From Bacillota bacterium (GTDB lineage: Bacteria; Bacillota; Desulfotomaculia; Desulfotomaculales; Pelotomaculaceae), in NCBI GenBank assembly GCA_029555205.1, contig JAKPTB010000151.1, forward strand, positions 1 to 64,000: a DNA stretch of 64,000 nt. Direction: 5' to 3'. The position numbers and the translations under genes were made by a program. This document shows positions 1 to 64,000 of the stretch, piece after piece; within the stretch, counting starts at the first letter, position 1, and the number at the start of each line of letters is the position of its first letter. The notes under the pieces were generated by a model. That model ran no database searches. It saw only the letters and a program-made list of their open reading frames with translations, and was not told the origin of the DNA.

Positions 1-1489
1 CGATACTGTTGAGCCGGCCGGCCTCAGCCAGAGCGATGTAAGCCCACATATCGCTGTAGATACTGTTTTCGAAGGAACCCTGGCCTGCGCCGTCAGCCTT
101 CTGCCGGCCGGCCAGCAAAGCGGCCAGGTGATCGCGGGTAGCCGTTTCGCTGCTCCAACAGCTCACGGCAAGCAGGCACTGGGCTATGGTTTTTGTCCTT
201 GATTGCTTGACCCAGATTGATGATGCCCCGGCATATTCGTCAAAACTCTTGCCTATTGATTTTAAGGCTATAAGCGTCTCGGCGCTGGCCAGGGTACTGT
301 CCCAGGGTGCATTGATAGCCGCCGTATCGCTATCCTGAATATCGGCCAGGTAAGCCAGGCCGTCTGCAATGGCGCTGTGAACGCTGCTGCCAGGTCTGTC
401 CGCATCATCGAAGTAACTTAAGGCCGTCAATACCTGCGCCGTTAAATCAGGTTCCTCCGGGTCGTAGCCGCCCCAGGCCGCCCCGGCCGGCTGGCCCCAA
501 CTGTTAAAATGGTCGTTTTTAAAGGTGTTGAGATAGGCAAGGGCTTGATCCTGGTCAATAAGACCGAGCTTGCCTGCCTTGCCGAGGGCGGTCAAAACAA
601 GAACATGATCGTAAACACTGCCGCCGAAATGCAATTGCCCCGGTACGCTTTCGTCCGCCTTGGCAATCAAGGCGCCGGCCAGGATATCAATGATTTCAGA
701 GTCAGGATAAACTGCCTGAACCACGGAGATTTCCCTGGCCAGGCGAACAGCGTCACTTTCTTCTGGATTTTCTGCTGCTGCGTGGGCCGAAGCTAAAACC
801 TCTTCCATTAAAGTAGTGCTGCCGTTAAACCAGTCGCTGCCCGCAAGATCTTCACCGGCTGCAGCCAGGGCCTCCGCACAGCGGTAGTCAAAATTCCAGC
901 CATCTGCGGAATAAGGCATGTTCCCGCTGCAGTAGCCGTTCTTAAAGTAGTTTACAGCTAGAGCAAGGGAATAATTTACCTGCTCTTCCAGACCGGTGCC
1001 GGGCAAGTCATTCCTAATCTCAGCCAGGGCCTGTAACGGGACCTTGCTACCATACTCGTTCGCGTAGGGACCGAAGCTACCATCAGCATTCTGGGTGTTA
1101 ATTATGTATGTAATCAAACTGTTGCTGTCCCCGAGAAAGCCTGCCAGCTTCGTTATCTTAGACTTCAATGTTTCATTATCCCGCGTCCATTTTTCGGAAG
1201 CCAGATCCTCTCCAGCCAGATTTAAAACATAGGCTGAATACCCGTCGATATCTTTATAATTCATATATTCCTTATGGATAAAATCCACTGCCCCGGCTGT
1301 CATCTCAGCGGCTGTTAACTTGCCGCTGCTGTCAGCACAAGATGTTTTGGTCGAAGTACCAAGGATTGCCGCAAAGGAGCACAGAATTAGAAACATTGTA
1401 ATCAATGTACCCTTTTTCCCTGCGACCCGTCTTTTCAGCCCTTTCAAACGGGTAACAATGCCTGCGCCCAGGCAGAAGTTAAACAGCAT
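1..1489 (-). CDS. Secreted alpha/alpha-toroid (prenyltransferase/squalene-oxidase repeat) protein, C-terminus truncated by window edge; candidate transcobalamin-like B12-binding protein
   Basis: Read by hand on the minus strand: RBS AAGGAGG, then MLFNFCLGAGIVTRLKGLKRRVAGKKGTLITMFLILCSFAAILG (signal/TM) and repeats such as QNADGSFGPYANEYGSKVPLQALAE and GQGSFENSIYSDMWAYIALAEAGRLNSI. Frame stays open to position 1. Lies downstream of two cobalamin riboswitches. Confidence 0.7.
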   Translation of the reverse strand, partial: MLFNFCLGAGIVTRLKGLKRRVAGKKGTLITMFLILCSFAAILGTSTKTSCADSSGKLTAAEMTAGAVDFIHKEYMNYKDIDGYSAYVLNLAGEDLASEKWTRDNETLKSKITKLAGFLGDSNSLITYIINTQNADGSFGPYANEYGSKVPLQALAEIRNDLPGTGLEEQVNYSLALAVNYFKNGYCSGNMPYSADGWNFDYRCAEALAAAGEDLAGSDWFNGSTTLMEEVLASAHAAAENPEESDAVRLAREISVVQAVYPDSEIIDILAGALIAKADESVPGQLHFGGSVYDHVLVLTALGKAGKLGLIDQDQALAYLNTFKNDHFNSWGQPAGAAWGGYDPEEPDLTAQVLTALSYFDDADRPGSSVHSAIADGLAYLADIQDSDTAAINAPWDSTLASAETLIALKSIGKSFDEYAGASSIWVKQSRTKTIAQCLLAVSCWSSETATRDHLAALLAGRQKADGAGQGSFENSIYSDMWAYIALAEAGRLNSI

Positions 1490-1696
1490 ATGACTTTTTC
1501 CCCTCCTTAATTTGAATTAATATTTTCCCGGTCCTCCCTTCCTAAGAAAATACACGCGGCAAATCCTTGAATCACCTTTTGCGCCTTTTTCTCCTGCTCA
1601 ATGACTGATTAAACAAGTTTTTTATATAAAAAACATTATTTTAAAAGTTACCCGCCTTTTAAAAAAACGGGTTAAGTAATAAGGAGGAGGTACAAT

Positions 1697-1733
1697 AAAA
1701 GCCCGTTTGCCTTTCTCGGGCAGCCGGGCTTTT
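1697..1733 (-). terminator. Intrinsic terminator/expression-platform hairpin after the proximal cobalamin riboswitch
   Basis: AAAAGCCCG...CGGGCTTTT inverted repeat between riboswitch and CDS. Confidence 0.6.
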
Positions 1734-1797
1734 GCTTGGCTGTAATCGACCAACAAAAATAACCCTGCACTTTCAACGGAAGGCGGTTATCAAATAA

Positions 1798-1963
1798 CCA
1801 GGCAGGTCTCCTGACTCATGGATCAACGCGTACTCCCCGCCTTCCCGGGCATATAATTTACCCAGTGGCATTCCAGGAGAGCCGCTACCCACTCACAGTG
1901 GCCGGACCGTCCGGGACTTTCACCCGGTTCCCTTTTAACCCCGGCGAATGCCGGAGTCACCTG
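1798..1963 (-). promoter_or_regulatory. Cobalamin riboswitch (proximal copy)
   Basis: Reverse complement carries the B12-box-like GCCACTGTGAGTGG, GGGAAGGCGGGGAGTACGCG and GAGTCAGGAGACCTGCC elements typical of cobalamin riboswitches. Confidence 0.93.
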
Positions 1964-2029
1964 ATTATTTATATAATGTCTTATTAACTTTCTTTTAGAA
2001 TTAACAAGAGGACTTCTATTTCAACATAA

Positions 2030-2062
2030 TAATAACCCCGGCTTGCTAAAAACCGGGGTTGT
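2030..2062 (-). terminator. Intrinsic terminator between the two tandem riboswitches
   Basis: AACCCCGG-TTTTTAGCAAG-CCGGGGTT hairpin followed by a T-rich stretch on the minus strand. Confidence 0.65.
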
Positions 2063-2143
2063 TCTTGATAAAGGCAAGACATTTTATAAATGCCTTATTA
2101 TCACCACCGGCTTTTCAGAGGAAAGCCCTGTAGCAAAATCATT

Positions 2144-2309
2144 CAGGCAGGTCTCCTGACTCATGGATCAACGCGTACTCCCCGCCTTCCCGGGCATATT
2201 ATTTACCCAGTGGCATTCCAGGAGAGCCACTACCCACTCACAGTGGCCGGACCGTCCGGGACTTTCACCCGGTTCCCTCTTAATCCCGGCGAATGCCGGA
2301 ATTACCTGA
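2144..2309 (-). promoter_or_regulatory. Cobalamin riboswitch (distal copy, nearly identical to 1798..1963)
   Basis: Same B12-box and GAGTCAGGAGACCTGCCTG elements; differs from the proximal copy at only a handful of positions by eye. Confidence 0.93.
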
Positions 2310-2380
2310 ATGGATTATCATTTTTATCATATTTTAGCAGAGTTTATCGTCCCTGTCCATGATATTTTTTTGAAAAAAGT

Positions 2381-2415
2381 AAGGTCCTTATACCGCCTGT
2401 TAGTATAAGGACCTT
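2381..2415. terminator. Intrinsic terminator downstream of the alcohol dehydrogenase gene
   Basis: AAGGTCCTTATA-ccgcctgttag-TATAAGGACCTT perfect inverted repeat with T-rich flanks. Confidence 0.75.
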
Positions 2416-2493
2416 TCTTGAACGGGGTTCCATGGAGGTGTAAGCCTGGCCCCGCGCTTATTAATTCAATTTATTTAACTACATTTTATTCCA

Positions 2494-3666
2494 CTACATT
2501 GCCGCCTTAAAGATTCCGATTACATCTTCCAGCGTAGCAATGCGCGGATTGGTAAAGCTGCAAGCATCTTTCATGGCGTTCTTGGCCATAACTTCGAAGT
2601 CTTCTTCTTTGACGTTCAGTTCCTTAAGACCTGCAGGGATACCAACATCAGCAGAAAGCTTCTTAATGGCAGCAATGGCTACGTCGGCGGCATCACGCAC
2701 GGACAGTCCCTCAATATTCTCACCCATGGCTGCGGCAATATCGGCAAAGCGCTTGGGATTGGAAATCAGGTTAAAGCTTTCAACTGCCGGCAGCAGGATA
2801 GCGTTACAGACACCATGGGGCAGGTTGTAGAAGCCGCCCAACTGGTGAGCCATAGCATGGACATAGCCCAGGCTTGCGTTGTTGAAGGCCATTCCAGCCA
2901 GGTACTCGGCATAGGCCATTTTATCCCGGGCCTCCATATTTTGCCCGTTGGCTACGGCGTTGCGCAGGTTTTCCGATATGAGCTGGATAGCCTTCAGGGC
3001 GCAGGCATCAGTAACTGGAGTGGCGATAGTGGAAACATAGGCTTCCACAGCGTGGGTCAGGGCGTCCATGCCGGTGGCGGCGGTCAGAGCCGGCGGCATC
3101 CCTACCATCATAACGGGGTCATTGATGGCAACATTTGGAGTTACACGCCAGTCCACAATCGCCATTTTAACATGTGTATCGGTATTGGTGATGATGCAGA
3201 AGCGGGTCATTTCGCTGGCAGTGCCGGCAGTGGTGTTGATGGCGATGAACGGAGGCATTGGTTTACTGGACTTGTCGACCCCTTCGTAATCACGGATGTG
3301 GCCGCCGTTGGTGGAAACGATGCCGATCCCTTTGGCGCAGTCATGGGAGCTTCCGCCGCCCAGGGAGATTATTGAATCGCACTTATTGTCCTGAAAAACT
3401 TTGAGGCCGTCATGTACGTTTATATCAGTCGGGTTCGGCTCCGCTCCGTCAAAAATAATTGCTGAAGCGCCGGCCTCTTCCACATAACCTTTGATTTTTT
3501 CAGCCACGCCAAGGGCTGCAAGGCCTTTATCAGTAACAATCAGAGGTTTTTTGCAACCCAGTGTTTTGACCTGGTTACCTGTTTCTTTAACCGCACCGAC
3601 ACCCATTAATGTAACAGTAGGAATAAAAAATCCGTAGACTTGATCTGCCAATGCCATATTTCTCAT
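2494..3666 (-). CDS. Iron-containing (type III) alcohol dehydrogenase
   Basis: [42 protein letters not shown] and [24 protein letters not shown] motifs. Start may be the internal MALADQ. Confidence 0.93.
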
Positions 3667-4268
3667 CTCCTTACGTATTTTTAATTAAATGTACTAATTC
3701 TTTGCTAAATCCTTTACTAAAACACACCACACCAATAAACCCTTACTGTAGATATGCTGAATAAAACTCAGGACTTCTTCTGCCTCCCTCCTTTTTTATT
3801 ATTTATCCCTGCAGGAATAAAAAAGCCACAATGATCTTACTCATATCTTATGTCAGGATAGAACCTTCATAGCTCAAACATTACAAGAACACAATACCGG
3901 AATTAAACTTGATTCTTGCTGCGATCTTTATGGCCGGCAAATTAAGAAGTTGTATAAATAAATACCAATAAACCGTAAACCTCTTTTATTCTGTCATCAA
4001 TATCTGTCTTGTAATTAACACTAATGCAATCCCTGTACCAAACATCAAAAGCACTTTCAAAATGTTCCGGAATTTTTTAAAAATGTGCTGCTCTCTTCCC
4101 CAGTATCAGGGTTTATGGGCAATGATACTTGCAAAAATTTATTTGGCTTTAAACTTGAAGATTATTTTTAAGCCTCATGACTAATAAATCCCTGTTCCAT
4201 ACAAACATGCCGGCCAAACTCCTGAAGCGAAATGCTACAGCCTGCCCTAATTCAGGACAGGCTGCCTT

Positions 4269-5846
4269 TTAAACATCTTCTTGCAAACTGTATTTTTTAA
4301 TCTTGCGGTAAAGGGTGCTCCTGGCAATCCCCAGGGCACGGGCTGTGAGGGAAATGTTATGATTATAATAGCGCAGTGTTTCGGCAATGAACTTGCCTTC
4401 CAGATCCTTTAAACCCGGTGCTTCTCCTTCTGCCAGTTTACGTTTCGCAAGTATCCGCTCTAAATGATGAATCAGGGACCTGGCCAGTTTGTTGGCCAGG
4501 AGCAATTGGTCCGGGGGCAGATGATCCCAGTCAAGGTCCTTTGCCAGACAAGCTTGCAGATATCTGACAGGGGCCGAAACCACATCATCCATGGACTTCT
4601 CTTTTTCATCTTCCGGTTCATCTTCCGGCAAGCGTTCCGGTTGATGCCCGTCTGGTTTTTTATGCAACAGCAAGCCAATCATATGCCGCGGCATAATGAC
4701 GGGGTCTTCACACAGCGCCACCACCTGTTCAATGGCTTTGGCCAGTTCGCGGACATTGCCCGGCCAGTGATAGGCCTGAAGAATACGGAGGCATATGGGG
4801 GAAATTTGTAAAACCTGGCGCCCCTCCTGTTGGGCATACTTCTTTAAAAAGAAGTCTACCAGTTCTGGTATGTCTCCGGGGCGTGTCCGCAGCGGCGGCA
4901 GTGTTAAATTAACAACTTCCAGACGATAAAGCAAGTCTTCGCGAAAAGTTTTATCCTTTACTCTTTCTTTTAGATCTATATTTGTGGCGGCGATGACCCT
5001 GACATTAGTCTTAATGAACTCTTCACCGCCAATACGCATAAATTCACCGTTTTCCAGGACACGCAGCAGCTTGACCTGTAAAGACTGGCTGGCCTCGCCA
5101 ATTTCATCGAGGAACAACGTACCCCCGTCGGCCAGCTCAAATATGCCTCGTTTACGGCTAACGGAATCTGTAAATGCACCCTTTTCATGTCCGAACAGCT
5201 CGCTTTCGAGCAAGTTTTCCGATAGGGCGCCGCAATTTACAGCAACAAAGGGCTTTCTGGACCGGTTGCTGGCGGCATGCACGAAACGGGCCAGGACCTC
5301 TTTGCCGCTGCCCGTTTCACCCTGAATCAGGATGTTGATATCCTTAGCCGCCGCCTTGTAAGCCGCCGCAACCAGACGCTGCATCTCCGGCGATTTTCCG
5401 ACAATAAACCGGTGGCGCCGGGCCAGTTCTTCCCAGCCGGGCCGTACGGGTGCATGGTTAAATTTCTCCTGGTAAAACTGCAATGCCTCTTTAATTATTT
5501 TTTTTAAGGCACTGATATTATCAAAGGGCTTCTCAAGAAAATCGTATGCCCCGAGCTGCATAGCCTTGACCGCTGTACGCGTAGTGCTGAGACCGGTCAT
5601 AACTATATACAGGCAGCGGGGCCTTTTGGCTTTAAATTCCTGAAACAATTGAATACCACAAGCATCAGGTAATTCTAAATCCAGCAGCACCACCTGAAAA
5701 TGATCTTTATAAAACAATTGCCGGGCCTGTTCACCGCTATGCGCCAGCACCACCTCCAGGTCTTCGCCTTCTATCAGGCGTTGAATTAATTTGCCGATTC
5801 CAACTTCGTCGTCAACTACCAGGATCCGTTTCTTCCGGCTAAACAA
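4269..5846 (-). CDS. Sigma-54-dependent response regulator (receiver - AAA+ - Fis HTH, NtrC/AtoC type)
   Basis: Receiver ILVVDDEVGIG...LLDLELPDACG, AAA+ GETGSGKE, GAFTDSVSRKRGIFELADGGTLFLDEIGE, Fis-like C-terminus ISLTARALGIARSTLYRKIKK. Track ORF extends to 5954; GGAGGTG-N7-TTG at 5846 looks like the real start. Confidence 0.93.
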   Translation of the reverse strand: MFSRKKRILVVDDEVGIGKLIQRLIEGEDLEVVLAHSGEQARQLFYKDHFQVVLLDLELPDACGIQLFQEFKAKRPRCLYIVMTGLSTTRTAVKAMQLGAYDFLEKPFDNISALKKIIKEALQFYQEKFNHAPVRPGWEELARRHRFIVGKSPEMQRLVAAAYKAAAKDINILIQGETGSGKEVLARFVHAASNRSRKPFVAVNCGALSENLLESELFGHEKGAFTDSVSRKRGIFELADGGTLFLDEIGEASQSLQVKLLRVLENGEFMRIGGEEFIKTNVRVIAATNIDLKERVKDKTFREDLLYRLEVVNLTLPPLRTRPGDIPELVDFFLKKYAQQEGRQVLQISPICLRILQAYHWPGNVRELAKAIEQVVALCEDPVIMPRHMIGLLLHKKPDGHQPERLPEDEPEDEKEKSMDDVVSAPVRYLQACLAKDLDWDHLPPDQLLLANKLARSLIHHLERILAKRKLAEGEAPGLKDLEGKFIAETLRYYNHNISLTARALGIARSTLYRKIKKYSLQEDV

Positions 5847-6455
5847 AAATTTCCACCTCCGGGTCAAACCACTATTATTAACATTAAAATAGAAAACCAC
5901 GCTACCTGCTAATCCAGACAAGGAAAAAACATGGCCTCCGTGGCTTTTTGACAAGCAGCTCCTTTCAATAGCGCTCAGTCAGGCTATTTAGTTTAAAATA
6001 CCTGGGCACGTTTACTTTTCCTGCAGTACTGTATTTTACCAGCAATACATAATTATTTTTATTTTAAACTCTTATCTCCGCAAAAGTCAATTATCTTGAT
6101 AATCCAAAATTATGTACAAAAAAAACCAATTTATTTTAATAATAGAACACATTGTATAATACCCGTTGTCTTTACATTTAAAGGAAATAATATTTCATCA
6201 AGCGTTCCTTCTTTGGGATTATTTTTGAAGATTATCCCAAGAAGGGCTTTTGATTTTCTGATAATGTCCGGCAAAATTTATATTTGATGGTGTATATTTC
6301 TCTGATAAATAGAACATAATACTGATACTCCGCTTTGGTGAGTTCTATCTCTCCCCGTCCAGCGCAAGCTGGACTTTTTTTTCATTATTATTAGTGTTTG
6401 CAGAGCTTGACGCGCAAACCTTATTTAGATATAATAACATTTGCATCAGATTTTG

Positions 6456-6533
6456 CGGGATGTGGCGCAGTTTGGCTAGCGCGCTTGCCTTGGGAGCAAG
6501 AGGCCGGGGGTTCAAGTCCCTCCATCCCGACCA
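6456..6533 (+). tRNA. tRNA-Pro (TGG)
   Basis: Cloverleaf CGGGATG...CTTGCCTTGGGAGCAAG...GGTTCAAGTCC...CATCCCGACCA, anticodon TGG. Confidence 0.95.
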
Positions 6534-6609
6534 GGCCCCATGGTCAAGTGGTCTAAGACACCGCCCTTTCACGGCGGTAACCCGGGTTCGAATCCCGGTG
6601 GGGTCACCA
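6534..6609 (+). tRNA. tRNA-Glu (TTC)
   Basis: GGCCCCATGGTCAAGTGG...CCGCCCTTTCACGGCGG...GGTTCGAATCCCGGTGGGGTCACCA. Confidence 0.95.
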
Positions 6610-6664
6610 TAAAAATCAGCAGTGCCGCAGGTGTTGCTTGCACACTGAATATTTCTTCAACTGT

Positions 6665-6740
6665 TGGGGCGTCGCCAAGCGGTAAGGCACCGGACTCTGA
6701 CTCCGGCATTTCGTTGGTTCAAATCCAGCCGCCCCAGCCA
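6665..6740 (+). tRNA. tRNA-Gln (CTG)
   Basis: TGGGGCGTCGCCAAGCGG...CCGGACTCTGACTCCGG...GGTTCAAATCC...CGCCCCAGCCA, anticodon CTG. Confidence 0.93.
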
Positions 6741-6758
6741 TTTTAAAATATTCATATT

Positions 6759-6834
6759 GGGCCATTAGCTCAATTGGTAGAGCAGGCGACTCTTAATCGT
6801 CAGGTTTGGGGTTCGAGTCCCTAATGGCCCACCA
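6759..6834 (+). tRNA. tRNA-Lys (CTT)
   Basis: GGGCCATTAGCTCAATTGGTAGAGCA...GACTCTTAATCGTC...GGTTCGAGTCCCTAATGGCCCACCA. Confidence 0.95.
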
Positions 6835-6995
6835 GTCAAAGAAAACCCCCGAAAACCCCTTTAGGTTCCAGAGGGTTATTTTATTTGTCCCCTTCCCTGG
6901 AATTCAGCTTGCTGCTCAAGTCTTTCTAAGCATAAATCCACGAATTAACTGACCATGGACCAGTCCCCTGACAGTTATGAGGAATAAAATCTTAT

Positions 6996-7652
6996 TTAAC
7001 TTAATCTACTTTCCCGGGTAGGTATAGATAATGTAACCTGTTGGATGATGTCTTTAAAGGAATTATAATGCTGAACCCTTACCCCTTTTTCCAGACAAAA
7101 ATTATACAGTACTCCTTTGGCAAAAACCAAATCGGCATTTTGAGCGGGGCAGGTATCGGAATAGCCGTCGCCGATAAAAATAATTTCTTCAGCGTTTTCT
7201 CGTAGTTTGGACATTAAACTTTTTTTACAGGTTCCGCACTGGCCGCAGGCTGGATTATGGTAAGGGGTTTCAACTTCGAAACCGTCGTTGTAAACCAGCC
7301 TGTTGGCGTAATAAGAAACATTAATTCCGTACTTTTTAAAAAAAGTTTCTATACAAAAGTCGTACCCGTCACTTAATATATGGATTTTGTAATCCTGGTT
7401 CCGGCACAATGCCAGAAATTCCTGAAAATACTCGTCAATTTCTATCTTTTCGATCAAGCTTTTGATCTCTTTCAGGCCTACTCTAAAGAGTTTAAAGGTC
7501 ATGTTGGCGCAATCCCGGGTCGACAACAGCTTTTTTTCCCATAAATCGTTGATTTCCCTCCAGCCATCCCCGGCAAAGGCTTCAACCATAGCGGCACAGA
7601 CATCTACTTTGGTGATTGTGCCGTCAAAATCAACGAAAAACACTCTTTTCAT
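6996..7652 (-). CDS. HAD-family phosphatase (MtnX/SerB-like)
   Basis: N-terminal DFDGTITKVDVC and C-terminal IIFIGDGYSDTCPAQNADLVFA HAD motifs; last gene of the thiamine operon. Confidence 0.88.
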   Translation of the reverse strand: MKRVFFVDFDGTITKVDVCAAMVEAFAGDGWREINDLWEKKLLSTRDCANMTFKLFRVGLKEIKSLIEKIEIDEYFQEFLALCRNQDYKIHILSDGYDFCIETFFKKYGINVSYYANRLVYNDGFEVETPYHNPACGQCGTCKKSLMSKLRENAEEIIFIGDGYSDTCPAQNADLVFAKGVLYNFCLEKGVRVQHYNSFKDIIQQVTLSIPTRESRLS

Positions 7653-7732
7653 GCTTCCCTCCCTCTATACTCCAGCCTTATACTTCGTTTGCCATATGGA
7701 AACTATACTAAACAGCATAACTGTATGATGAA

Positions 7733-8356
7733 CTATTTTTTCCAGGCAACAATAAACTCCCTTGCCGCCGACCTGATCTCCCGGCTTCCCAGAATGGCTG
7801 AAATAACGGAAACACCTGCGATGCCGGTCTTTTTTACTTGCTCCAGATTGTTCAGTCCGACACCGCCAATGGCCACTACCGGTATCTTTACACTTTCCTT
7901 AATCAGCTTCAATCCGTCCACACCAATGGGTTTTCCCGCATCGGATTTGCTGGCCGTGTAATAAACCGGTCCCGCCCCAAGGTAATCAGCCCCGTGTTTT
8001 TCCCCGAAAACAGCCTGCTCCACATTGGAAACGGAATAGCCGATTATTTTCCCGGGGCCCATAATTTTCCTGGCAACCTCGATGGGGAGATCCTCCTGCC
8101 CGATGTGCAGTCCTGCCGCATCGACGGCCAGCGCTATGTCCAGGCGGTCGTTGACGATCAGCGGGACGTTGTAGGATGCAGCCAGTTCTTTCATTTTCAG
8201 GGCAATATTATAGAAATCCCTGCTGGAAACCTCCTTTTCCCTCAACTGAACGAGGCTTACTCCGCCTTGCAGGGCCTCTTCCACAACCCCGAAAAAATCC
8301 CTGCCCTTAAGCCAGGACCTGTCTGTGACAAGATAAAGAGTATAATCTAGATGCAT
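7733..8356 (-). CDS. thiE: Thiamine-phosphate synthase
   Basis: YLVTDRSWLKGRDFF, VSLVQLREKE, LIVNDRLDIALAVDAAGLHIGQEDLP, YLGAGPVYYTASKSDAGKPIG; start trimmed to MHLDYTLYL. Confidence 0.95.
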   Translation of the reverse strand: MHLDYTLYLVTDRSWLKGRDFFGVVEEALQGGVSLVQLREKEVSSRDFYNIALKMKELAASYNVPLIVNDRLDIALAVDAAGLHIGQEDLPIEVARKIMGPGKIIGYSVSNVEQAVFGEKHGADYLGAGPVYYTASKSDAGKPIGVDGLKLIKESVKIPVVAIGGVGLNNLEQVKKTGIAGVSVISAILGSREIRSAAREFIVAWKK

Positions 8357-9147
8357 TCGATCCTGCCTCCTTTCATTATATCTTCCCTGGTCATAGTGTA
8401 TAATGAATCGAACAACTTGACCCTGAATGTACCCGGATAAGGCCCTGAAGCCCGCGCGGCCATTTCCCCGGCCAGCCCCATAATTGCAACCCCGGCAGCA
8501 GCGGCCGCCCAACCGTCCGCAGATGAACCGGCAGCTGCAGCCGCCAGAGCTCCCACCATACAGCCGGCCCCCGTGATCTGCGACAGCATCGGAGTCCCGT
8601 TATAAATGAGACATGTTCTGGCCCCGTCGGTTACAATATCTGTTTTACCGGTTGCTGCAACAACTGTATTATATTTCTTGGCCAGGTTTACGCAGGCCTC
8701 TACGGCATCCTCGCCTTCCTCCAGGGAATCAACCCCCCTGACTTTAGCCCCGTAACCCGCCAGCGCTTTTATTTCCCCTGTGTTTCCTTTGATTATGGTA
8801 ATCCCGGCAAGATCCAGGAGCTTCTTGGTTACCTGCATCCTTCTGGATATAACGCCGCAGGCAACGGGATCAATTACCACAGGCACCTTTAACTCTGCAG
8901 CCTTGAGCGAAGCAGGGATGGCGGCTTCTTCCTGTTCTTTCGAAAATGTACCGATATTAATATAGAGGGCGGAGGCAAAGGGAACAAACTCTTCCACCTC
9001 TGCCACGGCTTCACACATGGCCGGTGAAGCGCCGAAACAGAGCAGGATGTTGGCACAATCATTTATCGTGACATAATTCGTAATGCAATGCACCAGAGGT
9101 GTTTTTGCCCTTACGCTTTCCATAATATCAGCGATTTTAGCGAGCAT
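8347..9147 (-). CDS. thiM: Hydroxyethylthiazole kinase
   Basis: TPLVHCITNYVTINDCANILLCFGASPAM, VVIDPVACG, ITGAGCMVGALAAA. Confidence 0.96.
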   Translation of the reverse strand: MLAKIADIMESVRAKTPLVHCITNYVTINDCANILLCFGASPAMCEAVAEVEEFVPFASALYINIGTFSKEQEEAAIPASLKAAELKVPVVIDPVACGVISRRMQVTKKLLDLAGITIIKGNTGEIKALAGYGAKVRGVDSLEEGEDAVEACVNLAKKYNTVVAATGKTDIVTDGARTCLIYNGTPMLSQITGAGCMVGALAAAAAGSSADGWAAAAAGVAIMGLAGEMAARASGPYPGTFRVKLFDSLYTMTREDIMKGGRIECI

Positions 9148-10345
9148 ATTGTTCAGTCCTTATTTTCATCTGGTTTTTGATTAATCGGAAGGTTAAGTAG
9201 ACAATTATTGTTACGGCCATGGCCGGCACTGTAGCTCCCAACACGAGGTCCCGGGAAACAAAGAAATAGTATGCCGCCACCCCTGCGGCTGCGGCTGCCA
9301 GCCCCCAGATATTGAACTTATCACCGGACCGGTCTTCTTTAAACAGAAAATAATCGGCCAGCACCACGGTGAAAACCGGGGCAAACAGCGAACCAATCAG
9401 GTACAGGAAGCTTTCATAATGCTCCATGGGAAAAAACATAGCCAGTACCACTCCCAGTGACGTAAAAGCCAGGATGAGCCTGCCCCTGGAAAACCTTTCA
9501 GATAAATTAAGTGTCGACATAACAGCGGAATAGACATCCAGAAAAGTAGTCGTAACGGTAGATAAAACAACGATGAGCAGGGCTGCAAAACCAAGATTAA
9601 GGCCTGTGAGGATCCCTACGGGGTCCGGTGAACCCGTATAAATTGCCGTAGTCAGGCCGATGATGTACATAAAGGAACTCCCCAGAAAATAACCAGAGAA
9701 ACTGCCCCAAAAGCTTCCCCCGGAGCTTTTCCCCAGCATTGTATAATCAGAGATTAAGGGTAGCCAGGAAAGGGGCATGATAATGCATAATTCAAGGGCC
9801 ATACCCACTGAAATACCAGCAGCAACCTCCTGCGCCTCCTTCCCCTGCAGGACGGTCTGCAGCATGATTACACTTAAAAATAAGAGAAGTAACACTGCAA
9901 TACTATTGACCGCGCTAATTCCCCGCTGCGTATTGAAGGCCCAGATACCAACCAGGAGCCCGGTTAGGATCACCAGGATGAAAAAATTATCAAAACCAAA
10001 GAGCTTCCCGGTGATAGACTGAAGCGACCGGGCACACTGAATCAGCATAATGGCGGTCCAGCCCACCAGCTGGATGATATTAAAAATGGATATTATATAA
10101 GAGCCGCACCTGCCCAGGGAAAGACGTGTTGCCCGAAGGGAGGGGCTTTTCTCCCGGAAGCCGATGATCCCCACAAAAGCAAAGATTAATGTCCCGATTA
10201 AATGACCCAGCAGAATTATCAGAATCCCGTTTCTCAGACCAAGGGGGGCGAGGAGACTCCCGGTCATAATTTCGGCCAGGGATACGGCCGCCCCGAACCA
10301 GAGCGTGAACATATTAAAGCTTCCCAGTGTACCCGCTTTATTCAA
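9137..10345 (-). CDS. cytX: Putative hydroxymethylpyrimidine transporter CytX (NCS1 family)
   Basis: About 12 TM segments, GSFNMFTLWFGAAVSLAEIMTGSLLAPLGL; overlaps thiD and thiM in a TPP-riboswitch operon. Confidence 0.92.
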   Translation of the reverse strand: MNKAGTLGSFNMFTLWFGAAVSLAEIMTGSLLAPLGLRNGILIILLGHLIGTLIFAFVGIIGFREKSPSLRATRLSLGRCGSYIISIFNIIQLVGWTAIMLIQCARSLQSITGKLFGFDNFFILVILTGLLVGIWAFNTQRGISAVNSIAVLLLLFLSVIMLQTVLQGKEAQEVAAGISVGMALELCIIMPLSWLPLISDYTMLGKSSGGSFWGSFSGYFLGSSFMYIIGLTTAIYTGSPDPVGILTGLNLGFAALLIVVLSTVTTTFLDVYSAVMSTLNLSERFSRGRLILAFTSLGVVLAMFFPMEHYESFLYLIGSLFAPVFTVVLADYFLFKEDRSGDKFNIWGLAAAAAGVAAYYFFVSRDLVLGATVPAMAVTIIVYLTFRLIKNQMKIRTEQYAR

Positions 10346-11145
10346 ACAAAAACACCAGCCTTTTGATATAAACTATAAAAGTGATGGGTGGGCCCGTACC
10401 CATGACCAAGTTCAATGGAATGGGCAATGGCAGTATTAATGAATTCCTTGGCCAGCCCGGTTGCCTCAGGAAGCGGAAACCCCCTGGCAAGATAGGCCGC
10501 TATGGCGGATGAAAAAGTACAACCGGTACCATGGGTATTTTTAGTATTGATCCTACTCCCCTTATAACACATGAAATTATTCCCGTCATACAGGACATCA
10601 ACCGCATCGCCAGTAAGATGACCGCCCTTGATTATGACATTGGAACAACCCAGTCCCTGTATTTTTTGAGCAGCTTCTTTCATTTCCCCAAGGTTTTCAA
10701 GCCTTTCGCCCGTTAGCAAACCAGCCTCGCAGATGTTGGGCGTAACAACTGTTGCAAGGGGGAACAGCATTTTCACCAGCTGTTCCTTAGCCTCCGGTTT
10801 GAGTAAATGATGGCCGCTTTTTGAAACCATAACCGGGTCAACAACAATATTTTCAGCCTGGTTCTTTTTAAGACAGTCTGCAATAACACTGATGATCCCG
10901 GTATTGAAGACCATGCCGATTTTTACAGCATCAATCTTGATGTCTTCAAACAGACAGTTTATCTGTTTTTCAACAATTTCTTCATCCATCTCCCGGATGT
11001 CCTGAACACCTCTGGTATTCTGGGCTGTTACCGCTGTTATAACACTCATACCATAAGTCCCAAGAGCGCTAAATGTTTTCAAGTCTGCCTGTATTCCTGC
11101 ACCACCGCATGAGTCAGAACCGGCAATCGTCAACACTACCTTCAT
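10342..11145 (-). CDS. thiD: Bifunctional hydroxymethylpyrimidine kinase/phosphomethylpyrimidine kinase
   Basis: [61 protein letters not shown]. Confidence 0.96.
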
Positions 11146-11228
11146 TTTCTGCCATTACCCCCCATTTTTCAAAATAAATAGCGCTTCGCCATAAAGGGAA
11201 GCGCTAAACAAGTACATATATAGTATCG

Positions 11229-11316
11229 CTACAATCCCTCCGCTGGCATTACCCAGATCAGGTTCATTGGGTCAGAACAAATAGTTCTTTCTCAGCCGAT
11301 AACTCAGCTCCCCATG
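11229..11316 (-). promoter_or_regulatory. TPP riboswitch (THI element)
   Basis: Reverse complement GGGGAGCTGAG...GGCTGAGAAAG...GACCCAATGAACCTGATCTGGGTAATGCCAGCGGAGGGATTGTA. Confidence 0.97.
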
Positions 11317-11884
11317 ACAGTATAAAGTTTTAATTATTGTAACACTTGGATAATGATATTTAAAGACATTTTTTAAAAGTTTTATCAATTTAAAAAAATC
11401 CATCTAAAGCTAATCAAAAAAAAATGACCCTTACCAATTTAAAGGGTCTAAATATAGGGGTAGAAGAAGTTGGAGTTTAAAAGCTAAATTGTTTAATCAG
11501 GATAGGGAATAGACAATTCCCTATCACTGGATAAACACACAGTAAAATTATATTACATACAAAGATTGTTTTCCTTTACTATAGTATATAGTAATACAAC
11601 AAAAAAATAAAGAGTTGTTATGCCATTTTTAAAAAAATTTTTTCAAGAAACAGGTATCCCAGTTGATTTTTTAGGGACCCGGCAGATCAGCTATTTATAA
11701 AGCATTTGCTCAGATCTGGAACAGGACAGCCAACCTTTCAACATTCCTGATGAGCCAGGCATGGCAGACTAAAACACGGCCAGATCCGGCAGTTGGTCAA
11801 CAGCTGGTTGCCCCTAAGTCCATCATGCAGGTAAACCAAAACCCCGGGAAAGATCCGCCGGGGCTGTTGATGACTCTCAAATTT

Positions 11885-12679
11885 TTAATAACCCTTGAAG
11901 TCTGGTTTTCGCTTCGCCCTGAAGGCTTTTAGCCCTTCCTGGTAATCCGAGGTAGTTGAAGCTTCCAGAACACCTTTTCGCTCAACCTCCAGTTGACGCT
12001 CCAGTAGCGTTAAAAAAGCGTGGTTTAAATCCGCCTTGGCACAGGCAAATGAATGGGTCGCCCCAGTTGCCAGTTGTTCAATCCAGGCGCGGGCAGACTC
12101 TTCAAGTTTCTCCGGTTCCACAACCCGGTGCACCAGCCCCATGGCCAGTGCTTGATCCGCACTATATACGGGATCAAGAAAAACCATTTCGGCTGCCTTG
12201 CTGAAACCCGCCAGTAAACCGACCCACAGGCTCCAACCAACATCCGGCGCCAGCCCCAGGCTGGTATAGGCCTGTTTAAAACGGGCTTGTGAAGAACAGA
12301 GACGCAGGTCACAGGCAAAGGCCAGCGACATGCCCGCACCGCTGACGGCACCATTAATCACAGCCAGCACCGGCTTCGGCATTTGCCGTATCTCCAGCAC
12401 AATCCGGTGCAGGGGGTCCAGGAGTTGCCGGACCGGCTCAGACGGGTCGGAAACGGCAAACTTCTCGAAATAACTGATATCACCGCCGGAACAGAAGGCC
12501 TTGCCGGACCCGGTCAGGACTACCACCCTGATCTCCCTGTCTTTACGGCACATCACCAGGGCACTCAAGAGTTCACTGGAGATGGTTGGCCCAAGTGCGT
12601 TGTAGCGTTCTGGATTATTTAAGGTAATTGTCGCCACAGGACCTTCCTTATTAAACAGGATTTCCTTGAACAAAATCAA
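11885..12679 (-). CDS. Enoyl-CoA hydratase/isomerase (crotonase) family protein
   Basis: NPERYNALGPTI, VVLTGSGKAFCSGGDISYF, PKPVLAVINGAVSGAGMSLAFACDLRLCS. Confidence 0.94.
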   Translation of the reverse strand: MILFKEILFNKEGPVATITLNNPERYNALGPTISSELLSALVMCRKDREIRVVVLTGSGKAFCSGGDISYFEKFAVSDPSEPVRQLLDPLHRIVLEIRQMPKPVLAVINGAVSGAGMSLAFACDLRLCSSQARFKQAYTSLGLAPDVGWSLWVGLLAGFSKAAEMVFLDPVYSADQALAMGLVHRVVEPEKLEESARAWIEQLATGATHSFACAKADLNHAFLTLLERQLEVERKGVLEASTTSDYQEGLKAFRAKRKPDFKGY

Positions 12680-12999
12680 ATAAACCTCCTTTACTTGATG
12701 GATTAAGCCGGTAATTGGAGCCGGCCATTTAATTGAAGCTATGGCAGATCTTACCCCTCTGTCATTTCTCTCTTAGATGTTGATATTCCTGTTAGCAAAC
12801 AGATTTTATAAAATATTTCAAAAATTTTTTATAAGATTCTGAGGCGGAGTTTTTTAACCGGCCGATTCATTTTTTAATTAATTGATTGCTCTGGCTTGTA
12901 AATGCTATAATCCTGGTAAGAGTTCCATCGATTTGATCTGTTATGCCTTCGTTAATGGGGGCTGATTTGTTTTTTATGTAAAGTAAAAAGGAGAAAGAA

Positions 13000-13875
13000 A
13001 TGAAAAGAAAAACCAGGGTAAAATTGTTGAAATTCCGAAGGGCATTCCTGGACATGGCAAAAAGGCTTTTAGGCATAGCTGCCGGCTCCTCCTTAATCGC
13101 AATTTCTTTCAATGCCTTCGTCATCCCCTACGGACTTTTATCGGGAGGGGTATCGGGTTTGGCGCTCCTGGGAAACTACATCTTTAACATTCCGGTTTAT
13201 CTGGGAATCTTCCTTTTGAATATTCCCATCTTCCTGTGGGGGCTCAAGGAACTGGACAGGAAATTAATGACCTTCAGCGCAGTGGGGACAATCGTACTGA
13301 TCGCAGTACTTCCTCTATCCAGGCCTTACATTCCGGTCCCCGAACTGGATCTTTTTCTGGCCTGTATCTTCTCCGGTATCGGCAGCGGTCTGGGCCTGGG
13401 GATCGTCTTCCGGAACGGCGCCTCAACAGGGGGCTCGGACATTGTTTCAATGATCGCAAAAAAGAAGAAAAATATCTCCATAGGCACCACCATGTTTTGC
13501 TTTAACGCGGCGGTGCTGGCGCTATCCCTTTACTACTTCGATTTGAAAATAGCCATGTACACGGCTATCAGCATGTGGGTCGGGGGTAGAGTTGCAGACA
13601 CTGTTATAGAAGGATTCAACCGGCACAAGTCGGTCATGATTATTTCAGACAGGAGTCCGGAAATTGCCGATAGAATTATGCGTGAATTAAAACGGGGGGT
13701 GACCTATCTGGAAGGCCAGGGCGCCTATTCCGGAAATGCCAAACTGGTAATCAATTGCGTGGTCAGCCACTATGAAATCGCCAAATTAAATGAAATTGTT
13801 CAGTCAACCGATAAGAAAGCATTTATCTTTGTGACAGAAACAGTTGAAGTTACGGGTAAAGGGTTTACCTGGTAA
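13000..13875 (+). CDS. YitT family membrane protein (DUF161/DUF2179)
   Basis: IPYGLLSGGVSGLALLGNYIFNIPVYLGIFLLNIPIFLWG; C-terminal RGVTYLEGQGAYSGNAKLVINCVV. Confidence 0.92.
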   Translation: MKRKTRVKLLKFRRAFLDMAKRLLGIAAGSSLIAISFNAFVIPYGLLSGGVSGLALLGNYIFNIPVYLGIFLLNIPIFLWGLKELDRKLMTFSAVGTIVLIAVLPLSRPYIPVPELDLFLACIFSGIGSGLGLGIVFRNGASTGGSDIVSMIAKKKKNISIGTTMFCFNAAVLALSLYYFDLKIAMYTAISMWVGGRVADTVIEGFNRHKSVMIISDRSPEIADRIMRELKRGVTYLEGQGAYSGNAKLVINCVVSHYEIAKLNEIVQSTDKKAFIFVTETVEVTGKGFTW

Positions 13876-13924
13876 AGTAAGAAATACATACCGCCCCGGA
13901 AGACTAAAAAATACTCCTGAGTAA

Positions 13925-14878
13925 TTACAGGCCATTAGATATAACCCTTGCCAGCTCAAGCACCTCACGAATCGGTATGGCTACTCCGGAGGTTTTTTCC
14001 CTACCCTTTTCTGAGTTGCTCAAGGTGCCGAACACGACCCCGACAACCTGATCATTCCTGTCAAATACAGGGCTGCCGCTGTTGCCGGGGTAAATGGGGG
14101 CATCGATGCTGAAAACCCGGTCCGGCTTGCTTCCCACCAGCAAGTACCCCTCCACCTTTCCCTCTACCACAATATTGTTTAGGCTAAGGGGATTTCCCAC
14201 TACCCTGATTTGATCTCCCGGGGCAGGCTCTCCGTTGGCATTCAAAGGCACTGTTGGGAGTCCTTCCGCCTCCAGGGTAAGCACGGCCAGATCGTATTCC
14301 GGCCTGCTGGAACAACGCCTGGCCGGGTAAACTTTTCCATCGGGAAATTTCACCGTTATATTCAAGGCTCCATCAATAACGTGGTGGTTGGTTACAATAA
14401 CACCCCGGGGATCGATATTAAAGCCGCTGCCGGATTTTTGATCAGCAGCAAGGGGTATATTCTGCTTCTGGGAAACAACACTGATTTGTACTACTGCCTG
14501 GAGCAGTTTGGCGTCGATATCCCTTTGAAGCTTGATGGAGTTTAGAACAAGTTCCAGTAACTGCCCCCTGTAAGGAGGCAAAGAGGTCGCCGCCACCAGG
14601 CCAAGAAAGGCCAGGATGGTCAGGAAGGCTACGATACGGAGCCACACCGGCCGGCGCCGCGGTATTTCCTCCTCATCCCCGCTATCCTTATCCTCAATAT
14701 CCTCATCCCCGGGATCATCTTCAAAGGCTCCATAAACATCATAGAAGTCGCCCGTGCCTGGCCCTTCCCGGCTTGATTCATCATCTTCAGGGAACTTCGG
14801 CTCTTCCTTTCCCCCGGTCTTGACAATTTCTTTCTGTTCATCCTGCTTTTCATTGAAACCAGGTTTTTTCCTGTCCAC
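13925..14878 (-). CDS. Membrane-anchored S1C/trypsin-like serine protease
   Basis: Acidic N-terminus, TM, then GSGFNIDPRGVIVTNHHVIDGA (His), EYDLAVLTLEA (Asp), IYPGNSGSPVFDRNDQVVGVVFG (Ser); no PDZ domain seen. Confidence 0.9.
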   Translation of the reverse strand: MDRKKPGFNEKQDEQKEIVKTGGKEEPKFPEDDESSREGPGTGDFYDVYGAFEDDPGDEDIEDKDSGDEEEIPRRRPVWLRIVAFLTILAFLGLVAATSLPPYRGQLLELVLNSIKLQRDIDAKLLQAVVQISVVSQKQNIPLAADQKSGSGFNIDPRGVIVTNHHVIDGALNITVKFPDGKVYPARRCSSRPEYDLAVLTLEAEGLPTVPLNANGEPAPGDQIRVVGNPLSLNNIVVEGKVEGYLLVGSKPDRVFSIDAPIYPGNSGSPVFDRNDQVVGVVFGTLSNSEKGREKTSGVAIPIREVLELARVISNGL

Positions 14879-15549
14879 TTACCACACTCCACTTCACTTG
14901 AAAGCATGAATAAATATGATTTATAATCAAATCAAACGTGCTATAACATCTATAAAAATCTATTAATATTTCCATCCGCCGGGGCTGCTTTAAAAATCAG
15001 CGTACGCCCGGGAATTAAAGCTATCTTACCGATAAATCTCACCTTCGTCCAGCCTTTCCAGAGTATTTTTCAATAAGAATCAGTAAAACAATAAAAAAAC
15101 AGGTCTGGCCCATGAGCCAAACCCTTTCCGGATGCTCTGTCAAGTTATCAGTTGTTTTATTCTCCAGCCGGCACAGCGCCAGTGACCTTACTTTACAAAA
15201 TGAATATCTTTTAGTTTTATGTGCTGGGCCTGTTCTCTCCCCCGGCCCTCCACCTTCTTTTAATCCCGGCGGCTTTTCCCAGATCCCAGGTATCCCGGTA
15301 GCCGGTTCTGGTTGAGCCGGGAACCCCGCACTTCTTTGGTATCCCCTTGATCTTTTTGCTCATAGCACCTCTCCTCTTTTCTTTATACGATCATTTTTCC
15401 CCTGATTTGCAATCCAATGCTTAAACATAATTTCCAGATAGCAAACACTATGTCTTGCGGTTCAATTTTTACCGGAACTAAGGTTGTTGACAGCCCATTT
15501 CAATTATGCTATATTATCTATGCGGTTAATGAAGCAAGTAAATATGTAT

Positions 15550-15637
15550 GCGGCAGTGGCGGAATTGGCAGACGCGCAAGATTCAGGTTCTTGTGGGCAG
15601 TAAGCTCGTGGGGGTTCAAGTCCCTTCTGCCGCACCA
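15550..15637 (+). tRNA. tRNA-Leu (CAG)
   Basis: GCGGCAGTGGCGGAATTGGCAGACGCGCAAGATTCAGGTTCTTG...variable arm...GGGGGTTCAAGTCCCTTCTGCCGCACCA. Confidence 0.95.
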
Positions 15638-15756
15638 GAAAAGACAAGGCTTCCGAGATAATCGGGAGTTTTTATTTTTTCTTCGATGCGCGCCCCCCCG
15701 GTGTATTTTTTCGCCTCAATTCTTTAAGTTATAAAGGCGTCTTCTTTTTGGCCTGC

Positions 15757-15945
15757 TTAAAAAATAAACTGCACCAGCCGGGCAAGAAAGTAAGTAAGGG
15801 AAGCCAGGCAGATACCGTACCCCGTCATCTTCTCGATTTCAGAATCCTCTTTCTCCAACCATTCAAGCGCCTTATCCAGCACGCTGCAACCGGATACAGA
15901 TGAGGTTAACAGGTATTTTTCTTTTTCCCTCCAGACCTTTTCCAT
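15757..15945 (-). CDS. Small hypothetical protein
   Basis: 62-aa ORF MEKVWREKEKYLLTSSVSGCSVLDKALEWLEKEDSEIEKMTGYG...; no family recognised. Confidence 0.35.
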   Translation of the reverse strand: MEKVWREKEKYLLTSSVSGCSVLDKALEWLEKEDSEIEKMTGYGICLASLTYFLARLVQFIF

Positions 15946-16236
15946 TAAAAATCCCCTCTCTCCGTATATCCGTACATATGTTTGCTATAATCATAAAACG
16001 AACACATGTTTTTGTCAATCATTTCTTTTTGAAAGGTGCATCATTTATAATTTTCCAAAGTTAATCTTGAAAACTGATTTCTGGAACCATCTACTGGACC
16101 GCCTCAGCGGTATGGGTTTCTAATCGGGAAATGCCGCAAAAATGAGTAAAAATGACCCAAGGTTGAACCATAAATTATTTCTTGTCACATTCCAGGTCAT
16201 TTACAAATAAAATATTGAAAATCGGAGGTGATTAAG

Positions 16237-17364
16237 ATGGGGAAGCGGGCAAACGCTATTTTCGAAGGAGGAGGGGTCAAGGCTGTAGGTATGCTGGGCG
16301 CCCTTTACGAGGCGGAAAGGCGAGGTTATACCTGGGTTAACCTTGCCGGTACCTCGGCCGGCGCCATTATAGCCTCGCTGGCTGCAGCAGGTTATGCGGC
16401 GGAGGAAATCAAAGAGATGGTCTGGCAGTTGGACTTTACCCTGTTCAAAGACAAGGACTGGCTGGACAGGATCCCTTTCGTGGGACTGGCCTTAAGCCTC
16501 TGGTTTGAAAACGGTCTTTACGAAGGAGACTACCTGGAGGGTTGGGTCCGGGAGAAACTGTCAGCCAAAGGAATCCATACTTTTAAAGATCTAGTGTTGA
16601 AGGAATTTGAAGACGATCCGGTCTGCCGCTACAAGTTGGTGGTCACCGCCACAGACGTTAACAGGCGCAAGCTCCTCAGGCTGCCTTACGACCTCCAGGA
16701 ATACAACCTGAATCCTGATCATATGGCTGTCTGCAAAGCCGTGCGCATGAGCGCTTCGCTGCCTTTCTTCTACGAACCCTGCAGGCTCCCCTTTGTCAAC
16801 GTAGACGGTGAGAGAATGTTAAACTATATTATAGACGGGGGAGTTTTAAGCAATTTTCCCGTATGGATCTTTGACAGCGAACAAATACCGGAATGGCCCA
16901 CTTTCGGCTTTAAAATCGTAGAACCTGATGAATACCTTTCTTTTAAATCCAATAACCCTTTCAATCTCTTCACAGCCATCCTTTCAACCATCCTTGAAGC
17001 ACGGGACAGGATTCACGAACTGGATCCCAAGAGCAAGGTCCGCACAATTTCAATTCCCTCCCTGGGAATCAAGACCACAGATTTTGAGAATATTAACAAG
17101 AAAAAGGAAGATCTTTTTCAGGCCGGTGTAGCGGCTGCAACGGGTTTTTTTGAAGGCTGGAACTTTGATTCGTTTAAAATGAATTTTTGCGGGGAAAAAT
17201 CCTGTTTGAAGACGACGCCGGATCTGCTGGAGCCGGTTTACGCCGGGTCCCCGGCTCAGCAGCGCTTTACACTGAAACCGGAGGGAACTTACTTCGGTAA
17301 AGCCGGCTCCGGGCAAAGGCCTGCAGCTCCCACTGATAACCGGAAGAGGTTGAAAAAGATTTGA
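16237..17364 (+). CDS. Patatin-like phospholipase family protein
   Basis: Oxyanion GGGVKAVG, nucleophile elbow GTSAGA, DGG motif (YIIDGGVLSNFPVWIF). Confidence 0.93.
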   Translation: MGKRANAIFEGGGVKAVGMLGALYEAERRGYTWVNLAGTSAGAIIASLAAAGYAAEEIKEMVWQLDFTLFKDKDWLDRIPFVGLALSLWFENGLYEGDYLEGWVREKLSAKGIHTFKDLVLKEFEDDPVCRYKLVVTATDVNRRKLLRLPYDLQEYNLNPDHMAVCKAVRMSASLPFFYEPCRLPFVNVDGERMLNYIIDGGVLSNFPVWIFDSEQIPEWPTFGFKIVEPDEYLSFKSNNPFNLFTAILSTILEARDRIHELDPKSKVRTISIPSLGIKTTDFENINKKKEDLFQAGVAAATGFFEGWNFDSFKMNFCGEKSCLKTTPDLLEPVYAGSPAQQRFTLKPEGTYFGKAGSGQRPAAPTDNRKRLKKI

Positions 17365-17504
17365 CATTTTTTCTGGCCAAAGTTAAGATTGTCTTATAAT
17401 AAAAAACTTGAATCATATATAGTCATTTATTGTATCAGTTCCTGATGGAAATACCAAAACAAAGCTGGATGCCAGCTTTAATTTTTTTACAAAGGAGTTT
17501 TTGT

Positions 17505-17807
17505 ATGCTGTCGCAACTAAAGTCCAAAGAAACGGGCAACCGGATTATTGTAACAGTAATCGGACCCGACCGGGTGGGTATAATCGCTGGTGTGGCGCAG
17601 GTGCTTGCCAACAACAAAATAAACATCCTGGACATCAGCCAGACGATTCTCCAGGAATTCCTGGTCATGATCATGATTGCCGATCTTAGCGGCAGCACCG
17701 TTGACATGCTTACCCTGAAGGATAGTTTGGATAAAAAAGGCCTTGAGCTGGGAGTCAGAATCGAGGCCCTGCATGAGGACGCTTTTAAATTTATGCACAG
17801 GATTTAG
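17505..17807 (+). CDS. ACT domain-containing protein (UPF0237-like)
   Basis: RIIVTVIGPDRVGIIAGVAQVLANNKINILDISQTILQEFLVMIMIADLS; adjacent to the PFL-family gene, a common pairing. Confidence 0.92.
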   Translation: MLSQLKSKETGNRIIVTVIGPDRVGIIAGVAQVLANNKINILDISQTILQEFLVMIMIADLSGSTVDMLTLKDSLDKKGLELGVRIEALHEDAFKFMHRI

Positions 17808-17832
17808 ACAAGTATAGTCAGGGGGAACTTTT

Positions 17833-19191
17833 ATGTTCACTTTTCAGGAAATCCTGGAGACCATTAAAATGGTGCAGGAGGAAAATTTAGATATTCGCAC
17901 CATTACCATGGGAATTAGCCTCCGGGACTGCGCCGACCCCAATCCGGCGGCAGCCAGGCAAAAAATATACGATAAGATTACCCGGCTTGCCAGGCATTTA
18001 GTCAGGACGGGAGAAAACATTGAACGGGAGTACGGCCTGCCTATCGTCAACAAAAGAATCTCGGTCACCCCTATCGCACTTGTGGCGGAAAGCAGCAGGA
18101 TTGACCATTACGTAGATTTTGCCGGAACCCTGGACGAAGCCGCAGCCGCTGTGGGCGTGAATTTTATCGGAGGCTTTTCAACCCTGGTGCACAAAGGGTT
18201 TACAAAGGCCGATAAAGCCTTGATTAACAGCATTCCGGAAGCGTTGTCCCGTACCAGCCGGGTATGCTCCTCTGTTAACGTGGCCACCACCAGGGCCGGA
18301 ATTAACATGGACGCAGTCTACCTGATGGGCCATATAATTAAAAAAACAGCGGAAAACACGGCTGATCTGGATGCAATCGGCTGCGCCAAGCTTGTGGTCT
18401 TTGCCAATGTTCCCGAGGACAATCCCTTTATGGCCGGGGCATTTCACGGGATCGGCGAGCCGGAGTGCGTGATCAATGTTGGCGTGAGCGGACCCGGTGT
18501 CGTCAAAAGGGCAGTGGACACCGTCAAGGGTGCAGACTTTGGGACACTGGCCGAAACTGTGAAAAAAACTGCCTTTAAAATCACCCGGATGGGTGAATTG
18601 GTAGGGCGTACGGCGGCCCGGATGCTGGATGTCCCCTTCGGGATCGTGGATATCTCCCTGGCGCCAACTCCAGCCATCGGTGACAGTGTAGCAGATATTC
18701 TTGAATCCATGGGGTTGGAGCGCTGCGGCACACACGGCACCACGGCCGCCCTGGCCCTCTTGAACGATGCGGTTAAAAAGGGCGGGGCCATGGCTTCATC
18801 TTACGTGGGCGGTCTTTCGGGCGCATTCATTCCAGTAAGCGAAGACGCCGGGATGATCCGCGCCGCCGAAGCGGGAGCCCTGACGCTGGACAAACTGGAA
18901 GCCATGACCTGTGTGTGCTCGGTAGGGCTGGATATGATTGCCGTGCCGGGGGATACCACCGCTGAAACAATCGCGGCCATCATCGCTGACGAAGCCGCCA
19001 TAGGAATGATTAATAAAAAAACCACTGCTGTCCGTTTGATCCCGGCAGTGGGGAAAAAAGTAGGCGATTATGTGGAATTCGGCGGGCTGCTGGGCCGGGC
19101 CCCTGTAATCCCTGTGAAGCCCTATTCATCTTCGGATTTCGTCCGGCGGGGCGGCCGGATCCCGGCCCCTATTCAAAGCCTGACAAATTAA
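17833..19191 (+). CDS. PFL family protein (DUF711/UPF0210)
   Basis: [70 protein letters not shown]. Confidence 0.94.
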
Positions 19192-19240
19192 TCTGTAAAA
19201 ATATACGGGCTCCGGTGGAACACCAGGGCCCGTTTTAACT

Positions 19241-19657
19241 TTATTCTTCTATAACCTTGATAAGAACCTTCCTGCGCCGGGGACCGTCGTACTCGCAAAA
19301 GTAAAGGCCCTGCCAGGTACCCAGGAGAAGCCTTCCCCCGGTTACAAAAACTGAAAGGGAAACTCCTGTGAGAGTTGACTTGATGTGGGCTGCTGAATTA
19401 CCTTCACTATGTTTGTACCCGTCTTCAAAGGGAATAATCTTGTTAAGCTCAGCCAGGATATCGGCCGTCACAGTAGGGTCGGCATTTTCATTAATGGTCA
19501 GGCCGGCCGTCGTGTGCGGCACAAAGAGACGGCAGACGCCTTCAACCACACCGCTTTTGGCAATAATACGGTTTACTTCGCCGGTGATATCTACCATCTG
19601 CGTTCTCTCGCGGGTTGATACCTCCAGGGTGTAAGTTTTTGAAGCCATGGAACCCAC
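19241..19657 (-). CDS. YjbQ family protein (UPF0047)
   Basis: GVCRLFVPHTTAGLTINENADPTVTADIL, HSEGNSAAHIKSTLTG, GTWQGLYFCEYDGPRRRKVLIKV. Confidence 0.94.
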   Translation of the reverse strand: MGSMASKTYTLEVSTRERTQMVDITGEVNRIIAKSGVVEGVCRLFVPHTTAGLTINENADPTVTADILAELNKIIPFEDGYKHSEGNSAAHIKSTLTGVSLSVFVTGGRLLLGTWQGLYFCEYDGPRRRKVLIKVIEE

Positions 19658-19664
19658 TCCTCTA

Positions 19665-20312
19665 TTACTTGCCGCGGGATTCGAACTGCCTCATGCCCAG
19701 GTTGAAGGTTAAAATTTCAAGGTTGACCGACAAATCTACGTTCCGCAGCTCAATATGCTCTGGCACATTTAAGGAAACAGGCGCAAAATTCAAGATGGCA
19801 ACCAGGCCGTTTTTTATCATCAGGTCTGCAACTTCCTGGGCTGCTTTGGCCGGAACCGCAATAATACCAATTTTTACATTGTGCTTGGCAATTATTTCGG
19901 GCATTTTTTCCGGAGGACTGACTTCCATATCGACAATTTTTTTACCGATTTTAGTCAGGTCATTGTCAAAAATCCCGACAACGGAGAAACCGCGGTTGTT
20001 AAATCCCTTGTAAGTGCTTAAGGCAAAGCCGAGGTTGCCGGCTCCGACCAGCACCAGGGGCCAGGGCTCGTTGAGATTCAGGATTTTGGAGGTATAATGC
20101 ATCAGGTCCCTAACATTATAGCCCACACCCCGGGTTCCGAATTCACCGAAGTAGGCCAGGTCCTTTCTTACCTGGGCGGGACTGACGCCTACTCCGTCTG
20201 CAATCTCAACCGATGATATGGTAATAACGCCTTTTCTGTCTAATTGTTCCAGATACCGTGAATAAACAGACAACCTTATTATGGTAGCCTCTGGTACCCT
20301 GAGTGTTTTCAT
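19665..20312 (-). CDS. rex: Redox-sensing transcriptional repressor Rex
   Basis: [51 protein letters not shown]. Confidence 0.97.
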
Positions 20313-20347
20313 TAATTAACCCTCCGAAACATTTCACAAACCTTCAT

Positions 20348-20410
20348 TACAAAAAGATAAACTTACAAAAAAATAAACCTACAAAAAAGAAACCTATAAA
20401 AAGATAAACT
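20348..20410. repeat. Four-copy imperfect 15-16-bp tandem repeat just upstream of rex
   Basis: TACAAAAAGATAAACT / TACAAAAAAATAAACC / TACAAAAAAGAAACC / TATAAAAAGATAAACT. Confidence 0.8.
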
Positions 20411-20613
20411 TAATTTTGTCATAATTAACACTGTTTTTACAGATAAATCTGCTTGTGCAATTATGTACTATTCTATCTTATTATTGCATCCAACGTCAAA
20501 TAACTTTTCCCTGCCGCCTGGTTTTGCAATTCTTTGGGCCCCTGGATTGTCCCGGCAAACTAGTTTTCGAAAAAGAAACCCTGCTTTAAGCAAGGTGATG
20601 CTTCCCAGCTTAT

Positions 20614-20934
20614 TTATATTGTAACTGCCGTGCCGCTGGCGGTTACCATCAGCATTCCTTCCCTGATAACCTCGTAGTCGAGATCCACTCCCACCACTGC
20701 GTTTGCCCCCAGTCTTCTGGCCTGGGAAGCCATCTCCTCGATAGCGATTTTCCTGGCCTGGGACAATTTTTCCTCGTAGGCGCCGGATCGTCCGCCTACG
20801 ATATCGGTTATACTCGCGAAAAGATCCCTCACAATATTAGCGCCCATAATAGCCTCTCCTGAAACAATGCCCAGGTATGCCTGGATCTTGCGGCCGTCAA
20901 CGGACGGCGTTGTTGTTAAGATAATTCTACACAC
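20614..20934 (-). CDS. YbjQ family (UPF0145) heavy-metal-binding-domain protein
   Basis: [63 protein letters not shown]. Confidence 0.93.
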
Positions 20935-21120
20935 CCCCCTGATCTGATTATATCTTTAAAACAGCACGGCGTAAATAATGATTGTGAAATTTCGATCATC
21001 CTGTTGTTCAATACCTGGTGAGGACAAAATTAAAGCTGCAGCTTTTTTTAAAAAACTTTTTTTTAAATATCTTATTTAAGATGATAAGTTTACAATAACA
21101 AGCTTTCGGGTGCACTTGCT

Positions 21121-22527
21121 TTAGAAGTAAAAATCCCTCTGTCCCCCGGCAATCTGCTCCAGGACCCTTTTGGTTTTTTCCCGGACTGCCGGGCTGCTGA
21201 TCATCTCCAGGTGCCTTGCGATGGCTTCTTCACCGCTCCGCCTGGTTTCAGGAGTTGCGTAATCCATTAAAAATTCCTTGAAAGTGAGAATAGCATTGGG
21301 CTGACATACATTCTGTATTTCTCCGCTTTTGGCCAGAGGCATAAAACGGTCCCCGGTCCTCCCGCTGCGGTAGCAGGCCGTACAAAAACTGGGGATATAA
21401 CCGGACTTGCAGATGCTGGTGATAACCTCGTTGATGCTGCGGCGGTCTTCAACATTAAACTGGGGTGATTCCTCACACTTGCCTTCCCCGTTCTTTTCCA
21501 GGCGATAGCCGCCGACACCGGTGCAGGAACCGGCGCTGAGCTGGGAGATTCCCACCTTAACCAGTTCGTCCCGGAAATCCGCCCTTTCCCGGGTGGAAAG
21601 GATGATTCCCGTGTAGGGGACAGCCAGCCGGAGAATAGCAACAATCTTTTTGAAAGATTCATCTGAAACAAGATGTGGAAAAGTTTCCAGGTTTACGCCC
21701 CGGGCCGGTCTCATTCGCGGCACTGATATGGTATGGGGCCCGACGCCAAAGACCTCCTCCAGGTGCAGAACATGCAGCAGCAAGGCCAGCACCTCAAATT
21801 TATAATCATAAAGTCCGAACAGAACACCCCCTCCCACATCGTCAATGCCTGCCTCCATAGCCCTGTCAAAGGCGCAGGTGTGCCAGTCGTAATCCTTCTT
21901 GGGGCCTGCCGGGTGCATTCTGGCATAAGTGGCCCGGTGATAAGTTTCTTGAAAAAGAATGTAGGTGCCAATTTTAGCCTCTTTCAGTTTCCGGTAATTT
22001 TCATGCGTGGTAGCAGCTATGTTGACATTAACACGCCTGATGCTGCCGTTTTTTTCCTTGACCGAGTAAATGGTTTCAATAGCTTCCAGAATATAATCTA
22101 TGGGGCAATTTACCGGATCCTCTCCGCATTCCAGGGCCAGGCGCTTGTGGCCCATGTCTTCCAGGGCGGTTACCTCATTTCTGATCTCTTCCATGGTCAA
22201 CTTACGCCGTTCGAATTTATTATCCCGCCTGTAGCCGCAATAGATGCAATTATTGATGCAGTAGTCACTGATGTACAAAGGAGCGAAAAAAACAAGCCTC
22301 TTGCCATAGATGCTCTCCTTAATCCTGCTGGCCTGATGGTATATTTTTTCAAGTATTTCCCTGTCTTCGGCATGCAGCAGCACCGCCGTTTCTTCCGGCG
22401 TCAGACCTTCACACTGCCCCGCCTTGTCGACAATCCGCCTGGTTTCCTCCAGATTCGCAGTGCGGGCTTTCTCCAGCAGTCCGTTAATATACCTATCATC
22501 AATGAAGTCAGCTCTGTGCTGGTTCAA
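21121..22527 (-). CDS. hydG: [FeFe] hydrogenase H-cluster radical SAM maturase HydG
   Basis: ThiH-like radical SAM CINNCIYCGYRR; VGPHTISVPRMRPARG; C-terminal CTACYRSGRTGDRFM. Confidence 0.96.
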   Translation of the reverse strand: MNQHRADFIDDRYINGLLEKARTANLEETRRIVDKAGQCEGLTPEETAVLLHAEDREILEKIYHQASRIKESIYGKRLVFFAPLYISDYCINNCIYCGYRRDNKFERRKLTMEEIRNEVTALEDMGHKRLALECGEDPVNCPIDYILEAIETIYSVKEKNGSIRRVNVNIAATTHENYRKLKEAKIGTYILFQETYHRATYARMHPAGPKKDYDWHTCAFDRAMEAGIDDVGGGVLFGLYDYKFEVLALLLHVLHLEEVFGVGPHTISVPRMRPARGVNLETFPHLVSDESFKKIVAILRLAVPYTGIILSTRERADFRDELVKVGISQLSAGSCTGVGGYRLEKNGEGKCEESPQFNVEDRRSINEVITSICKSGYIPSFCTACYRSGRTGDRFMPLAKSGEIQNVCQPNAILTFKEFLMDYATPETRRSGEEAIARHLEMISSPAVREKTKRVLEQIAGGQRDFYF

Positions 22528-22633
22528 GAAAAAACCCTCCTCAATCTTTGTTCTTAAAAAAATTTAACTTTCATCTAATCTGGTCCCGGCGATTTAATAA
22601 AACCCATTAATTAACTAATAATTGAACCCGCCG

Positions 22634-23686
22634 TCAAAGCCTCCCGTACCCGTGGCCGAAGTCCCGGGCTACCCTTCGCCCGGCACTTTCTACCGTCCGG
22701 ACCGCCTTGGCATAGCTTTCTTCCGGCATTTCCCCAAGCCCGGCCTTACCGGGGTAGATGCGGTAGTTCCCGCGGTAAGGCAGCGGTGTCATGTTCGGCA
22801 TAATCACGTTTGCTCCGCTTTTTAGCGCCCTGGCCCTGCCCCGGGAATCCAGCGTGGCCGTAGCCGTGGTAGCCGGCAGGTGGGACCTGGGCAGGACTAG
22901 GCGGACCAGAGCCAGTGTCTTTAAGACCTGTTCCAAAGCACCGGGGGGGAATTTTTCCAGGGGCGTCCCGTCAGCCGGGATAAAGGGACCAATCCCGGCC
23001 ATTTCCACATCCAACATGCGCAGCAACAGGATATCCCCGGCCAGGGTCTCCAGGGACTGGCCCGGCAGACCGACCATATTCCCCGAACCCACCTGGTAAC
23101 CCAGTTCTTGCAGCCAGGCTATTCTTTTCAGCCTTTCCTCCAGGGTGGTCCCGGGACGCAGGGCTCCAAACAGACGGGGGTCGCTGGTTTCGTATTTTAA
23201 GAGGTAGCGGTCAGCCCCGGCTTCCTTGAGCAGCGCGTACTCCGTCCAGGTGCGGTCGCCGATGGAAAGCGTAATGGCAACATCCAATTCTCCCTTCAAC
23301 CTGCTGATCAGATCTGCCAGATCTTCGGCAGTATAGAATCCGTCCTCTCCCGACTGGAGGACAATGGTGCGGCAGCCCAGGTCTGCAGCCCGGCGGGCGC
23401 TTTCCATTATCTCCGCCGGACTCATCCGGTACCTGACCAGCCGGCGGTTGTTTTTCCTCAGTCCGCAATACAGGCAGTTTCCGGCGCAGTAATTGGAAAA
23501 CTCAATGAGCCCCCTTAAATGGACCTCTTCACCGACAAACCGGGAGCGCACCTCATCCGCCAGCTCAAAAAGTCTGGCGCTTTCCTGCTCATCCGCCCCC
23601 AGCAGTAACCGTAAATCTTCCCGGGACAGCTCTCTTCCGTCAGCGGCCCGTTCCAGCGCATCCGAAAAGGCCTTGCGCACACTCAT
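22634..23686 (-). CDS. hydE: [FeFe] hydrogenase H-cluster radical SAM maturase HydE
   Basis: CAGNCLYCGLRKNN cluster motif; TVESAGRRVARDFGHGYG; operon with hydF and hydG. Confidence 0.95.
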   Translation of the reverse strand: MSVRKAFSDALERAADGRELSREDLRLLLGADEQESARLFELADEVRSRFVGEEVHLRGLIEFSNYCAGNCLYCGLRKNNRRLVRYRMSPAEIMESARRAADLGCRTIVLQSGEDGFYTAEDLADLISRLKGELDVAITLSIGDRTWTEYALLKEAGADRYLLKYETSDPRLFGALRPGTTLEERLKRIAWLQELGYQVGSGNMVGLPGQSLETLAGDILLLRMLDVEMAGIGPFIPADGTPLEKFPPGALEQVLKTLALVRLVLPRSHLPATTATATLDSRGRARALKSGANVIMPNMTPLPYRGNYRIYPGKAGLGEMPEESYAKAVRTVESAGRRVARDFGHGYGRL

Positions 23687-24965
23687 TCACTCCCGCTTTG
23701 CTTTGTTCAAGGAGGCGCAGGGCACCCGGGAAGGGTGAAAGGGCCCGCCTCAAAATACCGTGCAGGCTGGCTATGAGCACCCCGTAGTTAACCACCGGCA
23801 CTCCGGCGCCGGCTGCCTGCATGAGCCGGTGCAGCATTTCTTTGCGGTTGATCATACAGGCTCCGCAATGAACAATCAGTTTGTACTGCCCCAGCTCCGA
23901 GGGCATCTCAATGCCGCTGGACCAATCGAAGTGCAGTTCTCCCCCCGCCTTCCGGCGCAGCCAGCGGGGTATTTTAACAGTGCCGATGTCATCCTCCACC
24001 CGGTGGTGGGTGCAGGCCTCGGCGATTAAAACCCTGTCTCCGGGATTTAAGGAATCCACGGCCAGGGCCCCGGCCACCAGCGCCTCCAGATCTCCCTTAT
24101 AGCGGGCGAAAAGGATGGAAAAGGAGGTCAGCATGATATCTCCGGGGGTATCGGCGTCCACCTTGGAAAAAGCCTGGGAGTCGGTAACCACCAGCTTCGG
24201 CTTCCGGACCAGGCCGGCAAGGGCTGCCTTCAATTCACTTTCTTTGACCACCAGGGCCATAGCGTTATTGTCCAAAATGTCCCGGATCGTCTGGACCTGG
24301 GGCAAAATAAGCCTCCCCTTAGGGGCCGCCTTATCGATGGGAACAACCAGGACCACGGTATCGCCCGGGTTAATCAAATCGCCGAGAATGGTCGGCAAAG
24401 CCCAGTCCTTGGGGGCCAGCCGGATCATTTCTTGAACCAGTTGTTCGATGCCCTGCCGGGAAACGGCGCTTGCCGGAACAACCCTGATCCCAAGTAACCT
24501 CTCAAATTCTGCAGCTTGAGCCTCCGGATACAGATCGATTTTGTTCAGTACCCCCAGCACGGGTACGCCCTGCTCCCCGGCTTTCCTGATCAGCTCCAGT
24601 TCATAGTCTATTTCCACCGGGGCCTGGCCGGCATCGATCACCAGGATCATAAAATCCGCCTTAGCGAGCACAGCTGTGGTTTTTTTAATCCTGAGGCCGC
24701 CCAATTCCCCAACATCATCGATCCCGGCCGTGTCTATGAGCACTACCGGCCCCAGCGGCAGGATCTCCATTGTCTTATAGACCGGATCAGTGGTGGTGCC
24801 CGGTACGCTGGAAACAATGGCAACTTCCTGGTTGGCCAGAGCGTTAATCAGGCTTGACTTGCCGGCATTGCGCCTGCCGAAAATGGCAATGTGAAGTCTG
24901 CTTCCCCTGGGTGTCTCATTTAAGCTTCCCACAGTCAAAGCAACATCCGCCCCCTTCCTTAGCAA
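23640..24965 (-). CDS. hydF: [FeFe] hydrogenase H-cluster maturation GTPase HydF
   Basis: GRRNAGKSSLINALANQEVAIVSSVPGTTTDPVYK, LIDTAGIDD, C-terminal HCGACMINRKEM and CTHHR ligands. Confidence 0.96.
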   Translation of the reverse strand: MLRKGADVALTVGSLNETPRGSRLHIAIFGRRNAGKSSLINALANQEVAIVSSVPGTTTDPVYKTMEILPLGPVVLIDTAGIDDVGELGGLRIKKTTAVLAKADFMILVIDAGQAPVEIDYELELIRKAGEQGVPVLGVLNKIDLYPEAQAAEFERLLGIRVVPASAVSRQGIEQLVQEMIRLAPKDWALPTILGDLINPGDTVVLVVPIDKAAPKGRLILPQVQTIRDILDNNAMALVVKESELKAALAGLVRKPKLVVTDSQAFSKVDADTPGDIMLTSFSILFARYKGDLEALVAGALAVDSLNPGDRVLIAEACTHHRVEDDIGTVKIPRWLRRKAGGELHFDWSSGIEMPSELGQYKLIVHCGACMINRKEMLHRLMQAAGAGVPVVNYGVLIASLHGILRRALSPFPGALRLLEQSKAGVNECAQGLFGCAGTGR

Positions 24966-25118
24966 AAAAATTATCTATTTAAAAAAAATGGAGCATCACC
25001 CCAAAGGTCCCTTTCCTTGCGGTATTCAATTAAGTCAGCCTCTTGTCTAAAAACTTACAGAGCCTTTGAGTATAGAAACCTCGTAAAGCTCTATCTTAGC
25101 ATCATTCTTGTTAAAACC

Positions 25119-25424
25119 TTACAGATCCTTTGAGAGCAACGCCGTTTTAACTTTAACACCCGCAATTCCGCCCAGTTTTCCACTTAAGGCTCCGATTTCA
25201 TCGGTGGAACCGTCGATAATCAAGGAGATTACCGATAAATCACGCTCCCTGTAAGGAATACCCATGCGTCCTACGATAATTTCGCTGTATTCACTGAGAA
25301 CGCTGTTGATTTTCCTGGAGGAGTTCTCCCTGTTTTCCACGATCACTCCAATAATCCCAATGCGCCGCGCCAAATCTTCACCTCCCCCACAACTCTCTCC
25401 ATAAAGAAAGCCCCTTTTCCGCAA
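25119..25424 (-). CDS. TM1266-family iron-only hydrogenase system putative regulator
   Basis: ARRIGIIGVIVENRENSSRKINSVLSEYSEIIVGRMGIPYRERDLSVISLIIDGSTDEIGALSGKLGGIAGVKVKTA; first gene of the hyd operon; start may be the internal TTG preceding ARRIG. Confidence 0.9.
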   Translation of the reverse strand: MRKRGFLYGESCGGGEDLARRIGIIGVIVENRENSSRKINSVLSEYSEIIVGRMGIPYRERDLSVISLIIDGSTDEIGALSGKLGGIAGVKVKTALLSKDL

Positions 25425-25440
25425 TGCGAAAAAAGGGCCT
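25401..25440 (-). terminator. Intrinsic terminator (attenuator) in the hyd operon leader
   Basis: GGCCCTTTTTTCGC-ATT-GCGGAAAAGGGGC followed by TTTCTTT on the minus strand, immediately 5' of the TM1266-like gene. Confidence 0.7.
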
Positions 25441-25557
25441 GGTTAGCCGTCTGTTCTCCTTGAGGTCAGGAACTTCCCTTTTTCGCAGAGCTTAATTAAG
25501 ACCCTCCGGGACAGGACCCGCCCATACCCGTCAGGCTGACTTTTCTGTTTTGATTTT

Positions 25558-25591
25558 ATTATATACTTTTAATTTGTGTTTTCAATCACAA
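25558..25591 (-). promoter_or_regulatory. Putative sigmaA promoter of the hyd operon overlapped by a Rex-operator-like palindrome (25574..25591)
   Basis: Minus strand TTGAAA-N16-TATAAT; TTGTGTTTTCAATCACAA fits the TTGTG-N8-CACAA Rex operator pattern. Confidence 0.65.
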
Positions 25592-25619
25592 TAACATGAA
25601 AATTTAAAAACCCAATAAT

Positions 25620-27404
25620 TTACACTGCCAGTGCCGCCCGGAATGCCGCCCGGGAGGCCTCCACCGTCCGCTCAATCTGCTCCCGGCTGTGGGCCAGGGA
25701 CAGAAAAGCAGCTTCAAACTGGGAAGGAGCAAGGTAGACGCCCTGTTCCAGCATGGACTTAAAGAACGCCGCGTAGCGTGCAGTGTTCGATGAGCAGGCG
25801 CTGCCGTAATCATAAACCTTCTGGTCAGTAAAGAAGCAGCAGAGCATTGAACCCACCCGGTTGAAACTTACCTCAATCCCTGCCTCCCGGGCAGATTCCT
25901 GCAATCCCCGCGCCAGTTCAGAAGAGTTTTGCTCCAGTGTCTCGTAAACACCCGGCTGCTGCAAAACTTCCAGGGTAGCAATCCCGGCGGTCACGGCCAG
26001 GGGGTTGCCGGACAGCGTCCCGGCCTGGTAAACCGGACCGGCCGGCGCAACATGTTCCATGATTTCGCGCCTTCCACCGTAAGCGCCCACCGGAAGCCCC
26101 CCGCCGATAATTTTCCCGAGGCAGGTCAAATCAGGGGTGATCCCGTACTTTTCCTGGGCGCCGCCGTAGGCCACGCGAAAGCCCGTCATAACCTCGTCAA
26201 AGATCAAAAGACTCCCGTAAGCGCTGGTTAGCTCCCGCAGGCCTTCCAGGAAGCCCGGCTCAGGCGGGACAACCCCCATATTCCCGGCCACGGGCTCCAC
26301 AATTACCGCGGCAATGTCCGAACCTTCCAGCCGGAAAATCTCCTTAAGCTGTTCCAGGTTGTTATAGGCGGCAGTGATAGTATAGGCGGCTGAGCCCGGC
26401 GGGACACCGGGGCTGGTGGGCACTCCCAGGGTCAGCGCGCCCGAGCCGGCCTTAATCAGGAGGAAGTCCGCATGCCCGTGGTAGCAGCCTTCAAATTTGA
26501 CAATTTTGTTTCTGCCCGTATAGCCCCTGGCCAGGCGAAGGGCGCTCATGGTAGCCTCCGTACCCGAATTTACCAGGCGCACCTGTTCCAGCGAGGGAAG
26601 CGCCGCCACAAGCATGGCTGCCAGAGTATTCTCCATTTCAGTGGGAGCACCGAAACTGGTGCCTGTCTCCCGCAGGCACCGCTCCAGCGCCCCAATTACC
26701 CGGGGGTGCCGGTGGCCGAGGATTAACGGGCCCCAGGAGCCGACGTAATCAATGTACTCATTTCCGTCCACGTCGTAAATATTCGAACCTTCCCCCCGGC
26801 TAATAAAGACCGGGTTTAAGCCCACCGATTTAAAAGCGCGCACTGGACTGTTCACACCGCCAGGAATATACTTTGCGGCCTCCTTGAAAAGCGTTACGGA
26901 CCTGGAGTATTTTTTCTGCATTACGACAAACTCCTTTTCCTCAAAGTAGCGCATACTGCTCTTTTTCAGCTCGGCGGTGCTGAAAAGCAGCCGGTATTGT
27001 TTTAGTCTGGTGGCCCGGGCGATCCTTTGAGCCGCCTGAACACACTCTTCCCTGGTCTGACCGTGTACCATGGTGTAAAAATTATAGGGCCAGATTGGAC
27101 GGCGAGGTCGCTGATAACAGTGAGTTACTTCCTCAAAACTGGCCATGACAGGCCCAACCTCCTGGATCCTGTGATCCGGTACATTCCAGACCACCATAGC
27201 GTTGGCCACATAGCCCAGGTCCTGGTGACGGACCACAGCTCCGAAACGCCTGATCCTTCCATCTTCAACAAATTGCTTAATCCGCCCGATGAGTTTCTCC
27301 TCGCTCATTCCCAGTTTAGCCGCTATTGCTTCGAAGGGACGGCTCACCAGGGGCAGGCCCTTTTGCAGTTCCCGGATGATTTGTTTATCCTGTTCGGTCA
27401 GTAT
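25620..27404 (-). CDS. hemL: Fusion of siroheme decarboxylase subunit AhbB (N-terminal Lrp/AsnC-like) with glutamate-1-semialdehyde 2,1-aminomutase HemL
   Basis: N-terminus [45 protein letters not shown]...[14 protein letters not shown] (AhbB-like), then [34 protein letters not shown]...[12 protein letters not shown] (HemL). Open frame throughout; track ORF starts at GTG 27347; HemL ATG at 26921. Confidence 0.85.
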
Positions 27405-27415
27405 GAGATTTCACC

Positions 27416-27871
27416 TCAGTCAAGATCAAAGTTTACCCTGATCTTAAAAATATTTTCCGAGGGCAGTGTCAAGATCTCCTGGATACCTGTAAGCTCCCTG
27501 ATTTCATCCAGAATCTCCCCGAGTCTGGCCACGGATGGCGTAAGAACTGTAAACCACATGTTGAAGAAGCCCTCCCTCAAATAGTTGTGGGTTACTTCGT
27601 CAAAAGAGTTAACCACCCCGGCCACCTCGCTGATCCGCTCTTTGGTAACATTCATGGCGCACAGGGCGCCGCTGTACCCCAGTTTCCTGGAGTCAAAAAC
27701 CCCTCCCAGGCGGCGGATGACCCCGCTCTCCATAAGTGACTGCAACCTGGCCATAACCTCTTCTTCCGTGATCCCAAGGGCGTTTCCCAGCTCCCGGTAA
27801 GGCTCCGGAACCAGGGGAAAGTCTCTTTGAATGATGCTCAGAAGTTTTTTTTCCACGGCATCGAACTGCAT
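27416..27871 (-). CDS. ahbA: Siroheme decarboxylase subunit AhbA (Lrp/AsnC-like)
   Basis: MQFDAVEKKLLSIIQRDFPLVPEPYRELGNALGITEEEVMARLQSLMESGVIRRLGGVFDSRKLGYSGALCAMNV; heme operon context. Confidence 0.88.
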   Translation of the reverse strand: MQFDAVEKKLLSIIQRDFPLVPEPYRELGNALGITEEEVMARLQSLMESGVIRRLGGVFDSRKLGYSGALCAMNVTKERISEVAGVVNSFDEVTHNYLREGFFNMWFTVLTPSVARLGEILDEIRELTGIQEILTLPSENIFKIRVNFDLD

Positions 27872-27873
27872 GA

Positions 27874-28884
27874 CTATGATTCCTTTCTCCCCTTGTACAG
27901 GCACCATGGCTCCTCACCCATGTAGTCGCCCTGGTAAAAATAAGCACGGGCCCGGCAGCCGCCGCATATTTTTTTATAACGGCAGGAACCGCAACCCCCT
28001 TTGTACTTCTCAGTACGCAAAACCTTGAATATTTCTGCTTCCCGCCAGATTTCGCCAAAGGACTTTTCCCTCACGTTGCCGGCGGGTATATTCAAGTAGG
28101 CACAGGGCTGGACGATACCCAGGGGACTGATGATACAGTAGGACAGACCGGCCAGGCAACCTTTATTGAAGCGTGTTTTCAGCCCCATTTCCGAGGCAAT
28201 ACGCATAAACTGGGGGGCACAGGTGGGCTTCAGCTCTATTTTAACTTCGCTCTGTTTTTTCAAGATCCGGCGGAGTAATTCCTCGTACTGTTCGGCCCTC
28301 AGTGTCTCTTTTTCGATGTTGACAGCCCGGCCGGTGGGAACCAGGAAAAAAATATGGTGTCCTATGGCTCCCTCCTGAACTGCGAAGTCGGTCAAGTCCT
28401 CAACCTCCGCCATGTTCCAATCCATCACGGTGGTGTGAATCTGAAAGGGCAGGCCTATCTCCCGGCAGGCGCGCATACCGTCCACCGCCTTCTGCCAGGC
28501 CCCGTACACACCCCTGAACATGTCATGAATCATGGGATCGACACTGTCCAGGCTGATACCCATGGCGGCAGCCCCAGCATCCTTCAGCCGTCCGGCCACT
28601 TCAGCGGTAAGCAGGGTGCCGTTGGTACCGAAAACCGGCCGCAGCCCCTTTTCCCGGGCATGGTTTACCAGGGTATAAATATCCTTGCGCATCAGGGGCT
28701 CACCCCCGCTGAAGATCATGATCTTAAACCCGGCTTCAGCGATTTGATCAATCAGTTTCAGGCCCTCTTCCGTGCTCAGCTCCTGTTCGGCCTTGACTCC
28801 GGCGTCCCGGTAACAGTGCTTGCACAACATGTTGCAGGCATTGGTTGTATTCCACGATATGATCATCCCTGTACCCTCCAGCAA
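27874..28884 (-). CDS. ahbD: Radical SAM/SPASM heme b synthase AhbD (NirJ2-like)
   Basis: ISWNTTNACNMLCKHCYRDAG; SPASM-like C-terminus CGSCRYKKICGGCRARAYFYQGDYMGEEPWCLY. Confidence 0.85.
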   Translation of the reverse strand: MLEGTGMIISWNTTNACNMLCKHCYRDAGVKAEQELSTEEGLKLIDQIAEAGFKIMIFSGGEPLMRKDIYTLVNHAREKGLRPVFGTNGTLLTAEVAGRLKDAGAAAMGISLDSVDPMIHDMFRGVYGAWQKAVDGMRACREIGLPFQIHTTVMDWNMAEVEDLTDFAVQEGAIGHHIFFLVPTGRAVNIEKETLRAEQYEELLRRILKKQSEVKIELKPTCAPQFMRIASEMGLKTRFNKGCLAGLSYCIISPLGIVQPCAYLNIPAGNVREKSFGEIWREAEIFKVLRTEKYKGGCGSCRYKKICGGCRARAYFYQGDYMGEEPWCLYKGRKES

Positions 28885-28970
28885 TACATCATTATGCTGT
28901 CAAATTTTTTGCCGATATATATTTAAACCCAGACCCGAAGTGAAAGCCCCCGGTCCTCAAATCCCGTGCT

Positions 28971-29951
28971 TTACTCCCTCAGCCATTTTGCAACGTCCAG
29001 GGCAAAGTAAGTAATCACGATATCCGCCCCCGCCCGCTTGATGCCGGTCAGGGTTTCCATTACAATCCTGCGCTCATCCACCCAGCCCTTTTGCGCTGCG
29101 GCCTTGATCATGCTGTACTCGCCGCTGACATTGTAAGCCGCCACGGGATAACCGAATTCGTCCTTGACCCGCCGGATCACGTCCATGTAGGCCAGGGCCG
29201 GTTTTACCATAACGATGTCCGCGCCCTCCTCGATATCCAGCCAGACTTCCCGCAGAGCTTCGTCAGAATTGGCAGGATCCATCTGGTAGGCCTTCCGGTC
29301 GCCAAACTGCGGTGCGGAACCGGCGGCATCCCGGAAGGGCCCGTAGAAGGCCGAGGCGTATTTGGCCGAATAGGCCATGACCGGCACGCTTTCGAATCCT
29401 TCTTCGTCCAGGGCCCGGCGGATGGCGCCCACCCGCCCGTCCATCATATCCGAAGGGGCAACCATATCCGCTCCCGCTGCAGCATGGGAAACAGCCGTCC
29501 TGGCCAGAAGGTCCAGAGTGGGGTCGTTTAACACCCGGCCGTCCCGGATCAGTCCGCAGTGGCCGTGGCTCGTATATTCGCACAAACAGATATCGGTAAT
29601 AACCAGAAATTCCGGAAAGGCTTCCTTTATTGCCCGCACCGCCTGTTGAATGATACCGTCCTCCGCATAGGCTTCGGAACCCACCTCATCCTTTGCAGCC
29701 GGTATACCGAAGAGCAGAATCCCGGGGATTTTCAAGCGGGCTGCTTCCTCCAGGTGTCTTAAAAGCATATCGATTGAATAGTTATAAACCCCCGGCATGG
29801 ATTCCACAGGCCGGGCGACACCCTTTCCGTGAGTCACAAAAACAGGATACACTAAATCATCCACAGAAAGCACTGTTTCCCGGACCATCCGCCGGATGTT
29901 TTCGTTGCTCCTGAGACGCCTGGGGCGCTGGGCAGGAAAAGTCATGACCAA
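28971..29951 (-). CDS. hemB: Porphobilinogen synthase
   Basis: [76 protein letters not shown]. Confidence 0.97.
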
Positions 29952-30063
29952 ACTCCTCCCTTATTAAAAGTAATTATCTATTTGGGTTTGTCAGGACTCA
30001 CTGGTATACTAAGTACCTGCCTCCTGATTATCCTAAATTTATATGCGTTTAAAATTGTTTCAT

Positions 30064-31242
30064 CTATGAACTAATCCCTATTTCCTCATCAGTCAGGTAA
30101 CAGGCAGGGTCGGATTCCCAGAAATCGCCGGTGACAGCCTCGGCCCTGGCCCTGAAATTGCCGTTGCAGACATCCAGCCAGTTACAGGCAGCGCAGCGTC
30201 CCTTTAAGAGGGGCTTGCGGTTTTTCAGGCCGGCCAGGACGGAATGAGTGGTATCGGTCCAGATGTCACCGAACTTCCTCTCCCGGACATTGCCGAAGGT
30301 ATGATTCTGGGTGAACTGGTCGGGGTGCACGTTCCCGTACCAGTCAACCGCTCCAATGGCTATTCCGCTGCGGTTGCCCCCGTTCATACGAAGAAGCTCC
30401 AGCACCCTCGCCGCCCTTTCAGGATCGGTTTTTTTCAGCTTGAGGTAGAGGTAGACACCATCGGCGTGATTGTCCACGGTGAGAATTTCCTTGGCCAGAC
30501 CCCTCCGGTGAAAATCAAGCGTCCGCGCCGCAATCAAGTCCATTGCCGCCCTGGCTTCCTGCCGGGATATGTCCTCCTCCATCATCTTGCTGCCGCGCCC
30601 GGAATAAACCAGGTGGTAAAAACAGACGCGGGGGATATTTTCCCTCTCCACCAGGTCGAAGATGGCGTCAAGTTCCTCGTAATTATGCCGGTTGATGGTA
30701 AAACGCAATCCCACCCTCTGCCCGGCGGCAATGCAGTTCCGGATCCCTTCCAGGGCAGCATCAAAAGCCCCGGCCCGGCCCCGAAAACGGTCGTTGTTTT
30801 CTCCGATCCCGTCCAGGCTGATACCGATATAGCCGATCCCCAGAGTCTTCAGGGACTGCACGGTGCCGGGTTTCAGCAGCGTGCCGTTTGTGGAAATGGT
30901 CGGCCTGATGCCCTTGCTGCCGGCGTAAGCCGCCAGTTCCTTTAGATCCTTTCGCAGCAGGGGCTCCCCGCCGGAAAAAAGGAGTACCGGTACCTTAAAC
31001 TCTGCCAGATCGTCAATAAAGCTTAAGGCCTCTTTCGTGGTAAGTTCTCCCTCATATTGTCTGGAATCGGAGCTTGAGTAGCAGTGGATACATTTCAGAT
31101 TACAGGTCCGGGTACAGTTCCAGACCACCACCGGGCCGTGCCCGCAAACCGCGCCGTGGGTCTGGCCCCGGGAACCGGGGCTGTACCGGAGCGTGTCTCC
31201 ATAGTAGTCCGTGTCACATAAAAGCCTGGTTATACTGATCAA
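30064..31242 (-). CDS. ahbC: 12,18-didecarboxysiroheme deacetylase AhbC (NirJ1-like radical SAM)
   Basis: VVWNCTRTCNLKCIHCYSSSDSRQYEGELTT, GNVHPDQFTQNHTFGNVRE, CAACNWLDVCNGNFRARAEAVTGDFWESDPACYL. Confidence 0.87.
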   Translation of the reverse strand: MISITRLLCDTDYYGDTLRYSPGSRGQTHGAVCGHGPVVVWNCTRTCNLKCIHCYSSSDSRQYEGELTTKEALSFIDDLAEFKVPVLLFSGGEPLLRKDLKELAAYAGSKGIRPTISTNGTLLKPGTVQSLKTLGIGYIGISLDGIGENNDRFRGRAGAFDAALEGIRNCIAAGQRVGLRFTINRHNYEELDAIFDLVERENIPRVCFYHLVYSGRGSKMMEEDISRQEARAAMDLIAARTLDFHRRGLAKEILTVDNHADGVYLYLKLKKTDPERAARVLELLRMNGGNRSGIAIGAVDWYGNVHPDQFTQNHTFGNVRERKFGDIWTDTTHSVLAGLKNRKPLLKGRCAACNWLDVCNGNFRARAEAVTGDFWESDPACYLTDEEIGISS

Positions 31243-31272
31243 AAGATTTCACACCTTTACGGGGTTCCATTT

Positions 31273-32811
31273 TTAAACGGTTTGTAAACCGTAGTATCCA
31301 AGCAACGATCTGACCAGCCCTTCAATGGTATACTCTTCCGCCACCACGTCCACCTTAAGTCCCAGTTCCCTGGCGGTGCCGGCTGTAACCGGCCCGATAC
31401 AGGCCACCACGACATTTTTCAGTAAAGCCTGGAGATCCGGGGCATTCAACATTTTAACCAGGTTGCGGATAGTTGAAGAACTGGTGAAGGTAATCAGGTG
31501 AATTTCTCCCCGCGCCAGCATCTCCCTGATCCTGGAACTATCACCGTCGCCTGCAACGGTGCGGTAGGCGGTGACTTCCGTCACGTCTGCACCCATTTGC
31601 CGCAAAGCCTCCGGCAGCACTTTACGGGCGATATCCGCCCGGGGCAGGAGGATTTTCGTGCCCCCCCCAATTCTATCCCTCAAAACCTCGATAATTTCCT
31701 CCGCGCGATATTTTTCCGGTACGGTTTCCACCAGCAGACCGTAGTTTTCCAGCGCTTCCCCGGTTTTAGGCCCGATGGCGCAGAGCCTGGCCTGATGGAG
31801 CTCACGGACATCCTTGCGGTGATGGCGCAACCTCCGGAAAAAAGCCTGCACCCCGTTGACGCTGGTAAATATGACCCAGTCATAAGTTTTCAGATTGCTG
31901 ATAGTACGGTCCAGGGGCCCGTAATCCTCCGGTTCCACCACGCGGATAACTGGAAACTCCAGGGCCTCGCCGCCTGCTTCCTCAATGGCCGCCGACAGGG
32001 CGCTGGCCTGCTCCCGGGAACGGGTCACCAGCACCCTCTTGCCGAAGAGAGGCTTCTTTTCAAACCAGTTAAGTTTTTCGCGCAGGGAAACAACGTCTCC
32101 AACAATAATTACAGCGGGGTTTTTAAACTCCGCAAGCTTTGCCTTTTCACAGATATCCTCCAGGGTTCCCGTCAGGGTTTGCTGCTCCGGCCCGGCGCCC
32201 CGCCTTACCAGCGCCGCCGGAGTTTGGGGGGAGCGGCCGTTTTCCACCAGACGTCTGACTATGGCCGGCAGGTTGGCCATACCCATCAGAAACACCAGGG
32301 TACCGGCGCCGGTTGCAATTTTATCCCAGGCTATGCCCGGGTTTTCCTTGGTTGGGTCTTCGTTTCCGGTGATCACGGCCAGAGTGGAGGTGAAATCCCG
32401 GTGGGTCACCGGGATCCCGGCATAGGCCGGCACAGCAATGGCGGAAGTGACGCCGGGTACAACTTCAAAGTCGATTCCAGCCTCTACAAGGGCTTCCGCT
32501 TCCTCTCCGCCTCTCCCAAAAACAAAAGGGTCGCCGCCTTTAAGCCTGACTACAAGCTTTCCTTCCCGGGCTTTAGCTACTAAAAGGCTGTTTATTTCAG
32601 CCTGCTTCAATGTGTGGCAGTCCGGCGATTTCCCCACATAAATAACTTCGGCCCCGGGCCGGGCGAGAGCCGTAAGCCTGTGGCCGGCCAGACGGTCGTA
32701 AATAATAACGTCGGCTTTCCGGAGCAATTCCGCGCCTTTTACTGTGATCAACCCGGGGTCCCCGGGTCCGGCACCCACAAGATATACTATTCCCTTACCG
32801 ACAGCAACCAC
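31273..32811 (-). CDS. cobA-hemD: Uroporphyrinogen-III C-methyltransferase / uroporphyrinogen-III synthase fusion
   Basis: N-terminal VYLVGAGPGDPGLITVKGAELLRKADVIIYDRL and VVRLKGGDPFVFGRGGEE; C-terminal HemD FGKRVLVTRSREQASALSAAIEEAGGEALEFP. Confidence 0.95.
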   Translation of the reverse strand: MVAVGKGIVYLVGAGPGDPGLITVKGAELLRKADVIIYDRLAGHRLTALARPGAEVIYVGKSPDCHTLKQAEINSLLVAKAREGKLVVRLKGGDPFVFGRGGEEAEALVEAGIDFEVVPGVTSAIAVPAYAGIPVTHRDFTSTLAVITGNEDPTKENPGIAWDKIATGAGTLVFLMGMANLPAIVRRLVENGRSPQTPAALVRRGAGPEQQTLTGTLEDICEKAKLAEFKNPAVIIVGDVVSLREKLNWFEKKPLFGKRVLVTRSREQASALSAAIEEAGGEALEFPVIRVVEPEDYGPLDRTISNLKTYDWVIFTSVNGVQAFFRRLRHHRKDVRELHQARLCAIGPKTGEALENYGLLVETVPEKYRAEEIIEVLRDRIGGGTKILLPRADIARKVLPEALRQMGADVTEVTAYRTVAGDGDSSRIREMLARGEIHLITFTSSSTIRNLVKMLNAPDLQALLKNVVVACIGPVTAGTARELGLKVDVVAEEYTIEGLVRSLLGYYGLQTV

Positions 32812-33748
32812 CCCCCAGCCGGATCTGATTCAAAATTTCACCGGCTCCCATACGTACCAGCTGTTTCGCCAGCCGCACACCAATCTCTTCAGCTTCCCGG
32901 AGATCCCCTTGCAATGCTGAGCGGATTATCCATTCCCCGTCCAGGGTCGCCACCACTCCCCGCAGATTCAAACTTCCCTGTTCAACCGTACCCAGGGCTC
33001 CAACAGGAATCTGGCAGCCACCCTCGAGTTTCTTTAACAGCGCCCTCTCGGCACTGATAGCACAGCGGGATTCGTAATCATCAATCTTTTGGGTCAGTTC
33101 CAGGATTTCATCGTCCCCTGCCCGCACCTCCACACCAATGGAACCCTGACCCACAGCAGGCAGGCAGATATCGTAAGGAATTATCTGAGTAATCCTTTCC
33201 CGTAAGCCCAGACGCTCCACTCCCGCAAAGGCCAGGACGGTAGCGTCAAGCTCTTCTTCCCTGAGCTTGCGCAGGCGGGTGTCGAGATTTCCCCGCAGGT
33301 TGACCATCTTAAAATCTCTTCTAAAGCCTAAAAGCTGGGCACAGCGCCGCAGGCTGCTGGTGCCGATCCGGGCGCCGGGAGGCAATTCCTCCAGCCTTTT
33401 CCCCTCCCGGGAAATTAGAACATCGCCGGGGTATTCCCTTTTGCAGACGGCCCCGATAATAAGACCTTCCGGCAGTTCTGTGGGCAGGTCTTTCATACTG
33501 TGAACCGCTAAATCGATTTCCTTAGCAAGAAGGGCCACTTCCAGTTCTTTGGTAAAGAGGCCCTTGCTACCAATTTTCGCCAGGGCTACATCCAGGATGT
33601 TGTCTCCAAGGGTGCGAATTCCCTGAATACGATAATTGTATTCAGGACAGGACTCCTTTAGCCTGTCCACCACCCACCGGGCCTGCCACATGGCAAGTTT
33701 GCTCTCCCTGGTGCCCACGACAATTTCCTGCTTCATTTCGGCCTCCAA
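32795..33748 (-). CDS. hemC: Hydroxymethylbilane synthase
   Basis: IVVGTRESKLAMWQARWVVDRLK, GLFTKELEVALL, LRGNLDTRLRKL, LEGGCQIPVGALG. Confidence 0.97.
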   Translation of the reverse strand: MEAEMKQEIVVGTRESKLAMWQARWVVDRLKESCPEYNYRIQGIRTLGDNILDVALAKIGSKGLFTKELEVALLAKEIDLAVHSMKDLPTELPEGLIIGAVCKREYPGDVLISREGKRLEELPPGARIGTSSLRRCAQLLGFRRDFKMVNLRGNLDTRLRKLREEELDATVLAFAGVERLGLRERITQIIPYDICLPAVGQGSIGVEVRAGDDEILELTQKIDDYESRCAISAERALLKKLEGGCQIPVGALGTVEQGSLNLRGVVATLDGEWIIRSALQGDLREAEEIGVRLAKQLVRMGAGEILNQIRLGGGCCR

Positions 33749-33788
33749 ATATGCATTGATTGTTTATGCTACCCCTTGCTTGTTTATA

Positions 33789-35123
33789 TTACCCCTTTTT
33801 AAGCACCAGGGGCTTTTCCGGATGTTCAGAAAGCCTTTGCTTTTTAGGCTTCTGGCCCGGTACATCCAGGTTGAAAAGGTTTTGCAGAATTTCAGTATAC
33901 AGGTGTCCCTCCGTGGTAAGAGCATACCTTTTCAGCTGAATCACGGGGAGATGAAGGATCTGGTTGACAATGGAGTTGGCCAGGGAGTAGATCACCTTCC
34001 GGTCATGTTCCGAAAGCTCGCCAAGACGGTTTAAGGCACGTTTTAACTCCTTCTGCTTAATCTCTTCTCCCCACTTTTTCAAAGCTGAAATGGTGGGCAC
34101 GATAAACTGCGTTCCCAGCCACTTCATGAACTCCTCCAGCTCTTCTTCAATGATCTCCTCCGCTCTGATCGCGGCCTTCCTGCGCTCAGCCAGGTTCTTG
34201 TCCACCACAACATTTAAATCATCTATATCAAAAAGGCTGACACCTTCAATTTGTCCAACCTCGGCTTCAATATCCCGGGGTACGGCAATATCAATCATAA
34301 ATATTTTGCGCCCCCGCCTTTTTTCCATGACCTGCCTCATCTCTTCCGCCCTCACCACACAGTGGTTTGCAGAGGTGCAGCTGATCACAATATCCGCTTC
34401 TTCCATGTAACGGTACAATTCACTGAACTTGACCGCCCTGCCGTTGAACTGCTCCGCCAGGGCCGTCGCCCGGTCAAAGGACCGGTTTGATACAATCACC
34501 CCGGTTACACCGTTGGCCACCAGGTACCTGGCTGTGAGTTCACTCATTTTGCCGGCGCCGATAATGAGTACGGACCGTTTTTCCAGACCGTCCAGATAGC
34601 TCCTGGCCAACTCCACGGCAGCGTAGCTTATGGATACCGGGTTCTGGTCAATGCCCGTTTCCGTGCGCACACGCTTCCCCACCGTAATTGCCTGCTGAAA
34701 CAGTGTATTTAAGACCCGGTTGGTAGATCCGTATTCAACTGCTTCCTGGTAGGCTGAACGTACCTGTCCCAGGATCTGGGTTTCCCCCAGAAGCATTGAA
34801 TCCAGACCTGCGGCAACACGGAAAATATGACGGATTGTATCGTACAGAGTGTGGCAGTAGGTATAGTTTTTAATCTGGGAGATATCTACTTTGGACCAGT
34901 GGGATAAAAAATCCCAGATGGCGTTCATACCTTCATCCATTTCCGTGGTTGCAGCATAAATTTCAGTTCTGTTGCAGGTGGATAAAATGGCGCAACCTTC
35001 AATAACGGGGTATTCTTTCAGCCGCAAAAGAGCTTCTTTTAGGTGGCTACCTGCAAAGGACAGCTTTTCCCGCACCTCCACAGGGGCTGTCCTGTGGTTA
35101 AGGCCTACAACCGCAATAAGCAT
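33789..35123 (-). CDS. hemA: Glutamyl-tRNA reductase
   Basis: [69 protein letters not shown]. Confidence 0.97.
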
Positions 35124-35739
35124 TTACTAGCCTCTCCTTTACCTCAGCAACCCTGCCTTCTTTGAGGAGGCCGAGAACTCCGTCAGCGGCAAAGCTTTCA
35201 AGTATCTCTCTTTTTTTCTTCGGATCTTGAACGTTGCGAATGACATCCTCCCGGAGTTTCCCGACCAAATCCAGGTACTCTTGATATTGCGGTCCATAGA
35301 TTAATTCCAGTTCTTCACGTATTTTCCTGGCCAGCATCGGACTCTTGCCATCCGTTGAAACTGCAATTGTCAGGGAACCACGCTTAACTATCGATGGTAC
35401 AAAAAAATTCCCTTTGCGGGGATCGTCAACTATATTGACAAGCAGGTTGCGGGCAGTCCCCTCTTCCGCAACCTGCCGGTTAACTGTTTCCTGATTTGTT
35501 GAACCAATTACCAGGAAAACTCCCTCCAGGTCGGACGGGCGGAACTGACGCCTTTGGCAGTCAATTAAGCCTTCATCTGCAAGGTTTTCAAGTTCAGGGG
35601 TTATTTCCGGACTGACAACCCGCACAAGTGCACCGCATTCCAGGAGCGACTTAACTTTGCGCTCGGCAACCGGTCCACCGCCAACAACCAGGCACAATTT
35701 TTGTGATAAATCCAGGAATAGGGGATAACGCCCGGGCAA
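35098..35739 (-). CDS. Precorrin-2 dehydrogenase/sirohydrochlorin ferrochelatase-like protein (CysG-N/SirC)
   Basis: [83 protein letters not shown]. Confidence 0.94.
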
Positions 35740-35761
35740 GCTTACACCACCCTTTTGTTGA

Positions 35762-36745
35762 TTAAAACTTCCTCACCCCAACAAAATCGGCCGCCAAATG
35801 CAAGGTTAACCTGGTGGGAATATCCGGTAGATGCTTCAACTCTTCTTTTGCCTTCTTAATATACTTTAAGGCAATCTCAAAAGAATAGTCAATGGCGCCG
35901 CAGTCCTTGATTATTCTGATGCATTCCTGAACCTCATCCTCGCTTTTATCTACTTTGTGAACGAGGATCTTCAGACGTTCCCTCTCTTCACTGCAGGCCA
36001 AGGCACGAATCACCGGAAGGGTAATAACCCCCTGACGCAGGTCTCCACCTACCGGCTTACCCAACTGGCTTTGCTCCGAAACCATATCCAGGATGTCATC
36101 GGTAATCTGGAAGGCCATGCCGATACCGTGCCCGTAGCGCCGCAGGGGCAGGTGAATGCTTCTCGGCGCCCCGCAGGCCACCGCACCCAACTGGGCGCTT
36201 GCTGCTATCAGAAGAGCAGTTTTGCGATTAATCCGGTACAGATAGTCCCTGAGGTTCTGTTGAACATTAAACGATGCGGATATTTGATGGATTTCACCCT
36301 CGCACATTTTTACGCTGGTATCGGACAGGACCTTTGAAATCAGCGGTATTTCTTCATAACGGGCAAGCAGGTTCAGTGATTTCGCAAAGAAGTAGGAGCC
36401 GATATGGATTGAAATGCTGTTGCCCCACTTGGCTTTTACCGTAGGAATGCCGCGGCGGGTCATAGAAGCGTCTACAACATCGTCGTGAACCAGACTGGAC
36501 ATATGGATCAGTTCCATGGCAACAGCCAGCGGCAAAACCTTTTCCAGGTCATAATTATAGAATTTTGCACTGAACAGGATCAAGGCAGGCCTTAAACGCT
36601 TGCCGCCCGCATTCAGAAGATGGGTAGAAGTCTCCGTAAGAAGAGCATTTTGCGTGCGTACTACGGAATTAAGTTCTCTTTCCACCACCTGCAAGTCCTG
36701 CTTAATATCTCTAAAGAACTCCAGCATCACTACATCCCCACCCAC
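35762..36745 (-). CDS. Polyprenyl (heptaprenyl-type) diphosphate synthase
   Basis: GGKRLRPAL, LIHMSSLVHDDVVDASMTRRGIPT, GMAFQITDDILDMVSEQSQLGKPVGGDLRQGVITLP. Confidence 0.95.
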   Translation of the reverse strand: MGGDVVMLEFFRDIKQDLQVVERELNSVVRTQNALLTETSTHLLNAGGKRLRPALILFSAKFYNYDLEKVLPLAVAMELIHMSSLVHDDVVDASMTRRGIPTVKAKWGNSISIHIGSYFFAKSLNLLARYEEIPLISKVLSDTSVKMCEGEIHQISASFNVQQNLRDYLYRINRKTALLIAASAQLGAVACGAPRSIHLPLRRYGHGIGMAFQITDDILDMVSEQSQLGKPVGGDLRQGVITLPVIRALACSEERERLKILVHKVDKSEDEVQECIRIIKDCGAIDYSFEIALKYIKKAKEELKHLPDIPTRLTLHLAADFVGVRKF

Positions 36746-37093
36746 TCACATCAAAAAAAACAAAATAATATCTCTATCGACATAAAAACTAATCTAGCAT
36801 GCGCATTACCTTAGTAAAATATTCGCTGATTCAGGATGAAATCCTTCATCTTAACCGGGAAAATTGTTTGAAAAGTCCTTCCACTCCAAGCAATAGTGTT
36901 CTGCAATTTGTTATTTATGATGTATTTTGATGTATTAAACATAATTTTGTCGAAAAAATTCAATTAATGTAATCCTTTCCGGCTCATAATAACCCGTGTT
37001 ATCATGACCCGTTTTATGAAAAAGAACCTTTCTTGCCTGACTGCTCCTTTAATGTTATAATGGTTGACGCAGTAATAATCAAGCTAATAATTC

Positions 37094-37191
37094 GGGGGTG
37101 GATGGTGCCTGGTGGTGCTCCTGGTCTTCAAAACCAGTCGTGGGGCAGCGCTCCTGTCCCTGGTGGGTTCGATTCCCACACACTCCCGCCA
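37094..37191 (+). tRNA. selC: tRNA-Sec (TCA)
   Basis: GGGGGTGGATGGTGCCTGGTGGTGCTCCTGGTCTTCAAAACCAG (anticodon TCA), long variable arm TCGTGGGGCAGCGCTCCTGTCCCTGG, GTGGGTTCGATTCCCACACACTCCCGCCA. Confidence 0.93.
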
Positions 37192-37198
37192 GAAAAAT

Positions 37199-37230
37199 AA
37201 AGGCTTCCGGAATTCCGGAGGCCTTTTCGT
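37199..37230 (+). terminator. Intrinsic terminator downstream of selC
   Basis: AAAGGCTTCCGG-aatt-CCGGAGGCCTTTTCG. Confidence 0.75.
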
Positions 37231-37463
37231 TTTGGGTTGGATGGGAATTCATCCAACATTTTATTTTTGTCTTTAATTCTTGTTGGCTAGGCGAACGAAT
37301 TCCCTCTTTTCCTATCTGCTTTGAAAACGCAGGTAAGCAAAGGGGGTTTTCTATTTATAGCGAAAAGCTTCTATCTTGACCGGGGAGGCAGGAAGAACTA
37401 TTTGGCGATTAATTACATAAAATATTCCAGTATAAATTGTTAATTTGAAATGGAGGATTTTAA

Positions 37464-38102
37464 ATGACTAAAAGCATCGAAAAAACCCCTCAAAAGGATG
37501 CAAAGGAACCATGTAATACAACTGTTAATATCGTTTGTCCGCCAGGTTCCGGCAACCAGCAGAACGGCATCCGTAGTTGTCTGCCTCTCGAATTGGTTGA
37601 AAACGGTGGGTTTGAAAGTTTAGGTGTATTTACAAGATTTGCCGGTTGGAAAGAAGTAACAAATCATATTAGAATTGGTGATACTATTATTGCTTACGAG
37701 GGAGGAGTAAGTGCGTCTTTTAATGCTTTGCCAACAACTGATATTCAGACAAAGTCAGCGCGATTATTTCAAAACGTTACTGTAAATCCTGGCTGCTTCT
37801 TAGCTTTGAGCTTTGCTAATAATTTTTTTGAAGCAGGGACTGATTTTGAGGCATTACTATTTAGGGCAAGGGTATTCTACGATGGTTCAATCCAAACCAA
37901 CTTAATAAATGTTGAAATTAATTATGATTCCGCCATCCAGGCCGGCACGGGATATGTTTTTCATCAAAGAGTTGCCGGCACACCCGTTCCATTAAATGTC
38001 TCTAATGTTACAGTGGAATTTACGGTAAAAATAACTGACAGAGGTACCCCAGAAACGTTTACTCAATTTTTTATTGACGGCGTATCACTCAGGACGGTAT
38101 AA
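37464..38102 (+). CDS. Hypothetical protein with a jelly-roll/CBM-like NGGFE motif; possible spore-surface or secreted structural protein
   Basis: RBS TGGAGG; MTKSIEKTPQKDAKEPCNTTVNIVCPPGSGNQQNGIRSCLPLELVENGGFESLG...; beta-rich C-terminus; no catalytic motif seen. Confidence 0.6.
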   Translation: MTKSIEKTPQKDAKEPCNTTVNIVCPPGSGNQQNGIRSCLPLELVENGGFESLGVFTRFAGWKEVTNHIRIGDTIIAYEGGVSASFNALPTTDIQTKSARLFQNVTVNPGCFLALSFANNFFEAGTDFEALLFRARVFYDGSIQTNLINVEINYDSAIQAGTGYVFHQRVAGTPVPLNVSNVTVEFTVKITDRGTPETFTQFFIDGVSLRTV

Positions 38103-38233
38103 GGATCATTTCAAAACCCACTCTACTCAGAAAAATAATAATGCTATAATCCACAAAAGACAACATTGAACAAGTCCAGCTCACTTCAAAAAAAGAAACC
38201 CGGCAGTAGAAGGCTGACGGTAAAACCCAATAA

Positions 38234-38438
38234 TTCAAGCTACCGGTTCAACGGTAACCTTATGACCAAGAGATTTCAGTTTCTTAATGGAGTGTTTGAT
38301 GACGGTCTCACGCTTGTGTTCTTCATAATAAGTTGGACCAAGCTCAATATAGGGAAGAAATGTAGCTGCCTTGCAAAAGCCCATGGCGGAGCAAACCGTC
38401 AATCCATTCCGCATCTTTGACGTCGAAAAGGAATTGTG
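38234..38438 (-). pseudogene. IS110-like transposase remnant
   Basis: Minus-strand translation DVKDAEWIDGLLRHGLLQGSYIS (IS110-like), then a frame change into LPYIELGPTYYEEHKRETVIKHSIKKLKSLGHKVTVEPVA*. Confidence 0.6.
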
Positions 38439-38463
38439 TTTTCAAAAAAACGAATTAAATGTA

Positions 38464-38498
38464 GAAAAAGGAGAGGGCACTGTGTCTGCCTCTCCTTT
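38464..38498. terminator. Bidirectional intrinsic terminator-like hairpin
   Basis: AAAAAGGAGAGGgcactgtgtctgCCTCTCCTTT. Confidence 0.55.
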
Positions 38499-38908
38499 AA
38501 ATTGCATTCTGCTGAATATGTTCAGAGCAGAGGTTTAAAGACTGAAAGCATCTTACCATCTTCTACCAGTCAATTAATTTTTACCCATGCTATTATTGAA
38601 CCCATGTCACAGTGCAATTTGATCACTTTTTGCAGTATCTTTTAGTACATTAGCCTGATGTTCATTTTTATTTCCTAGCAGCGCCAGCATACCAGCTATC
38701 AGTAATAACGGCAACCCCGTTTTCATGACCGCCTTTTTCAAAAGCTATACGTAAAGTAACTAGAGTGCACAAACAAAAATTTTCAGCATGTCAAACCATA
38801 AACAGCATAGATATTACGAGAAAAACGCTGCATTTACAAGAAAAATCCCTTATAATAGAGATTGTAGGTAGTCCTTGTCTGAATCTCTAAAATAAGGGAG
38901 ATCAAAAA

Positions 38909-39088
38909 TGCAGGACAAGGATAAGCACAAAATCGACATTTATTCAATTGTTTAAGCCAATTTTAAGCAAGAACTTTTTTCAGCGACGCAAGGAGCTTAA
39001 TGCCGACAAATACGTTAAGAAGTTAAAGACAACGCAATTAATTAGACTTCTGTCCCTAGCTCAAATTGAACAGCAAAGAGGCCTGCGG
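38909..39088 (+). pseudogene. IS4-like transposase N-terminal remnant (frameshifted, truncated)
   Basis: MQDKDKHKIDIYSIV* then a shifted frame KNFFQRRKELNADKYVKKLKTTQLIRLLSLAQIEQQRGLRD, resembling IS4-family N-termini; abruptly joins the RHS fragment. Confidence 0.6.
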
Positions 39089-39311
39089 GATCATAACAAA
39101 ACCTGCCGATTACCTGCCCGCTGTTACCGGTCAGGGCAACGGTGCTGCCCCGGAGGTCGAAGTGGTAAGTCAGAAGATAATTTCTCGTGCTGTCTTCCTG
39201 CCCGATCAGGCCCAGTACGTAGATATACCAGCATTGGTTGTCCTGCTCCGTTGCGCTGAACAGCACCTGGCTCAGTACTGCCTCGGGATTAACGTTATAA
39301 CATATGACCAA
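39042..39311 (-). pseudogene. RHS/YD-repeat protein fragment
   Basis: CWYIYVLGLIGQEDSTRNYLLTYHFDLRGSTVALTGNSGQVIGRFCYDPAGLF matches the RHS repeat core; no remainder of the gene nearby. Confidence 0.75.
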
Positions 39312-39363
39312 CCTAGTCCCGCTTGCGGGCTAGTAGTTCAATTGTCGAAAAATTATATAAACA

Positions 39364-40347
39364 CTATTTCCATAAATCATCGAGAGTGCTGGCTTCTAAC
39401 AACTTTGCATAGGATGTATATCTCGGAGCTTGTGGTGCTTTACCTTTTGTTTTGCCGGAAAGCGTAATCTTTTTTATCGGTTTTGCATTACCTTTAAAGT
39501 ATACAATGTATTTATCGGTATCTTTATATTTCTCAATCCGCTCAACTTCAGCTATATGAGTTATTGCAGATATAGGAGCTACCTGGTACGCTGCAATATG
39601 CTTAATTTTGCTAAGCATCGCAGCCGATATCCGGATTTGATACCAACAGTTCTCTCCGATGAACACTTCCTTAAATCCCTCTTCTCTAGCAGGCACAACT
39701 ATGGTATCCAAATCATCTAAATCAGTAGATGTTGGTATGCCTTCTAAGATATCATTCTGGAAAGGGTTAAATCGATGTATTATTCTATCCTTTGAAATAA
39801 AGCTCTGGGCTTCAATAATATCTGCTGATATTTTAATTTTTGAAAGAACCCTTGTCAGTTGTTCACTAGTCTCATTTATAACAATTATTACAGCAACTTC
39901 TTTGTCAAAAATTAAACAATCCAATAATTGGTTAATATTATTAAATCTCTTGGATAACTTAAAAAAATCATCAACTTTTTTACTCTTTATTGGATCTTTA
40001 CTTATATCCTCGATTAATATTGTTTTTATTTTATGCTTGCTTATTTCAGAAGAAATCGCAAAGCGTAAAACTTGCTCACCAATATGACCGTAAACATCGT
40101 GATTGCTAAGTTCTATCTCAACAAAGTATAAGACCGGTTCATCGTGAAATTTTAAATCTAAATAGTACCCGTCTGGTATAGCAGCGCCTTCTTTAGATTT
40201 GCCTATCTTCTTTTTAATATCAAAATAAATTCCCTGTGATCCAAAAATCGTCTCTGCATTAGCAACTATCATTTTTTCATATTCTGCTTCATCCTCATAT
40301 TGAAATTCATTGTATAAAACACCTTCATTATCAACTAATTTATACAT
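39364..40347 (-). CDS. BREX-linked accessory protein; putative PD-(D/E)XK-type nuclease-like N-terminus plus conserved C-terminal domain of unknown role
   Basis: N-terminal ...ETIFG...IPDGYYLDLKFHDEPVLYFVEIELSNHDVYGHIGEQVLRF; C-terminal GENCWYQIRISAAMLSKIKHIAAYQVAPISAITHIAEVERIEKYKDTDKYIVYFKG...APRYTSYAKLLEASTLDDLW; same strand, about 32 bp after brxL. Confidence 0.65.
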   Translation of the reverse strand: MYKLVDNEGVLYNEFQYEDEAEYEKMIVANAETIFGSQGIYFDIKKKIGKSKEGAAIPDGYYLDLKFHDEPVLYFVEIELSNHDVYGHIGEQVLRFAISSEISKHKIKTILIEDISKDPIKSKKVDDFFKLSKRFNNINQLLDCLIFDKEVAVIIVINETSEQLTRVLSKIKISADIIEAQSFISKDRIIHRFNPFQNDILEGIPTSTDLDDLDTIVVPAREEGFKEVFIGENCWYQIRISAAMLSKIKHIAAYQVAPISAITHIAEVERIEKYKDTDKYIVYFKGNAKPIKKITLSGKTKGKAPQAPRYTSYAKLLEASTLDDLWK

Positions 40348-40379
40348 TATTCTTCCCCCTTTATCCCTTTGCTAGCTAC

Positions 40380-42410
40380 CTACTCCACCCCCAGAGCCTT
40401 AAAAACAGCATCCTCTGGTGACTGATAAAAGGATATTTGGAACCTGGCGAAAAGCTCCGGCGGCACAGTACCGATGTCGGCGGCCGAAGACATGGGCAGG
40501 AGGACCTTCTTGGCCCCGGCGTCAAAGCAGACCTGCAGCACATTGGCGAGCTCTTCTACCTTATTAATGGTGCCGCCAATGCTCATTGAGCCCAGGATGG
40601 CCAGCTGGCTCTGACAAGGCCGGCTCACCCCGCCCGAGCACAGGGCGACAAAAGCCGCCAGCGCCAGTTCGGAGGTAAGCCCAACACCGTGGATATCCAC
40701 CACATGCATCAGGTAGTCCTTGTTTGTGGTTGTTATAGAGCGGCTAATGCTTTTACTGTTGGCTTTAAAGAAGCGGAAGGCTGTATCAATGGCCTCTTTG
40801 GCTTCCCGGTAGGCTCCCAGGCCGGTTTTCTCGAACTTGCCTGAGCCGCTTACTACCTGGACCTCGATTTTGTAAGCTCCGATCATGCCTGATTTGCCGC
40901 GGCCGATGGTATAAACATGTCCTGGTTTCCCAATGCCTTCCGGGATTATTTTACCGCCGCCCTGCTCCGGCACGGAAACAAATTCTTCGTTCAGGGTTTC
41001 ATTGTCGATATAGGAAAAATGGACATCATAGAACTCCATGCCGCCGATTTTCTTGAGCTGTTCCTTAACCCGCCGCCTGCCCACCAGGGCATAGCGTAAA
41101 ATTTCCTCTACCTCTTCCCGGCTAAAATCACCATTAGGATAGATGAGCTTAATCAGCCCGGAAACAGTCTTTCTGACCGCGATCACATCCCGCTGGTTGA
41201 GGTTTTGGCCGACCTTGAAGTAGCGGTCCAATGCGTCGGAAAAGGAACGTTTACGCATCTCCCTGAAGAATTCCGCTAGGTAGTCAGTAATAAAACCGTA
41301 CATGTCGGTAAAGAACTCCGGCCTGAATTTGGGTATTTCCCAACCGGGCAGGTAATAGTGCATCCGGTCAAAGAAAGCGGTGTCGTTAGCCATTGCTTCC
41401 GGAAACGGGTCAAATAAATGAGAGGTCTTCAGCAGCACGTCAACACTCTGATTGATATTGCCCACGAAGACCATTGAAGCGGCTGCCGCTTTTTCCTCCC
41501 TGCCACGGGCAAACGAGCCCGAGGCCATATAGTCCTTCATGATCTGGATGCCGTCTTTATCTTTAAAGGTAATTCCCGCAACTTCATCAAAGGCCACAGT
41601 ATCCCACAGGCCAACCAGGCCCACCTTCCTGGTGGACATGTTGTAAAACAGGTTAGCGACAGTGGTCTGGCCGCCGGAAACAAGGATCGAGTTGGGTGAT
41701 ATCTCCTTATATATATGGGACTTGCCGGTGTTTCTCGGTCCCAGTTCACACAGGTTATAATTATTCTCCACCAGGGGGATCATCCGGCACAACATGTGCC
41801 ACCGTACCTCGTTGGAAAGCTGTGTGGGCTCCAGGCCGATGGACCTGATCAGGGCGTCGATCCACTCGTCTTTGGTAAAGTGCTCCCGTCCGGTTAAAAT
41901 TTCGTCCAGATCCAGGTTGGGCATCTGGATGGGCGTGAGATTGCCGATACAAAAAGGGCTAACCCCCCGCTGCTCCTCATCAAAAAAGTAGTCCATCTTA
42001 ATGATGCACCAAATCCCGCCCGCCAGCAGTTTTTCATACTGCTTTACATAAGACGGGATAATGCTCACCCCTTTGATGCCCAGGTTGGAGAACTCAGCCT
42101 CATAAACGTCTTTCTTTTCATTTAGCTTGACCGTCAGCCTGTCGATCACGGTATATTTGCCCAGTTCCCTTATCTTGGACTTAACCTTTTCCGCCTCGTC
42201 AGGACGAACAAAGTTATCGGCCAGGATGCTTTTTACCCGCTCCACACCGTCCCGGATACTGTCCTCATCATCGGTGGCGCAGTACATGCCGAGCAGGTAT
42301 TCCAGTACGTAGACAGGCACATTGGCGCCTTCCTTGATCTTCTTGGTGAGGTCCTTGCGCACCACGCGGCCGGGAAAATATTGATTTAACTTAACACTTA
42401 ATTCATCCAT
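40380..42410 (-). CDS. brxL: BREX type 1 Lon-like protease BrxL
   Basis: LCELGPRNTGKSHIYKEISPNSILVSGGQTTVANLFYN, WDTVAFDEVAG, C-terminal Lon-like HVVDIHGVGLTSELALAAFVALCSGGVSRPCQSQLAILGSMSIGGTINKVEELANVLQVCFDAGAKKVLLP. Confidence 0.93.
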   Translation of the reverse strand: MDELSVKLNQYFPGRVVRKDLTKKIKEGANVPVYVLEYLLGMYCATDDEDSIRDGVERVKSILADNFVRPDEAEKVKSKIRELGKYTVIDRLTVKLNEKKDVYEAEFSNLGIKGVSIIPSYVKQYEKLLAGGIWCIIKMDYFFDEEQRGVSPFCIGNLTPIQMPNLDLDEILTGREHFTKDEWIDALIRSIGLEPTQLSNEVRWHMLCRMIPLVENNYNLCELGPRNTGKSHIYKEISPNSILVSGGQTTVANLFYNMSTRKVGLVGLWDTVAFDEVAGITFKDKDGIQIMKDYMASGSFARGREEKAAAASMVFVGNINQSVDVLLKTSHLFDPFPEAMANDTAFFDRMHYYLPGWEIPKFRPEFFTDMYGFITDYLAEFFREMRKRSFSDALDRYFKVGQNLNQRDVIAVRKTVSGLIKLIYPNGDFSREEVEEILRYALVGRRRVKEQLKKIGGMEFYDVHFSYIDNETLNEEFVSVPEQGGGKIIPEGIGKPGHVYTIGRGKSGMIGAYKIEVQVVSGSGKFEKTGLGAYREAKEAIDTAFRFFKANSKSISRSITTTNKDYLMHVVDIHGVGLTSELALAAFVALCSGGVSRPCQSQLAILGSMSIGGTINKVEELANVLQVCFDAGAKKVLLPMSSAADIGTVPPELFARFQISFYQSPEDAVFKALGVE

Positions 42411-42423
42411 TTCCATACCCCGC

Positions 42424-44982
42424 TTAGAAACCGAAATCATCGCCGCTGAAGGCAAGATCGACCGTGAAAGGGATGCGGTCGTAGATTTTTTCCACCTGCT
42501 CTTCTTCGTCCTCCATGATCAGGTAGTATTTTTGCGATTTATCGTACTTCATGTTTTTCAACACAAATTTTTCTCTGAACTTCCTTTCCACCGGGTCGTC
42601 TGATTGGCTATCGGCAATGATAATGTTTTCATTAGAGATGCGGTTGCCGTCCCGGTCAACCAGGTAGAGCTTGAGCCGGCTTGGCCGCATCTTGTCTGAC
42701 AGCTTCTCCGTTTGAAAGAACTCCAGGTAGGTGACGGCGTTGGTTATCTTTCTGGAAATACTGGTCAGCGTAACTGTCACCTTCTGCACATTCTTGGCTG
42801 ACCTGCCCCGCTCGTTCTTGATGTGGATCAACGGGACCACGATCTCCTGCGGCAAAGGGCCGCCGTGCACATAGTTGGCGCCACCCCCCTTGACCGGGAA
42901 CCGGTTCGCCCCCCGGGGTGTGATACATTTAAACGCATTGCCTGCCCCCAGCAGGTATTCCATACTAAAAGTCAGGGTCCCATCCAACTGCTTATCCTGT
43001 CCGGTGAGGATAAACCTCCTGCTGACATAATCATTGTCGTCACTGTCACCGATGGTCTTATCGTATTCCGCCAGGCTTTTGCGCTGGTAGATAAAGCCAT
43101 GGTCGGCAACTATGTAAATATTGGTGGCGGCGACGTTATTAACCAGCCTGGTTACCAGCGAGCCCAGCTGAACCAGGGCCTCCTCCACGGCATCGAATAC
43201 TTCGCTTTCGGTGGGATAATGGTCACCCCTGGCGTCAATGCTGTTGTGGTAGATATAAATCAAGTCCTTGCCCCTGACGAGCTTGCGAAATTCGTCCCAT
43301 TTTAAGTCCATCAGGTCCTTATAGCGCACGGCAATACTCTTCTCTACCTGCTGGCTCAGGATTTTATTGCGGTTTTCCAGGCTTTCGCTGGAAACGCCGT
43401 CCACGCTGACGCTGTAATCGCCGCTGATCTCAATATGCCGGTGGGGCAGCAGGCAGGCCATACCCAGGCTGGTGCAGGAAGGCAGGACGCCCTGCATGGT
43501 GTTCAGTTCAGCTGAGACTCTGCGCTCGCTGTTGAGATGCCGGGCCAGTTCCCCGGCCGCCTCAAAGCGCAAGGCATCAGAGACAATGACAAACACCCTT
43601 TCCCCTTTTTTTAAGTGCGACCGGACCTGCTGCCGGAAGAAACCCCACTGGTTTGGCAAAGATCCAAGCTCCCAGTGCTCCTGCAGGCTCTCAACGCTGC
43701 CGCTCCACTTGATGGACAGGTTGTTGAGATAGCCGTTGACGTAGGTGTTTTCGACCATCTCCCGGATCCCGTCAAACCATTCGTGGCGCGCTGCCCGGTC
43801 TGTGTAATAGACAAATTTCCGGTACGCGGTGTCAATCCGGCAGTAGTCTTCGGCATATTTGACAAAAAAGTCGTGGGGCGGGTACTCCTTGATCGAGTCC
43901 TTGTGGGTTTGCCACTCGTCCAGCAGAACACACGCCCAGTAGGCGGCGTTATATTCGTTTTCATACACCTTAAACCAGTGCTTGTTCCGGCGCTCCAGGA
44001 TAATTTCGATGTAATTGTTAAACTGCCCTACCCCGGCCAGCAGGTTTCCTAATATGTCCTGGATGATCGCCTCGTCAAACAATGAAAATAAATCGCATTC
44101 CCGGTAGCTGTCCAGCTCCCACTGCTTTAGATAATCCTGCAGCTTGAGCTTTTCCTGTACCATCCGGGATAACCGGCGGTAGGCCTCCACTGTACTGGCG
44201 CCGCCCATGAAACGGCTTAGGAACACTACGGCGTCGTTCTTCCGGGGGGAGACAAAAGGCTCCCACTGTTTGGGCAGTTCCCGGCGCAAAGAGAAAGAAA
44301 GCCCGCTAACCAGTAGAAATAGTCCCAGCGTACCCAGGTCTTTTTGTTCCAGTTCGTAGCCGTAATATTTGCGAATGAGTTTCCAGAGGGCAGCGCTATC
44401 ACCAAACTTCTCAATATTATCGTAAATAGCCGTCCTGCCAGCGGCGTATTCAGCCAGGAGAGCCATCAGGACTTCTTCCAGGCCGGGATAGGGCAGCTTG
44501 CATAACACTGAAAGCACCGCAATATCCAGGGTATCTTCAGTACAGGTGGTCAACGAGTAGGCTTTGAAAGCCTTGTACCTTTCTTTGTTGTTGAAGAATT
44601 TGAGGTATCTGCGGAAAGAGGCGCGCAGGGAGTCATCGGTTACATTGAGCTGCCGCATGAGTACCGTGGCCTTGTCGGCGGAAAAGTCAATACTGTACTT
44701 CTGGATATCCAGCAGGTAGTTCTCCCGCGCCGCCGGCCGGCTAAAAGGAGCGTAAATAAGGTAGTTGCTCGACGTGTCTTTATGCTCCAGGATATACTTG
44801 ACCTGAAAGCTGTTCCTGCCGTTGAGCTTTAATATCCGGGCGCCCTTAAGCACCAGCTCGTCCACCTCGGCCGCAAATTCTCCGGCGTCGTCATACCAGA
44901 AGACGATGTTGCGCTTCCGGCCGTTGGACAGGCTTTTATTCAGGTTGTCCTCCAGTACCTTCTTGATCTCATTTAACTCCAT
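42424..44982 (-). CDS. pglZ: BREX type 1 phosphatase-domain protein PglZ
   Basis: IVFWYDDAGEFAAEVDEL, VFVIVSDALRFEAAGELARHLN, LIYIYHNSIDARGD, IYIVADHGFIYQRKSL. Confidence 0.95.
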   Translation of the reverse strand: MELNEIKKVLEDNLNKSLSNGRKRNIVFWYDDAGEFAAEVDELVLKGARILKLNGRNSFQVKYILEHKDTSSNYLIYAPFSRPAARENYLLDIQKYSIDFSADKATVLMRQLNVTDDSLRASFRRYLKFFNNKERYKAFKAYSLTTCTEDTLDIAVLSVLCKLPYPGLEEVLMALLAEYAAGRTAIYDNIEKFGDSAALWKLIRKYYGYELEQKDLGTLGLFLLVSGLSFSLRRELPKQWEPFVSPRKNDAVVFLSRFMGGASTVEAYRRLSRMVQEKLKLQDYLKQWELDSYRECDLFSLFDEAIIQDILGNLLAGVGQFNNYIEIILERRNKHWFKVYENEYNAAYWACVLLDEWQTHKDSIKEYPPHDFFVKYAEDYCRIDTAYRKFVYYTDRAARHEWFDGIREMVENTYVNGYLNNLSIKWSGSVESLQEHWELGSLPNQWGFFRQQVRSHLKKGERVFVIVSDALRFEAAGELARHLNSERRVSAELNTMQGVLPSCTSLGMACLLPHRHIEISGDYSVSVDGVSSESLENRNKILSQQVEKSIAVRYKDLMDLKWDEFRKLVRGKDLIYIYHNSIDARGDHYPTESEVFDAVEEALVQLGSLVTRLVNNVAATNIYIVADHGFIYQRKSLAEYDKTIGDSDDNDYVSRRFILTGQDKQLDGTLTFSMEYLLGAGNAFKCITPRGANRFPVKGGGANYVHGGPLPQEIVVPLIHIKNERGRSAKNVQKVTVTLTSISRKITNAVTYLEFFQTEKLSDKMRPSRLKLYLVDRDGNRISNENIIIADSQSDDPVERKFREKFVLKNMKYDKSQKYYLIMEDEEEQVEKIYDRIPFTVDLAFSGDDFGF

Positions 44983-45000
44983 TATTATTCACCATCTATC

Positions 45001-48000
45001 TCAAATCTTGGCCAGTAAATCTGCTTTCAGCGGCTTCCTACCATCACCCTGCGGGACTTCAACCCCCTGGAATTTGGCGTAATTGACCTTGACCCCGTCG
45101 TCCAGGTCGATCTTGATGCGCTGGTTTGCCACGTGGGCGATAACCTGGTCGTAGGCGAGGCATTCCTGCATCTGCTTGAGTAGCTTTTCCCTATTTTTGC
45201 GGGCCGCCGTTTTTTCTCGCGGGGACACATCGGATTCGATAAGCGCCTCCAAACGCCTGGCCTCGGCCTCATACGCCCGCTGCAGCCGGTGCAGGTAGTC
45301 CGTCCTGACCCTGGCTACGGTGAATTCGTCGTACCGGTGCATGTAGATCAGCGCCTTGAAGCCGTCCTCTTTGCCGGAATCAAAGAGCCAGTAGATCGGC
45401 CTTTTTTTATATATCTTGACGTGGTCTTTGTAGAAGTCTTTGAGGAAGTACCGCCTGATTGCCTGCCGCGAGGTCTCAGAGGTTTTGCGCCCCAGCGCTC
45501 CGGCAATAAAGTCGAGGTTCTCCTCCAGGGTCTCTTCACTGAAGGTCACCCGGAGGAACTGGACAAACCGGCTGACTATGTCATCGTCGAAATACTCATC
45601 GTCGAGGATGGGCAGGACGTTGTCCTCGTCGGGTAAAAACGTAGCTTTTACCCAAGTATCGGAAATGATATTGCCCTCTTCGTCCTTTTCGATCTTGCGG
45701 ACTTTACCGTCCTGCCATTTATCCCGCCAGTCACCGCCGGCGTAGATTAGACCATCAGTGTCAATGGAATACCTGCCAAACATGCAGCCGACAGCATAAG
45801 AGATAAAGGATTTTATATCACGGACTAAATCAGCTTTTCTGATGGTTATATCTTTATCCTCAACTTCTGGTGTGAGTTCATCCTGCAAACCGTATATGTC
45901 AATAAAGATATAATTCAATTCTTCTTCATTTTGTTTCAACTGATTGAACTGCTTTTCAGCAAATTTATACCAACTATTGAAGGCTCCCTCAATAGCGTTA
46001 GATGTATCTTTAAAAATGAGTAGGTTGTGCTTTTTAAAGTCCCATGAGGTTTCGAAGTAGTCCCAGTTGGAACGAGAGATTACTATATTGTGTTCAACAA
46101 TTCTATCAATACGTTCTTTATACGATTGATTAAAGATAATAGGTAGTGATTTTGCATTCCCAACTTGAAAATGAATTGTGGGATTTAGTATGTTTTGCAG
46201 TTCTAAGCATACTTTACAACATAATAACGCCAGAACATATTTTAAGTGATCACATAGATTAAATATGGCATTCCCTAAATTATCTCTTAAACATCCTTCT
46301 GGCATATATCTTGCTGATATATAATTTGACTTAATGTCTGACCAAGTGATACCTTCCAAATAATTATATTTTTCATTTCTTATATTTGATTTGTGATAAT
46401 TTTTGATAGTCTCGCCATTATTCTCCCAAAATACAACAAAATCGTAATTTCCATACCACTTTCTACTCTCTCCACCCTTGATATATGGCACCCACCTTTT
46501 ACTATGTGTTTTAAAATCTATATCATTAATACTAGGTTCAAACCATCTTCTAACGAATTTATCATTTTCGCCAGTATCCATACCCTTTTTTATATCAAAT
46601 TTTTCCCCTAATGGTTTTGATTGTTTAAATGCTTTATAAAAATTTTCGCTAACCCAATAAGCAATTGGCATACCTGGAATTTTTGAAAAATTCTCTTTTG
46701 TAACAATATGTAAATTTTGTTTTGACAAAAATGCATACTCTTTTTCCTGTTGACTTCCAAAGTCAACTAATCTGACAAAACCAGCCTTATAATCCTTCAA
46801 ACTGAGATTGCGTAGCACAAAAATGGTTGTCTGCACCACCTCGCCGCCAATTTCTTCAAATGCCTTTGCCCCAAGATGCACCATATTAACTATATTTTTA
46901 ATAAGAATTTTTACACGCAATTTCTCATAACTGGATAAGAACATCCATGAATGTTGGGTTATTATTGCTTGATAGCAGTCAGCCTTTGTTATTGCTCCAC
47001 ATTTTTCAATGAAAACAGCAAACAAATCACTCTTACTGTCGGGATAATTCTTCTTTACAAACTCCGAAAGCTTTGCATTCATACCCTTGCCCATATACGG
47101 CGGGTTTGTCACCACCACGTCATATTTCTGAGCCATAATCTTAGCCTGTTTTATCAACGCAGGCATCACTTCAGAAATATTATTAAGCCACATGGACATT
47201 AACAGATCGTCTGCACCGTTCTGTCGCAGTTGTTCAATGTAAGAAAGCAATCCATCATAGTCGCGTGGTTCTATATTCAAAATTGAGCCGTACTCTTTGG
47301 CATCCCGGAAGACTTTAAATAGGTAGTTGGCGGTTTCTCTGTGTAAATCATCCAGGCTTAACTGCCCGGAGCCGTGCTCAAAGCTTACTAAACTATTGCT
47401 TTCCTGGATAGCGCAGAGGTTGGGCGTGATACCTCTGGTGAGGAAACGCCGGTCATGCTTTCTAGCTTTCATCATCACGGCAAAATAAGCCAGCTGGTAC
47501 GCCCGGTCGTCAATGTCCAGGCCGTACAGGTTTTTTTCGACGATCAGTCTGACTGCGTCCCGCTGGGTGTAGCCGGCGCTTTGATAAATCTGAAACAACA
47601 CGTCAAAGGCATAGACCAGGATGTGGCCACTGCCCATGCACGGGTCCAGCACCTTGATGTCCTCCGGCCTGATGGCTTTGCTCTTTTCCCTGATCTCGCC
47701 CAGCTGTTTTTGGACCGCCGGCTCCTGATCCGCTTCTTCCAGGTAATATTTCCATTTGGATTTCAATTCTTCATCCGGGTGGCCTTCCAGCCACAGCCGG
47801 CCCAGGGAGTTCTCCACCATGTACTTGACGATCCAGGCCGGGGTGAAAAGCTGGGTAGCGGCCGGGATGTTTTCTTTGGTGATTTTGACGTTCTTCTTTA
47901 ACGCCGCGAAGACCTGGTCCTTCTTTTCCGAGATGTAATACTGGTAAAGCCAGCCGATAATCTCGACCTGGTCCCGGAAGTCTTCCTCGGGGATATCGCT

Positions 48001-48579
48001 GACCAGACGCCTGATTATTGAGCCTTCGATCAGCAGGTTGTTGGGCAGCAACAGTTCGGTATAGTCTTCGATCTTCTCAAACAGGCCGGGGAGGATCTCG
48101 TTCAGCTTATTGCACTGGCGGGTAAACAGGTACCGGAAAAGCTCGTCGTCGTTGTGTTTGTCCAGATAGGCATAGACCAGGTCAAGATCCAAGTCCAGGT
48201 TAAGGTGGAGGGCGTTGGTGACAATGTCCGGCACCGCCTGGCCGGCTTCGGTTGACGAGAGCACCCTGACTCCGGTGGGCAGGTAACCGTTGACCTCCAT
48301 AAACCTGATCGCGATGATGCGGTTGAACCAGGTGTAGGCCGCCTCCTCCATGACCTGGTCGAATCCCTTTTCATTAACCCGTTTCACCAGGGCTTCCCGC
48401 TGCCTGGCCTCGCGCTTGTTCAGCAGCCTGCCGTTGACCTGCACTGCGTCTGAGGATACCCTGACCGCATCGGCGATCCCGCCACCGGTAACGCCTACCT
48501 CAAACGCCTTCTGGGCGACGTCCTCGATCAGTCTGCGCCGCGCCCACACGGCATAGTTTTTAATCGCGCCCTTTTCCAT
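45001..48579 (-). CDS. pglX: BREX type 1 adenine-specific DNA methyltransferase PglX
   Basis: VLDPCMGSGHILVYAFDVL, VVTNPPYMGKGMN, GITWSDIKSNYISARYMPEGCLRDNLGNAIF; position between brxC and pglZ. Confidence 0.96.
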   Translation of the reverse strand: MEKGAIKNYAVWARRRLIEDVAQKAFEVGVTGGGIADAVRVSSDAVQVNGRLLNKREARQREALVKRVNEKGFDQVMEEAAYTWFNRIIAIRFMEVNGYLPTGVRVLSSTEAGQAVPDIVTNALHLNLDLDLDLVYAYLDKHNDDELFRYLFTRQCNKLNEILPGLFEKIEDYTELLLPNNLLIEGSIIRRLVSDIPEEDFRDQVEIIGWLYQYYISEKKDQVFAALKKNVKITKENIPAATQLFTPAWIVKYMVENSLGRLWLEGHPDEELKSKWKYYLEEADQEPAVQKQLGEIREKSKAIRPEDIKVLDPCMGSGHILVYAFDVLFQIYQSAGYTQRDAVRLIVEKNLYGLDIDDRAYQLAYFAVMMKARKHDRRFLTRGITPNLCAIQESNSLVSFEHGSGQLSLDDLHRETANYLFKVFRDAKEYGSILNIEPRDYDGLLSYIEQLRQNGADDLLMSMWLNNISEVMPALIKQAKIMAQKYDVVVTNPPYMGKGMNAKLSEFVKKNYPDSKSDLFAVFIEKCGAITKADCYQAIITQHSWMFLSSYEKLRVKILIKNIVNMVHLGAKAFEEIGGEVVQTTIFVLRNLSLKDYKAGFVRLVDFGSQQEKEYAFLSKQNLHIVTKENFSKIPGMPIAYWVSENFYKAFKQSKPLGEKFDIKKGMDTGENDKFVRRWFEPSINDIDFKTHSKRWVPYIKGGESRKWYGNYDFVVFWENNGETIKNYHKSNIRNEKYNYLEGITWSDIKSNYISARYMPEGCLRDNLGNAIFNLCDHLKYVLALLCCKVCLELQNILNPTIHFQVGNAKSLPIIFNQSYKERIDRIVEHNIVISRSNWDYFETSWDFKKHNLLIFKDTSNAIEGAFNSWYKFAEKQFNQLKQNEEELNYIFIDIYGLQDELTPEVEDKDITIRKADLVRDIKSFISYAVGCMFGRYSIDTDGLIYAGGDWRDKWQDGKVRKIEKDEEGNIISDTWVKATFLPDEDNVLPILDDEYFDDDIVSRFVQFLRVTFSEETLEENLDFIAGALGRKTSETSRQAIRRYFLKDFYKDHVKIYKKRPIYWLFDSGKEDGFKALIYMHRYDEFTVARVRTDYLHRLQRAYEAEARRLEALIESDVSPREKTAARKNREKLLKQMQECLAYDQVIAHVANQRIKIDLDDGVKVNYAKFQGVEVPQGDGRKPLKADLLAKI

Positions 48580-48606
48580 AGTTGCACTGATCCTTTCCTG
48601 CCTCTG

Positions 48607-51600
48607 TTAAACGATTTTCAATATGATATCATCAGTAAGTTTTTCTTCCAGCCTGACTCTGATATCAGCCAGCAGTTTATCTAAATCAGCCTGCGACTCG
48701 ATATTCCTGGCGCCCCGCAGCAGGCGGGCCATGCTGATAGTAACTGTCTTTTTCTTTTTCGGTGAGGGAACAACCTCTCCGCTGCCTTTTTCTTTTTTCT
48801 TATCAGCTTTTCTCTTTTCCGCCTCCCGGACAATCTCCTCCATGTAGCGCAGCTTGAGCCGGTCGCTCTCTTCCTTCATGGCGATGGCCTCATAGAAGTT
48901 GTTGGCACGGTCCAGCCGGTTCAGCAGGTCATCGTAACCCTGTTTGAACTTATTCCCGAACTTGTCCGCGACGCCATAGGCCGCCATTTCCTCTCTGATC
49001 TTGCCATAATCGCTATCTACCACCTGCCGTACCGGCTGGCACTCCTGCTCCAGGAGCTGTCCAAAGATGTCATTGAACTTGTCGACCAGTTCCGGCAGTT
49101 TGGGGATATCGCTATAAGGCTCCTTGCTGTTCACAATCAGCTCTATCTGTTCGTAGGTTTCAATAGCAGACCGGTCCAGCACATAGGTCTTGTTTTTCTG
49201 GAAAATCTTCACCACCCGCAAGGCCCGGTCAAAAATCTCCTTCTGCTTTCCAGACGGGTCAAAAAACCTTTTTACATCATGGGAGTCTTCACCGTAATCA
49301 AGCAGCCGCTCCTTGCGCTCCTGCAGCGCCGCAAAGAACTCCCCGGTATCTTTGATTTTAGCAAGCTCTGCAAAGAGCCTGCCGCCCTCGTCCAAAATGC
49401 CGCGTCCAGGGTAAGCGGCATATTTGTAGTTTTCCAGCAAGGCTTTGATCTGGCCGGCCTCGTCTCCCATATATTTTTTAGTCAGGCGCATCAGCCCGTC
49501 CTCATCAGAAGGCAGGGCGGTCTTATTGAATACTTCTTTACAGATTTCCCTAGCAGTATTGAGCAGCGCCGGGGATACCTTGATTCTTTTTTCAACCAGA
49601 AGCTTTTCCGCATACTCGCGCCTGGTGAGATAACGCACCAGGTCGCGGTCTTCCAGGCTCAGGTACTCGCTGTTTAGCTGGAGCTTTACTTCCTGCGCCC
49701 TGAACAGTTTGGCAATCAAGCCTTCAATATCTTCTTCATTCCAACCGTAAGGCGCTTTCTGAAAAATGGATGTCACCGTTTTCATGGTCACCGGGATATG
49801 CCTGAGCGTATTTCTTTCTATAAAGGAGGACACCTCGTCCAGGGCCAGTTTGTTGGGCTCCTCGATGATATTCAGCTGCACCCTGTCACTGTACAGGATG
49901 TCGGCGATAGCACCGTCCGACTCTATGAAGGTGTTGATGTATCCGAGTTTGGTATAGTTAGCGTTAATCAACAACCGGAATCCTTCGTTTAACCGGGCAA
50001 CCGGGTCCTTTTCCTTGATCTCCAGCTTCTGAGAGTTGACAAACAGTTCTGAGGTTTGCAAGGCGTTGTAAAGTAAATCCTTCACCCTGTTCATGCGCTC
50101 TCCGACTTCCCGGCCCTTTCTGGCTTTGATCTCTTCCATTGTTTCGCTGACTGTCATGCCGCTCGTCTTACGCAGGTAGGTCTGGATTTTCAGGATTTCC
50201 TCTATCTCATTGAGGAAGGATGGGTCCGAAGGCAAGTTGACGATCAGGTTGTTTTCTTTTTGGGACATCTCTTTTAGAACAAGCTGGTTCATCTCACTGC
50301 CGGGATCATAGTACGGAGTGATCACCCTGACCCCGATGTCGTTGGCCGGGAGACTGCGGTAGACCTGGTCGTCGACAGCCTGGTTGAATGGAAAGTTATA
50401 GTGGGCGGAGTATTTGAACTTTTTATCCTGGTAGATCTCTTCAAAAATGATCTCGGAGGCCTTCTGGATAATGTCGGCGGTATCCACATGGATGCTCTTG
50501 ATTTCCTTGTTGATATCTTGCTCTTCGTGGGTGAGGAAGATATACTGGTCGCCGTTTTTTTGCACCAGTGTTTCCTTAATCAACCTTTTGAGAGACTCTT
50601 CAATTTTTTTCTTGAGATCTATTTTGTCCTGGTCTATGTCCCTGACCAGGAGAGTGGCCAGGTTTTCAATGTTGGCCGGTATTTCTTTGACATACTTGAT
50701 CATAAAAAGGACTTTCAACAGCTCAACATCAAAGTCACTGAGTACAGAGCTGTCCTGGGCGTGGATGATCACAGTGCGGATGTTGGAGTCAAGAAAGGCC
50801 TCGATGGTGTCATAGAAAGCAGAAAAAGGGATCAGGGCGCCGTGTTCGCGGTCGGCAAAGCGGATGGCTGACTCCTGGAAGGAGCTGATCATGGAGCGCT
50901 CGCCCTCGGCCAGGTGCTTGCCGGTAGAACCGTGGATCCTGATTGAGGTCAGCACCTGCTGCAAAAGGTTGAACTGGTAGGGGATAAACGGGTAGACCTC
51001 GGCAAAATCGGCGCTGTCGGCATAAAACTTTTTCTCCGGCGTATCAGCGGAAAAGGTGATCAGGTTTTTCAGGATGGAGCTCTTGTTTTCATAAAGAAGT
51101 TTTAGAGTGTCTGTGGCAACAGAGTTTTTTTCAAGAATCCTCCTCTTGACCACCTCGTCCACATTGGCGCTGGACAGGCTAAGCCTTGTATTGAACCGGC
51201 CCTGGATCTTGGAAAAATCGTTGCCCTTGACTCTGGTGACGGCATCGATATCCTGCTGGCTGGTCACTATTACCCAGGCCTTGCCGCCGCATTCGGTGCC
51301 CAGGTCTTCCACGACGGTCTGGAGGTTCAGCATCAGTCCCGAGCTGTCACCGATATACTGCCCCATCTCATCTACACAAAAGACAACATGGTGGTTTTGG
51401 CCTTTACTCTCTATGTATTCCCTGACCCTTTTGGCGAACTTGTCCACAGTCAGGCTGTAGTTTTCCTCTGCCTTGTTATACCAGTTCCTGGCCGCCTCTT
51501 CACTCATTCTGGTAGCTGCAGCAAGGGCTGCAACGATTGCGTCTTCCTCGTAGTAGAAGTCATCTCTGGCTTCGATCCAGGGACGGCCTGAGATGCGGGC

Positions 51601-52155
51601 AAACTCATCCTTGAATGCTTCATAGGTACCGTCAGCGGCCATCTGCCTTTCAATATCGGCCACCCAGGGAATGGAGCCACAAAAGCCCTGCATATCATTA
51701 AAAACCCTGTTGAAAACTTTGACAATAGCGTCTTTATTAGCCTTGGCGTCGGCCTCGCTCTTGGAGTCGATATTAAAGAGAATGACATCCGCCGAAATAT
51801 CGCCGGTTCTTTTCATGTCCGCCAGCAAAAGAGGGTCCTTAATTTTATCATTGAAATAATCTACAGCCTTTTTACCGTCTACCACTCTATTCTCCAGGAG
51901 GTAGGACAGGATCTTGAGGAAATGGGATTTACCGCTGCCGAAGAAGCCCGAGATCCAGACACCCATTTTGTCCGTATATCCGTTAATGCCCTTCTTGTAA
52001 GCCTCAAAAAAATCGCTGAAATGCCGGTTCAGCTCCCTGGTTACTACATACTCCTCCAGCTCCTGGGTGACATTGCTGTCATCTTCCTGGCCAATTTTGA
52101 TCACGCCCTTGATATCCCGGTCGATCCGCTTGTGGAACATATCTCTAATCAGCAA
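48607..52155 (-). CDS. brxC: BREX P-loop ATPase BrxC
   Basis: MLIRDMFHKRIDRDIKGVIKI, GVWISGFFGSGKSHFLKILSYLLENR (Walker A), HHVVFCVDEMGQYIG (Walker B). Confidence 0.96.
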   Translation of the reverse strand: MLIRDMFHKRIDRDIKGVIKIGQEDDSNVTQELEEYVVTRELNRHFSDFFEAYKKGINGYTDKMGVWISGFFGSGKSHFLKILSYLLENRVVDGKKAVDYFNDKIKDPLLLADMKRTGDISADVILFNIDSKSEADAKANKDAIVKVFNRVFNDMQGFCGSIPWVADIERQMAADGTYEAFKDEFARISGRPWIEARDDFYYEEDAIVAALAAATRMSEEAARNWYNKAEENYSLTVDKFAKRVREYIESKGQNHHVVFCVDEMGQYIGDSSGLMLNLQTVVEDLGTECGGKAWVIVTSQQDIDAVTRVKGNDFSKIQGRFNTRLSLSSANVDEVVKRRILEKNSVATDTLKLLYENKSSILKNLITFSADTPEKKFYADSADFAEVYPFIPYQFNLLQQVLTSIRIHGSTGKHLAEGERSMISSFQESAIRFADREHGALIPFSAFYDTIEAFLDSNIRTVIIHAQDSSVLSDFDVELLKVLFMIKYVKEIPANIENLATLLVRDIDQDKIDLKKKIEESLKRLIKETLVQKNGDQYIFLTHEEQDINKEIKSIHVDTADIIQKASEIIFEEIYQDKKFKYSAHYNFPFNQAVDDQVYRSLPANDIGVRVITPYYDPGSEMNQLVLKEMSQKENNLIVNLPSDPSFLNEIEEILKIQTYLRKTSGMTVSETMEEIKARKGREVGERMNRVKDLLYNALQTSELFVNSQKLEIKEKDPVARLNEGFRLLINANYTKLGYINTFIESDGAIADILYSDRVQLNIIEEPNKLALDEVSSFIERNTLRHIPVTMKTVTSIFQKAPYGWNEEDIEGLIAKLFRAQEVKLQLNSEYLSLEDRDLVRYLTRREYAEKLLVEKRIKVSPALLNTAREICKEVFNKTALPSDEDGLMRLTKKYMGDEAGQIKALLENYKYAAYPGRGILDEGGRLFAELAKIKDTGEFFAALQERKERLLDYGEDSHDVKRFFDPSGKQKEIFDRALRVVKIFQKNKTYVLDRSAIETYEQIELIVNSKEPYSDIPKLPELVDKFNDIFGQLLEQECQPVRQVVDSDYGKIREEMAAYGVADKFGNKFKQGYDDLLNRLDRANNFYEAIAMKEESDRLKLRYMEEIVREAEKRKADKKKEKGSGEVVPSPKKKKTVTISMARLLRGARNIESQADLDKLLADIRVRLEEKLTDDIILKIV

Positions 52156-52174
52156 ACTCTCACACCCCCGTATG

Positions 52175-52792
52175 CTAATATCTCTCTACCAATTTAAAAG
52201 CCCGGTAATAATTATCGTCTTTGATTTCATCCAGCAGGACCAGTTCCAGACCGTCGTAGGTGCCGGGGAAAAACATTACCAGCGGGACCTGGTCAACTAC
52301 AGCATGCAGGTTGTTTAATACGGTGTGGGACCTGATTATGGGCCAGGCCTTGCCTACGCCCGTAAGGAAGATGACGTCGTCCTTTTCCACTCTTTCACGA
52401 ATGAATTGAACAATTAAGTCGTTACTGTCGGTGAGCCTTAAGGCCTTTTTGGTGGCCTTAAAGATGTATTCGCTACCCTTTTTGGCTTCCATCTCGATAT
52501 TCTTGGCCAGGAACCCCTTTTCTTCAAGGATGGCGAGCATGATTTCATAAAGGTCGAACTCTTTTATTTTGAAGCCACTGCTGCCGCTTTTGAACTTTTC
52601 CACTAAAAATGCTACATAGTCACGGACAAGCATTTCGTACTCGGGTTCATAATCAAAAATATAAAACCCGATCTCATTGCCCAGTCCTTTGTTTTCCCGG
52701 AAGGACTTCTTTTGTATTTCCGGGATGATGGCATCCAGCCTTTCGTGTATAGTCTTCATGACCTCATCCTCTCGCTTCTCACAAAAAAACAC
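52175..52792 (-). CDS. brxB: BREX protein BrxB (DUF1788)
   Basis: VIFLTGVGKAWPIIRSHTVLNNLHAVVDQVPLVMFFPGTYDGLELVLLDEIKDDNYYRAFKL. Confidence 0.93.
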   Translation of the reverse strand: MFFCEKREDEVMKTIHERLDAIIPEIQKKSFRENKGLGNEIGFYIFDYEPEYEMLVRDYVAFLVEKFKSGSSGFKIKEFDLYEIMLAILEEKGFLAKNIEMEAKKGSEYIFKATKKALRLTDSNDLIVQFIRERVEKDDVIFLTGVGKAWPIIRSHTVLNNLHAVVDQVPLVMFFPGTYDGLELVLLDEIKDDNYYRAFKLVERY

Positions 52793-53391
52793 TAGTTAAG
52801 CCCAAGCAGTATATTGACGATCATACCATCGCCCCTGGACAGCCAGTTGTCAATCAGTGACTGTTCCAGGAGAGGTTTGACAATTTCCCTGCTTTTTTTA
52901 TTTTTTATAAGACCTGCTTCAAAGAGAACCCGGATATACACCTGTTTAACCTTGTAAAAGGTGTATTCACGCCAGGCAGCCAACTGCTCGCTCTGTTCCT
53001 TTTTTCTGGCGAAGAAGATATGAAAGTCTTTATCGGCCAGGGTGTAGTCCCTGATAATGAGTTTCTCTTTAAACACTTCGTTCATAAATTCAAAAAACAG
53101 CCGGTCGGTTTTCATGATGGCGTAGACAACAATCAGTTTTCCTGTCTCCACGCTTCCATAAACCAACTGCTGTAGTAAGTACTCGTCCAAAGCCTTCATT
53201 CTTTTTAAGACCATCCGCGCCAGTTCTTTTTTGCGTTCGTCGGTAGTGGCCTGAAAGATGTTGTCGCGCACAGCTTTTTCTTTGATTTCAGCATGACTGA
53301 AGCCCTGCAAGGCCAGTGCTGACACTTTTTTTAGCTCGATGAAAGTAAAAGGAGCTTTTTCAATTTTTGCGCTGTATCGTATTTCCTTCAC
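52792..53391 (-). CDS. brxA: BREX protein BrxA (DUF1819)
   Basis: MKALDEYLLQQLVYGSVETGKLIVVYAIMKTDRLFFEFMNEVFKEKLIIRDYTLADKDFHIFFARKKEQSEQLAAW; first gene of BREX operon. Confidence 0.92.
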   Translation of the reverse strand: MKEIRYSAKIEKAPFTFIELKKVSALALQGFSHAEIKEKAVRDNIFQATTDERKKELARMVLKRMKALDEYLLQQLVYGSVETGKLIVVYAIMKTDRLFFEFMNEVFKEKLIIRDYTLADKDFHIFFARKKEQSEQLAAWREYTFYKVKQVYIRVLFEAGLIKNKKSREIVKPLLEQSLIDNWLSRGDGMIVNILLGLN

Positions 53392-53601
53392 TGATTACCT
53401 CTTCTTTTGGGATATTATTATTAATTATAACAAAAATTTTCTAAAATGTTATCATCTATCACTGTATAACCCGGAAGGGGGAGCGCTACTGGCTCCCCCT
53501 TCGTATAAATATTTTGGGAGCAGGGTATCTACGGACAAATGACAAATATGCCCGAAGACTTTTTAAGCCGCCGGGGTTTACCCGCACCCCGGCACAAGAT
53601 A

Positions 53602-54066
53602 CTACAAGCATTGTTTTACAAATTCCTCCGGCATTAAGATACGTTTTGCAGTTTCTTCAACAGACAACCCTTTTCTTAAAAACCTTCTTGCTACACTTTC
53701 CATGGATTCACCAACTTCAATAATGTGCATGTCCGGGTCATAAAACCTCATAACGCGCTGCCCCCAGGGCTGTTCTTTGATCCCATGGATGAATTCCACA
53801 GAATCGTCCTCTTTGAGCTTTTCAATTATTGTATCCAAATCATCTTCCTCAAAATATAGTTCGCTATTATTTGATTTTTTGGTTATTTTATCCGGGCTCA
53901 AATCAAGTAACTCAAAAAAATGTGATTTCAAATGTATTGAAAAGCCACCCTCAAAAGCAATATTTTCACCAAAATCATGTTTTACTTTTTGATTAAGTAC
54001 ATTTTCGTAAAACCGTCTTGAAGTATTAATATCATCAACAACAATAAGTGGACATATAAATTTCAT
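53602..54066 (-). CDS. VOC family (glyoxalase-like) protein
   Basis: FICPLIVVDDINTSRRFYENVLNQKV...; MRFYDPDMHIIEVGESM. Confidence 0.9.
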   Translation of the reverse strand: MKFICPLIVVDDINTSRRFYENVLNQKVKHDFGENIAFEGGFSIHLKSHFFELLDLSPDKITKKSNNSELYFEEDDLDTIIEKLKEDDSVEFIHGIKEQPWGQRVMRFYDPDMHIIEVGESMESVARRFLRKGLSVEETAKRILMPEEFVKQCL

Positions 54067-54184
54067 TCTATTACCTTCTTTCTTTGGAAAAGAGCTTCAC
54101 AGTTTAGTGTCTCAATATGGCCCCATGGCCTCACTGTCTCTATCATTAATAACTCCACTATTTGCCAATGTCCAATATGCGTGT

Positions 54185-54853
54185 TTATTCCCAGTACCAG
54201 CCTTCTTCACCTATTAGAGGCACGAAGACTACCTCCCCCATTTTTTCCTCCGAGAAGCCGCCGTCCTCACCACGCCGGACCAGCATCAACTCCTGGCATT
54301 GCCTTTCACCCGCGGGAACGACCAGGCGCCCGCCCGGTTTCAGCTGATTGCACAGTGATTTGGGTACCGCAGGTGCACCGGCTGATACAAGGATACCATC
54401 GAAGGGCGCTTCTTCCGGCCACCCTTTAGTTCCGTCACCAACCCGGGTGATTATATTCCCGTAGTTCAGGGCTTGAAAAACCTCCTGTGCTTTGGCGGCC
54501 AGGCTCGCATGGCGTTCGATGGTATAGACCATCGCAACCATTTGGGCCAGAACAGCCGCTGCATAGCCGGAGCCGGTTCCAATTTCCAAAACCCTGTCTC
54601 CCGGAGAAGGTTCCAGGAGTTCAGCCATGAGCGCAACAATGTAAGGCTGGCTAATTGTCTGTCCTTCTCCGATGGGCAGTGGCCCGTCAAGATAGGCATA
54701 TTTCTGTAAATTGGCAGGAACAAAACAGTGGCGGGGCACCGCAAGCATACTTTGAAGAACAGCCTCGTTTTTGATACCGCGAAGCTTAAGCTGGTTTTCA
54801 ACCATAAGACGGCGTTCTCTCAACCACTTATCAGAGCTGTTGAAATCAAACAC
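54185..54853 (-). CDS. pcm: Protein-L-isoaspartate O-methyltransferase
   Basis: VPRHCFVP, PIGEGQTISQPYIVALMAELLEPSPGDRVLEIGTGSGYAAAVLAQ, GILVSAGAPAVPKSLCNQLKPGGRLVVPAG. Confidence 0.94.
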   Translation of the reverse strand: MFDFNSSDKWLRERRLMVENQLKLRGIKNEAVLQSMLAVPRHCFVPANLQKYAYLDGPLPIGEGQTISQPYIVALMAELLEPSPGDRVLEIGTGSGYAAAVLAQMVAMVYTIERHASLAAKAQEVFQALNYGNIITRVGDGTKGWPEEAPFDGILVSAGAPAVPKSLCNQLKPGGRLVVPAGERQCQELMLVRRGEDGGFSEEKMGEVVFVPLIGEEGWYWE

Positions 54854-55078
54854 CCCCCTGTTTGTTCCTATATGTATTTGTTCCTTCTTTATTCCTGGCT
54901 ATTCTGGAAAACCTTGAATTATCCTGCCGTAACCCACAAAAACAATTTTACGGAGGAAGTCCTGTGATATATTAAAAGTATAGAACTATGGGCCGGCGTA
55001 GAAAATATAGAAACTGGTTGTAAAACCACTATAATTCTAATATGATGAGGTAAAAATCAACAGCCTGGAGGAAACATT

Positions 55079-55843
55079 GTGCTCGATCCGGTTGCCGTTC
55101 AAATAGGACCTATAACCATCTACTGGTATGGGATTATTATGACTTCCGCCTTCGTCGTGGGGACAGCCCTGGCTTATTCCAACGCATCCCGTAAAGGTAT
55201 TAATCCTGAACATGTTTTAAATATGTTGATCTTGATTATACCTGCGGCAATTATTATGGCCAGGCTCTACTATGTGGTTTTTAGCTGGGATTATTATAAA
55301 CTCAATCCCCTGGAGATATTTGCCACCTGGCATGGCGGCCTGGCCATTCACGGGGGTCTGCTCGGAGGCTTTCTTGCCGGCTATTATTACGTGCGCAAAC
55401 ACAAACTGGATTTTTGGAAATTCAGTGATATCTTTGCGCCCAGTATTATTCTGGGCCAGGCCATAGGGCGTTGGGGCAATTTCATGAACCAGGAAGCCTA
55501 CGGCGGCCCGGTAACAATGGAATATATCAGCCGCTTTCCGGAATTCATCCAGAATCAAATGTTCATTAACGGACAATATTACCACCCCACTTTTTTGTAC
55601 GAATCCGTCTGGAACCTGTTTGTCTTTGCTCTTTTAATGGTTTTAATCCGGCGAAGCCATATCCCGGGCCAAATTTTTCTATCATATCTGGCCCTGTATT
55701 CCGCCGGACGGTTCTTCATTGAGGGGTTGCGCATGGACAGCCTGTACCTGGGACCGTTCAGGGTTGCTCAACTGGTCAGTCTTGTTTTAATTGCTGCCGC
55801 TGTCACTCTGTACCTGAGACTAAAACGGCTTAAGGAAAATTAA
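55079..55843 (+). CDS. lgt: Prolipoprotein diacylglyceryl transferase
   Basis: ITIYWYGIIMTSAF, ARLYYVVFSWDYY, WHGGLAIHGGLLGGFLAGYYY, GRWGNFMNQEAYG, GRFFIEGLRMDSL; GTG start. Confidence 0.96.
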   Translation: MLDPVAVQIGPITIYWYGIIMTSAFVVGTALAYSNASRKGINPEHVLNMLILIIPAAIIMARLYYVVFSWDYYKLNPLEIFATWHGGLAIHGGLLGGFLAGYYYVRKHKLDFWKFSDIFAPSIILGQAIGRWGNFMNQEAYGGPVTMEYISRFPEFIQNQMFINGQYYHPTFLYESVWNLFVFALLMVLIRRSHIPGQIFLSYLALYSAGRFFIEGLRMDSLYLGPFRVAQLVSLVLIAAAVTLYLRLKRLKEN

Positions 55844-55938
55844 TCATGCAGAATATCAACGGCACGAATACTGCCTGTAACAGAACACTCCTTAAAAACA
55901 TATTATAAAAAAAAGTTTATATAAGGAGGTCGTACCTT

Positions 55939-56058
55939 ATGGCGTTTGGCACCGGAGGAGGCGTGGGCGGCGGTATATCCGGTTCGTTCAGCTTCAATTT
56001 CTTCTTCACGTTCTTCATTATCATAATTATTATCTTCTTCCTATTCGGCTTCATCTAA
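55939..56058 (+). CDS. 39-aa micro-protein: Gly-rich head, Phe/Ile hydrophobic tail (sporulation-type small membrane protein candidate)
   Basis: Strong RBS AAGGAGGT then MAFGTGGGVGGGISGSFSFNFFFTFFIIIIIIFFLFGFI*, followed by a terminator hairpin; below the ORF-track size cut-off. Confidence 0.7.
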   Translation: MAFGTGGGVGGGISGSFSFNFFFTFFIIIIIIFFLFGFI

Positions 56059-56072
56059 AAGAACATAACAAT

Positions 56073-56106
56073 AAACGGGGTGGTTTTAGTAACTGCCCCG
56101 TTTTTA
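56073..56106 (+). terminator. Intrinsic terminator after the 39-aa micro-ORF
   Basis: AAACGGGG...CCCCGTTTTTA. Confidence 0.7.
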
Positions 56107-56326
56107 TTCTCTTGCAGTTGATATTCTCATGTATTGGGTGCATCTAAGCTTCTCTAGATTAATACCGCCTTAGGACCATATCCCATATCCCGGCGGCTTT
56201 ACCCTGCTCTTCCCGGGTCCATATTCCCATTGACACAATAAATAACCTGTGGTATCTTATGTTGTATTCTTATAATTTGTCAGTTTACTTAATATTAGTA
56301 TTCCAAGTATATAGCGGTGGTGTTTC

Positions 56327-56782
56327 ATGAATTTCCAGGAAGCTAAAGAATTAAATGATTTATTGTTTACCTTTTTTGGTATCTTTCACGAAAAATTCCT
56401 ATCCCGTTACCGCCGTTATTATGAATGCTACCCCATGCTCAAGAAGAATCATGTAAAGATTATCAGTGTATTATATCAGCATAAACACCTGATTCCAACC
56501 GAAATCGGCAAGTTGCTGGATATCGAGAGAGGCAGCCTGACGGCACTGATCGACCAGTTGGAAGAAATGGGTCTGGTTAAGCGCTGTAATGATCCCATGG
56601 ACAGGCGAAAATCACTGATCTCTCTCACTCCTGCCGGAAGATGTGAAATGAATAAAATCATGGATAATTATATCCGGAACCTGAGCGTTTTTTTCCAGGA
56701 CGCCGACCCCGGGGAACTGAAACAGTTTACGGCAAGCTTGCGTTTTGCAGTGGAATTTATGAAAAAACTACGGGTGGACTAA
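56327..56782 (+). CDS. MarR family transcriptional regulator
   Basis: HLIPTEIGKLLDIERGSLTALIDQLEEMGLVKRCNDPMDRRKSLISLTPAG winged-helix. Confidence 0.93.
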   Translation: MNFQEAKELNDLLFTFFGIFHEKFLSRYRRYYECYPMLKKNHVKIISVLYQHKHLIPTEIGKLLDIERGSLTALIDQLEEMGLVKRCNDPMDRRKSLISLTPAGRCEMNKIMDNYIRNLSVFFQDADPGELKQFTASLRFAVEFMKKLRVD

Positions 56783-56783
56783 A

Positions 56784-58181
56784 ATGAATAACAGCATGGA
56801 AATGCGCGATCAGAACATTAACAAACTGCTGTGGAAATTTTCCCTGCCTGCTATAATAGCAATGCTCGTCAACGCACTTTACAACATTGTGGACAGGATC
56901 TTCGTGGGGCGTGGAATCGGCTCGATAGCCATTGCGGCAACAACCGTAGCTTTCCCGCTCATGATTATTCTCCTGGCTGTTTCTATTTTGATTGGAATAG
57001 GCGCCACGGCTTTGATTTCAATCCGGCTGGGGCAGCAGAAAATAGAAGAAGCAGAAAAAGTGGCCGGTAACGCCGCTGTAATGTTAGTTATCTTGCCGTT
57101 GATTATAACAGTAATCTATCTGCTCTTTCCCGAGCCGATCCTGGTGTTCTTCGGGGCAAGCCCGGAGGTTTTACCCTACGCCCGGGATTTCGTTCATATT
57201 ATAATGCTGGGATCTGTTTTTGGTTCCCTCGGTATGGGTATGAACAACTTTATCAGGGCGGAGGGCAATCCCAGGCTGTCTATGTTGACTCAAGTCACCG
57301 GCGCGTTAATAAACTGTGTTTTAAACTATATTTTCATTTTCAAACTGGGACTGGGAATTAAAGGGTCGGCTCTAGCTACTGTTTCCGGTCAACTGATTTC
57401 AACAATCTGGGTGTTGAGTTATTACCTGTCTGGCCGCAGCGTGGTTAAAATCAGGCCGAAAAACCTTAAGCTGCAGCTGCCGATTCTTCTCAGTATTGTC
57501 TCCATCGGCTTTGCTCCCTTTGGTATGCAAATAGCCCACAGTATCCAGCAATCCATCCTAAACAAAACCCTCCTGGTTTATGGCGGGGATCTGGCTCTTT
57601 CGGCCGTGGGCATTATGATGAGTATAGCCGCCTTAATGTTCATGCCCATTGTGGGACTCAGTCAGGGGGCCCAGCCCCTCATCGGTTTTAACTACGGCGC
57701 CCGGCAATACCACAGGGTTAAAGAAACCTTTAAAAAAGCTATAGTGGCCGCAACCTGCATTGCCCTAACCGGCTACCTGGTAATGAATATCTGGCCGGTC
57801 CAAATTGTAGGCCTGTTCAGTAAAGGAGATACTGCTCTTACAGAATTAACCTCCGGCGCCATGCTGACTTTCTTTGCGATGTTTCCGGTTGTAGGGTTTC
57901 AAATAATTGGTTCAAACTATTTTCAGGCCGTGGGCAAGCCGGTTCAATCCACCATTCTCAGCATGTCCAGACAGGTCCTGCTGTTTATCCCCCTTCTTCT
58001 GATTCTGCCGCATTTTTGGGGAATCGACGGAGTATGGAGAACAGCACCTATTGCTGACGGCCTGGCGGTAATCCTGACGGCCACCCTTGTTTTCCTGGAA
58101 ATGAAAAATCTGCCGAAAAGCCAACCTCTGGATGAATCCCTTGAACAGCACGGAAAGATCGTGGTAAGTTCTACGAAATAG
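56784..58181 (+). CDS. MATE family efflux transporter
   Basis: 12-TM pattern; LPAIIAMLVNALYNIVDRIFVGRGIGSIAIAATTVAFP; GLSQGAQPLIGFNYGARQYHRVKET. Confidence 0.95.
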   Translation: MNNSMEMRDQNINKLLWKFSLPAIIAMLVNALYNIVDRIFVGRGIGSIAIAATTVAFPLMIILLAVSILIGIGATALISIRLGQQKIEEAEKVAGNAAVMLVILPLIITVIYLLFPEPILVFFGASPEVLPYARDFVHIIMLGSVFGSLGMGMNNFIRAEGNPRLSMLTQVTGALINCVLNYIFIFKLGLGIKGSALATVSGQLISTIWVLSYYLSGRSVVKIRPKNLKLQLPILLSIVSIGFAPFGMQIAHSIQQSILNKTLLVYGGDLALSAVGIMMSIAALMFMPIVGLSQGAQPLIGFNYGARQYHRVKETFKKAIVAATCIALTGYLVMNIWPVQIVGLFSKGDTALTELTSGAMLTFFAMFPVVGFQIIGSNYFQAVGKPVQSTILSMSRQVLLFIPLLLILPHFWGIDGVWRTAPIADGLAVILTATLVFLEMKNLPKSQPLDESLEQHGKIVVSSTK

Positions 58182-58304
58182 ATAAACTATAGAGACGGGA
58201 GCAATAATCCGTGAGAGTTACAACTAATAAGCTCCTGCAGCCACAACCAACATATTTATTTGATTTTTGCCTGGCTATAAAGAAGACAAATAAATAGAAT
58301 AAAT

Positions 58305-58347
58305 AAAATTAAACCTCACGGAACCAGGAACCTGTGAGGTTAATTTT
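58305..58347. terminator. Bidirectional terminator between MATE gene (+) and copZ (-)
   Basis: AAAATTAACCTCAC-ggaaccaggaacct-GTGAGGTTAATTTT-type inverted repeat between convergent genes. Confidence 0.8.
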
Positions 58348-58362
58348 ATGCGATGATCATGT

Positions 58363-58563
58363 TTAACCTACCACTTCATACCCGGCTTCTTCAATGGCTT
58401 CAGCCAGTTTTTCACGTGCGGCGGTGCCGGTGACCACAACTTCCTTTTTCTCCAGATCCACCTGTACTTTTTCTACTCCGGCGATCCCTTTCAGGGCTTC
58501 TTCCACAGCCTTCCGGCAATGGCTGCAGCTCATGCCCTCGACAGTGAGTTTAATCTCTTCCAT
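58363..58563 (-). CDS. copZ: Copper chaperone (HMA domain)
   Basis: LTVEGMSCSHCRKAVEEALKGIAGVEKVQVDLEKKEVVVTG. Confidence 0.94.
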   Translation of the reverse strand: MEEIKLTVEGMSCSHCRKAVEEALKGIAGVEKVQVDLEKKEVVVTGTAAREKLAEAIEEAGYEVVG

Positions 58564-58591
58564 TTTTTCACCTCCTCTATGGACTCCCTTG

Positions 58592-61030
58592 TTACGCCTC
58601 AGGGTTGTAACGTTTTAAGAGCAGGGAGTTGGTTACCACGGAAACTGAACTGAAGGCCATAGCCAGGCCTGCCATGACGGGGGTGAAGATGCCAAAGATG
58701 GCCAGGGGAATGCCTGCCAGGTTATAGAAAAAGGCCCAGAAGAGGTTTTGCTTGATCTTCCGCAGGGTCTGCCGGGACAGTTTGATGGCATGGACAATGG
58801 AGCGCAGGTCGCCGCTGATCAGGGTGATCGAAGCGCTTTCCATGGCCACGTCTGTACCCGTTCCTATGGCCATTCCCGTATCGGCGGTGGCCAGAGCGGG
58901 CGCGTCGTTGATTCCGTCTCCCACCATGGCCACAACCCTGCCGGCTTTTTTCAGTTTGTTGATTTCTTCGGCCTTATTTTCAGGCAGCACTTCAGCCATC
59001 ACATGCTGGATACCCACCTGCCGGGCAATGGCCCGGGCCGTCCGTTCCTGGTCTCCAGAGAGCATGTAGACCTCCAGGCCCAACTGCTTGAGCCCGGCAA
59101 TGGCCTCGGCGGAGTGCTCTTTGACCGTATCAGCCACTGCAACCAGCCCGGCCAGACGGTCGTCGGCCATTACCACCAGCACGGTTTTTCCCTCTTCCTC
59201 CCAGCGGTTTTTTGTCGGCAACACCACAGATAGATCCACATGCCTGGAACCCGCCAGTTTCTCGTTCCCGACGTGCCAGACCAGGCCGCCGGCCCGGAAA
59301 CGAATGCCCTTTCCTGGAAAGGCCTCGAAATCCCTGGCTTCCAGGGTCAAATCAAGCCCAGCCTCCCGGGCCCGCCTTACTACTGCCTGCCCCACAGGGT
59401 GTTCCGACTTGCTTTCTCCCGCCGCCACCGTCTGCAAGAGTTCCTTTTCTTCGAAGGGCGGCAGGACCAGCAGGTCGGTCACCGAGGGTTCCCCCCTGGT
59501 GATGGTGCCGGTCTTGTCCAGCACCACGGTATCAATCTTCCCGGCTCGCTCCAGGTGCTCACCGCCCTTGATTAAAATCCCCTTTTCCGCGCCAAGCCCC
59601 GTGCCCACCATGATCGCGGTGGGGGTGGCCAACCCCAGGGCGCAGGGACAGGCAATGACCAGTACCGTAATCATGCGCACCATGGCGGTTGTGGCATCCG
59701 CTCCGGCCAGGTACCAGCCGCCGAAGGTGAGCAGGGCCACAACCACCACCACGGGTACGAAGATCCCGGAAACCCTGTCCGCCAGCCGCTGGATGGGCGC
59801 TTTGGAACCCTGGGCAGCCTCCACCAGGCGGATAATCCTGGCCAGGGCCGTGTCTTCGCCCACCCTGGTGGCCCTGAAGGTGAAGCTGCCCTGCTTATTA
59901 ATTGAAGCGCCGATTACTTCGTCGCCCGGCCCTTTGTCCACCGGTACGCTCTCCCCGGTGAGCACGGACTGGTCTACGCTGGAATGTCCCTCAACGATAA
60001 CCCCGTCTACGGGAATCCGCTCTCCCGGCCGGACCAGAACAAGGTCGCCCGGCTCAACCTCTTCCACGGGTATATCTTCTGCGAGCCCGTTCCGGATGAC
60101 CCGGGCTGTCCTGGCCTGCAGGTCCATGAGCTTCTTGATGGCCTCCGAGGTTCTCCCCCGGGCTGCCGCCTCCAGCAGCCTGCCCAGCAGGATTAAGGTG
60201 ATGACTACGGCAGCGGACTCAAAGTATAAGGGGCTCCAGCCCATGAGCACCGCTGCCAGGCTGTAAAAATAAGCGGTGGAAGTGCCCAGCGCCACCAGCA
60301 CGTCCATGTTGGCCCCACCTGTCTTGAGGGCGTGGTAGGACCCGCGGTAAAACTGCCACCCGGCCACGAACTGAACCGGCGTAGCTAAAGCCAGTTGAAG
60401 CCAGGGGTCTAGCATGAAATGATGCCAGCCGGCCAGTTCAGCCACCATCATCCAGAGCAGGGGCAAAGAAAAGCAGACCGCCAGCGCAAGCCTGAACTGC
60501 TGCAGGCGGATCTCCCTTTGCCTGGCCTGCTTCTCCTCATCCCCGGCTGGATCAGCAGCCCGGCGCGCCTGGTAACCCAGTTTCTCCACCGCCCGGCGCA
60601 GTTCACCAATTGATGTCAGGCCTGGTATATATGTTATGCTTGCCCTGCCGGTGGCCAGGTTCACTGCCGCCCGCTGCACGCCGGGCAGGGATTTTAACTT
60701 TTTCTCCACCCTGGCCGAACAGGCCGCGCAGGTCATACCCGATACGGCCAGTTCCAATTCCTCTCCGGCCACCTCATAGCCAATAGCCCGGATCCTTTCC
60801 ACTATGTCGCCCGGCGTGATCCGGCCGGGATCGTAGGTAAACGTCCCCTTCCCCAGGGCCAGATTGACGCCCGCCTCCAGGACACCCGGTATTTTCCTAA
60901 GCTCCCGCTCCACCCTGGCCGAACAGGCCGCGCAGGTCATACCGGTGATGGGCAGGGATATTGTTTTGTAAGTCTGTCCGTTCCCCTTGTTTGCTGCCGC
61001 TCCAGCTTCCACAGCCTGTCCCATGTTCAA
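58592..61030 (-). CDS. copA: Copper-translocating P1B-type ATPase
   Basis: Two [15 protein letters not shown] motifs, [11 protein letters not shown] (CPC), [23 protein letters not shown]. Confidence 0.97.
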
Positions 61031-61131
61031 TTCCTCCGTTGTTCAGGTGTTATTATCTAAGTCGCATATAAGTCGCAGCACCAGGCAGGCACACCCGGTA
61101 TTAGTTAATTCCTCCGGTTTTTTCTAACCTT

Positions 61132-61188
61132 TTTACTGTTTATAATTTACTGTTTAAATTATAAATTTACTGTTAATAATTTACTTTT
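61132..61188. repeat. Four TTTACTGTT-like direct repeats between csoR and copA
   Basis: Copies start at 61132, 61146, 61166, 61180 (spacing 14-20-14); fourth is TTTACTTTT. Confidence 0.65.
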
Positions 61189-61212
61189 TTCAGCCGGAGA
61201 GGAAACTGCCGC

Positions 61213-61551
61213 CTATTTATTAATCAGTCTGAAGACTGTTTTGGTTAATTCATTAATGACCTCGTCATCACCGGCTATGAGTTGTTCCTTGATACAGGTT
61301 TTCATATGCTTTTCCAGTAAGAGCCTGGCCGCTCCGTTTAGAGCGGACTGAACGGAAGCTATCTGATTCAATACGCTGTCACAGTATACTCCTTCTTCGA
61401 TCATCCTTTTGATCCCCCTGATCTGTCCTTCAATGCGGTTGAGGCGGATGACAAGCTCCTGTACTGTTTTTTCCTCCTGCCAGCTTCTGCGTTTGTTCTC
61501 GTCTCCGTTATGGCAATCGGGGCAATTGTTTTTCCCGTTTTGTTCACCCAT
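61213..61551 (-). CDS. csoR: CsoR-family copper-sensing transcriptional repressor
   Basis: VIRLNRIEGQIRGIKRMIEEGVYCDSVLNQIASVQSALNGAARLLLEKHMKTC (C-H-C ligands). Confidence 0.94.
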   Translation of the reverse strand: MGEQNGKNNCPDCHNGDENKRRSWQEEKTVQELVIRLNRIEGQIRGIKRMIEEGVYCDSVLNQIASVQSALNGAARLLLEKHMKTCIKEQLIAGDDEVINELTKTVFRLINK

Positions 61552-61579
61552 CTTCTCTCTTCAACCTCCAATTAAACAT

Positions 61580-61608
61580 ATAGTACACCCCCCTATGCTA
61601 TGTGTCAA
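61580..61608 (-). promoter_or_regulatory. csoR promoter with CsoR-operator-like G-tract in the spacer
   Basis: Minus strand TTGACA-CATAGCATAGGGGGGTG(17)-TACTAT. Confidence 0.75.
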
Positions 61609-62164
61609 TAAATAATGCAGGCCTTAAAGCAACAAGCGAAGCAGCGCCTGCTCCGGCGGTGTCCTTTGCCACCGAATGATAAAATAGAACCACCCTGTTA
61701 AAATATAATAATGGCGCAAAACCTTCAAAAAAAATCATTACGATAGCAAAAAAACATGAGCAAAATGAGCAAAATACATGCCAGTCATTAAGCCTGTTCT
61801 TCCTTCCCGGCCTTCAGACCCGCTCCCTGGTCCCGGCTGAAAAAACCACAAAACACGCTGGGAAGCCGGCTGCTACGGCCAGCTCTCCCGTATATTATGT
61901 CCCCTATGTTTCTGGCCGGATAATAAATGGGCATGTTTCTTCCTTCAAATTATTTTTTTCACAATATATATAAGAACAAAAAAAGAACAATATCATAAAT
62001 AAATTGCACTTTGTATACAATGCTCTTAATATAAAATGTAACATCAATTCTTTAAGTTGTACTGGCTTTTGCTTGGCCTTATCTAATCCAATGCAAAGTG
62101 TTCAGGCATTAAAGCACTGGAGCGACGAAAGTCATTCCTGAAAAACTGGAGAGATGAACATAAT

Positions 62165-63718
62165 ATGACAGAAATCACTGAGAAGCAGAGATTGTTGGAC
62201 TTGCGAAGAAAGCGGGTGTTTTTGGGGGGCGGAGAAAAACAAATTGAAAAACAGCATAAGGCGGGCAAATTAACCGCCAGAGAACGGTTGAATCTTCTGC
62301 TGGATGAGGGAAGCTTTGTTGAACTCGACCAGTTTGTTACTAACCGTTGCTCAGATTTTGGTATGGACAAGTCAGAGGTTCCGGGGGAAGGTGTTGTAAC
62401 TGGTTACGGCACCATAGACGGAAGACTTGTCTTTGTTTTTTCCCAGGACTTCACGGCTTTGGGGGGAAGCCTGGGGGAAATGCACGCCAAAAAGATCTGC
62501 AAAGTTATGGACCTGGCTCTGCAAAGCGGCGCTCCATTTATTGGTATGAACGATTCCGGCGGCGCCAGAATCCAGGAAGGCGTGGATGCCTTAAACGGTT
62601 ATGGAGAAATATTCAAACGCAACTCCCTGGCATCCGGGGTTATTCCCCAGTATTCGCTAATTTTGGGACCGTGTGCAGGTGGGGCTGTTTATTCCCCCGC
62701 CCTCACTGATTTTGTTTTCATGGTCAAGGGCACGTCAAATATGTTTATTACCGGACCCCAGGTGATAAAGTCCGTAACCGGTGAAGAGGTAAGCCCGGAG
62801 GTTCTGGGAGGTGCGGAAACCCACGGCTGCCTTAGCGGCGTGACCCATTTTTACGCTGACAGTGAAGAGGAATGCTTCGCCCAGTTCAAGGAATTGTTCC
62901 ACTACCTTCCCCAGAATAACCTGGAGGATCCGCCCCGGATAGCCTGCGACGACCCAATCGGACGCTGCTCCGATGAACTCTCGGAAATCATTCCCTGTAA
63001 TGCCAACAAACCTTACGAGGTCAGGGATATCCTCAATTTAGTTCTGGATCACGGCAAGTTCTTTGAAGTGCATGCAAATTATGCAACCAACATTGTTGTC
63101 GGCTACGGCCGGCTTAACGGAAGAACGGTGGGTATCATCGCCAACCAGCCAAAAATGCTGGCAGGTTGTCTTGATATTAATGCTTCGGATAAAGCAGCCA
63201 GGTTCGTCCGCTTCTGTAATGCCTTCAATATCCCTCTTCTCACTCTTGTCGATACTCCGGGTTATTTGCCCGGAGTCAAGCAGGAACACGACGGGATTAT
63301 CCGCCACGGTGCAAAGCTGCTTTTTGCTTATTCAGAGGCCAGCGTGCCTAAAATTACCCTCATCCTCCGTAAGGCTTACGGTGGCGCCTATGTCGCCATG
63401 TGCTCACGCTCGCTGGGCGCTGACATGACCCTGGCCTGGCCCACAGCGGAAGTAGCCGTGATGGGACCTGAAGGAGCTGTTAACATAATATTCCGGAAAC
63501 AAATAGCTGCCGCCCCGGACCCACAGGCCATGCGCAGCAGTAAAGTGGAAGAGTACTGCGCAAAAGTCGCCAACCCCTACGTGGCGGCGGCCAGGGGTTA
63601 CGTCGACAGGGTGATCGACCCGAGGGAAACCCGCCCGGCCTTGATCCAAGCCCTGGAGGCCCTGCCGGATAAAAGGGAAGGCAGACCCGCCAAGAAAAAC
63701 GGGAATATTCCACTATAG
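62165..63718 (+). CDS. mmdA: Acyl-CoA carboxylase/methylmalonyl-CoA decarboxylase carboxyltransferase subunit
   Basis: GKLTARERLNLLLDEGSFVELD, GMNDSGGARIQEGVDALNGYGEIF, LVDTPGYLPGVKQEHDGIIRHGAKLL, KAYGGAYVAMCSRSLGAD; next gene is OadG-like. Confidence 0.93.
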   Translation: MTEITEKQRLLDLRRKRVFLGGGEKQIEKQHKAGKLTARERLNLLLDEGSFVELDQFVTNRCSDFGMDKSEVPGEGVVTGYGTIDGRLVFVFSQDFTALGGSLGEMHAKKICKVMDLALQSGAPFIGMNDSGGARIQEGVDALNGYGEIFKRNSLASGVIPQYSLILGPCAGGAVYSPALTDFVFMVKGTSNMFITGPQVIKSVTGEEVSPEVLGGAETHGCLSGVTHFYADSEEECFAQFKELFHYLPQNNLEDPPRIACDDPIGRCSDELSEIIPCNANKPYEVRDILNLVLDHGKFFEVHANYATNIVVGYGRLNGRTVGIIANQPKMLAGCLDINASDKAARFVRFCNAFNIPLLTLVDTPGYLPGVKQEHDGIIRHGAKLLFAYSEASVPKITLILRKAYGGAYVAMCSRSLGADMTLAWPTAEVAVMGPEGAVNIIFRKQIAAAPDPQAMRSSKVEEYCAKVANPYVAAARGYVDRVIDPRETRPALIQALEALPDKREGRPAKKNGNIPL

Positions 63719-63727
63719 GTAGGAGAG

Positions 63728-64000
63728 ATGAAAATGTCCGTTGGAATGCTGGCTTTAAAATTGAGCATTAGCGGGATGGGAGCCACTTTTTTGATCCTCG
63801 GCCTTCTCGGCCTGATGATGCACTGTTTCAGGTACGCCTTTAACACCGGCAAGCTAGCCGTGGCCGGGAACGCTTCCGGTTTGCCCGGGCACCTCCCCGC
63901 CGAGGAAGAAGAGGAAGAAAAAGAAGAACTGGTTGCTGTCTTCGCTGCAGCGTCCTATTACGCCCGGCTCAAGTATAAGCGGCCGGTTCTGGTTAAAGCA
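63728..64000 (+). CDS. OadG/MmdD-like small membrane subunit of sodium-pump decarboxylase (truncated by window end)
   Basis: MKMSVGMLALKLSISGMGATFLILGLLGLMMHCFRYAFNTGKLAVAGNASGLPGHLPAEEEEEEKEELVAVFAAASYYARLKYKRPVLVKA: one TM, acidic linker; frame open to window end. Confidence 0.8.
   Translation, partial: MKMSVGMLALKLSISGMGATFLILGLLGLMMHCFRYAFNTGKLAVAGNASGLPGHLPAEEEEEEKEELVAVFAAASYYARLKYKRPVLVKA

Follow-up and report, generated by a model that had tools for sequence, protein, structure and literature searches.

A widespread two-hairpin leader RNA with a predicted terminator switch in front of [FeFe]-hydrogenase maturation genes

Introduction

How the H-cluster is assembled is a question at the heart of hydrogen biology, and we know of no control of this process at the RNA level. 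Among the closest described systems, Rex sites have been reported ahead of the gene of a putative hydrogenase system regulator in Clostridium thermocellum, with support from Caldicellulosiruptor bescii (PMC8457756), and tandem tungsten-cofactor riboswitch types have been reported in front of hydrogenase genes (PMC9481103). No riboswitch or motif of hydrogenase maturation was found in the open-access main texts searched, and an earlier description elsewhere is possible.

The locus analysed here belongs to a member of the Pelotomaculaceae, and ‘the window’ denotes the whole analysed stretch of 64,000 nucleotides (assembly GCA_029555205.1, contig JAKPTB010000151.1, positions 1 to 64,000). The initial annotation of its [FeFe]-hydrogenase maturation operon proposed dual control, by Rex at the promoter and by a terminator/antiterminator leader, and missed the main point, namely that this leader belongs to a widespread class of two-hairpin RNAs that has a regulon of its own.

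Results

The maturation operon and its promoter

The maturation cluster lies on the minus strand and comprises, in order behind the leader, a TM1266-like gene (TIGR03959, 25119..25373), hydF (TIGR03918, 23640..24965), hydE (TIGR03956, 22634..23686), hydG (TIGR03955, 21121..22527) and then, on the same strand but not necessarily the same transcript, a YbjQ-family gene and rex, the gene of the redox-sensing repressor (NF003993 equivalog, 19665..20312, 325.7 bits versus a cut-off of 217). The family of the TM1266-like protein carries the name of a putative regulator and shows weak similarity to the family of nickel-responsive regulators. The start of this gene, picked from an alignment of relatives, is the TTG codon at 25373, which together with the ribosome binding site GGGGGAGGTG occupies 25371..25388 (minus strand); the start of the raw open reading frame at 25424 was rejected because the frame would run through the terminator. 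Two features mark the gap between the TM1266-like gene and hydF (25118-24966, minus strand): another terminator-like hairpin (25003-24989), the second at this locus, and a near-repeat, AAAGGATCTGTAAGGTTTT / CAAAGGCTCTGTAAGTTTTT, which the congener G002 seemingly lacks. No second copy of the RNA described below was detected in this gap. Elsewhere, the window encodes tandem cobalamin riboswitches (1784-1979 and 2129-2324, minus strand; 133.6 and 126.9 bits), a TPP riboswitch (11217-11324, minus strand) and a selenocysteine tRNA (37094-37187, plus strand).

A sigma-70 type promoter, TTGAAA-N16-TATAAT (25585..25558, minus strand, 11 of 12 positions matching), is the sole promoter-like match on the minus strand in the 1.4 kb scanned. 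Its -35 element is overlapped by a predicted Rex-type operator, the perfect palindrome TTGTGATTGAAAACACAA of the form TTGTG-N8-CACAA (25591..25574), and Rex is encoded in the genome. The palindrome is present in three of the four congeners checked (G002 and G003 keep both half-sites, G001 has lost it), and counts across the host genome reveal no enrichment of the pattern (3 sites versus 2 for the reversed-pattern control). A Rex layer is plausible, local and of a known kind; it appears ordinary because comparable sites have been reported in C. thermocellum and C. bescii (PMC8457756).

Anatomy of the leader

Counted from the predicted start site, the start codon is reached after about 175 nt and the terminator after about 110 nt. 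The leader consists of a hairpin P1 (CCUGA...GGAGGGUC, 25535..25500, minus strand), with 5 doubly changed pairs in 38 sequences; a hairpin P2, the most conserved core (CUCUGCGAAAAAGGG...CCUGACCUCAAGGAG, 25490..25456, minus strand), in whose lower stem 99.1% of the cells are paired and C-G is exchanged for U-A and A-U for G-C; and an intrinsic terminator (hairpin 25440..25408, U-rich tail to 25403, minus strand). The antiterminator strand UGCGAAAAAGGG lies inside P2 (25487..25476, minus strand), and its complement, CCCUUUUUUCGCA (25437..25425), forms the terminator 5′ arm. All the elements that the initial annotation had read from this region are borne out at their stated places, namely the promoter, the TTGTG-N8-CACAA site over its -35, the strong terminator 5′ of the TM1266-like gene and the upstream segment able to pair with the terminator 5′ arm, and the best promoter, with its predicted start site, lies upstream of the hairpins rather than downstream, the placement that would have spoken against a leader; the leader length of about 125 nt given there is replaced by the values above. 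The leader is kept in all three congeners at 79 to 94% identity. Folded as a single sequence, it is unremarkable (z of -0.83 and 0.61), and the predicted structure draws its support from comparison of relatives.

A conserved two-hairpin fold

Among the leaders of the same family (n=14), conservation is concentrated in two blocks, CCUGA...GAGGGU and UCUGCGAARAAGGG...CUCAAGGAG, and the remainder drifts. An alignment of 38 leaders from several families, made on sequence alone (A2), supports the two hairpins. Both are closed by CC(U.G) adjoining tandem mismatches of the G.A type: P1 is built of CC/GG beside an invariant U.G, followed by the mismatches and then by a helix in which G-C, A-U, C-G and U-A pairs are all found, and P2 of YCC/GGR beside an invariant U.G, a GM/AA loop, a G-C and a variable pair, and an upper stem. 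The variable pair is A-U, G-C, G-U or C-G and is paired in all 38 sequences. In A2, 93.8% of the cells are paired, compared with 81.3% in shuffled and at most 74.8% in slid alignments, and the covariation score is 0.448, compared with 0.200 +/- 0.014 for shuffled alignments and 0.185 for the best slid one.

An alignment of 21 sequences from outside A2, built without structural information, recovers both hairpins and shows 10 doubly changed pairs, although this set and the later ones carry a mild bias because they were found with structure-containing models. Several families (f2, f8, f16) lack P1, so that P1 is optional and P2 required; in genus g49 of family f16, a second copy of the RNA, with its own terminator, lies downstream of TM1266. 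The 5′ leader thus contains a conserved, covarying, aptamer-like fold.

Neither the window leader nor those of 16 relatives matched an Rfam 15 family at the gathering cut-off, in agreement with the initial view that the leader is not a recognised riboswitch class; Rfam matches of the window leader with E above 1 were dismissed as chance.

The switch and its platforms

The 5′ strand of P2 pairs with the 5′ arm or the loop of the terminator. In the window, UGCGAARAAGGG pairs with CCCUUUUUUCGCA; the partners differ between families, with GGAGAAGGGC pairing with GCCUUUUUCC in L097, UGCGCCAAAG with CUUUGGCGC in L193 and the GGCAAACAGG-type with the CCUGUUUUCC-type in family f4. Across 24 families, the own pairing has a mean of -14.3 kcal/mol, compared with -10.9 +/- 0.57 kcal/mol for pairings with the terminators of other families (0 of 4000 swaps), in a test of the P2 5′ strand against terminator arm plus loop that was narrowed after a first look. 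The first version, in which the whole of P2 faced the terminator 5′ arm alone, gave a weak result (median rank 0.32) because in some families the partner sits in the terminator loop. A few families (f2, f16a, f49, f81) lend the antiterminator pairing no support in the swap test.

In the complete window leader, P2 plus the terminator is favoured by 6 kcal/mol, and when the terminator 3′ arm is removed, the minimum-energy fold is the antiterminator. By computation, the platform and the core fold are mutually exclusive, and the window very likely contains a genuine terminator/antiterminator switch. In three relatives (L316, L339, L353), the 3′ strand of P2 continues into AGGGGAGG immediately ahead of a start codon, and control there is probably translational because this strand runs into the ribosome-binding region; P2 would hide the ribosome site on this platform.

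The RNA half of the originally proposed dual control is therefore reinforced and extended, in that the alternative pairing co-evolves across 24 families and the fold covaries far beyond the shuffled and slid controls; the Rex half is weaker, with the palindrome in three of four congeners and no genome-wide enrichment.

Distribution and gene contexts

A covariance model built from the 14 same-family leaders (R1) found further copies within the order, nearly all before the TM1266 gene. A wider model, R2, matches in 75 of the 113 genomes of the class and in 46 of the 399 genomes of a phylum sample, and a third, R3, in 93 of 397 genomes of that sample. TM1266 is encoded in 91 of these 93 RNA-bearing genomes against a background of 200 out of 398; the probability of such co-occurrence is about 1e-30 under independence of genomes, which does not hold. 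R2 finds 35 matches in 80 named TM1266 loci; 34 of them are on the strand of the gene and at most 320 nt upstream or 100 nt downstream of it, compared with the expected 2%. These loci include Halanaerobium and metagenome-assembled genomes labelled Desulfofervidaceae, Syntrophales and Lentisphaerae, and with R3, Treponema, Geosporobacter and Alkaliphilus join the list. Among cultivated relatives, Desulfotomaculum copahuensis and Halanaerobium saccharolyticum carry the RNA (L226, L302). Of the TM1266-bearing genomes in the phylum sample, more than half give no match, so that either the RNA is absent from part of them or the model is blind to divergent forms.

TM1266 is the usual first gene behind the RNA, and nearly all of the inspected matches precede TM1266, HydE, HydF, HydG, AspA or an ABC transporter of the SsuABC type. 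Away from TM1266, the RNA is found before HydG (L166, L170, L338, L340, L343, L349) and HydE (L337, L339, L341, L350); it also precedes AspA (L181, L314) and SsuA/NMT1-type ABC transporters (L068, L075, L167, L168, L323, L342, L355). The RNA thus fronts genes of one pathway in many species. AspA has a reported role in the pathway, with ammonia-lyases taking part in the synthesis of dithiomethylamine (PMC11736057). L323 runs from the RNA through permease, ATPase, binding protein, TM1266 and HydE to HydF, and in L346 a transporter of the SsuA/NMT1 type lies downstream of TM1266; being under the RNA or inside maturation operons, the SsuABC-type transporter is likely to be a part of H-cluster assembly.

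Several contexts differ from the usual one. In L166 and L170, HydG has its own RNA elsewhere in the genome, and the same genomes contain an RNA-bearing TM1266 locus. In genome G075, the RNA precedes the gene of a 182-aa protein without a Pfam match (L171, 6235-6783, minus strand). A good R3 match in Fuchsiella alkaliacetigena (L229, 5734-5827, minus strand, 39.7 bits) lies on the strand opposite to TM1266 and perhaps serves a divergent operon; L352 has a similar divergent arrangement, with the RNA fronting HydG. Weak covariance-model matches (L172-L175, L309-L311, L313, L325, L351) were discarded as coding sequence, low-complexity repeat or a CRISPR-like array by their context.

Discussion

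That a real, widespread and structured cis-regulatory RNA accompanies [FeFe]-hydrogenase maturation is close to certain. In the mechanism that we propose, this hyd-maturation leader would control the genes of H-cluster assembly: as long as P2 holds, the terminator would form and transcription would stop ahead of TM1266-hydFEG; when P2 opens, the antiterminator would form and the operon would be read. In relatives in which the P2 3′ strand enters the ribosome binding site, P2 would block translation. A stable P2 would thus mean OFF on both platforms, the arrangement that feedback from a product or precursor of H-cluster assembly would call for, with that molecule perhaps binding P1/P2. In the genus of the window, Rex would probably add NADH/NAD+ control at the promoter. 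Taken as a whole, an undescribed RNA class with P1/P2 and a terminator switch that exerts feedback on H-cluster assembly is the best explanation and a highly probable one. Direct sensing of a small ligand, which would make the leader a true riboswitch, appears somewhat more probable than its opposite, and there is about an even chance that the RNA represents a new class of riboswitch whose ligand is an H-cluster intermediate, building block or product, or else the small molecule taken up by the SsuABC-type transporter, and which thereby feeds back to maturation.

The sensor might instead be a protein, with the TM1266-like protein or a maturase binding P1/P2 and setting the terminator, so that the leader would be an autoregulatory protein site. 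The near-constant company of TM1266 (91 of 93 RNA-bearing genomes, usually as the first gene behind the RNA), the naming of its family as a putative regulator with weak similarity to the nickel-responsive one and the two similar motifs in P1 and P2, which could bind a dimer, all fit such a scheme; however, the RNA also fronts HydG, HydE, AspA and ABC transporter operons with TM1266 elsewhere in the genome, and about half of the TM1266 genomes have no detectable RNA, so that we consider protein sensing rather unlikely. An element of RNA stability or processing, or simple attenuation coupled to the translation of the leader, in either case without a specific sensor, would account for a strong hairpin that ends the leader before the gene and for the ordinary single-sequence fold strength, but invariant internal-loop letters, a swap-tested antiterminator and family-specific platforms are unexpected of a stability hairpin, and the leaders that were read share no conserved leader peptide, which makes this reading improbable.

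The possibility that Rex is the sole real regulator and the leader incidental draws on the perfect palindrome over the -35, the rex gene in the same cluster and the reports from C. thermocellum and Caldicellulosiruptor bescii (PMC8457756); it is very improbable, given that the congener G001 has lost the palindrome yet keeps the leader and that the RNA spans the phylum whereas the operator is found only in three of the four congeners checked.

The predicted regulon of the RNA comprises TM1266, HydE/F/G, AspA and the SsuABC-like transporter. The last of these had not been tied to the H-cluster pathway before; the regulon defined by the RNA turns it into a new component that can be tested, and helps to confine the search for a ligand. 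Should the leader be a riboswitch, it could serve as a biosensor for H-cluster precursors and as a handle for the engineering of hydrogen production.

Compared with known systems, the locus resembles the Rex regulation of hydrogenase genes in the form of the operator, its place over the -35 and the rex gene in the cluster, but Rex acts at the promoter and its site is not conserved together with the leader. With the PyrR and PyrG leaders it shares the terminator-type layout and a weak, chance-level alignment of the terminator hairpin; however, the window leader scores 15.9 and 19.1 bits against gathering cut-offs of 54 and 65, and the genes are different. The molybdenum and tungsten cofactor riboswitch is a case of metal-cofactor control in anaerobes, but it has no Rfam match to the leader, and the genes behind the leader are those of H-cluster maturation. 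As for the leader itself, its nearest parallels in kind are among the riboswitches. With the transcription-attenuation riboswitches it shares the conserved core, the variable platform, the mutually exclusive antiterminator and terminator and the one-pathway regulon, and, further, the probable translational platforms of some relatives; it differs in matching no Rfam 15 family and in having a two-hairpin CCU/G.A fold of its own.
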